Shown here: positions 1 to 35,592 of the stretch, in pieces
How the letters are laid out: every line of letters starts with the position of its first letter
Numbering within the stretch: position 1 is the first letter of the stretch
Assembly: GCA_003155495.1 (NCBI GenBank)
Contig: PMDB01000027.1
Location: 1-35,592, forward strand
Direction of reading: 5' to 3'
Length of the DNA stretch: 35,592 bases
Origin: Ignavibacteriota bacterium
Lineage (GTDB): Bacteria; Bacteroidota; Ignavibacteria; UBA10030
Notes under the pieces: model-generated
The model's database searches: none
What the model saw: the letters and a program-made list of their open reading frames with translations, nothing else
Told to the model about the DNA's origin: nothing
Program-made: the position numbers and the translations under genes

Positions 1-214
1 AAAAACATCCCATGCATTCATAATAGAGTGTATGGACTTCATCCAAATCTCTGATGAATGTGTTTTCTTCCCGGTATTTGTCGTACACACAAGCCTTTTT
101 TACGCAGTTATGACATCGCGCACAGTCTTCGCGCCAGTCCACAATTCCGCATTTCCCAATGCGGGGAAGTCTGGGCAGAACATGGCTAGTTTTAATATGA
201 TATTTTTCAGGCAT
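1..214 (-). CDS. Cys-rich iron-sulfur protein, N-terminal part (glutamate synthase-like?), cut by window edge
   Basis: Only the first 71 codons are visible; the gene runs off the left edge. ATG at 214 is the only start available, because an in-frame TAG lies three codons upstream; no strong ribosome site is seen. The fragment has Cys31, Cys34, Cys37 and Cys42 (C-x2-C-x2-C-x4-C), an isolated Cys22 and a second CMGC group at the visible end, so it probably binds iron-sulfur clusters. The run GIVDWREDCARCHNC resembles, from memory, the N-terminal cluster region of FMN-binding glutamate-synthase-like proteins. It starts 10 bases after the metF-like stop and is probably cotranscribed with metF and the MvhD-like gene, suggesting a redox partner of that enzyme. 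The family call is tentative because the body of the protein lies outside the window. Confidence 0.7.
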   Translation of the reverse strand, partial: MPEKYHIKTSHVLPRLPRIGKCGIVDWREDCARCHNCVKKACVYDKYREENTFIRDLDEVHTLYYECMGCF

Positions 215-224
215 ACTTAACTAT

Positions 225-1115
225 TTATAATCCAGCTTGAGAAATAATTTCATCTATAATATCTTCTTTCCCGCCCGAAATGATATGGATGCCGCTCAGC
301 CCTTTCAGTTCCTTTATTTTATTGATCGTTTCAACACAGATTGCGATGCCTCTTTTCTTTTGTTCGGCGGGGCCGCCGGCATCTTTCATACTATGTATGT
401 GCGACTCGGGTATGTAAAAATCGGTGTGTTTTTTCAGGAGACTGATCGCCTCGTCATAACTTTCAAGCGGATAAATTCCTGCAATAAATGCGGCCTTCTC
501 AGTCAGACCTTCCCGATATGCCGCGTTTAACCATTCATGAAATTCGGTAGTATTGAAGACACCCTGAGTCTGTATGAACTTTGCCCCGGCTCTAATTTTT
601 TTAGCCAATCGCATGATGTTAAGTTCAAGGGGCCTTAAATAAGGATTTGCGACTGCACCGACAAGCATAGAAAACTTTCCGCCGATTTTTGAGCCGTTGA
701 GAAGGACCCCTTCATTGTTCATCCTTGTTACAATGCCTATCAGTTGAATAGAGTCGACATCGTATACATTGGCCGATTGCGGAATTTCCGTTATGCTTTG
801 ATGGTATCCCGAAAGGCATAATAAATTTTTAATACCTAGTGATGCGGCGCCTAATATATCGGATTGAAGAGCGATCCTGTTACGGTCACGGGTAACAATT
901 TGGTATACCGGCTCAATTCCTGCCTGTTTTAATTTTACCGCCGATGCCAATCCTGATATAATAGGGCCATACGGATTGTCTGCTACATTTACTGCCAGCG
1001 CACCTGAAAATTGTGATTTATTGACAGGGTCGGAATCAATATTCGTGCCGGCAAGATATTCGGCAGTAATAATGAAATCCCCTTCTTCAATTTTTTTTGT
1101 TAGTAAACTGTCCAT
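225..1115 (-). CDS. metF: Methylenetetrahydrofolate reductase (MetF family)
   Basis: 296 residues, the usual length for the TIM-barrel flavoprotein that interconverts 5,10-methylene-THF and 5-methyl-THF. The N-terminal strand ITAEYL carries Glu19, in the place of the catalytic glutamate of MetF. The segment VYQIVTRDRNR followed by ILGAASLGIKNLLCLSGYH matches the family's folate/FAD-binding core, and SMLVGAVANPY and AKFIQTQGVFN are also typical. It has no C-terminal zinc or regulatory extension. The gene lies 9 bases after an MvhD-like iron-sulfur protein gene and 10 bases before another Cys-rich protein gene, all on the minus strand. This resembles MTHFRs that take electrons from ferredoxin or an Hdr-like partner rather than directly from NAD(P)H. 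The family is clear; the electron donor is inferred from context. Confidence 0.93.
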   Translation of the reverse strand: MDSLLTKKIEEGDFIITAEYLAGTNIDSDPVNKSQFSGALAVNVADNPYGPIISGLASAVKLKQAGIEPVYQIVTRDRNRIALQSDILGAASLGIKNLLCLSGYHQSITEIPQSANVYDVDSIQLIGIVTRMNNEGVLLNGSKIGGKFSMLVGAVANPYLRPLELNIMRLAKKIRAGAKFIQTQGVFNTTEFHEWLNAAYREGLTEKAAFIAGIYPLESYDEAISLLKKHTDFYIPESHIHSMKDAGGPAEQKKRGIAICVETINKIKELKGLSGIHIISGGKEDIIDEIISQAGL

Positions 1116-1124
1116 TGAATTGTC

Positions 1125-1538
1125 TTAGAATGTTTCGGTTACTTTTTCCTGTTCATTTATTATTTGCCGGATGCAACTTGCTAATTCATTTATACTATTT
1201 TCGGTTTTGTTTTTATTGTCGATTTGAATAAACGAGACGCTATCGCTACCCATGCCTGTTTCATTTAAAAGGCCGTTTATTGCGTCTATTCGTTTACGTG
1301 CGCGGAGGTTGCCTTGAAGAAACTTGCATTCACCTGTCATACAGCCGGCAAGTATTGCGGTGTCGGATCCTGTCTCGATAGATTTTAAAATATATTCAGT
1401 GGCGATTTTCCCGGAACATGGCACACTGATGGTATTTAATTCAAATTCACCCAATTGCAAACTTATTTGATTTATTTCTTCGGGAGAAATTGAGTTTGAA
1501 CAATGAAAGAGAGAAATTTTTATTGACGGATTTTTCAT
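1125..1538 (-). CDS. MvhD-like iron-sulfur subunit (hydrogenase/heterodisulfide reductase delta family)
   Basis: 137 residues. VPCSGKI (Cys41), GCMTGEC (Cys66 and Cys71) and the following GNLRARKRI run are the hallmarks of MvhD/FlpD, the small [2Fe-2S] protein that passes electrons to HdrA-type flavoproteins. Most members begin with C-x2-C (CNWC); here the N-terminal motif is LFHCSN, so only Cys13 remains, giving four cysteines in total, still enough for one [2Fe-2S] cluster. It is the first gene of the visible minus-strand cluster, 9 bases ahead of metF. The start has only a weak ribosome site. The probable role is an electron-transfer subunit of a methylenetetrahydrofolate reductase complex. 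The family is well supported; the partner is inferred from gene order. Confidence 0.85.
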   Translation of the reverse strand: MKNPSIKISLFHCSNSISPEEINQISLQLGEFELNTISVPCSGKIATEYILKSIETGSDTAILAGCMTGECKFLQGNLRARKRIDAINGLLNETGMGSDSVSFIQIDNKNKTENSINELASCIRQIINEQEKVTETF

Positions 1539-2249
1539 TTAAATCATACTATTAACTGATTATTCTTTGCGTTTAAATAATCCCTTTGAAAATATTACTT
1601 TAATAGTCATCCACTCATCAATTTCATGATCGCTGGTTTGTCCAACCTGTGGCTGTATCTGTTTTTAAGATTTCACGATTCGCTCGTATCCACATACTAC
1701 AGCACTTGATACTGTTCAATTTTTACAAATTGGGATCTCCAATTAGGATTTCTAAAGTAGGGAACTTGATACTCGGTCGTTGTTCCGCCTATCAATCCCT
1801 TAAAACGATCGATGAGGTTTTACTTATCTATCGCTTGCATAATAAATTATTTAATGAGCTTCACTTCCTTATTAATAATTAAGGTTTATTCGAACAAGTT
1901 GCAAGTGTAAAATTAAAAAAGTTTAAAAATTAATAAATAGGGAGCGTATTTCTTTTCTAATGGAGATTGTTAATTTAAAACCATTCATGATTTTTTCAAA
2001 GAAAATATCAAGATACTCGGTATATCCAAATTGCAGTTGGATCTTAGAGCTGTTGAGACAATTTTTTCGGAATTCGATATCACACTATGTTGTTTTATTC
2101 ATCACAGTCACCAACTTGGACGAACGTCCCTGAGTTTTCATTTTCTTTTCATCATTTTTTCGTACCATTCATGAAAGCGAACTGTGTATATCCTTTTCAT
2201 TGAAACCGATATCTTTTATTCCATAATCACATCATAAGGAGTAACAATC
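1539..2249. other. Intergenic region between divergent operons, no convincing gene
   Basis: About 710 AT-rich bases separate the minus-strand MvhD/metF genes from the plus-strand beta-propeller/RND genes, so promoters of both should lie here. A 77-codon frame at 1649-1882 and a 57-codon frame at 1960-2133 have no ribosome site or family resemblance. Another frame at about 1988-2083 reads KENIKILGISKLQLDL then VETIFSEFDIT, which looks protein-like but lacks a start and may be a gene relic. ACTTGATACT occurs twice, near 1704 and 1763. No terminator or RNA gene is evident. Confidence 0.5.
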
Positions 2250-3317
2250 ATGCAATTATTAACACGGCGGTTTATACTGCATGTTCTTTTTCTGGCACTC
2301 TGCATGTACGGATTTTCCAAAACGGGGAGTGCACAATCAAAATCCCACCAGAGTTCAAGTGCCGGCGGATATCATCTCATAAAGAAATTAAACCTCGGCG
2401 GCAGCGGAGGATGGGATTATCTCTATGTCGATAGCGGGGCTCGGCGATTGTATGTTTCCCGGTCTTCACATGTAGTTGTGGTTGATGTGGATTCTGGAAA
2501 GGTCATTGGTGATATTCCGAATACGAATGGTGTACATGGAATTGCCGTTGCTTCCGAAATCGGACGCGGATTTACCAGTAATGGGCGAGATTCATCTGTT
2601 ACGATCTTCGACCTCAAGACTTTACAGCCGATTGGTTCGGTAAAGGTCGAAAAGAATCCCGATGCGATTTTATATGATCCCGCAACACACCGAGTGTTTG
2701 CATTCAACCGGGGCAGTTCATCAGTCTCAGCCATCGAAGCAACGACTGGAAGCATTGCAGGAACGATTGCACTAGGTGGACATCCGGAATTCGCAGTTTC
2801 AGACGACAATGGAATGGTCTATATCAATCTGGACGATAAAAGCGAAGTCATTGCTCTTGATTCACGAAAACTTGAAGTCAAATCACGGTGGTCTTTGTCA
2901 CCGGGTGAAAGTCCGTCTGGACTTGCCATTGACCGACGACATCAAAGATTGTTTTCTGTATGTGAAAACAAGAACATGATAGTATTGAACGCCGACAAGG
3001 GCAGCGTTATATCTTCCATTCCCATAGGCGAAGGAACTGATGCGACGGTATTTGATCCTGAAACTCAACTCGCGTTTAGTTCCAATGGCGAGGGCACACT
3101 GACCGTCGTTCACGAAGATTCCGCAGATAAATTCAGCGTCATCGAGACTGTTCCAACGCAACGCGGTGCTCGAACGATGGCTATCGATGCAAAAACTCAC
3201 AACATATTTCTCGCGACAGCTCAGTTTGGTCCTCCGCCAGAACCAACGCCGGAACGACCGCACCCGCGGCCAAGCATCATTCCTGACACTTTTGTTATTC
3301 TTGTATTCGGGAAATAA
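2250..3317 (+). CDS. YncE-like beta-propeller exported protein
   Basis: 355 residues. Residues 1-28 form a signal peptide ending near GSAQ. The rest is a repeated-blade fold: units of about 40 residues such as RLYVSRSSHVVVVDVDSGKV, VTIFDLKTLQPIGSVKV and RVFAFNRGSSSVSAIEATTG match the YVTN/YncE family of seven-bladed propellers that act in the periplasm or at the surface. AAGGAG at 2236-2241 lies 8 bases before the ATG. The C-terminus has a Pro-rich stretch (PPPEPTPERPHPRP). The TolC-type gene follows after 36 bases, so this protein may be made with the efflux operon; its ligand is unknown. The fold is confident; the link to efflux is inference. Confidence 0.85.
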   Translation: MQLLTRRFILHVLFLALCMYGFSKTGSAQSKSHQSSSAGGYHLIKKLNLGGSGGWDYLYVDSGARRLYVSRSSHVVVVDVDSGKVIGDIPNTNGVHGIAVASEIGRGFTSNGRDSSVTIFDLKTLQPIGSVKVEKNPDAILYDPATHRVFAFNRGSSSVSAIEATTGSIAGTIALGGHPEFAVSDDNGMVYINLDDKSEVIALDSRKLEVKSRWSLSPGESPSGLAIDRRHQRLFSVCENKNMIVLNADKGSVISSIPIGEGTDATVFDPETQLAFSSNGEGTLTVVHEDSADKFSVIETVPTQRGARTMAIDAKTHNIFLATAQFGPPPEPTPERPHPRPSIIPDTFVILVFGK

Positions 3318-3353
3318 TTTAGTATACTCCATCAAGTATTATTTTGATTTGTC

Positions 3354-4667
3354 ATGAAAACGAAAATCCGTAACGGTGGAAAAGGCGTTCTTGCGTGTAT
3401 GCTTCTGTTGTTTGGAACCGTACTCTTGCAAGCGCAGCAAATATTCACACTTGATGACTGTTTAGCGATTGCCCGTAAAAATAGTCTTACACTGCGTGTT
3501 TCTGCAATCAATATCCGGTCAACAGAATTTGCGCAAGATGAATTAAAAACAACTGCCTTACCACACCTCAAATTTGGAGCCGGCGTACTTTATGCCCCCT
3601 CGAGCAAGAACTTTGGATATGATCCGGCACTCAGCAACGGCGGGCAGCTTGCGGGACAAGTGATTCTGCAGCAACCACTCTACGATGCAGGAATCCGCCG
3701 ACTAAAATCAGCAAAACTTGATCTGGAATTATCGCATCTCTCCCATGAGCATCATTTCAATGAGCGTGATATCGTCTTTAGTGTCAAGAAAGCATTCATC
3801 GAACTTCTCTTTGCGCAGGAAGCAACCTCATTGCAACAATCCAATGCTGGGCAGCTTACAGAGTATCTTGATCTCACAAACCGGATGTATCACGGCGGTA
3901 ATGGTTCGTATACTGATGTTTTGAAAACCAGCGTACAACTTGCTTCAGCCCGCATCGCTGTCGAGAGCGCAAAGGAATCACAGGACATTGCAAAATTTGC
4001 TCTCACACAAGTGATGGGAATTCCGGCTGATACTGCATTGATCGCGTCCGGAACGCTTGAAAATCTGTCGATTACAACCATCGACAGCCTCGGTATAGTC
4101 GTGTCAGATTCAAGTTTCACGAATCTCGAACTTCAGATGGCTCAGATTGAAATCGAAAAAGGTCTTGTTGATGTCGAGCTTTCTCAATCCGAGCGTCTGC
4201 CTTTTATTCTGTTGAACGCCGATGCCGGACTTCTCACATCGTTCGACAACCTCCATCTTCCCATCGACGATCGTGCCTCGATGATTGGTGCCTCCATTGG
4301 TCTCTCTATCGAATTTCCCCTCCTGACGTGGGGAGCAATTGACCTGCGTACCGAACAACGCAGACTGGCTGTTGAAGTTCAGCAGGATCAGAAGGAACTG
4401 CTTCGACGGTCGATTCTCACAGAACAGCAGAAAACACTCCTTCAACTTCATACCGCAGTGAGCAGATTTGATGCGTTAAAACAAAATGTTCGCACTGCAG
4501 AGGATAATTATTCTCTTACAAAATCAAAATATGCTGCAGGCGGGTCGCTTGCGCTCGAGGTACTTTCTGCACAACAACTGCTGGTCGATACCCGAACAGC
4601 GTTATTGCAAACAGAGTCAGACATCCGTTTGCTTCTTGCACACTTGGAACAAATCTCGGTACACTAA
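3354..4667 (+). CDS. TolC-family outer-membrane efflux protein
   Basis: 437 residues with a signal peptide (about 1-28, ending LQAQQ). The mature start IFTLDDCLAIARKNSL is the classic opening of the outer membrane efflux protein family, and two long alpha-helical repeats follow, for example ELLFAQEATSLQQSNAGQL and NYSLTKSKYAAGGSLALEVLSAQ. It would form the trimeric outer-membrane channel and periplasmic tunnel of a tripartite pump. Its TAA overlaps the next ATG by one base (taATG at 4665-4669), so the adaptor gene is translationally coupled. The family is clear; the substrate is not predictable. Confidence 0.92.
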   Translation: MKTKIRNGGKGVLACMLLLFGTVLLQAQQIFTLDDCLAIARKNSLTLRVSAINIRSTEFAQDELKTTALPHLKFGAGVLYAPSSKNFGYDPALSNGGQLAGQVILQQPLYDAGIRRLKSAKLDLELSHLSHEHHFNERDIVFSVKKAFIELLFAQEATSLQQSNAGQLTEYLDLTNRMYHGGNGSYTDVLKTSVQLASARIAVESAKESQDIAKFALTQVMGIPADTALIASGTLENLSITTIDSLGIVVSDSSFTNLELQMAQIEIEKGLVDVELSQSERLPFILLNADAGLLTSFDNLHLPIDDRASMIGASIGLSIEFPLLTWGAIDLRTEQRRLAVEVQQDQKELLRRSILTEQQKTLLQLHTAVSRFDALKQNVRTAEDNYSLTKSKYAAGGSLALEVLSAQQLLVDTRTALLQTESDIRLLLAHLEQISVH

Positions 4668-5671
4668 TGAAAAACACTTTTCTCGTTCTCTCTTTTATTT
4701 CCGTTACCCTTCTCATCCAATCATGTAAAAAGACATTACAAGATGATGAGGAAGGGCACCCGCCAAAAGCGACGGTTGTAGTCAGTGCAGATCGCGTAAG
4801 GACAGGTGATGTTGCCGTTACCGTTGATGCGACAGGCAGAACTGATGCATCGCGCAAAGAAAAAGTACTTGCCCCGGCTGCCGGATGGATCGCTTCTATT
4901 AAGGCTCTTGAAGGGACATCATTCACGAGCGGTGAGGTAATGATAATCATTCGTCCGAAAGAAGCGGAAGCAGCAATTGCCGGTGCTGAAGCTTTATTAC
5001 GCAATGCGCAAACGGAGACGCAGAAAGCTGAAGCACAGCGTACATTAACACTCGCTCGAGCATCGCAAAATGGAATTGAAGTAAGAGCAAAGTTCAACTG
5101 CATCGTCGCCACACGCAGCGTTATGGAGGGAGAGCTAGTAGCTGAGAATGCAGAACTATTCACGCTCATAGACCTTTCCACTGTTAATTTTATAGCAGAT
5201 GTTCCTTTGCAAATGCTTAACAAGATTCGCATTCATCAACAAGCGTCGGTACGATTAGAGTCGCTGCAGAAGAAAGACTATCAAGCGACAGTCGAAGCGA
5301 TCAATCCACAGACCGACGTGCAAAGCCAAACCGTGAAAGTCCGGTTGCAATTCTCGGCGTTACCTTCATCTGGACGATTTGCTTTGAAAACCGATATCAT
5401 GGGAACTGTCCGTATTATCATAGCAGTACATCGGCAGGCGTTGATCGTTCCGCGGACCGCATTGCTTCGTGATGATGAGAATGAAATATACTCTATAGTA
5501 CTCGTCAACTCTGATTCATTAGCACACATTGTACCTGTCACGGTAGGCGTGCTCACTGATTCAACAGCTGAGATCACGAGCGGTGCGACGAAAGGAATGA
5601 CAATCATTACACGAGGTAATTATGCGCTCCCCGATTCCACACGTGTCAATATTGAACAGCAGAGAGACTGA
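4667..5671 (+). CDS. RND efflux periplasmic adaptor (membrane fusion) lipoprotein
   Basis: 334 residues. The N-terminus is a lipoprotein signal with LLIQSC, acylated at Cys20. The region VLAPAAGWIASIKALEGTSF is the first half of the lipoyl-like domain. A short helical hairpin (EAEAAIAGAEALLRNAQTET) and the second lipoyl half (ATRSVMEGELVAENAELFTL) follow, then beta-barrel and membrane-proximal domains. The hairpin is short compared with AcrA. It joins the TolC-type channel to the RND pump. The gene overlaps its upstream and downstream neighbours by one base each (taATG and tgATG), so TolC, adaptor and pump are probably made in proportion. The role is well supported; the substrate is unknown. 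Confidence 0.9.
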   Translation: MKNTFLVLSFISVTLLIQSCKKTLQDDEEGHPPKATVVVSADRVRTGDVAVTVDATGRTDASRKEKVLAPAAGWIASIKALEGTSFTSGEVMIIIRPKEAEAAIAGAEALLRNAQTETQKAEAQRTLTLARASQNGIEVRAKFNCIVATRSVMEGELVAENAELFTLIDLSTVNFIADVPLQMLNKIRIHQQASVRLESLQKKDYQATVEAINPQTDVQSQTVKVRLQFSALPSSGRFALKTDIMGTVRIIIAVHRQALIVPRTALLRDDENEIYSIVLVNSDSLAHIVPVTVGVLTDSTAEITSGATKGMTIITRGNYALPDSTRVNIEQQRD

Positions 5672-8600
5672 TGAAGTTGTTCGATCTTGTCCGCCGTCAG
5701 TCGCATGCCTTGTTCTTCACTGTTGCTGTCTTCACAGCATCCGGTCTAGCATTGATGCTGCATCTTCCCGTATCTCTTTTTCCCAATATTACTTTTCCGC
5801 GTATCGTCATTCTTGCCGACAATGGTGAACAACCTCCGGAGCGGATGATGGTGGAAGTAACACGCCCGCTGGAAGAAGTCGCAAGCTCGGTACCTGGCGT
5901 TCAAGTCATTCGATCCATCACTGGTCGTGGTGCAACCGAGATTTCTCTCGGACTCGATTGGGGAACCAATGTACAACAGACTCTTCAACTGTTGCAGGGA
6001 CGGATTGCCAACGCGCGCAATCAACTCCCGGCATCTGCATCCATCCAAGCGGAGCAAATGACCGTTTCGGTCTTTCCTGTACAAGGATATAGTCTCACTT
6101 CGGAAACCATTGATCAGGTTAGTTTGCGTGATATTGCCTTATATCAAATTCGCCCCGCACTCCTGCGCGCCAAAGGTGTCGCGCGTGTAGAAGTTGTCGG
6201 CGGCGACACACGCGAATTCCGGATAACCGTTTCACCCGAAAAGCTCACGGCGTATCATCTTGATATCCGTCAGGTGTCCGATGCAATTCGCAAAACGAAT
6301 ATTCTTTCGTCACCTGGACTCGTGACCAACAATTATCAACTCTACCTGTCGCTTGTCTCAGGCCAGCTTCATACGTTCGATGAAATCCGTTCTGTTGTCG
6401 TTGCAGTACAAAACGGCGCGCCAATTCGCATCGCCGACCTTGCTGAAGTTACACCAGCCGTCGCTGATCGTTACATTCGCACAACGGCGCATGGACGAGA
6501 AGCGGTACTCATCAATATTCTTAAGCAGCCAACTGGCAGCACAGTCCAGATCGCTCAGGATGTGAACGCTGTCGTGTCAAATTTAAAACTTCCCGGTGGC
6601 GTACGTTTTGAGAATTTTTACGACCAGGGAGATTTCATTAACAGTTCCATCCGGAGTACACGTGACAGTATTTTGATCGGCGTTGTATTGGCGATGTTTA
6701 TCATCGCTCTCTTCCTTCGAAACTGGCGCATAACGATCGTGATGATGTTCGTTGTTCCTGCTACCATTGCATCGACCTTCGTCTGTCTTTCAGTGGTTGG
6801 CTTAACAATCAATATTATGACGCTCGGAGGAATCGCAGCAGCAGTCGGATTAATTATTGATGATTCTATCGTCATTGTCGAAAATATATTCAGACAATCC
6901 GCCCATGCTCGCAGTACTCAACAAACACCATCGGAAATCATTAGTGTTTCCATTCACAATTTGATGCCTGCAATCATCGGTTCGACAGCAAGCACCATCG
7001 TCATTCATATTCCGCTTGCATTCTTGGGCGGTGTTACTGGGGCATTCTTCGCGTCGCTTTCCATTACCATGGTTTTTGCAATGTTGATCTCATTTCTCTT
7101 CTCCATCACACTCGTACCGCTGCTCGCATTGTTTGTTTTACGCGACAAAGATATCGAACTAGAAATTGAACGGGAAGAACACGCCACTGTCTTCAGCGAG
7201 TGGTACGGTCGTGTGCTACGCCGACTGTTGAAGGCACGTTTCGCAGCAATTCCTGTTACCTTCGCAATTCTCGGCGCTACGTGGTTACTCTATAATCACA
7301 TTGGCAGCAGTTTTATGCCTGATATGGATGAGGGATCCTTCGTCTTAGATTATGCCTCACCACCTGGAACCTCGTTGGAAGAAACTGATCGCATCCTTAA
7401 GCATGTAGAGAATATCCTGATGGAAATCCCAGAAGTAGCGTCATATTCCCGGCGAACGGGAACGCAGTTGGGTTTCTTCCTGACGGAACCAAACACCGGT
7501 GATTTTTTAATAAAGCTGAAGCAGAAGCGTTCGCGCAATATTAACGAAGTGATTGCCGAACTACGGCACAGGACGGAAGCATCTGAACCGGCATTGCGTA
7601 TTGAGTTTGGACAATTGATGATGGATGTTATCGGTGATCTAACAAATAATCCATCACCTGTAGAGATCAAACTCTTCAGTGACAATCCTGTCTTGCTTCG
7701 AGCCACGTCAACACAAGTGGCAAACATTATTGAAACCATTCCCGGTGTTGTTGATGTATTTGATGGCGTTGTCATTGCCGGATCATCATTGATCATTCAC
7801 GTCGATCCATTTCGTGCAGCACGCGCAGGGATGACTCTAGAAGATGTAAGCACACAATTAGAAACGATGATGCGGGGAACTGCCGAGACCAACATCCAAA
7901 AAGGAGAAAAGTTGATGAACATTCGCGTCCGGTTCCCTGAATCCTATAGAACAGATGTTGATCGAATTGACGGCACGCGCCTCGTGAATGCTACTGGTAC
8001 ATTCGTACCGCTCCGAAGTATTGCTTCAATAGAACGGACCGCGGGTCAAGCAGAATTGCATCGCGAAGGATTGCGACAAATGTTAGCGGTGACAGCGCGT
8101 CTCGAAGGACGCGACCTCGGCAGAACGATAGACGATATTAAAGCGGCTCTCGCTGCAAAACTTATACTTCCCCAAGGGATGATACTAGAATACGGTGGCG
8201 TGTACCAAACACAACAGGAATCATTTCGCGGTTTACTCTTAGTGGCAATGGCTGCGGTGCTGTTGGTTTTTCTTGTGCTGCTTATTGAGTTTGGTGAATT
8301 TGCCGTACCGTTTTCCATCTTTATTGTCAATCTTCTTTCACTCAGTGGTGTCTTTGGAGCATTATGGATTACCGGCATATCATTCAATATCTCCAGTTTC
8401 GTAGGCATCATTATGATCATCGGTATTGTTGCAGAAAATGCCATATTTGTTATGCATCGGGTGCACGAATTACGCTTGCAAGGTTTCACACTTGATGATG
8501 CATTAGTTCAAGCCGGACAAATGCGTGCCCGTCCAATTTTGATGACGACACTTGCCGCTGTGTTAGCATTGCTGCCACTCTCGCTTGGCATCGGTGCAGG

Positions 8601-8718
8601 TGCACAAATGCAGCAACCGCTCGCTATTGCCGTCATCGGCGGATTTTCAGTTTCAAGCTTTTTTCTCTTTTTTGGCTTGCCAGTAATCTATCGCTTGCTT
8701 GTCCGCGAGCCGAAGTAA
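5671..8718 (+). CDS. RND-family efflux pump permease (AcrB/MdtB-like)
   Basis: 1015 residues, full length for the family: a transmembrane helix near 12-30, porter domain, helices 2-6, a second porter domain, and the last helix bundle from about 845. In helix 4 the proton-relay motif GLIIDDSIVIVEN is present (Asp397, Asp398). In the helix-10 position the motif reads GIVAENAIF with Glu922, where AcrB has a lysine (AKNAIL). This differs from classical drug exporters but is seen in other RND branches. It acts as an inner-membrane trimer that exports a substrate using the proton gradient. It is the last gene of the coupled operon. Metal versus organic substrate cannot be decided, since no clear metal-binding Met clusters were seen. 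Confidence 0.93.
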   Translation: MKLFDLVRRQSHALFFTVAVFTASGLALMLHLPVSLFPNITFPRIVILADNGEQPPERMMVEVTRPLEEVASSVPGVQVIRSITGRGATEISLGLDWGTNVQQTLQLLQGRIANARNQLPASASIQAEQMTVSVFPVQGYSLTSETIDQVSLRDIALYQIRPALLRAKGVARVEVVGGDTREFRITVSPEKLTAYHLDIRQVSDAIRKTNILSSPGLVTNNYQLYLSLVSGQLHTFDEIRSVVVAVQNGAPIRIADLAEVTPAVADRYIRTTAHGREAVLINILKQPTGSTVQIAQDVNAVVSNLKLPGGVRFENFYDQGDFINSSIRSTRDSILIGVVLAMFIIALFLRNWRITIVMMFVVPATIASTFVCLSVVGLTINIMTLGGIAAAVGLIIDDSIVIVENIFRQSAHARSTQQTPSEIISVSIHNLMPAIIGSTASTIVIHIPLAFLGGVTGAFFASLSITMVFAMLISFLFSITLVPLLALFVLRDKDIELEIEREEHATVFSEWYGRVLRRLLKARFAAIPVTFAILGATWLLYNHIGSSFMPDMDEGSFVLDYASPPGTSLEETDRILKHVENILMEIPEVASYSRRTGTQLGFFLTEPNTGDFLIKLKQKRSRNINEVIAELRHRTEASEPALRIEFGQLMMDVIGDLTNNPSPVEIKLFSDNPVLLRATSTQVANIIETIPGVVDVFDGVVIAGSSLIIHVDPFRAARAGMTLEDVSTQLETMMRGTAETNIQKGEKLMNIRVRFPESYRTDVDRIDGTRLVNATGTFVPLRSIASIERTAGQAELHREGLRQMLAVTARLEGRDLGRTIDDIKAALAAKLILPQGMILEYGGVYQTQQESFRGLLLVAMAAVLLVFLVLLIEFGEFAVPFSIFIVNLLSLSGVFGALWITGISFNISSFVGIIMIIGIVAENAIFVMHRVHELRLQGFTLDDALVQAGQMRARPILMTTLAAVLALLPLSLGIGAGAQMQQPLAIAVIGGFSVSSFFLFFGLPVIYRLLVREPK

Positions 8719-8736
8719 ACTGTGCTAGAAGTAGAT

Positions 8737-8775
8737 TGTTTTTCAGGGACAAATAAGATAATGCCCCTAAAACAA
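8737..8775. terminator. Possible hairpin after the RND operon
   Basis: About 18 bases after the pump stop codon, TTGTTTT (from 8737) with a following GGG can pair with CCC and AAAACAA (8763-8775), leaving small internal mismatches and a loop of about 14 bases. There is no clean run of T after the stem, so termination is only a suggestion. Confidence 0.3.
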
Positions 8776-8890
8776 TATTGCATAGAATCATAAGCGCGAT
8801 ATTTCCTTGTGACGATCGTCGCCGCTCGTACATTACACACACTCTCCTGCCGATGGGAACAAAATTCTCTCCAAAAACGTTGATTGATAT

Positions 8891-11218
8891 ATGAAGGCTC
8901 TTGTTGTAGTCATTATGTTCCTTTTTCTTCTCTATCTTTCCAACAGTATTGCATTCACACAGGCGAAACAAACAATGAGCGGGACAGTCAAGAACGGTGA
9001 AACCGGTGAGGCTCTTATCGGCGCCGCAGTTGTCGTAAAAGAATTGTCAGGTGTGGGAGTTGTTTCCAATGCGTACGGTTTTTATTCTCTTACGCTTTCC
9101 CGGGGAACATACACAATACTGGTGCAGTATCTCGGATTTAAAACCGCGTCCGATACCATTGTGCTCGACCGTGATCGAATAGAAAATTTTAATCTTTTTT
9201 CTCAGCCCATTAAAATAGGAGAAGTAGTGGTGTCAGGCGAGAGGACAAATGCAAATGTTACCTCAACAGAGGTGAGTGCCAAAAAACTTGAAATAGATGA
9301 AATAAAATCTATCCCTGTGTTATTAGGAGAAAAGGATATTCTTAAAACGATTCAACTGCTTCCTGGAATACAATCGGCAGGCGAAGGGGGAACGGGATTC
9401 TATGCACGCGGCGGCGGTATTGACCAAAACCTTATTGTCCTGGATGAAGCACCGGTTTATAATTCGTCACATCTGCTGGGATTTCTATCTGTGTTTAATT
9501 CGGATGCGATCAAAGATGTGAAAGTCATCACCGGCGGTATTCCTGCTGAATACGGCGGCCGACTTTCTTCCGTATTGGATATTCGGACCAATGATGGAAA
9601 CGACAAAGAATTCGGCGGCACAGGCGGCATCGGTCTTTTAGCCTCTCGACTTACATTGGAAGGTCCTATTGTAAGGGATGAAGGCTCTTTTATCGTGTCC
9701 GGAAGAAGAACCTATGCCGATCTCTTCTTGAAACTTTCGAAGGATACACTAATCAACCGTGCAAGTCTATACTTCTACGATCTTAATGCGAAAGCAAATT
9801 ACTCTCTTGGCCAAAAAGACCGAATGTTCATCTCAGGATACTTTGGAAGAGATAATTTTAATTATCCCGGTACATTCGGCTTTAACTGGGGAAACACCAC
9901 AGGGACTCTTCGATGGAATCATATTTTTGGAGATCATCTCTTCTCCAATACATCCTTCATTATCAGTGACTATGGATACAGCAACGTGGTAGGTTCTGGG
10001 ACGAGCGAATTCCAGATTACATCCGGCATTCGGGATCTAAATTTCAAAATGGATTTTCAATATTTCACAAATTCTCAAAGCACGATAAAATTTGGAGTCA
10101 ATTCTGTCTATCATACATTTCTTCCTGGGACGGTCACTGCAGGATCAACCAGCTTTACCAATAGTTTGACGATTGAAAACAGATATGCCTTAGAAAGTTC
10201 AGCCTACTTTTCACATGAACTCGATATCGTAAGCGGAATCAAAATTAATTACGGATTGAGATATTCTCTCTTCAGTTTATTGGGCCCGGGTCATATTTAT
10301 TCCTACGATGAAAGCGGGTCCGTTGTCGACACCGCGACATATCGATCACGCGACTTCATTAAAACATACTCGAATCTTGAGCCGCGCATCTCTGCTAATG
10401 TTCTCTTGAACGAAACAAGTTCTATCAAAGCTTCCTACACGCGAACGACACAGTATCTTCATCTTTTGTCGAATTCCACAACGTCGAATCCGAGTGACCT
10501 GTGGGTTCCAAGCAGCAACAACGTCAAACCTCAACTCGCCGATCAGTACGATGTAGGGTATTTTAGAAATTTTAATGATAACCAGTTTGAAGCCTCCTTT
10601 GAACTCTACTATAAAAACATGCAGAACCTGATCGACTATAAAAATGGAGCGGATTTTCTGCTGAATCAAAATGTAGAAGCGCTTCTTCTGTATGGAAGAG
10701 GATGGAGTTATGGGGCGGAATTGCTTGTGAGAAAGAAGTTTGGTCAGGTTACAGGATGGGTGGGATATACATTATCCAAGACGGAAGAACAATTTGATCA
10801 GATTAATAATGGACAGGCATTTCCAGCCCGGCAGGACAGAACGCATGATGTTTCGGTCGTGGTGATCTATGACTATAATAGTGTATGGAATTTTTCAGCT
10901 TCATGGGTGTACAATACAGGGAATGCAGTGACATTTCCGAGCGGCGGGTACAGGTTGGAGGCTGAGAATCGATGGATTCCATTGTACACCGAGAGAAATG
11001 GATATCGAATGCCTGCATATCATCGTCTGGATTTATCCGCCACATGGAAACTTGGGCCGAGGTCTAATTTGAATTTCTCATTATATAACGCGTACGACAG
11101 AATGAATGCCTATTCCATCAACTTTAGACAGGATCCTAATAATCTCAGCAAAGCGCAGGCAGTGCAAACAACATTTTTCCCGATTATACCATCGGTAACG
11201 TACAATTTCAATTTTTAA
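8891..11218 (+). CDS. TonB-dependent receptor with N-terminal carboxypeptidase-regulatory-like domain
   Basis: 775 residues. Signal peptide 1-24; carboxypeptidase-regulatory-like domain at about 30-110 (SGTVKNGETGEALIGAAVVV to YTILVQYLGFKT); plug domain at about 130-235, with LLPGIQSAGEGGTGFYARGG, LDEAPVYNSSHLLG and GGIPAEYGGRLSSVLDIRT. The remainder is a 22-strand barrel ending in aromatic VTYNFNF, as expected for BAM-dependent insertion. This domain order is typical of Bacteroidota receptors that take up large or scarce nutrients with energy from TonB. The ribosome site is weak, but the chosen ATG gives a complete signal peptide. The DUF4249 lipoprotein gene follows after 15 bases, probably its partner. 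The ligand is unknown. Confidence 0.93.
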   Translation: MKALVVVIMFLFLLYLSNSIAFTQAKQTMSGTVKNGETGEALIGAAVVVKELSGVGVVSNAYGFYSLTLSRGTYTILVQYLGFKTASDTIVLDRDRIENFNLFSQPIKIGEVVVSGERTNANVTSTEVSAKKLEIDEIKSIPVLLGEKDILKTIQLLPGIQSAGEGGTGFYARGGGIDQNLIVLDEAPVYNSSHLLGFLSVFNSDAIKDVKVITGGIPAEYGGRLSSVLDIRTNDGNDKEFGGTGGIGLLASRLTLEGPIVRDEGSFIVSGRRTYADLFLKLSKDTLINRASLYFYDLNAKANYSLGQKDRMFISGYFGRDNFNYPGTFGFNWGNTTGTLRWNHIFGDHLFSNTSFIISDYGYSNVVGSGTSEFQITSGIRDLNFKMDFQYFTNSQSTIKFGVNSVYHTFLPGTVTAGSTSFTNSLTIENRYALESSAYFSHELDIVSGIKINYGLRYSLFSLLGPGHIYSYDESGSVVDTATYRSRDFIKTYSNLEPRISANVLLNETSSIKASYTRTTQYLHLLSNSTTSNPSDLWVPSSNNVKPQLADQYDVGYFRNFNDNQFEASFELYYKNMQNLIDYKNGADFLLNQNVEALLLYGRGWSYGAELLVRKKFGQVTGWVGYTLSKTEEQFDQINNGQAFPARQDRTHDVSVVVIYDYNSVWNFSASWVYNTGNAVTFPSGGYRLEAENRWIPLYTERNGYRMPAYHRLDLSATWKLGPRSNLNFSLYNAYDRMNAYSINFRQDPNNLSKAQAVQTTFFPIIPSVTYNFNF

Positions 11219-11233
11219 CGGTTGAGAAATTTT

Positions 11234-12073
11234 ATGAATACGAAAAGAAATTATTTACTTCGAATAATATTTGTACTGACATTTTTTTCCATTATTTGGT
11301 TTTTATCCGGATGTCAGCAGGTCGTTTCCATTGATCTGAACACAGCGAATCCACGCATTGTAGTCGAAGGCAACATCAAAGATCAGCCCGGCCCATATTC
11401 AGTTGTGTTAAGTACGACAGGGAGCTACTTCGATACAACCTTGGCCACGCCTCCCATCTCTCATGCACAAGTGTCCATAACAGACGACCTTGGGAATCGC
11501 GACACATTGAAAGAAGTGATCAGCGGTACCTATCAATCGTCCACATTGATTGGTGCCTCCGGAAGAACCTATACGCTATCTGTGAAAACTGATGGAAAGG
11601 AATACATGGCGACATCTTCAATGCCTACAAAAGTCTTTATTGATTCTCTTTATGCACTCTCAAGGCATGGGTTAGACGGGGAATCAGGGTATGATATTTA
11701 TGTGATATTTAAGGATCCACCGGAGTTGGGCAACTATTACCGAATTAATGCACGTTCCAGCGCAGTGATTCCTGCCGATTCAATTGATGGGCGGCGGTAT
11801 CGCCTCTTCACTGATAAACTCACAAACGGCAATGTGATGACAGAAAGAATCCGTGCCGGAAGAAACGTGAATGTTGGTGATACGATTACCATAGAATTAC
11901 GTTCGATTGATAAGGCAACCTATGATTATTTCCACACGCTCAGCGATATTCTCTCCTCCGACCGGAGTCCCACTTCGCTGTCACCGGCAAACCCGAATTC
12001 AAACATCAGCGGTGATGCGTTAGGATACTTTGCGGCATATACAATCGACTCGAAACAGATTGTCCTGCGGTAG
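11234..12073 (+). CDS. DUF4249 domain lipoprotein
   Basis: 279 residues from ATG 11234; a TTG at 11222 in frame would add four residues, but the ATG gives a better signal sequence. The lipobox is LSGC, acylated at Cys27. The mature start (VVSIDLN then NPRIVVEGNIKDQPGPYSVVLSTT) and the strand SHAQVSITDDLGNRDTL are typical of DUF4249, a family often coded next to TonB-dependent receptors in Bacteroidota. It follows the receptor gene by 15 bases. By analogy with SusD-like lipoproteins it may cap or feed the receptor at the cell surface, but no function is established from sequence. The C-terminus looks complete. Confidence 0.85.
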   Translation: MNTKRNYLLRIIFVLTFFSIIWFLSGCQQVVSIDLNTANPRIVVEGNIKDQPGPYSVVLSTTGSYFDTTLATPPISHAQVSITDDLGNRDTLKEVISGTYQSSTLIGASGRTYTLSVKTDGKEYMATSSMPTKVFIDSLYALSRHGLDGESGYDIYVIFKDPPELGNYYRINARSSAVIPADSIDGRRYRLFTDKLTNGNVMTERIRAGRNVNVGDTITIELRSIDKATYDYFHTLSDILSSDRSPTSLSPANPNSNISGDALGYFAAYTIDSKQIVLR

Positions 12074-12155
12074 GAGATCTTTCCTCACAAATATTACATT
12101 TGATCGATATGAGCGGCGATATATCGTCTATCTCGTTCGATTGCCTACGTAACAC

Positions 12156-12167
12156 TTATTCGAATAA
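12156..12167. repeat. Perfect 12-base palindrome TTATTCGAATAA
   Basis: TTATTCGAATAA reads the same on both strands and lies between the convergent ends of the DUF4249 gene (stop 12073) and the BON-protein gene (stop 12207). It could be a protein-binding site or part of a transcript end. No T-run suitable for an intrinsic terminator directly adjoins it. Confidence 0.4.
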
Positions 12168-12206
12168 ACCGGGCTTTTTCAAAGAGTCCTTAGAAAACCA
12201 CAAATT

Positions 12207-12938
12207 TTATAATTTGATTTTAAGATTTTCAACAACACTCTTTACTCCCATTACTTGCAAGCATTCAATTTTAAGATTATTTTTTTCCCATATATTTTTT
12301 ACTTCACCGTCCAAAACAACATCACCGTTTTTTACGCTAATTTTGACCGTACCGTTTATCAGCGGGAATTGATTTTCTACAATCTCATTTAAAATGCTTT
12401 TAATATTTTCGTCGCTCCTTGCTTTCCGTGATGACATTACAGTTATTTCATTTTCAACTCCCTTTACACCATCCTGAGATGAAGAGACAGTTGTCGCCAT
12501 TAGTTTTTCCTTAAAGTAGCTTACGGTTCCACTTAATAACACCAACCCATTAGAAACAGTCACCGTTATTTTATCCGGTTCCATAATAATTGAGTTATCT
12601 CTTATTGCCCTTACAATATTTGCGTTAACTATATCATCGGGCAACGTCGGTGTATTAACAACCACTAAATCTTTGATTTCAGTTATTCCCGGTATTTTGG
12701 ATACTATTTCATAGATGTCCAACCTATCGTATAATGCATCAACTTCACCGCTTATTGATACTTTCCCTTTTTCGTCGACACTTACATATAATTTATGCAT
12801 AGAATAAGGATTCAAAGCAGCCTCGACTCTTGATTTTAAATCCCCTATATCGCCTTGTGCATTTGTACTTCTCACCATTCCAAGAAGTAGTCCTGAAGTT
12901 ATAGTGATGAGAAACACTATATTCTTTAGTGATTTCAT
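12207..12938 (-). CDS. Periplasmic protein with three BON domains
   Basis: 243 residues. Signal peptide 1-27 (ends TNAQG). Three BON repeats of about 70 residues follow: one at about 30-95 (VSVDEKGKVSISGEVDAL), one at about 103-170 (ITVTVSNGLVLLSGTVSYFKEK) and one at about 175-243 (ISVKNGDVVLDGEVKNIWEK). BON domains occur in OsmY-like and secretin-associated periplasmic proteins and are thought to bind phospholipid or attach to envelopes. It is transcribed alone on the minus strand, convergent with the TonB/DUF4249 pair. A role in envelope stress or osmotic protection is likely by family, but not shown here. Confidence 0.88.
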   Translation of the reverse strand: MKSLKNIVFLITITSGLLLGMVRSTNAQGDIGDLKSRVEAALNPYSMHKLYVSVDEKGKVSISGEVDALYDRLDIYEIVSKIPGITEIKDLVVVNTPTLPDDIVNANIVRAIRDNSIIMEPDKITVTVSNGLVLLSGTVSYFKEKLMATTVSSSQDGVKGVENEITVMSSRKARSDENIKSILNEIVENQFPLINGTVKISVKNGDVVLDGEVKNIWEKNNLKIECLQVMGVKSVVENLKIKL

Positions 12939-13328
12939 TATGTCACCCTTTTATTGTGGATAATTTTAGTTAGTTGTACTATTCATAAATCTTATTTATT
13001 ATAACAAAATATATTTATTGCAGGTTCCGACGAAGTTTTAATATGAATAGCATAAATAATCGGTGTTAAAATCATAAATTACTAATCATTGATACATACA
13101 TAGAGGCCAAAAACCCGATCCGCACAACGGATCAAGGTCTCATTTCGATTCGATAAATCGAAGCGGACACACTCGGGATGACAATTAAAAATTGGAAAGT
13201 AACTCAATTTATTGGCACCTTTTTGTTGTCTCATACGTTGTACAAATAGTAGAGTTTGATTGGATAAATGAGAGGCTGAAATTTTAACTACTGATTTTCT
13301 ACAGTCTAAAAGAAAAAGGAGAAATATA
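12939..13328. other. Divergent intergenic region with structured repeat
   Basis: About 390 bases lie between the minus-strand BON gene and the plus-strand 771-residue gene, so promoters of both should be here. It is AT-rich apart from one island of higher GC at about 13104-13186, described separately. AAGGAG at 13316-13321 is the ribosome site of the downstream gene. No small ORF looks real. Confidence 0.6.
13114..13177. repeat. Composite hairpin element, possibly a dispersed intergenic repeat
   Basis: The segment holds an outer CCCGA (13114-13118) and TCGGG (13173-13177) pair that encloses or competes with two hairpins: GATCCG-CACAA-CGGATC (13117-13133) and TTCGATT-CGATA-AATCGAA (13144-13162). 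It ends in CTCGGGATGACA. The GC content is well above the flanks and the layout resembles small non-autonomous or REP-like intergenic repeats. No second full copy is in this window, so repeat status is inferred from structure only. Confidence 0.45.
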
Positions 13329-15644
13329 ATGAAATACGTACTGATTGCCTTACTAGCATGCTGGACGACATTGCTTTATGCAGACGATTGGCCTCGAGAG
13401 GTACTGAGTTCCGAAGGCACAATCACGATGTACCAGCCTCAGATCGAATCGTACTCTGGAAATTCTCTGAAAGCACGTGCCGCAGTTTCAATCATCCTAG
13501 AGGGGAAGGATGAGCCGATCTTCGGAGCTATCTGGGTGGATTGCAGAGTCATGACCGATCGCCCGACACGGACGGTGAAACTCGAAGAAATGGAAGTGCG
13601 AAGGATTAGATTCCCTTCAGGAACAGATGCGGACACGGCAAAGATCGCCGCAGCATTGGAAGAGATGATACCGCGTTTTGATCTCACTTTTTCTCTCGAC
13701 CTGCTTCTGGTAAGTGTTGAGACGGCTCAGAAAGAGAGGGAAACCGCTCATGAACTTGAATTGATTCCACCCAAGATCATTGTGATGGATCATCCTGCTG
13801 TACTCGTCCGGATTGACGGTGATCCAATTCTTAGTGATAATAAAGGAACGTCACTAAAGCGCGTTATCAATACACCGTATTTTTTGGTTCAGGATCTTAC
13901 CGGCAATAATTTCTATCTTCACGGAGGAGATTTTTGGTTCCGTGCAGAGATGATCAAGGGACCATGGCATCAAACAGACACTCCCCCGCAATCTGTTCTC
14001 GATCTTTTCGAACAAACAAAATCTGACGAAGGATCGGATGAAGATTCGACGACAAACGATATTGTGTCGAAAACTGGAAAAGTGCCGGAGATTTTAGTAA
14101 ACACAGGACCGGCTGAATTGATCGCTACCGACGGTCCTATACAGCTTGCACCAATTCAGGGAACCGGACTTCTTTATGCGAGCAATACTCCAAGCCGGGT
14201 ATTTCTTGAAATTGATACTCAGCAATACTTTATTCTCATCTCCGGACGATGGTACACCGCAAAGAAATTGACAGACCCTTGGACGTTCGTTGCATCTGAT
14301 AAACTTCCTGGTGATTTCAAAAAAATTCCTCCCGGATCAGAGCGTGATGATGTACTCGCGAATGTCGCCGGGACAGTGCCGGCAAAAGAAGCTGTCTTTG
14401 ATGCACAGATTCCTCAAATGGCAGAGGTGGACCGCTCGCAAACGACGACTCAAGTCGCATACGACGGAGATCCGCAGTTTGAACCAATTGAAAACACAGG
14501 AATGGATTATGCCGTAAATACATCGACAGCAGTCATTCGTGTCAATGGACGGTATTACGACTGTGATCAAGGAGTATGGTTTGAAAGTGCGACTCCCTAT
14601 GGTCCATGGGAGGTCTGCATCAGCGTCCCTGAAGTTATTTATGCAATTCCACCGCGATATCCTGTTTACAATGTCCGCTATGTTCGTGTATATACCTATA
14701 CTCCCGATGTCGTTTATGTTGGATATACTTCTGGTTACACCGGATGTTATGTCTATGGCAGAACGGTTGTGTATGGAACGGGATACAATTATCATCCGTG
14801 GCATAAGCATGCATATTATGCACGGCCGTGGACGTGGGGATTCAATGTTCACTACGATCCGTGGGCAGGTTGGTCTTTCGGAGCAGGTTGGGGGCAGCCG
14901 CATGGATGGCTTGCACACCAATCAAGAGTTGAGCGAGCAGGATGGTGGGGTCCGGCAGAAAGCCATCCGGTTTACCGTCCAGCTACAAAACCGGTATATC
15001 GTGAAGAGTACCATCCGGTTCGCCAGGTAACAGCGGCCGCACCGGTTGGAAGAACGTCGAATGATGTAAGACGTGCTTCCGGTACACAGCGCGCTCCAAC
15101 TCTCTACGATCTTAGAGGATCCGGCATACGACGACCGTTAGTGAGTGAAACACCAAGTCCTGTAAGGGAAGCAACAAGGGCAACGCTACCGCAAACTCCA
15201 TCCGAAGCTCGCCCGTTGCCGCCCCCTATTCCACAGCCTGAACCGTCAAGAACAGCAAGAGCAGTCACGAGAGTAACGCCGCCGCAAACTCCGTCCGAAA
15301 CTCGTCCAATAACCAAGTCGGTAATTCCTACAGTTCCACAAACTGAGATGCGTGCGATTTCAAGGCCCATACCACGAATCGTGACGCGACCTTCATCAAA
15401 AGAGAATAATGTTTATGCAGCTCCGGACGGCAACATCTTGCGCAGTACTCCCCAAGGCTGGCAGCAACGCGATCAAAATACATGGAAAAAAGCACCTGAG
15501 GCACCAGCGAAACAAGCAATAGTCCATGACAGCGAAGTACGCCAGCGAGCAGCAGAACGTACTTCAAGTCCAAGGACACCACCGCCGCCGCCTCCTCGGA
15601 CTGCACAGAAAGGCAACACGGGAAAAGATGAAAGAAGGCGATGA
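13329..15644 (+). CDS. Large secreted Trp/Tyr-rich protein of unknown function (annotated in databases as carbohydrate-binding V/XII-like)
   Basis: 771 residues with a signal peptide (1-18, LLYADD) and a strong ribosome site (AAGGAG, 7 bases before ATG). Residues about 30-165 form a conserved N-domain. Three related units of about 40 residues follow near 181-217, 284-322 and 395-432, each with an NT(P/S) start, an (F/Y)-rich core and a (G/D)PW end (KGPWHQ, TDPWTF, YGPWEV). A Tyr/His/Trp-rich stretch is next (about 440-530, e.g. HPWHKHAYYARPWTWGF). The last 170 residues are a Pro/Arg/Thr-rich tail with a near repeat (PQTPSEARP and PQTPSETRP) and a GNILRSTPQGWQQRDQNTW motif. Similar proteins occur in several Gram-negative phyla, but I know of no tested function. 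Confidence 0.85.
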   Translation: MKYVLIALLACWTTLLYADDWPREVLSSEGTITMYQPQIESYSGNSLKARAAVSIILEGKDEPIFGAIWVDCRVMTDRPTRTVKLEEMEVRRIRFPSGTDADTAKIAAALEEMIPRFDLTFSLDLLLVSVETAQKERETAHELELIPPKIIVMDHPAVLVRIDGDPILSDNKGTSLKRVINTPYFLVQDLTGNNFYLHGGDFWFRAEMIKGPWHQTDTPPQSVLDLFEQTKSDEGSDEDSTTNDIVSKTGKVPEILVNTGPAELIATDGPIQLAPIQGTGLLYASNTPSRVFLEIDTQQYFILISGRWYTAKKLTDPWTFVASDKLPGDFKKIPPGSERDDVLANVAGTVPAKEAVFDAQIPQMAEVDRSQTTTQVAYDGDPQFEPIENTGMDYAVNTSTAVIRVNGRYYDCDQGVWFESATPYGPWEVCISVPEVIYAIPPRYPVYNVRYVRVYTYTPDVVYVGYTSGYTGCYVYGRTVVYGTGYNYHPWHKHAYYARPWTWGFNVHYDPWAGWSFGAGWGQPHGWLAHQSRVERAGWWGPAESHPVYRPATKPVYREEYHPVRQVTAAAPVGRTSNDVRRASGTQRAPTLYDLRGSGIRRPLVSETPSPVREATRATLPQTPSEARPLPPPIPQPEPSRTARAVTRVTPPQTPSETRPITKSVIPTVPQTEMRAISRPIPRIVTRPSSKENNVYAAPDGNILRSTPQGWQQRDQNTWKKAPEAPAKQAIVHDSEVRQRAAERTSSPRTPPPPPPRTAQKGNTGKDERRR

Positions 15645-15943
15645 TTCATTCCTAATTTGGATTGGCAAATTCGTGTATTACATGGTATGAGAACCATCGA
15701 AGACAAGCAAATGGAAGAAAAATAGTTATTATAATGAATAATTATAGAACTATGGGGATAATTCAAGCATTCTCGTATAATAATACGCTGTGAGTGGAAT
15801 ATCCGGAACTTGCGCATTCTCCAATATGTTTAATAAAGCAGATCAAATTCACATTAAGAACCTGCTGAGGGAATGAGAAAGGGCCAAAGAACATACAGTT
15901 GATAAAAGAATAAATCCCACATAACACATTATTGAGGTTATCT
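15645..15943. other. Intergenic region, nothing convincing
   Basis: About 300 AT-rich bases before the four-helix membrane protein gene. An imperfect AT-only inverted repeat lies near 15725-15752, but it has no clear role. The downstream gene's TGAGGT ribosome site is at 15934-15939. No ORF or strong terminator is visible. Confidence 0.5.
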
Positions 15944-16621
15944 ATGAAACTCTTTTTTTTATGTGCAATTTTTATCGTCTGTATGCCGAGCGTTCAAGCT
16001 CAAGAATTTGCATTTCAGCCTTCTTTGCGGGATCAGTTGTTGTATGCCTCATTGGATACACCCATTGATTCTCTTTCACAACCCCCAAAACGTAAATTGA
16101 TCCCAACGAATGCAAGCTTTATGGAAAGGTATCTATGGGATGAAGACGGCCTTTTTAGAAAAATAGGTTTTGCTTCTCCACTGACGCCGGAAGTACGCAG
16201 GAGTGAACTCAGTCTTCGGCGCAATATGCTTACCGCTCATCTCATAGGCGGGTTCGTGACTCTTGGAAGCATGATAACAACATGCTATTACGGTCAGAAG
16301 ATGATTGACGACGGCGGCAAATTGAGAAGTAATCGCAGCAACCATCAACTCTTTGTAACGATAACAATCGCATCATATTCAGCGACCGGATTGCTCGCGG
16401 TACTTTCGCCGCCTCCCATGATTCGCCGTGATGAAATCAGCACAACGACGATTCACAAAACACTAGCGTGGGTTCACTTTCTCGGAATGGTCGTAACTCC
16501 CATAATCGGTGCATCGATCCATCGTCATGCTACGACATCCCAGATCGCACACTTCCATCAGGCGTCCGCATATATCACAACAGCAGCGCTGGCGGCATCA
16601 TTAATAGTAATAACATTTTAA
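15944..16621 (+). CDS. Exported four-helix membrane protein, b561-like by appearance
   Basis: 225 residues from ATG 15944 (TGAGGT 4-9 bases upstream); a TTG at 15932 would add four residues and is less likely. A cleavable signal (VQAQ) comes first, then a soluble stretch to about residue 90. Four hydrophobic segments follow with histidines near their ends: HLIGG, NHQLF, IHKTLAWVHFLG and IAHFHQASAY. Paired histidines in a four-helix bundle are reminiscent of heme-binding cytochrome b561-type proteins, but I do not recognise a named family. YceI follows after 10 bases, and YceI genes often sit beside b561-type genes, which supports the idea weakly. Function is otherwise unknown. Confidence 0.75.
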   Translation: MKLFFLCAIFIVCMPSVQAQEFAFQPSLRDQLLYASLDTPIDSLSQPPKRKLIPTNASFMERYLWDEDGLFRKIGFASPLTPEVRRSELSLRRNMLTAHLIGGFVTLGSMITTCYYGQKMIDDGGKLRSNRSNHQLFVTITIASYSATGLLAVLSPPPMIRRDEISTTTIHKTLAWVHFLGMVVTPIIGASIHRHATTSQIAHFHQASAYITTAALAASLIVITF

Positions 16622-16631
16622 GAGGAGCACG

Positions 16632-17183
16632 ATGAAAATAAGAATAGTATCTTTCTTTGGATGGATGTTTCTGGCACTATCTTGTGACGCCGCCCAGGCA
16701 AAATCGGTCGAGTGTATCAAGAATGAGACATCGGTGACGTACTTGCTCTCACATCCTCTCCATCATATGGAAAGTACAAGCAAAGAAATAAACTGCCGCA
16801 TTGAAATCGACCCTGCAAAGAAAGAAATCAAAACTGTATCGGCACAAATAGATGTCATGACTTTCAACAGCGGTAATTCAAACCGCGACTCGCATGCAAT
16901 GGAAGTGATCGATGCAATCACATATCCTGATGTAACATTTTCAAGCGCTTTCATTGTTCAGAATGGTGACAGTCTCAACGTGACGGGAAAACTCACATTT
17001 CATGGTGTGACAAAAGACATCATCATAGCAGCGGTAACAAAATGGTCACAAAACAGACTTGAAGTGAACGGTTCCTTTGATCTCAGCTTAACTGATTTTA
17101 AAGTCGAGCGGCCCTCCCTCTTGGGACTCAAGTGTGATGATACATTAAAATTTTCATTGGCTGTAGTTTTCAAACTGGAGTAA
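16632..17183 (+). CDS. YceI family periplasmic lipid-binding protein
   Basis: 183 residues with signal peptide (1-23, ending AQAKS). The sequence has the eight-stranded lipocalin-like YceI pattern: VTYLLSHPLHHMESTSKEI, IKTVSAQIDVMTFNSGNSNRDSHAMEVID, YPDVTFSSAFI, LNVTGKLTFHGVTKDI and FDLSLTDFKVERPSLLGLKCDDTLKFSLAV. Family members bind polyisoprenoid or long-chain lipids in the periplasm. AGAGGAG precedes the ATG and the gene is 10 bases after the four-helix membrane protein, so the two probably form an operon. Full length, no anomalies. Confidence 0.92.
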   Translation: MKIRIVSFFGWMFLALSCDAAQAKSVECIKNETSVTYLLSHPLHHMESTSKEINCRIEIDPAKKEIKTVSAQIDVMTFNSGNSNRDSHAMEVIDAITYPDVTFSSAFIVQNGDSLNVTGKLTFHGVTKDIIIAAVTKWSQNRLEVNGSFDLSLTDFKVERPSLLGLKCDDTLKFSLAVVFKLE

Positions 17184-17186
17184 ACA

Positions 17187-17214
17187 GATATTCACGTATT
17201 ACAGTGAGAATATC
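17187..17214 (+). terminator. Probable terminator after the YceI gene
   Basis: GATATTCAC (17187-17195) pairs with GTGAGAATATC (17204-17214) with a two-base bulge and an 8-base loop, followed by CTTTTC. It starts 4 bases after the YceI stop codon. Confidence 0.5.
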
Positions 17215-17590
17215 CTTTTCGGAACTGTAGGTAACCGCAGGATCTCTTTCGGACATGCAATGCATAGTGGTTCGAACTAGCCCATAGTCATTTCGAAAAC
17301 CCTGATTAAAAGAATTGTGACTGCAGGAAATAGTGTGCCCCCGCTACATATATTTTAGAATAATCTTGACTGGAATGACTAGTTGGGATTTTTTTTAAAC
17401 GACAACGAAAGAATTTTGTCGTGAAACCTTGTTTTGAAGAAGCGATGGCAATTCCCCGACATTCCCCTCCAAAAAATAGTGGCCTCTTAAGGATACGCAT
17501 TTAGTATAATTATTTGATTTGCCTAGAGACATTTGCATCTCTTCGTGTTTTTTTATATCCTGAATAAACAATTATTTCAGGAATTTTGCA

Positions 17591-17980
17591 TTGTCAAACA
17601 AATTACTCTCTCATATTTTTCGATTCACACTCTCATTGGCTTTCTTTCTCGATGCGATAAATGTAGACGCCCTCTTCACGTCGCATAGTATGATACGCGA
17701 AGAATATGAAGGACAATGTTCAGAGATATATAGTTCTCACAATGATAAACAAGTCATACTCCATGCCCGTTTCGGTACTACAGGTAACAGAACTTTTCAA
17801 CCTGCCAACAATTCAACTCGGCGTATCTACCTTATCGACGAAGATAGTGTATCCCTTGCAGCCCAGCCAGCACATACTGAAGAGGCTGCCCTAGTGCTTT
17901 GCAGGAGCATAAGAATAAGACATACAGCCCCACATGCGCCACTTTTCGATTTTTATTCTCTCTGCAAGCTCCAAATCTGA
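17591..17980 (+). CDS. Candidate small secreted protein, doubtful
   Basis: 129 codons from a TTG start preceded by CAGGAA (about 7 bases upstream). The first residues look like a signal sequence: basic start, hydrophobic core FTLSLAFFLDAINVDALF. The rest has no family that I recognise and ends in a run with three cysteines overall (EGQCSEI, VLCRSI, SLCKLQI). Without a conventional ATG or known homologue, it may be a small lineage-specific exported protein, a decayed gene or chance. An internal ATG at 17691 would remove the signal. Confidence 0.3.
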   Translation: MSNKLLSHIFRFTLSLAFFLDAINVDALFTSHSMIREEYEGQCSEIYSSHNDKQVILHARFGTTGNRTFQPANNSTRRIYLIDEDSVSLAAQPAHTEEAALVLCRSIRIRHTAPHAPLFDFYSLCKLQI

Positions 17981-18104
17981 TCACTCTCCTTCTTCATTTT
18001 TTTCACAGATAACTCTGTCAAAAAACGCCTAAAGATCAGCATTTTTTTGATTCTTAAGTACTACAGGAACTCATCTACACATTGCATTTTGAAGATATTA
18101 TTTC

Positions 18105-19244
18105 ATGGCGAACATTAAAAATCAACAGAAGAAATATAGACAGACATCTTTCATAACAGCGATATATTTCATTATTTTTGCTTGTTGTCTATTCTCTTCA
18201 TCGAAGCTGTATGGACAAGAAAAAGAATATTATTTCTTCCGTCCATACGACTACGGGTCAGAAGCACTTTTTAACCCTATCTCGGTCTTTGTTAATGGCG
18301 GTTGTGATACGTATCAGCAACTCAACCGGCCAAGTACCTTTGAGGCGATCCCATGGAAAAAAGGTGCAACAAGTGTCTGGCGCAGCGTTACGTCTCCTCT
18401 TCCTGTCATTAGTGATTTTGGCTGGAACCGATTTCTGAGTCAAGAAATATTCCCTGCCAGTGTCGACGTGAACCGCGCCCAATGGATTCCAAATTATATG
18501 CTCCATGGAATTGGCGGTGGAATGGTCTCGCGTAAAGTCGCTGAATGGTATGATTCCAATGGTTATCCTCTACCATATATGTTGGGTGCAATCACTGTAA
18601 TGGCAAGCGAATTCCTCAACGAGACGGTGGAAAACGGTAACAATATCTATCCAAATGAAGATTGTATCCCTGACTTCCTGATCTTTCAACCTCTTGGAAT
18701 TCTGCTCTTTAGTTCCGACAAAATATCAGAATTCTTTTCTTCCGAGCTAAATCTGAACGACTGGTCTCAGCCTGTTTCAATTTCGTTCGCCCCGCTTGCT
18801 TTCCGAAACGCAGGTCAGAATTTTGTCATGAAATATGCGTTGACACAATCGAGATCAACAAGCGTATTCTTCCATTTTGGTAACTTTGCAATTCTCGGGC
18901 TGTCCTTCAAAAGAAACACAGAAGATGCCATTTCTATCGGTGCCGGATTGGCATCGATAGGCGTAAAAAGTTTGCCGGTACAGAATGGAGTCCCTTCAAA
19001 TACAGTAGAATCAGGACCGATGGCAGGAATATACTATGATCGAAATAACTCTCTTCTTGCGTCTATGGTATATTCCGCATCGAGGAATTGCCGGTTTCGG
19101 TTGAATATATATCCTGGTGTAATTTCATCTTCTTACTTCTCACCCGGATTCTTTATAACCGTGGCTGATCCTAGAATATTCATAGCAGGAATAACAATGA
19201 AAATTCTTCCGTTGGGTGTGAGCACATATGTTCCAGTAAGGTAA
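18105..19244 (+). CDS. Exported protein of unknown function
   Basis: 379 residues. A long basic N-region leads into a hydrophobic signal (about 16-38, ending SKLYGQEK). The centre contains IPNYMLHGIGGGMVSRKVAEWY and a stretch predicted to be membrane-associated or buried (YMLGAITVMASEFLNETVENG). The C-terminal half alternates in beta fashion (SVFFHFGNFAILGLSFKR, DAISIGAGLASIGVKSL, MAGIYYDRNNSLLASMVYSA) and could be an outer-membrane barrel. I do not recognise the family. The ribosome site is weak. It stands alone, about 125 bases before tatA. Confidence 0.75.
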   Translation: MANIKNQQKKYRQTSFITAIYFIIFACCLFSSSKLYGQEKEYYFFRPYDYGSEALFNPISVFVNGGCDTYQQLNRPSTFEAIPWKKGATSVWRSVTSPLPVISDFGWNRFLSQEIFPASVDVNRAQWIPNYMLHGIGGGMVSRKVAEWYDSNGYPLPYMLGAITVMASEFLNETVENGNNIYPNEDCIPDFLIFQPLGILLFSSDKISEFFSSELNLNDWSQPVSISFAPLAFRNAGQNFVMKYALTQSRSTSVFFHFGNFAILGLSFKRNTEDAISIGAGLASIGVKSLPVQNGVPSNTVESGPMAGIYYDRNNSLLASMVYSASRNCRFRLNIYPGVISSSYFSPGFFITVADPRIFIAGITMKILPLGVSTYVPVR

Positions 19245-19369
19245 TGCGAATTAAAATATACTTTATGCGTGACTTATGAGTGTGTACGATGATGATGATG
19301 TTTAATTGACTTTCAAATTTTCATGTGCAGTCTGAACAAAATTAATATTACAATAAAAGGAGAAGTATC

Positions 19370-19567
19370 ATGTTTGGAAATATTGGTGGCCCAGAATTAT
19401 TCCTCATCTTGTTGATTGTCATTGTCTTCTTTGGTCCTAAGAAGCTTCCAGAAATAATGAAAGGACTTGGCCAGGGTATTCGAGAGTTCCGGAAGGCAGC
19501 ACGCGATGTACAAGAAGAAATCCAAAAAGAAGTGAAACAGCTCGACGACAAGTCTGAGAAGAAATGA
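19370..19567 (+). CDS. tatA: Twin-arginine translocase subunit TatA/TatE
   Basis: 65 residues with AAAGGAGA before the ATG. A short N-terminal transmembrane helix (PELFLILLIVIVFFGPKKLPEI) with the conserved FGPKKLPE hinge is followed by an amphipathic helix (GLGQGIREFRKAARDVQEEI) and a charged tail. This is the standard TatA/E architecture, forming the oligomeric pore for folded proteins with twin-arginine signals. No tatC is in the window. The next gene (TVP38-like) starts about 117 bases later. Confidence 0.95.
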   Translation: MFGNIGGPELFLILLIVIVFFGPKKLPEIMKGLGQGIREFRKAARDVQEEIQKEVKQLDDKSEKK

Positions 19568-19683
19568 TTACGTATTCGGCAATTGCTAGGTGCATTATAC
19601 GATAGAGTATCTGTGTCCATCTATTACCGACTATTCTTTTACGGTGATGGGGAAGGTTCCAATAATTAGACGAAAGAAGTACA

Positions 19684-20394
19684 ATGAGAAAATTGAGACC
19701 TTTTATTGCTATCAATGTCATTCTTGCTTCTCTGTTTGTCGGAGCGATTGTATATGTGACGATCCGTTTTGGGCCGGAGCTGACTAGGTTTGTCAGTGAT
19801 CCTCATAAATTTAGAGAATACGTATTATCATTCGGTCCCTGGAGCGCTATAATATTCATGCTTTTCCAGGTACTTCAAGTGGTGATAGCAGTCATACCTG
19901 GAGAACCGGTACAGATCGCTGGTGGATATATCTTCGGAACTGTCTTGGGGACAGTCTATTCTACAATTGGCATCACGATCGGGTATATCATTGTATTTAC
20001 AGGTGTAAAACTTTTTGGTTATCCTCTTGTTAAAAAATTGGTTTCCAAGAAGGAGCTTGAGAAATTCAGCATTTTAATGAATAGCTCAAAACTCGAAACA
20101 ACAATATTTCTCTTGTTCATCATACCCGGCATCCCTAAGGATATTCTTGTGTATATCGCCGGACTCACTCCGATCAAGCCTACTCTGTTCTTCATCATCA
20201 TAACTTTTGCACGCACTCCCGCTATGCTTGGGTCTTCCTTTATCGGTGCGGAGATACAATCGGACCAATACATCATCGCCGTCATCGTTTCTGTTATCGC
20301 AAGTATTTTATTTGTCCTCGGATACATCTATAAACAGAGAATTATTGATTTTCTTCATATGCAATTCAGCAAGGAGAAAGCTAATCACAAATGA
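19684..20394 (+). CDS. TVP38/TMEM64 (DedA/VTT-type) membrane protein
   Basis: 236 residues with about six hydrophobic segments. The motif IPGEPVQIAGGYIFGTVLGTVYSTIGITIGY is the hallmark of the SNARE-associated/VTT domain, and IPGIPKDILVYIAGLTPI is the second conserved loop with its re-entrant helix. Family members (YdjX, YdjZ, TMEM64) are inner-membrane proteins; relatives act as lipid scramblases or in undecaprenyl-phosphate recycling. The substrate here is unknown. It may share a transcript with tatA, 117 bases upstream on the same strand. The ribosome site is modest. Confidence 0.88.
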   Translation: MRKLRPFIAINVILASLFVGAIVYVTIRFGPELTRFVSDPHKFREYVLSFGPWSAIIFMLFQVLQVVIAVIPGEPVQIAGGYIFGTVLGTVYSTIGITIGYIIVFTGVKLFGYPLVKKLVSKKELEKFSILMNSSKLETTIFLLFIIPGIPKDILVYIAGLTPIKPTLFFIIITFARTPAMLGSSFIGAEIQSDQYIIAVIVSVIASILFVLGYIYKQRIIDFLHMQFSKEKANHK

Positions 20395-20598
20395 ATAGAA
20401 ATAATTCGATTCATCTAGGATTGCCCCAATTCCGGAATAATATGCATGTCCAAAAATTTGAACACAATCTTTTTATCATTTATATCGTGACAGTAGAAGT
20501 ACATTGTTTTTTTTGCATAAAAATTACTTTAACCAGCGGGAAGGAGTATCAACGTCGGCTTGAGTTCGGTTAGATCCCCTCCCCCGCTGCAAAAATGA

Positions 20599-20631
20599 AA
20601 TAGGGCTGTCTCAGATCGAGACAACCCTATT
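20599..20631 (-). terminator. Intrinsic terminator of the T9SS surface-protein gene
   Basis: AATAGGG (20599-20605) and TGTCTC (20607-20612) pair with GAGACA (20618-20623) and CCCTATT (20625-20631), with a single mismatch and a 5-base loop. Read on the minus strand the hairpin is followed by TTTCATTTTT. It lies about 32 bases beyond the stop codon at 20663. Confidence 0.75.
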
Positions 20632-20662
20632 CAAATGCAAGATATCTCAAAAAGATTGTGAT

Positions 20663-22678
20663 TTATTGTAAGAGAATCATTTTCCGAGTCTGAATACTGT
20701 TTTGACTTTGTAAGCGGTAGAAATAGATGCCGCTGGAAAGTCCTTGCGCATTGAATGTTGCATGATAACTTCCAGCATTTTGGAATCCATTGACTAATGT
20801 GCGCACTTCTTGGCCAAGAAGATTATACACTTTCAACTCTACAATACCAGATTGATTCAATGCATAGTTAATCGTTGTTGATGGATTGAATGGATTCGGG
20901 AAATTTTGCTCGAGCATGAATTTTGTTGGCTGAAGGGTTGAAGTCTGGGTCACACCTGTCACTTCATCGATCGACAGATCGACGTTGGCGTTTACAGGAT
21001 CTCCTGTGGTACTGTAGGAAACAGTAGCAGATTTTGATGCCGTCTCAGTATTATATCCCAGCTTATCGACCGTCACGGTATAGGTACCGGGAGCCAGGCC
21101 TTCTATACTGTAATTCCCATTCTCATCCGTGATTGCATACCCTGAGACCACACCATTCCGATTTGCATAGACAAGAGCGCCTGCTACTGAGGCGGAACCC
21201 GATAAAAGACGAACAGCGCCAGAAATACTGGTGTATCCGTTCATAGAAGAAGGAATCTGGTGCACATAAATATCGATACCATCTATAGTGTTCCCACTAA
21301 TGTCCACTTTAGCCGCTTTCTTCCATCTTGTACTTGCGGTATCAGTTGAATAGAAAGCTGGAGAATAATTACCGAGTGGCACTGCAAACACAAAGTACGA
21401 TCCTGGTAATAATGAATCAACTGAAAATGCACCAAGTGAATCTGTATCAACGACGTACGAGCGAAAACAATTAAAGTTGTCTTTCGAGGTCCATCGATCT
21501 CGATATGCAATTATGCGGGAAGGGACACCGATACCTTGTGCTGAATCGAGCACGCTTCCTGTGATTGTTCCAAGAGCAACCGACGGAAGCGGCGCAAGAA
21601 TAAAGTTGACTCCTGAGCTGTCATGTCGTAGTGCTAACAGATTTGCCGATAGCAGATCAGATTGATTAAAATAAAATTCCGTTGCATATCCTCGAGCTTT
21701 AGCGAAGGCGATGTATGACCCCTGAGGAATTTGAAGCGAATATTTGCCGAGCGAGTCGACTTTGGCGCTGTAGACATGATTCGATTTTCCATCGAGCATG
21801 AAATCGCCCCACCAAGCATTCAAATTGAAATATTCTCGATAATCATCAACGGTAGTTTTACTATTCAACGCAAATCCGGATTGTACATAGAAGATATCCG
21901 CAGCTTTTATTGGAAGACGATTCGTATCGGTTACAACGCCTGATACAGTAATCTTCGGCAATCTGACAACACCACCTTGAAGTTTAAAATTGACGGCGAG
22001 TGTGACAGAAGGAGAATCAGGAATAATAATCTTATCTGCATCGCTAGGGTTGTACCAACCATCGTACCATTGGCTTAGATATCGAGGCGTAGGCGAGATT
22101 GCATGTACCTTATACACACCGGGATCAACATGCGAAATCCGATAATATCCATTATCATCTGTCTTAGCGGAGTATGCATAACATCCATTATTGAGTGAAG
22201 GATACAAAGGAACAGGATCTGTGGATAGAGCTTGCAGTACTTCGATAATAATATTAGAAATGCCGGTATTTAATGTATCCGTCACACGTCCTTGTACAAT
22301 CCCATTGCCGCCGGTTACTGTCACCATAAATGATTGATAGGCAATATCTCTTTTATTCGATCTCGCTATCAGGGTTATTGTATACCATCCTTTCGCTGCC
22401 GGGATCCAATTAACAACACCTGATAACGAATCAATAGTCAGACCATGAGGATTGTGTTTATCTGTAAAATATCGGATAATCTCAGTGGAGTCTGCAGTGA
22501 TAGCTTGAGTCGTATAGGAATAAGCAACACCCCGTTGACCATAAAGAGGTGGTTGAGAGATAAACTTGATTTTATTCCGAAAAGGTGGTGCTGGTGTATT
22601 TTGCGATAGAAGGGACTGAGTAAAAATCAGTGCGATGGTTAATACGGTTATTGCAAAAAACCAGTATTTATTTTTCAC
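20663..22678 (-). CDS. T9SS-sorted surface protein with repeated carboxypeptidase-regulatory-like domains
   Basis: 671 residues. The start is GTG (22678), set by AAGGAG 8 bases upstream. Signal peptide 1-25; an Ig/cadherin-like domain at about 35-122 (ending in WIPAAKGWYTITLIARSN); four carboxypeptidase-regulatory-like beta-sandwiches near 125-215, 243-340, 370-440 and 480-567, each with a GxVxD opening and a PGxY close (DPGVYKVHAIS, LPGSYFVFAV, APGTYTVTVDKLGY). The last 88 residues are a type-A sorting domain (EQNFPNPFNPSTTINY, then LGQEVRTLV and SGIYFYRL) for export through the type IX secretion system. It follows the regulator/kinase operon, and a sigma54 promoter lies in the gap. A surface adhesin, scaffold or binding protein is likely; no catalytic motif was seen. 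Confidence 0.92.
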   Translation of the reverse strand: MKNKYWFFAITVLTIALIFTQSLLSQNTPAPPFRNKIKFISQPPLYGQRGVAYSYTTQAITADSTEIIRYFTDKHNPHGLTIDSLSGVVNWIPAAKGWYTITLIARSNKRDIAYQSFMVTVTGGNGIVQGRVTDTLNTGISNIIIEVLQALSTDPVPLYPSLNNGCYAYSAKTDDNGYYRISHVDPGVYKVHAISPTPRYLSQWYDGWYNPSDADKIIIPDSPSVTLAVNFKLQGGVVRLPKITVSGVVTDTNRLPIKAADIFYVQSGFALNSKTTVDDYREYFNLNAWWGDFMLDGKSNHVYSAKVDSLGKYSLQIPQGSYIAFAKARGYATEFYFNQSDLLSANLLALRHDSSGVNFILAPLPSVALGTITGSVLDSAQGIGVPSRIIAYRDRWTSKDNFNCFRSYVVDTDSLGAFSVDSLLPGSYFVFAVPLGNYSPAFYSTDTASTRWKKAAKVDISGNTIDGIDIYVHQIPSSMNGYTSISGAVRLLSGSASVAGALVYANRNGVVSGYAITDENGNYSIEGLAPGTYTVTVDKLGYNTETASKSATVSYSTTGDPVNANVDLSIDEVTGVTQTSTLQPTKFMLEQNFPNPFNPSTTINYALNQSGIVELKVYNLLGQEVRTLVNGFQNAGSYHATFNAQGLSSGIYFYRLQSQNSIQTRKMILLQ

Positions 22679-22738
22679 TTTTCTCGCTCCTTATCAAAGG
22701 TATTCTATGATGAGAATGGATTATTTCACAAAAAACGA

Positions 22739-22754
22739 TGCAATACATATGCCA
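22739..22754 (-). promoter_or_regulatory. Sigma54 (-24/-12) promoter for the T9SS surface-protein gene
   Basis: On the minus strand the site reads TGGCATATGTATTGCA. Against the consensus TGGCACG-N4-TTGCW it keeps TGGCA and TTGCA and has the required GG-N10-GC spacing. The predicted start near 22728 gives a leader of about 50 bases before the GTG at 22678. The gene for a sigma54 activator lies just upstream in the same strand order. Confidence 0.65.
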
Positions 22755-22805
22755 CAGAGAAAACCAGGAAAACTATTCGAAATGGGGAACTCTCTTTTTT
22801 TGCTC

Positions 22806-22838
22806 GTGCAAGATATGCACCACACTGCATTTCTTGCG
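22806..22838. promoter_or_regulatory. Possible activator-binding site upstream of the sigma54 promoter
   Basis: GTGCA-AGATA-TGCAC (22806-22820) is a perfect dyad. GCAAGA (22808-22813) also has its complement TCTTGC at 22832-22837. TGCA or TGCG recurs at 22807, 22816, 22826 and 22835, spaced 9-10 bases. The centre is about 80-95 bases upstream of the predicted start site, a normal place for an enhancer-binding protein. The assignment is inference. Confidence 0.4.
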
Positions 22839-22840
22839 TA

Positions 22841-23623
22841 TCAGAAACGGATGGCAACTGTAAGAGTTGTTCCTCGTGGCTTGGATAGGTTTGATTCAAA
22901 TGAGAGGGGCAAATCATGTTGGGCTTGGAACACATCAATTTCCGATGCAACGTACACGACCGCAAATGCAACAAACGAAATAATTTCTGCTTTATAATAT
23001 CGGTTGTAAATATCATACTTCTCATTAAATTCCGACGAATGAGTTGCAGATAAATAATTTTGCCGGGCAGAACTCCGTAAAAATTCAAAAGCAATTCCAG
23101 CGCCTAATGTTGTAATGCCGGCTCCAAGGAAAAAGGTTCCTGCCGTCTTTCTGTCTTGGTGTAATTGTTCCCATCCGGGAAAAAGAATTGTCCGATAGGT
23201 GATGACAGGGCGCTCGATCAACACCGGGCCTCTGACAGTATCTTTCTCAGATTTCTTTAATGAAAGGAAGTGTTGCCGGGTTTCTTTAAATATGACGAGA
23301 ATCTTGGGTGAGGTATAAACAGGGTCAAGATCGCAGTCGGGTGCAAGCTTAAACATTGACATGAAATGCTCTTTTGCCAGTTCCGATTTTCCCTGGGCGA
23401 TCAAAGAGAAGGCAATGTACTTATGAACAGCTATGCGAACAGAATCGTTTAACACAGAATGTTCAAGAAGATGCCGGGCATTCAATTCTGCAGTTCTATA
23501 TGAACCGGTATTGTATAGAGTCTCAATTGTCTGCAGGGTCGAATGCGTAGAATCCTCCTGCGCACATGCACCATGCGCGGACACAGCGAAGAGAATGGAA
23601 ACAAATATTACTTTCTGTATCAT
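22841..23623 (-). CDS. DUF5683-like exported protein with TPR-like N-terminal half
   Basis: 260 residues with a signal peptide (1-21, ending GACAQE). Residues about 28-110 look like a helical repeat region (LYNTGSYRTAELNARHLLEHSV, YIAFSLIAQGKSELAKEHFMSMF), then YTSPKILVIFKETRQHF. The second half has RTILFPGWEQLHQDRKTAGTFFLGAG and two hydrophobic segments, resembling the DUF5683 family of Bacteroidota envelope proteins (PG-Q motif followed by membrane helices). Its ATG overlaps the kinase stop by four bases (ATGA), so it is coupled to the kinase. It is the last coupled gene of the operon; its role in the signalling unit is unknown. Confidence 0.78.
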   Translation of the reverse strand: MIQKVIFVSILFAVSAHGACAQEDSTHSTLQTIETLYNTGSYRTAELNARHLLEHSVLNDSVRIAVHKYIAFSLIAQGKSELAKEHFMSMFKLAPDCDLDPVYTSPKILVIFKETRQHFLSLKKSEKDTVRGPVLIERPVITYRTILFPGWEQLHQDRKTAGTFFLGAGITTLGAGIAFEFLRSSARQNYLSATHSSEFNEKYDIYNRYYKAEIISFVAFAVVYVASEIDVFQAQHDLPLSFESNLSKPRGTTLTVAIRF

Positions 23624-25152
23624 CGCTGTTTCTCAAAAAATATACACAGGGAGATTGTATCTTTGGATTTGATTTCCACTTCGCGGAGTACATCGACGAA
23701 GGAAGAATTTTTAAATCGCACTTGGTGTTTCCCCGGTGACAGCACGATTGGTCTCTCCAGGGGCGTTGTGTCTTTATATTGTTCATCGATGTATACTTCC
23801 GCCCAGGGAGTTGCAATACAATTAAGGAACCCTGCGCTCTTAATAAAATTCCCCGCAACATGGAGTTCCCTATTCTTCTTCACCGTAATGGTCTGATGAA
23901 TCGGACCAAACGATGGGTGCATGAATGTCACGGTATGTTTTCCTGTGGAAAAAGTTAAAGGTCTACTGAGAGGAGTTTCCCCGAAGAAAACATTGTCAAC
24001 ATATACCTTTGCCCACGGAGTACTGGTCAGAAGAACGGTACCGGAATCCATCGATAGCGGTATGGATGTTGTGGTTGAAATTTCCCGTTGTTTGAGCACT
24101 CGGGATTGCTGTAAAGGCTCAGGTTGAACAGGAGAAGAAATGCCAAGTTTTCTCTGAACCTCCCCATTCGTGTTCATACGTGCTGCAGTTGTATCCGACA
24201 ATACTGCCCGCAGAGTTAGTCCAGAAGTTCGGTAATTTGAAGAATGATTAACTGTAGCTAGAAAAAAAGCAAAAACTCCAAGGAGCACCGCTGCTCCGCT
24301 TAAAAGCCCTATTCGACGATTTCTTCTTGGTGCTGTAAGTGGAGCAGAAATGAATATGCTCGATCCGTCTTGATCCAGTGCGTAGAGTGCCTCCCTCGAT
24401 GTCGCGAACCTGTTTTTCTTCTTTGGCGCCAAGAGAAGTTTTAGAAATTTCACAAAATCAGGAGATGATTTCTCCACAAGATAATCAAGCATTTCCACTT
24501 TAAAAGAAAGTATTTTCTTGGCACACTCCGCATACGATGTTCCTTCGAAGAGGCGGTCGCCAGTCACAACTTCGACCAGGGTTGCACCCAGAGAAAAGAG
24601 ATCTGTTCTTTGGTCGATCTCTTCGTGGCAAACTTGCTCCGGAGACATATATGCTGGCGTTCCGAGCACCATTCCCTGCGCCGTTATTGTTGGAACAGAC
24701 GCAAGATATGCCAATCCAAAATCAGTAACCTTTATTGTTCCGTCTATCATCACAAGAATATTCCCGGGTTTGATATCACGATGAATGATTCCCCGGTCGT
24801 GTGCAACCACAAGTCCGCGGAGGGTATGCAATGCAACTTTTCTTGCATATTTCAGCGAACGAGTTGTCCCTGTGACGATGAGATTCTTGAGTGAAGTACC
24901 GTCGACAAATTCCAACACAATTGCCGGCGATCCTTCGTATTCGATTAACTCGTAGACCTGTACAATATGCTCGGAGCGAAGTGCAGCACAAGCCTGTGCT
25001 TCCCGCACAAAACGCTGATAAAGATCATGATCAGCGGCAAGGTGCTTGTGGAGCACCTTTAACAGGATACGTCGTTGCAGCACCGTATCAAATGCACGAT
25101 AGACGCTGGTAAAACTGCTCTCGCTGATCTTCTCTTCAATGGTAAACGGCAT
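23620..25152 (-). CDS. Hanks-type Ser/Thr protein kinase with two C-terminal PEGA domains
   Basis: 510 residues. The kinase domain (about 1-265) has Lys32 (LLKVLH), Glu51 of helix C, HRDIKPGN with Asp126, TDFG with Asp144 and the PAYMSPE activation-loop end, so it should be active. The nucleotide loop is unusual: the three glycines of GxGxxG are Ser10, Ser12 and Thr15 (ISESSFTSV). One transmembrane helix lies near 283-302 (GAAVLLGVFAFFLATV). Two PEGA repeats then lie in the periplasm, near 370-435 (TSTPWAKVYVDN, GETPLSRPL) and 437-505 (IATPWAEVYIDE, TTPLERPI). The stop of the sigma54 activator overlaps this ATG by one base (taATG). It probably senses an envelope ligand and controls the activator. 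Confidence 0.93.
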   Translation of the reverse strand: MPFTIEEKISESSFTSVYRAFDTVLQRRILLKVLHKHLAADHDLYQRFVREAQACAALRSEHIVQVYELIEYEGSPAIVLEFVDGTSLKNLIVTGTTRSLKYARKVALHTLRGLVVAHDRGIIHRDIKPGNILVMIDGTIKVTDFGLAYLASVPTITAQGMVLGTPAYMSPEQVCHEEIDQRTDLFSLGATLVEVVTGDRLFEGTSYAECAKKILSFKVEMLDYLVEKSSPDFVKFLKLLLAPKKKNRFATSREALYALDQDGSSIFISAPLTAPRRNRRIGLLSGAAVLLGVFAFFLATVNHSSNYRTSGLTLRAVLSDTTAARMNTNGEVQRKLGISSPVQPEPLQQSRVLKQREISTTTSIPLSMDSGTVLLTSTPWAKVYVDNVFFGETPLSRPLTFSTGKHTVTFMHPSFGPIHQTITVKKNRELHVAGNFIKSAGFLNCIATPWAEVYIDEQYKDTTPLERPIVLSPGKHQVRFKNSSFVDVLREVEIKSKDTISLCIFFEKQR

Positions 25153-26636
25153 TAATCTTTATTCCATTCTTTCAAACGGTACTGAAGCCAGCGCAAGGAA
25201 ACACCCAACTTCTCTGCTGTCCGTCTTCGATTTCCATCCATCTCGTCCAATGCTGTTTCAATGATCTGACGTTCAATCTCTTCGAGCGTCACCGAATTCG
25301 GAAGAATGGAGTTTCGTTGAGTAAAATCGAGCACAAGATCGGCAGGCGTCAATTGTGTCCCCTTACAGAGAACTACCGCACGCTCAATGACATTTTGAAA
25401 CTCCCGTACGTTCCCCTTCCACGGATTTGCAAGCAGCATGTGCATCGCATCCGGATGGATGCTGTCGATGGATCGTTTATACATTTGCGCTGTGCGTTGG
25501 AGGAAATGTTTTGCCAGGAGAGGAATATCATCTTTGCGTTCGCGCAACGGCGGGAGATGAATACTAACGACATTCAAACGGAAATAGAGATCTTCGCGCA
25601 TTGTCCCATTCTTCACTTCGCTTTTCAGATCCTTGTTGGTTGCAGCAATAATGCGAATATCTGCAGATCGAGTTACCGTGTCTCCAATACGACGGTACTC
25701 TTTTTCCTGAAGCAATCGAAGAAGTTTCGATTGAAGAGCAAATGGCAGATCAGCGATTTCGTCCAGGAAGAGAGTGCCTCCATCAGCAACTTCGACCAAT
25801 CCTTTTTTGGCCGCATTCGCACCAGTAAATGCTCCGCGAACATAACCAAATAATTCACTTTCAATCAACGATTCGGGAATAGCAGAGCAATTCACAGCCA
25901 CAAATGCAAGTCCCTTGCGCAATCCATTCTCGTGGATAGCGCGCGCAACAAGTTCTTTCCCTGTTCCACTTTCTCCCGTAATGAGGATAGCCACGTCAAT
26001 GTCCAACACACGTTGTACAATTTCCAACGCCCTTTTCCAAGTATCACTTTTACCGATAATGTTTGTGAATAAATGCGTAACGTCGGCTTCGTTTTTCAAC
26101 CGTTCATTTTGATTTCGAAGCTCGGTATAACGTTTCGCATTCTCGATGGCAATACCAGCAAGATCGCCGAAGATGGTCAGGAATTTCAATGATTCGTCGT
26201 TAAATTCTTTCAGCATAGTGCTGCTGTCCAAATACACCGCACCAAACGTCCGCTCTCCCGTCCGAAGCGGGACACAAATGATGGACAATATTTTCTGGGC
26301 AATGATACTTACAGACGATTCAAATCGCTCGTCGTTTGGTGCATCAAAAGTCAGCACTGCTTCACCGGTATTGAGAACATTGGTCACCACGGAAGAGGAA
26401 GCGGCATATTCATTGCTCGTTCTTTGTGAAGAAAAGTTTTTCATCGTTACAACGTCATATCCGTTCTCTTTATTTGGATCAGCAAGAATAACAAACCCAC
26501 GTTCGGCAGAGAGATGTGTCATGGCGATCTCAAGTACACGTTCGAGCAGATTTTCCGGTTCCAAGATGGAGTTGATAGATCGTGCAATCTCATAGAGGGT
26601 ATTAAAGTTGTCTTGATGTATCTGTTCCATAATCAT
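25152..26636 (-). CDS. GAF-domain sigma54-dependent transcriptional activator (enhancer-binding protein)
   Basis: 494 residues. GAF sensor domain at about 12-168 (ERGFVILADP, CVPLRTGERTFGAVYLDS); AAA+ domain at about 190-425 with Walker A GESGTGKE (near 218-226), the sigma54-contact loop GAFTGA (near 267-272), Walker B GTLFLDEIADLP and arginine-finger region (RLLQEKEYRRIGD); Fis-type helix-turn-helix at about 448-490 (GNRRRTAEKLGVSLRWLQYRL). It has no receiver domain, so control is through the GAF ligand or the neighbouring kinase. Its ATG overlaps the lipoprotein stop by 4 bases and its stop overlaps the kinase ATG by 1. The natural target is the sigma54 promoter at 22739-22754. Confidence 0.95.
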   Translation of the reverse strand: MIMEQIHQDNFNTLYEIARSINSILEPENLLERVLEIAMTHLSAERGFVILADPNKENGYDVVTMKNFSSQRTSNEYAASSSVVTNVLNTGEAVLTFDAPNDERFESSVSIIAQKILSIICVPLRTGERTFGAVYLDSSTMLKEFNDESLKFLTIFGDLAGIAIENAKRYTELRNQNERLKNEADVTHLFTNIIGKSDTWKRALEIVQRVLDIDVAILITGESGTGKELVARAIHENGLRKGLAFVAVNCSAIPESLIESELFGYVRGAFTGANAAKKGLVEVADGGTLFLDEIADLPFALQSKLLRLLQEKEYRRIGDTVTRSADIRIIAATNKDLKSEVKNGTMREDLYFRLNVVSIHLPPLRERKDDIPLLAKHFLQRTAQMYKRSIDSIHPDAMHMLLANPWKGNVREFQNVIERAVVLCKGTQLTPADLVLDFTQRNSILPNSVTLEEIERQIIETALDEMDGNRRRTAEKLGVSLRWLQYRLKEWNKD

Positions 26637-27640
26637 TGTACCACAAACGGTGCTTCTTTTGAACGTGAGTAATTGCCAAATTCGTCAACGATAGAAATAG
26701 CCCATACATAATCACCGGCCGACAAAGTCAATCTGCTGCTATCAGCTGGAAACTGGAGTTGCAGAGAAGAAGAACGCACTTGTGTAGATGTCCACACCAC
26801 GTTTTGTTGACCTGGTACATCACGTGAGAGTGTGAGTGTGTATGTATAATTGAATGTTACATCCGGCGGTAACCATTGGAACAGCGGCGTAGGACCGCTG
26901 GTATCCTTTTGTGAAGTGGTCGGGTTGATATTTGGATAGGTGGGTGTCGCTGAATTTTCGATGATCCTCGACACATAAAATGGAGTACTGAGATTGACGG
27001 CGTTGCTTCGATCTCTCGAACGAATTCTTAACGGTTTGTTGACAAGCCATTGGATGGTATTCGTCGGTATATCGTATTTATCAATGGTGATTTGAAATTG
27101 TTTGGTTAACGGAATATAATCCATCGGAATCGAAAGAAGGGTATCAACAGTGAACCAAACGGAGTCCACATCCAGCCAGCCGTTCGGATCACTGACGGAT
27201 GCAGTAACATCGACAAAATATTGCGGACTCGGATAGTACTGATCGATTTTTCTTGTGAGAATATTTTGAGCTAGAACATATGGCGCACCGTTTAATTCAA
27301 ATACAACTTCCTTCGTTGTAAGGTTTTGAAGAACAACCTGCTGTGTATCGGGAACAAAATTCTCTTTGGCGCATACCAGTGTTTGCTTACCCATCGTGAG
27401 GTTTTTGAAAGAATAATTTCCATCTGCATCGCTTGAAACACTCACCCCGTCTTGCAATGAGGAGATGCTTGCTGAAACGATACCACTGTTCTGATTCAGC
27501 AGGAGAACTCGGCCTTTCACTGGAGCTGTGTTTGCGTACTGAGGCGAGCTTGGGTCCAGCGGATTGTCCCGAGGAGCATCCTTGCAACCAGAGATCAGCA
27601 TCAGCGCAAATAATAAAGATGTAGCTGTTAATTGCCTCAT
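26633..27640 (-). CDS. Surface/envelope lipoprotein with carboxypeptidase-regulatory-like domain
   Basis: 335 residues with a lipobox LISGC (acylation at Cys19). Residues about 40-115 form a carboxypeptidase-regulatory-like beta-sandwich (VKGRVLLLNQNSGIVSASIS, GNYSFKNLTMGKQTLVCA). The rest is beta-rich with a fibronectin-like segment (TPLFQWLPPDVTFNYTYTLTL, LSAGDYVWAISIVDEFGNYS). I know of no named family. It is the first gene of the coupled operon and shares its beta-sandwich type with the T9SS-sorted protein at the other end. It may be the envelope sensor or target of the pathway. No Shine-Dalgarno is visible before the ATG. Confidence 0.82.
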   Translation of the reverse strand: MRQLTATSLLFALMLISGCKDAPRDNPLDPSSPQYANTAPVKGRVLLLNQNSGIVSASISSLQDGVSVSSDADGNYSFKNLTMGKQTLVCAKENFVPDTQQVVLQNLTTKEVVFELNGAPYVLAQNILTRKIDQYYPSPQYFVDVTASVSDPNGWLDVDSVWFTVDTLLSIPMDYIPLTKQFQITIDKYDIPTNTIQWLVNKPLRIRSRDRSNAVNLSTPFYVSRIIENSATPTYPNINPTTSQKDTSGPTPLFQWLPPDVTFNYTYTLTLSRDVPGQQNVVWTSTQVRSSSLQLQFPADSSRLTLSAGDYVWAISIVDEFGNYSRSKEAPFVVQ

Positions 27641-27648
27641 AACAATAT

Positions 27649-27678
27649 AATATACTTTATTTTATCGAAACTTTACAA
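27649..27678 (-). promoter_or_regulatory. Possible sigma70-like promoter of the lipoprotein-regulator-kinase operon
   Basis: On the minus strand TTGTAA (27673-27678) and TATATT (27649-27654) are 18 bases apart, close to -35/-10 spacing. The -10 box ends only 8 bases before the ATG at 27640, so the transcript would be nearly leaderless, which agrees with the missing ribosome site. The surrounding sequence is AT-rich, so a chance match is possible. Confidence 0.35.
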
Positions 27679-27700
27679 GATAGAGAATAAAGCTGTCATC

Positions 27701-27755
27701 GGAGTAGTTTCGGAAGGTATCTCGGTTTAAACTCTGTAACCTTTCAAAGGTTCCC
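27701..27755. repeat. Intergenic repeat, copy A (3' side of the PAS kinase gene)
   Basis: The copy runs from GGAGTAGTTTCGGAAGG through TATCTCGG and CTCTGTAACC to AAAGGTTCC and contains the near-palindrome AACCTTT-C-AAAGGTT (27738-27752). It aligns with 33460-33510 on the other side of the kinase gene, sharing GAAGG, GTATCTCGG and AAGGTT in the same order and direction. Confidence 0.5.
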
Positions 27756-27902
27756 CGACTACAAGTACGCAACGTTCTTTGAGGGTCATAATTGTTTTTA
27801 AGTATTGAATTTTGTCAGTTGCTTCGAATATCTTGTTCTCAAACACTCCTTTGAGTTAATGTTCACAGATCATCTTCAAATTCATTCTAAAAAGTCCATG
27901 TC

Positions 27903-30900
27903 TCATTTTCCATCCAACACTTCCCTTATTACTTTCAGAACTTGCATGAGATCATACGGTTTATAGAGAAAATGTTGTATCCCCGCTTTTAGAAATTCCG
28001 ACTTCATTTCCGGATCAAGAAACCCTGTCGCTAGGATCATGTGTTCATTCGGTTTGATTGTTTTAATCCTCTGACACACCTCCAGGCCAGTCATATTGGG
28101 CAATCCAAGATCGGTAAGCACAAGTGCAATATCGTTTTTTCTCTCTTGATAGATCTTTAATGCCGTCAGTCCATCACCGGCAGAAAGAACGTTGTATCCC
28201 TTTTCAACAAGCACCATCCGCAAAGACATCATAAGCATCTCCTCATCCTCTACAACCAGCAACGTTTCTGTTCCGCCCGGAATTTCTTCCAATGTTTCTT
28301 CATCTTTTACACTGATTGGTTCTGCGACTTGTGATGCAGGTAAATACAAGCGGAAGGTCGTTCCCTTGCCAAGCTCGCTTTCCACATCGATAAATCCCTT
28401 ATGAGTATGAACTACTCCGAACACCACAGATAATCCCAATCCGGTTCCTTTTCCTATTCCCTTCGTTGTAAAAAAAGGCTCGAAGATACGCATTTGAGTC
28501 TCTTCGGTCATTCCTTCACCCGTATCACTCACTTCAATGCAGACATAACTGCTCGCAGCAGCGTCTGGATGTTGATGACGCAGACTTGTGACTGATACCA
28601 TGCGAGTATTGATGGTAAGTACACCGCCGCTCGGCATTGCATCGCGTGCATTCACACAGAGGTTCAGCAGCGCTTGATTTAACTGTGAACGATCTGCATT
28701 AATGCATGGCATTCCTTTTTCGAAATTTTGAGAATAGGTAAGAACCTTAGGAAATGTTTCAAAGATCATGGTCATAATTTCCATGACAACATCATTCACA
28801 TTCACTGCTTCAAATGCAGTTTCCGTTTTTCTTGCAAAGGTTAATATCTGCTGGACAAGTGTTTTGCCGCGCTGTACCGCTTTCGTGATCGTTTCAATTG
28901 CAAGGTCTAATTTTTTGGCGTCACCTTTGGATCTTTCAATGCTTGTGTTGTATGCCAGTATGATTCCTAGAATATTGTTGAAATCATGCGCAATTCCTCC
29001 GGCGAGAGTTCCTAATCCTTCCAACTTTTGCATTTGCCGCAGTTGCTCTTCTAAAAGCTTCTGCCCTGTGATGTCGCGAGCTGTGGACAGCGCACCGGAG
29101 ATTTTTCCAGTCGGATCTTTCAATACCCGGCACCACCAAGCAAGTAGTCGTTTTTCTCCATCTTTACGACGCTGCCAACTCTCCAAGTAGATTACACTAT
29201 CATCGCCTTTGAAGAGAGGTTGAATAATTTTATACGTATCTTGTTCACCCTCAAAGTAGAATAAAGCTTCTTTGCCGATTACATCATTACCGAAGAAATC
29301 AATGCCTGACCGATTCGCCCAGGTGTATACCTTGTCATTGTTCACCTCCATAATGATATCTGGAACGGCGGAGAGAATTGCTTCTTGGCGCATTGATAAT
29401 GTGCGCAGCTCTTCTTCTATCCGCTTACGTTCGGTAATGTCGAACAGGATTCCCTGAGTACCAGTGATCTTTCCGTCAGAGTTAACAACTGGTATTTTTA
29501 TGGCGTGAATAAACTGCTTGCTGCCTTCGGCATTCGTGTATTCTTCATCCAACTCAATGGATTTGCCGGTTTGCATGATCAATCTATGATGTCCCTCGCC
29601 TTCAGCGGAATACTTGATTGCAAGCCCCGTTGTGTCCTGTTTCGCTGCATCGCATGCGGCAACTTCCTGAGGTGTTTTGCCCAGAAACTCTTCCGGTCTC
29701 ATTTTTTTTAGCCTACAGAACCATGTGCTAACAAAATCATAGCGGCCTTCATAGTCTTTGCGAAAAACTCCGGCGGGCAGTTGCTCCACGAGCGAATGAT
29801 AAAGCGCTTGCGATTCCTGCAACTTCTCCTCAGCTCGCTTGCGCTCGGTGATATCACGGATGATACCAGTAAAAAAACGACCCGCCTTCGTCTCCCAGAT
29901 TGACAACGAAAGTTCTAAAGGAAATACACTCCCATCCTTTCGTAATCCTTCTAAATCAACAGTCTTACCGACAACGGTTTGATCTCCTCCAGATTGAAGT
30001 CTCTTCATTCCGTTGGGATGTCTGGCGTGGTGGTAAAGCGGCATTATGGAGGTGAGCGATTGCCCAATTGCTTCCGTATAACTGTAACCGAAAATTCGCT
30101 CAGCACTACGATTCCATCCAATGATAATCTCGCTGCTGTCGGCAGTGACAATAGCATCAGTAGCAGATTGCAGAACTGACCGATATCTCGTCTCGCTCTC
30201 CCGCAGCGCTTCCTCTGCTCGCTTGCGGTCGGTGATATCGCGAGTGGCTACCATCCGCATAGACTTGCCTTGGTAGATGAACTGCTTCGCGAACGCTTCG
30301 AGTATTATTCTTGTACCATCTGCTCGAAGAGCGGGAGTCTCAAAGCGTCCCTCTATCCCTGACGCAATGCGTTCACGGATGCGGTCGAGCATTTCGGCCG
30401 ATGTAAATTCAAGCAGGGATTTGCCAATGGCATGTTCACGCGCGTATCCGAACATTTGGCACATGGCATCATTCACTTCAATAATTATTCCCTTGTCGAG
30501 GATGGTAATCCCCTCAACCGTCGCTCCCCATAACTCGCGGAATCTGGATTCACTTTCCCGCAAAGCCTCTTCCGTCTTCTTGCGCTCGGTGATATCTACT
30601 ACAATACCGTTAAAGCGAACTACATTGCCATTCGCATCTCGCGAAGGACTTCCGCGGGACATTAACCATCGTACTGCACCATCGTGGCCGATTACACGCC
30701 ACTCTGCATCTAATTCTTTCCCTTCGCGCGCCGCTTCTTGTACCTTCTTTTCTGTTTTCTCGCGATCCTCTGGATGAATTGTCTCCCGCCATAATTCATA
30801 TGATGGCACACAGCTATGCGGCTCGAGACCATACAACTTCCATAATTCATCCGACCAAATATTTTCGTTTGTGAGTAGGTCCCATTCCCAAGTACCGGAA

Positions 30901-33374
30901 TTTGCGGACTCCAAAGCCAGGTGAAGACGATCGCTACTTTTCTGCAACGCTTCCTCTGCTCGTTTGCGGTCAGTGATTTCTCTTCCTTCACCCATAATGG
31001 ACTCGGGTCTTCCGTTCTCATCACGGATGAGGCTGAACCTGTTTTCCGACCAATACGTTGTACCATCTTTACGATAGAATTCAAGTTCTAAAGTACGCAA
31101 AATAAAATAGGTTGGGTCTGCCATCACTTTTTGCATCTCCTCCGAAAAGGCATCCATTGCCAATTGGAATGAGGCGGGTGCGAACTGTTGATCAAGAGGT
31201 AATTGCTGGAGTTCTTTCAGAGTATATCCCCGCAATTTTTCAACGGATGGACTAATGTATGTCGTTTTTAAATTCATATCCATGAGCCATATCGTGTCTT
31301 TCATATGGTCTGCCAGCAAACGGTACCGTGTTTCGCTTTGCTTGAGCAGCACTTCTGACCGTTTGCGGTCAGTGATGTCATTCATAGTAAGGTACCCAGC
31401 GATTATTTCTCCTTTATTATTATAAATCGGGTTTGCACTGACTAACTCCCAACGCCCCGTTCCATCCTTTCTGACAATGAACCGTTCTTCGTTTGATATT
31501 TTCTGTCCGGTTATCGCACGTGCCAACGGTAAATCTCTCACATCACCAATATTCCCCTGAACATCATAGTCCATATAGGAAGGCTTAAAATTCATGAGTG
31601 ATGTGCCGATATATGACGGCTCATCCTTCACTCCAAGAAATTCTCTGCAAGCCGGATTGATAATTCGTACTACAGCATCGGGCATGCTTACCAGAACCAT
31701 TGGAATCGGAGATTGTTCAAATGTTTGTTCGAGCAATATTTTTATCGTTGACAATTCCATCTCCGCCTGCTTACGCTCGGTAATATCGTAGAACGTGCTG
31801 ATCAAGTATTTCTTATCTTGCATCATGAAGATTTGACCCGATACTACGCCTTTGCGAATAGTGCCGGATTTATGATTCAGATCTGCTTCAAAATTTTGGA
31901 CAAATCCATTTTGCTTGAGCAATGATAAAAAGCGATCACGATCATAAGGATCTGTCCACATGTTCAAATCACCTGTTGTTTTGCCCAATGCTTCTTCCCG
32001 ACTGTAACCAGTCATTAGTGAGAAATTATCGTTTACCTCGAGCGTCTTTCCATCAGGTAGTGAAGTGAGAATCATTGATCCAGGTGCTACCTTGAATATG
32101 ACTGAAAATTTTTCCTCGCTTTCACGCAGCGCTTTTTCTGCCCGTTTGCGCTCGGTGATATCCTCAACAAATCCTTCGTAATGGCTGGGCTTTCCCTCTT
32201 GATCACGGACTATGCGCAAATACAGCATTCCATTCCAAATAGTACCATCCCTACGACGATAGTTATTTTCTATACTAGTCATGCCGCCGGTTTTCAGCAT
32301 GGCAGTTGCTACTGAGTTTCGTCGCGACGGTTCAGCATAGACCTGCTCAGAGATATTGGTAATACTGTTGACTGCTTCTTCGGGAGAATCATACCCCAAT
32401 AACCTGGCGAGAGCTGGATTTATATCAATAAACCTGCCATCGATTGTGGAATGGAAAATACCTAAGGCAGCATTGGTATAAAGATCATGATATTTTTCTT
32501 CGCTTTCCTGCAGTGCATCTTCCGCATGTCTGCTTGCTGATTCGGCGAGCCTGCGCTCAGTGATATCCTCTACTACCCCATCATAGTAAAGTGTCTTTCC
32601 TTGGGAATCGCGGATCGCGCGAGCACTCTCTCGTACAATGACGAGTGATCCATCCTGACGAATCCAAGCTGATTCAAAATTATCGACTTCGCCTTCCATT
32701 TCAATATTCCTAAGAAATACTTTACGTTGAGACGATTGTGCGAAACCAACTTTTGAAAGATTCCTTTCAGCAAGCTGCTCTAAAGATGAATAGCCAAGCA
32801 TTTTCACTAACGCTCGATTTGCTAAAAGTATTTTTCCGGCGGGAGTAGTTCGATATAGACCGACCGCGACATTTTCATAGAGCGAGCGGAACCGGAGCTC
32901 GCTTTCGCTTAATGCTTTCGCCGCCTGTTTACGCTCCTGTATCAGATTCCACTCGTGCAATGAACGCTCTATTGTGTGAGGCATTGCTTTAAAAGATTCA
33001 GTAGTCTTCACTACATAATCGAGCGCTCCTGCTTTCATCGCTTTGACGGCAATTTTCTCATCTCCAGAACTGATCATTACCACAATCGGGAACGATCCGG
33101 CTTCCGGAGGAGATGTCAACACCTCGAGAGCTTTTCCATCCGGGAGATACATGTCTATCAAAACTATGTCCGGCAATGATTTCGCAATGGCGCTGCGATA
33201 CTCCTGCAATGAACCTGCAACCTTCACCACGGCATTCGGGTCGGCGGATTGAATAGTATGGCGCATAACTGCAACATGAGTCGGTTCATCCTCAACGAGA
33301 AGAATGTATGGCAAATGTGATTTTTCTGGTGAGGATGCTTTTGGTTTTATTGTTGCTTTCTTATGTTGTGCCAT
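27903..33374 (-). CDS. Giant hybrid sensor histidine kinase: REC, ten PAS, HisKA/HATPase, REC
   Basis: 1823 residues with AGGAGCG before the ATG. N-terminal receiver at about 22-140, phospho-acceptor Asp74 (VLIDMYLP). Ten PAS units of about 110-140 residues follow, from about 156 to 1450, each closed by a DIT(E/D)RK-type linker and opened by an LRESE-type helix. The kinase core has the H-box GGIAHDFNN with His1463, N-box NLCVNARDAM, G1 DTGEGM and G2 GKGTGLGLS. The C-terminal receiver has VVEDEE and Asp1755 (LTDLGLP). No transmembrane helix is seen, so it is a cytoplasmic sensor that could integrate many inputs through PAS ligands. No separate response regulator lies beside it. Length is far above a typical hybrid kinase (about 700-1200). 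Confidence 0.95.
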   Translation of the reverse strand: MAQHKKATIKPKASSPEKSHLPYILLVEDEPTHVAVMRHTIQSADPNAVVKVAGSLQEYRSAIAKSLPDIVLIDMYLPDGKALEVLTSPPEAGSFPIVVMISSGDEKIAVKAMKAGALDYVVKTTESFKAMPHTIERSLHEWNLIQERKQAAKALSESELRFRSLYENVAVGLYRTTPAGKILLANRALVKMLGYSSLEQLAERNLSKVGFAQSSQRKVFLRNIEMEGEVDNFESAWIRQDGSLVIVRESARAIRDSQGKTLYYDGVVEDITERRLAESASRHAEDALQESEEKYHDLYTNAALGIFHSTIDGRFIDINPALARLLGYDSPEEAVNSITNISEQVYAEPSRRNSVATAMLKTGGMTSIENNYRRRDGTIWNGMLYLRIVRDQEGKPSHYEGFVEDITERKRAEKALRESEEKFSVIFKVAPGSMILTSLPDGKTLEVNDNFSLMTGYSREEALGKTTGDLNMWTDPYDRDRFLSLLKQNGFVQNFEADLNHKSGTIRKGVVSGQIFMMQDKKYLISTFYDITERKQAEMELSTIKILLEQTFEQSPIPMVLVSMPDAVVRIINPACREFLGVKDEPSYIGTSLMNFKPSYMDYDVQGNIGDVRDLPLARAITGQKISNEERFIVRKDGTGRWELVSANPIYNNKGEIIAGYLTMNDITDRKRSEVLLKQSETRYRLLADHMKDTIWLMDMNLKTTYISPSVEKLRGYTLKELQQLPLDQQFAPASFQLAMDAFSEEMQKVMADPTYFILRTLELEFYRKDGTTYWSENRFSLIRDENGRPESIMGEGREITDRKRAEEALQKSSDRLHLALESANSGTWEWDLLTNENIWSDELWKLYGLEPHSCVPSYELWRETIHPEDREKTEKKVQEAAREGKELDAEWRVIGHDGAVRWLMSRGSPSRDANGNVVRFNGIVVDITERKKTEEALRESESRFRELWGATVEGITILDKGIIIEVNDAMCQMFGYAREHAIGKSLLEFTSAEMLDRIRERIASGIEGRFETPALRADGTRIILEAFAKQFIYQGKSMRMVATRDITDRKRAEEALRESETRYRSVLQSATDAIVTADSSEIIIGWNRSAERIFGYSYTEAIGQSLTSIMPLYHHARHPNGMKRLQSGGDQTVVGKTVDLEGLRKDGSVFPLELSLSIWETKAGRFFTGIIRDITERKRAEEKLQESQALYHSLVEQLPAGVFRKDYEGRYDFVSTWFCRLKKMRPEEFLGKTPQEVAACDAAKQDTTGLAIKYSAEGEGHHRLIMQTGKSIELDEEYTNAEGSKQFIHAIKIPVVNSDGKITGTQGILFDITERKRIEEELRTLSMRQEAILSAVPDIIMEVNNDKVYTWANRSGIDFFGNDVIGKEALFYFEGEQDTYKIIQPLFKGDDSVIYLESWQRRKDGEKRLLAWWCRVLKDPTGKISGALSTARDITGQKLLEEQLRQMQKLEGLGTLAGGIAHDFNNILGIILAYNTSIERSKGDAKKLDLAIETITKAVQRGKTLVQQILTFARKTETAFEAVNVNDVVMEIMTMIFETFPKVLTYSQNFEKGMPCINADRSQLNQALLNLCVNARDAMPSGGVLTINTRMVSVTSLRHQHPDAAASSYVCIEVSDTGEGMTEETQMRIFEPFFTTKGIGKGTGLGLSVVFGVVHTHKGFIDVESELGKGTTFRLYLPASQVAEPISVKDEETLEEIPGGTETLLVVEDEEMLMMSLRMVLVEKGYNVLSAGDGLTALKIYQERKNDIALVLTDLGLPNMTGLEVCQRIKTIKPNEHMILATGFLDPEMKSEFLKAGIQHFLYKPYDLMQVLKVIREVLDGK
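29421..32575 (-). repeat. Degenerate repeats from PAS linkers inside the kinase gene
   Basis: A linker coding for a DIT(E/D)RKRAE-type segment recurs about nine times, near 29430, 29850, 30220, 30585, 30970, 31365, 31775, 32150 and 32560, at spacings of about 365-430 bases. The plus-strand core is GC(G/T)CTCGGTGATATC or a close variant. The linkers are much better conserved than the PAS cores between them, as expected if the array grew by unequal exchange at the linkers. Confidence 0.7.
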
Positions 33375-33459
33375 AAAATCGCTCCTACTCTATCGTAAAC
33401 TGCACAGCTAACTTCGGTTGAAAAGAACATGCTACGCGCGTAACATTTTCAGTCTTCCA

Positions 33460-33510
33460 GCTCCTCGAAGGGTATCTCGGGCCAAATTGAGAGACATTCC
33501 GAAGGTTACC
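33460..33510. repeat. Intergenic repeat, copy B (5' side of the PAS kinase gene)
   Basis: The copy contains CTCCTCGAAGG, GTATCTCGG, CATTCCGAAGG and TTACC, in the same order as copy A at 27701-27755. Together the two copies bracket the 5.5-kb kinase gene. Sequence identity is partial, so these look like members of a diverged intergenic repeat family. Confidence 0.5.
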
Positions 33511-34044
33511 TGAAAGGGAAAGGGAATTTTTATGAATAGTTTGGCGCGAAATGAAATTGGATGTTTGTTCGATGAAACTTGCTTTTGTGTGCATCCTCTT
33601 ACTTCCAATCTCTTTCTTGGTGTGCAGAGTTACTCCACGAATGTAGAAGTGTAACGACTCTTATAATGAGAATCAAGATGTTGAGCGAGAACATCGATAG
33701 ACGATCGAATAAATTTCCGCTGCTTTGAAACTGGCCTGATTGTTGGTTGTGAAGTTCCCCTGAAGTGTAACAAAGGCATATCCATGTTGTGGAATGAAAT
33801 CGGAGGTAAAGTGTGCTTTGTTCAAGGGGCAAGACATGATCGAGTTCTCACTACCGACCTCTCTAGAACCCTCGTTATCTCTGAATTTATATATTGCAGC
33901 TTACTTGGCAGGAATTATATCCTATCCAAAGTACTTGTTTGAAATGCGAAAAAGTCTCAGAGCTACGAAAGAAAATCTCCAACGCTCTCCCAAGCACCGA
34001 GGATTCCGCAAACCTACACGACGCTTATTCAGTGAAAAGCAACG

Positions 34045-34200
34045 CGCACTTTCAGGTGAAGCCCATAACTTCGCACCGATTCCTGTGGGATCACCGACGA
34101 TCACGCCAGGTCCAAAACCACGCTCTTGAGCGATGAACTCGTGAACGGCGAGGAACAAATATAGTGCGATGCCTGCATAATATAATGGTCCTTTGTATAC
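34045..34200 (-). pseudogene. Relic of a small secreted protein gene
   Basis: On the minus strand an open frame reads GPLYYAGIALYLFLAVHEF, then IAQERGFGPGVIVGDPTGIG and AKLW. The first part looks like a signal peptide ending IAQ|E. The second resembles, from memory, the start of a common Bacteroidota secreted protein family (FGPG-GDPTGISAKLW). There is no ATG in frame before it, although AGAGGAAG stands where a ribosome site would be, and the frame loses the pattern after LWASPESA. A lost start and a missing C-terminus suggest decay. Family recall is not checked. Confidence 0.45.
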
Positions 34201-34232
34201 TTCCTCTTTTTATTATTGCAGCGATTCAAGTG

Positions 34233-34264
34233 CGTACCCATCCCGACATGTCGGGACGGGTACG
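34233..34264. repeat. Near-perfect 32-base palindrome
   Basis: CGTACCC (34233-34239) pairs with GGGTACG (34258-34264) and TCCCGACA (34241-34248) with TGTCGGGA (34249-34256); one mismatch separates the two stem parts. It starts 19 bases beyond the MlaD-like stop codon. No T-run follows on either strand, so a REP-like or protein-binding role is as likely as transcription termination. Confidence 0.65.
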
Positions 34265-34282
34265 AGATGATATTTCCACATT

Positions 34283-34933
34283 TTAAAAACCCCACAACAG
34301 CCAACTTTTTTTTGCCTTATCCACAAGCATTTTCAACCCGGCTGAGCTTTCTTTTAAATTAATAAAAGTAGAATCGAAAGTCTGCCCCAGCGATTTATCC
34401 GTTAGCAGCCTTCCGAGTGTTCCTTTTCCTGATTGTACACTGCCAGTAATCTTAGACAAATTGCTTGTGATATTGGAAGTATTATCAATAGATGTTTTTA
34501 ATGATATCAGAATATCGTCCATATTAATCGGCTGGATTGTTTGGACAATATCGTTGTTTTCTATTTCCATTTTTCCACCTGTTCCGGGATTTATTATTAT
34601 AATTTTATTCCCCATAAGTCCTTCTGATCCAATACTTGCAACCGCATCCTTTTTGATAAACTTTCGAGTATTTTCATCAACGAGTATTTCTACTCTCACG
34701 GACGTATCACTCACCAAATTAATATTTTCTACGGTCCCCACATTTATTCCTGAAAGCCGTACATTATTTCCCGCTTGAAGCCCGGCAACGTCTCTAAATA
34801 CCCCGCTGAGGTGAAAGGTACCTCTGAACAACTGCTGTTTCTCACCGATGAAATATATTCCTACAATGAATAAGGCTATTCCAAAGGAAATAAATATTCC
34901 CAGTTTGATTTTATGGCTTGTGTCTTTTTTCAT
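34283..34933 (-). CDS. MlaD family (MCE domain) lipid-transport substrate-binding protein
   Basis: 216 residues. One N-terminal transmembrane helix (about 10-30, LGIFISFGIALFIVGIYFIG) anchors it in the inner membrane. The MCE domain covers about 37-120 (FRDVAGLQAGNNVRLSGINVG, VRVEILVDENT, IGSEGLMGNKIIIINPG). After it comes a helical tail with repeated asparagine/serine turns (LKTSIDNTSNITSNLSKITG, GTLGRLLTD), shorter than in long PqiB/LetB types. It binds phospholipid and works with the MlaF ATPase and an MlaE permease. The ATPase gene stops 30 bases upstream on the same strand; no MlaE gene is visible and it probably lies beyond the right edge. Confidence 0.92.
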   Translation of the reverse strand: MKKDTSHKIKLGIFISFGIALFIVGIYFIGEKQQLFRGTFHLSGVFRDVAGLQAGNNVRLSGINVGTVENINLVSDTSVRVEILVDENTRKFIKKDAVASIGSEGLMGNKIIIINPGTGGKMEIENNDIVQTIQPINMDDILISLKTSIDNTSNITSNLSKITGSVQSGKGTLGRLLTDKSLGQTFDSTFINLKESSAGLKMLVDKAKKSWLLWGF

Positions 34934-34963
34934 TTGATCTGCTCTTCTAATATGTCTGATGTA

Positions 34964-35592
34964 TTATTCAAAAAACGATCGTATCCATGCATCTGCCGAA
35001 TTCTTGAGATCGGTATACGACCCTTCTGCGGCGCACATTCCATCTTTCATTACGATAATTCGATTTGCCGTAAGCTTGGCACATTCAATATCATGTGTAA
35101 TGACAATGGAAGAAGTATTGTATTTCTTTTGTACTTCCAGGATGAGATTGCTTATTTCTTTTGACGTTATAGGATCCAGACCCGTTGTAGGTTCATCATA
35201 CAGCATGATCTCAGGTTTTAGAATCAACGTTCGCGCTAAGCCCAGCCTTTTCCGCATACCGCCGGAAAGCTCTGAAGGTTTCAGATCAATTGTTTCAGAA
35301 AGGCCTACATTTTCCAATGCTTCTTCTACCCGCGAGTTCATTTCTTCTTTCGACATTGAACGTGCCTGTCTTCTCAGAGGAAACTCAAGATTTTCTCTCA
35401 CTGTCATGGAATCATAAAGAGCAGCGCTTTGAAAAAGAAAACCTATCCTTTTGTGTATTTCCATGAGCTCATTCTCCTTGAGTTCTGAAATATTCTGCCC
35501 AAGTATAACAAGCGTGCCTTCATCAAGATCGACCAATCCCACAATACATTTTATGAGCACTGATTTACCGGTTCCGGATTGCCCGAGTATGA
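34964..35592 (-). CDS. ABC transporter ATPase, MlaF-like, N-terminal part cut by window edge
   Basis: 208 residues are visible and the gene continues beyond the right edge. The reading frame is open through 35590, so an internal ATG at 35560 is not the start. Walker A GQSGTGKS is at the edge, then the Q-loop FLFQSAALYDSMTVREN, signature LSGGMRKRLGLARTL, Walker B IMLYDEPTTGLDP and H-loop VITHD. FQSAALYDSMTV and SGGMRKR are typical of the MlaF/Ttg2A group that powers phospholipid transport between the membranes. The MlaD-like gene follows after 30 bases. About 40 N-terminal residues are missing. Confidence 0.93.
   Translation of the reverse strand, partial: ILGQSGTGKSVLIKCIVGLVDLDEGTLVILGQNISELKENELMEIHKRIGFLFQSAALYDSMTVRENLEFPLRRQARSMSKEEMNSRVEEALENVGLSETIDLKPSELSGGMRKRLGLARTLILKPEIMLYDEPTTGLDPITSKEISNLILEVQKKYNTSSIVITHDIECAKLTANRIIVMKDGMCAAEGSYTDLKNSADAWIRSFFE

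Follow-up and report, generated by a model that had tools for sequence, protein, structure and literature searches.

How is the gene of a surface protein exported by the type IX secretion system (T9SS) transcribed when it lies just behind an operon that encodes a sigma54 activator? This arrangement is found in the window, i.e. the whole stretch of 35,592 nucleotides from an Ignavibacteriota bacterium that was analysed. A gap of 162 bases (22679–22840) separates the last gene of a four-gene operon from the gene of the T9SS-exported protein, and all the neighbours are on the minus strand (Table 1). A sequence-only reading had proposed that this gap carries a sigma54 promoter preceded by regularly spaced boxes, and this observation is confirmed. 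Judging from the sequences of this locus and of its relatives, the gap is very probably a dedicated activator-enhancer-sigma54 promoter unit for the adjacent T9SS surface-protein gene.

Table 1. Elements of the gap and adjacent genes, from the target gene to the first gene of the operon.
Feature	Positions	Strand	Remarks
Target, 671-aa T9SS-exported protein	20663–22678	-	He_PIG, CarboxypepD_reg, Por_Secre_tail (Pfam, NCBIfam)
Ribosome-binding site AAGGAG	22687–22692	-	8 nt before the GTG at 22678
Sigma54 -24/-12 element TGGCATATGTATTGCA	22739–22754	-	12/12 to TGGCAYRNNNNTTGCW; kept in orthologous gaps
Spacer, operators to promoter	22755–22806	-	52 bp; length kept in helical-turn classes, sequence not
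Proximal operator (putative) TGCATATCTTGCA	22807–22819	-	13-bp palindrome YGCA-N5-TGCR; 52 bp before the -24 box
Distal operator (putative) CGCAAGAAATGCA	22826–22838	-	Centre 19 bp from the proximal one
p260, 260 aa	22841–23623	-	Signal peptide, TPR-like helices, two long hydrophobic helices
Ser/Thr protein kinase	23620–25152	-	C-terminal PEGA repeats
Sigma54 activator	25152–26636	-	GAF - AAA+ (GAFTGA loop) - Fis-type HTH; recognition helix GVSLRWLQYRLKEW
Lipoprotein	26633–27640	-	One CarboxypepD_reg domain; first gene of the four-gene operon

The promoter, the putative operators and the genes around them

The -24/-12 element has the GG-N10-GC spacing and matches all 12 specified positions of the consensus. 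It is located on the strand of the target gene, 60 nt before the GTG start, as the sequence-only reading had placed it, and transcription is predicted to start near 22728; in a close relative, an ATG is found at the position aligned with this GTG. The claim that no other good sigma54 match occurs in the intergenic regions of the window also holds, as a pattern scan of the window gives this element as the only match without mismatch and the sole match with one mismatch (26402, plus strand) is located within the activator gene. When the whole 3.59-Mb genome is searched by consensus patterns, the exact sigma54 pattern occurs four times (once for the reversed-pattern control), the chance of a 12/12 match at a given position being about 4.5e-7. 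The other exact matches were rejected as further promoters: those on contigs C55 and C77 are inside ORFs and that on C29 is a duplicated relic of the same promoter. The promoter claim presupposes an rpoN gene, and the genome encodes one copy (PF04552, E 1.2e-53).

Upstream of this element, the sequence-only reading had described a perfect GTGCA/TGCAC dyad and four TGC boxes centred near -90. The boxes stand, as two copies of one 13-bp palindrome, the proximal copy being the core of the dyad. The proposed centre does not, as the palindromes are centred at about -104 and -85 (mean about -95), 19 bp apart. In the genome, the tandem palindrome is found at two places only, the gap and the C29 relic, and the reversed-pattern control gives none. 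Autoregulation of the operon was considered and rejected: the region 27641–27902 carries no sigma54 match at up to 2 mismatches, and no tandem operator is found beyond the gap and the C29 relic.

The C29 relic (G000:C29:18194-18293; L002, L077, L194) and the locus L167 (G001:C57) belong to a cassette of about 490 bp that is 83% identical between two species. This duplicated cassette keeps the tandem operator and an 11–12/12 sigma54 site, followed only by a 74-codon frame-broken remnant of the T9SS gene; one of the species shows a 51-bp repeat on either side of it. The cassette could be a relic, act as a decoy site or serve as the promoter of a small RNA.

The target has the hallmarks of type A cargo of the T9SS, i.e. 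PF18962 and TIGR04183 above cut-off and a translocon encoded by the genome, here of the SprA type (SprA_N, E 9.4e-49). In the same way, the activator has the domain make-up of bacterial enhancer-binding proteins, Walker motifs included (PF00158, PF25601, PF02954 and GAF), and the GAFTGA loop is present; natural GAFTSA and GAFTDA variants of this loop occur in orthologues (L045 and L046; L141–L143). The three neighbouring gene pairs of the operon touch or overlap. Some p260 orthologues give weak DUF5683/TPR matches, and the predicted structure of p260 (pTM 0.43) is too uncertain overall to serve as a query for structural searches. Just upstream of the operon, the minus strand encodes a hybrid histidine kinase of 1823 aa (27903–33374), comprising about ten PAS domains and two receivers, one at either end; it lies outside the module conserved in relatives.

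Conservation of the module and of the gap

Orthologues of p260 are found in 14 of 41 relatives. By profile, 39 of the 98 genomes of the order give a match at E <= 1e-3, about 31 of them a strong one (E below 1e-40, the diverged f4 family being left out). Where loci were inspected, the genus and several families share the gene order lipoprotein-activator-kinase-p260-gap-T9SS protein, and a T9SS tail is encoded downstream at most loci. Named genomes, when scanned, yielded 50 loci, most of them in MAGs of Ignavibacteriae and Bacteroidota and a small number in Calditrichota, KSB1 and unnamed bacteria; this sample consists of MAG assemblies that share ancestry, and its genomes are not independent.

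The sequence-only reading had made its promoter depend on the conservation of the -24/-12 bases in orthologous gaps, and these bases, together with the boxes, are kept across genera and families. The tandem palindrome and a sigma54-type site are found at all the 35 other Ignavibacteria-side loci that contain the gap, when at least 13 of 16 palindrome letters and a 9–12/12 sigma54-type site at one of three distances are required; the operator pattern was partly derived from these very loci, and matches outside them, as well as the case of the congener G003 (see below), are more independent tests. Operator centres are 19–22 bp apart in all loci. With the window counted, the distance from the proximal operator to the -24 box is 50–53 bp (n=24), 61–65 bp (n=10) or 72–73 bp (n=2), and no Ignavibacteria-side locus has a distance of 54–60 or 66–71 bp. 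These classes are about 10.5 bp apart, i.e. one helical turn, as expected if activator and polymerase have to lie on one face of the helix. Within the 51–53 bp class (21 loci), pairwise identity reaches 94% for the operator letters and 76% for the sigma54 letters, compared with 35% for the near-random spacer. Several orthologous sigma54 sites are weak (9/12, or TTGTA or TTGAA in place of TTGCA).

Four Calditrichota-side loci (L147, L148, L150, L155) carry the tandem with a sigma54 site at 97–98 bp, a distance that does not fit the helical phase of the 52/62/73 series. A contig labelled as a Spirochaetaceae MAG (L141), which may be mis-binned, also carries the module, its spacer being 72 bp long. 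In the genus g21 (L054, L056, L062), a hairpin, CCCCGAAA...TTTCGGGG, is located in the operator-promoter spacer, within the proposed loop, and resembles a terminator for the upstream operon. Leaders of about 130–160 nt past the -12 box are found at L062–L065 and L070, and they keep a GTCGTTCTCACATTCA-like stretch close to where transcription is expected to start. A diverged module with an extra T9SS protein between the kinase and p260 is found at L049 (G027) and L048 (G032); the L049 activator is 40% identical and has the helix SVRWVQMKL, and no recognisable operator follows p260 in G027 (f4 family).

Probable pairing of the activator with the operators, and other readings of the gap

The in-locus activator is the probable ligand of the two operators. 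The specific regulator-target pair that had been proposed within the locus gains support, at the level of sequence comparison, from linkage, co-distribution and a near-invariant recognition helix. This pairing would be wrong if the sigma54 promoter were real and its palindromes were bound by a different regulator, either another activator or a repressor. The genome does encode about ten further activators whose AAA+ domain is complete, but those that are readable have other helices, whereas the helix of the in-locus activator is nearly invariant in its orthologues and constant wherever the operator is found. In Calditrichota, the helix is GVSLRWVHYKMKEW-like and the operator is slightly different too, yet both persist. 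The operator and the module also co-occur across genomes and appear to have been lost together in G003, which leaves a different regulator as an unlikely explanation.

Co-occurrence was assessed with a combined operator and promoter pattern. Among genomes of the order, this pattern is found in 22 of the 31 that carry the module and in 6 of the 67 others (reversed control, 3 in total), with a Fisher p of 8e-10 that is optimistic as it ignores shared ancestry. When the module locus itself is left out, 19 matches are obtained in the 31 module genomes versus 6 in the 67 others. Off-locus tandem operators of module-bearing genomes are mostly intergenic, with an 11–12/12 sigma54 site 49–53 bp downstream, whereas those of genomes without the module are mostly in ORFs, with best sigma54 scores of 6–8. 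G003, which belongs to the same genus, lacks the module and has no full-length activator orthologue. It keeps the orthologue of a 318-aa lipoprotein that is found in three congeners and is absent from the window's own genome; the DNA upstream of this gene has neither operators nor a sigma54 site in G003, and both precede it in G001 and G004. G003 is thus, as far as can be read from these genomes, one natural co-loss of the operators and the module.

In the window's genome, the unit appears to be essentially single-target, plus the relic. The activator seems to control, in some relatives, a small regulon of exported proteins. Among its apparent members are lipoproteins, a TPR protein, a CotH/lamin-tail protein and a Big_5 protein, along with further exported proteins; between one and six tandem operators are usual for a genome of the family f5. 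By eye, some of the regulon proteins had looked Spy-like (LTxxQ), an identity that was dropped as Pfam did not support it.

It is quite improbable that the sigma54-like site is decoration and that the target is transcribed by the housekeeping sigma factor, which would use a TAnnTTTG-type -7 box close to 22700, or by polymerases that read through from the operon. The gap does contain TACCTTTG and two weak sigma70-like matches (22731–22702), and no terminator was found in it. However, a TAnnTTTG box is present in only 2 of 36 orthologous gaps, its -33 TTG partner and TTGAC-type promoters in none of the 36, and the start would fall almost on the ribosome-binding site, whereas the sigma54-type site is kept in all the orthologous gaps. 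Finally, a chance sigma54 similarity next to palindromes that would act at the RNA level, at the operon's 3' end, has almost nothing left to recommend it: the palindromes do begin 2 nt past the p260 stop codon and one genus has the terminator-like spacer hairpin, but the arrangement is reproduced, under the thresholds given above, in 0 of 2100 shuffled gaps (35 of the 42 real ones), the same operators precede unrelated genes at the same distance to the sigma54 site, and orthologous conservation together with the shuffles rules out a chance match.

Proposed mechanism and comparison with known systems

From the sites, their conservation, their phased spacing, the linkage and the co-distribution, all read from sequence, we infer binding by the in-locus activator, looping, the start site, a signal and a role of the kinase. 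The dedicated sigma54 unit could then work as follows. Dimers of the GAF-AAA+-Fis activator would bind the two palindromes and then oligomerise. The 52-bp spacer would be looped, and ATP would be used to open the complex of RNA polymerase and sigma54 at -24/-12, so that the adjacent gene of the T9SS-exported surface protein would be turned on; these steps are transposed from the biochemistry of sigma54 activators. A signal from the envelope or the surface probably reaches the activator by way of the kinase, the TPR/membrane protein and the lipoprotein, the path from the lipoprotein and p260 to the kinase and on to the GAF activator being speculative.

By analogy, the architecture is closest to the control of PEP-CTERM genes by PrsR in Proteobacteria, where a conserved and sometimes repeated upstream motif is followed by a spacer (mean 62.8 nt), a -24/-12 site and about 71 nt up to the start codon (PMC1569441). 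The PrsK/PrsR/PrsT set comprises a sigma54 activator and a TPR protein, the exported proteins carry a C-terminal sorting tag, and the control was predicted from the way motif and regulator are distributed together (PMC1569441). Both systems thus have an activator motif, a spacer and a -24/-12 site before genes of exported, tagged proteins, with a TPR protein in the set. In contrast to PrsR control, sorting here is by the T9SS, the activator has a GAF domain and not a receiver, the kinase is of the Ser/Thr and not of the histidine type, YGCA-N5-TGCR serves as operator, and the window's genome has essentially a single target. The activator was not retained as a PrsR (TIGR02915), as it scores 340.7 bits for a cut-off of 502.6 and has an N-terminal GAF domain without a receiver.

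In NCBIfam, the activator scores best against NifA (TIGR01817; 391.4 bits), a candidate that was likewise rejected since the cut-off is 528.85; the GAF-AAA+-HTH organisation is shared, but there is no nif context here and the operator is another one. Both NtrC and NifA sites are longer than the YGCA-N5-TGCR operator. Another likeness is with LuxO of Vibrio, a Fis-type activator with TTGCA/TGCAA-type half-sites before sigma54 promoters; LuxO carries a receiver domain, and its targets are small RNAs. Its half-sites are two bases closer (GCA-N3-TGC versus GCA-N5-TGC here).

In Bacteroidota, sigma54 (SM4) promoters supported by mutagenesis have been described in Flavobacterium psychrophilum, before envelope-stress genes, lipoprotein genes and remFG-sprCDBF among others (PMC9723704). 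There too, -24/-12 promoters drive the operon of a T9SS-exported adhesin, SprB; sigma54 control of T9SS cargo is therefore already known and not new. Unlike here, no activator or enhancer site was assigned in that work, and the gene set is another one (PMC9723704). The literature searched contained no paper on Ignavibacteria together with sigma-54, none that links a sigma-54 enhancer-binding protein to type IX secretion under the terms used, and none on the lipoprotein-activator-kinase-p260 module. Within this literature, the activator family, its operator and the kinase-linked module appear to be new.

A group with hardly any promoter data thus gains a complete and testable regulator-enhancer-promoter-target unit, with an operator code and rules of helical phase. 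This unit would link the surface proteins of the T9SS with one specific sigma54 activator and make the regulon predictable from sequence. The linkage to a Ser/Thr kinase raises the question of how such activators can be gated. A possible, still doubtful, answer is that a eukaryote-like Ser/Thr kinase, not a histidine kinase, gates the sigma54 activator in a surface-sensing pathway common to the Ignavibacteria-side Bacteroidota and Calditrichota, which would monitor T9SS export or the envelope and feed back on its own T9SS cargo.
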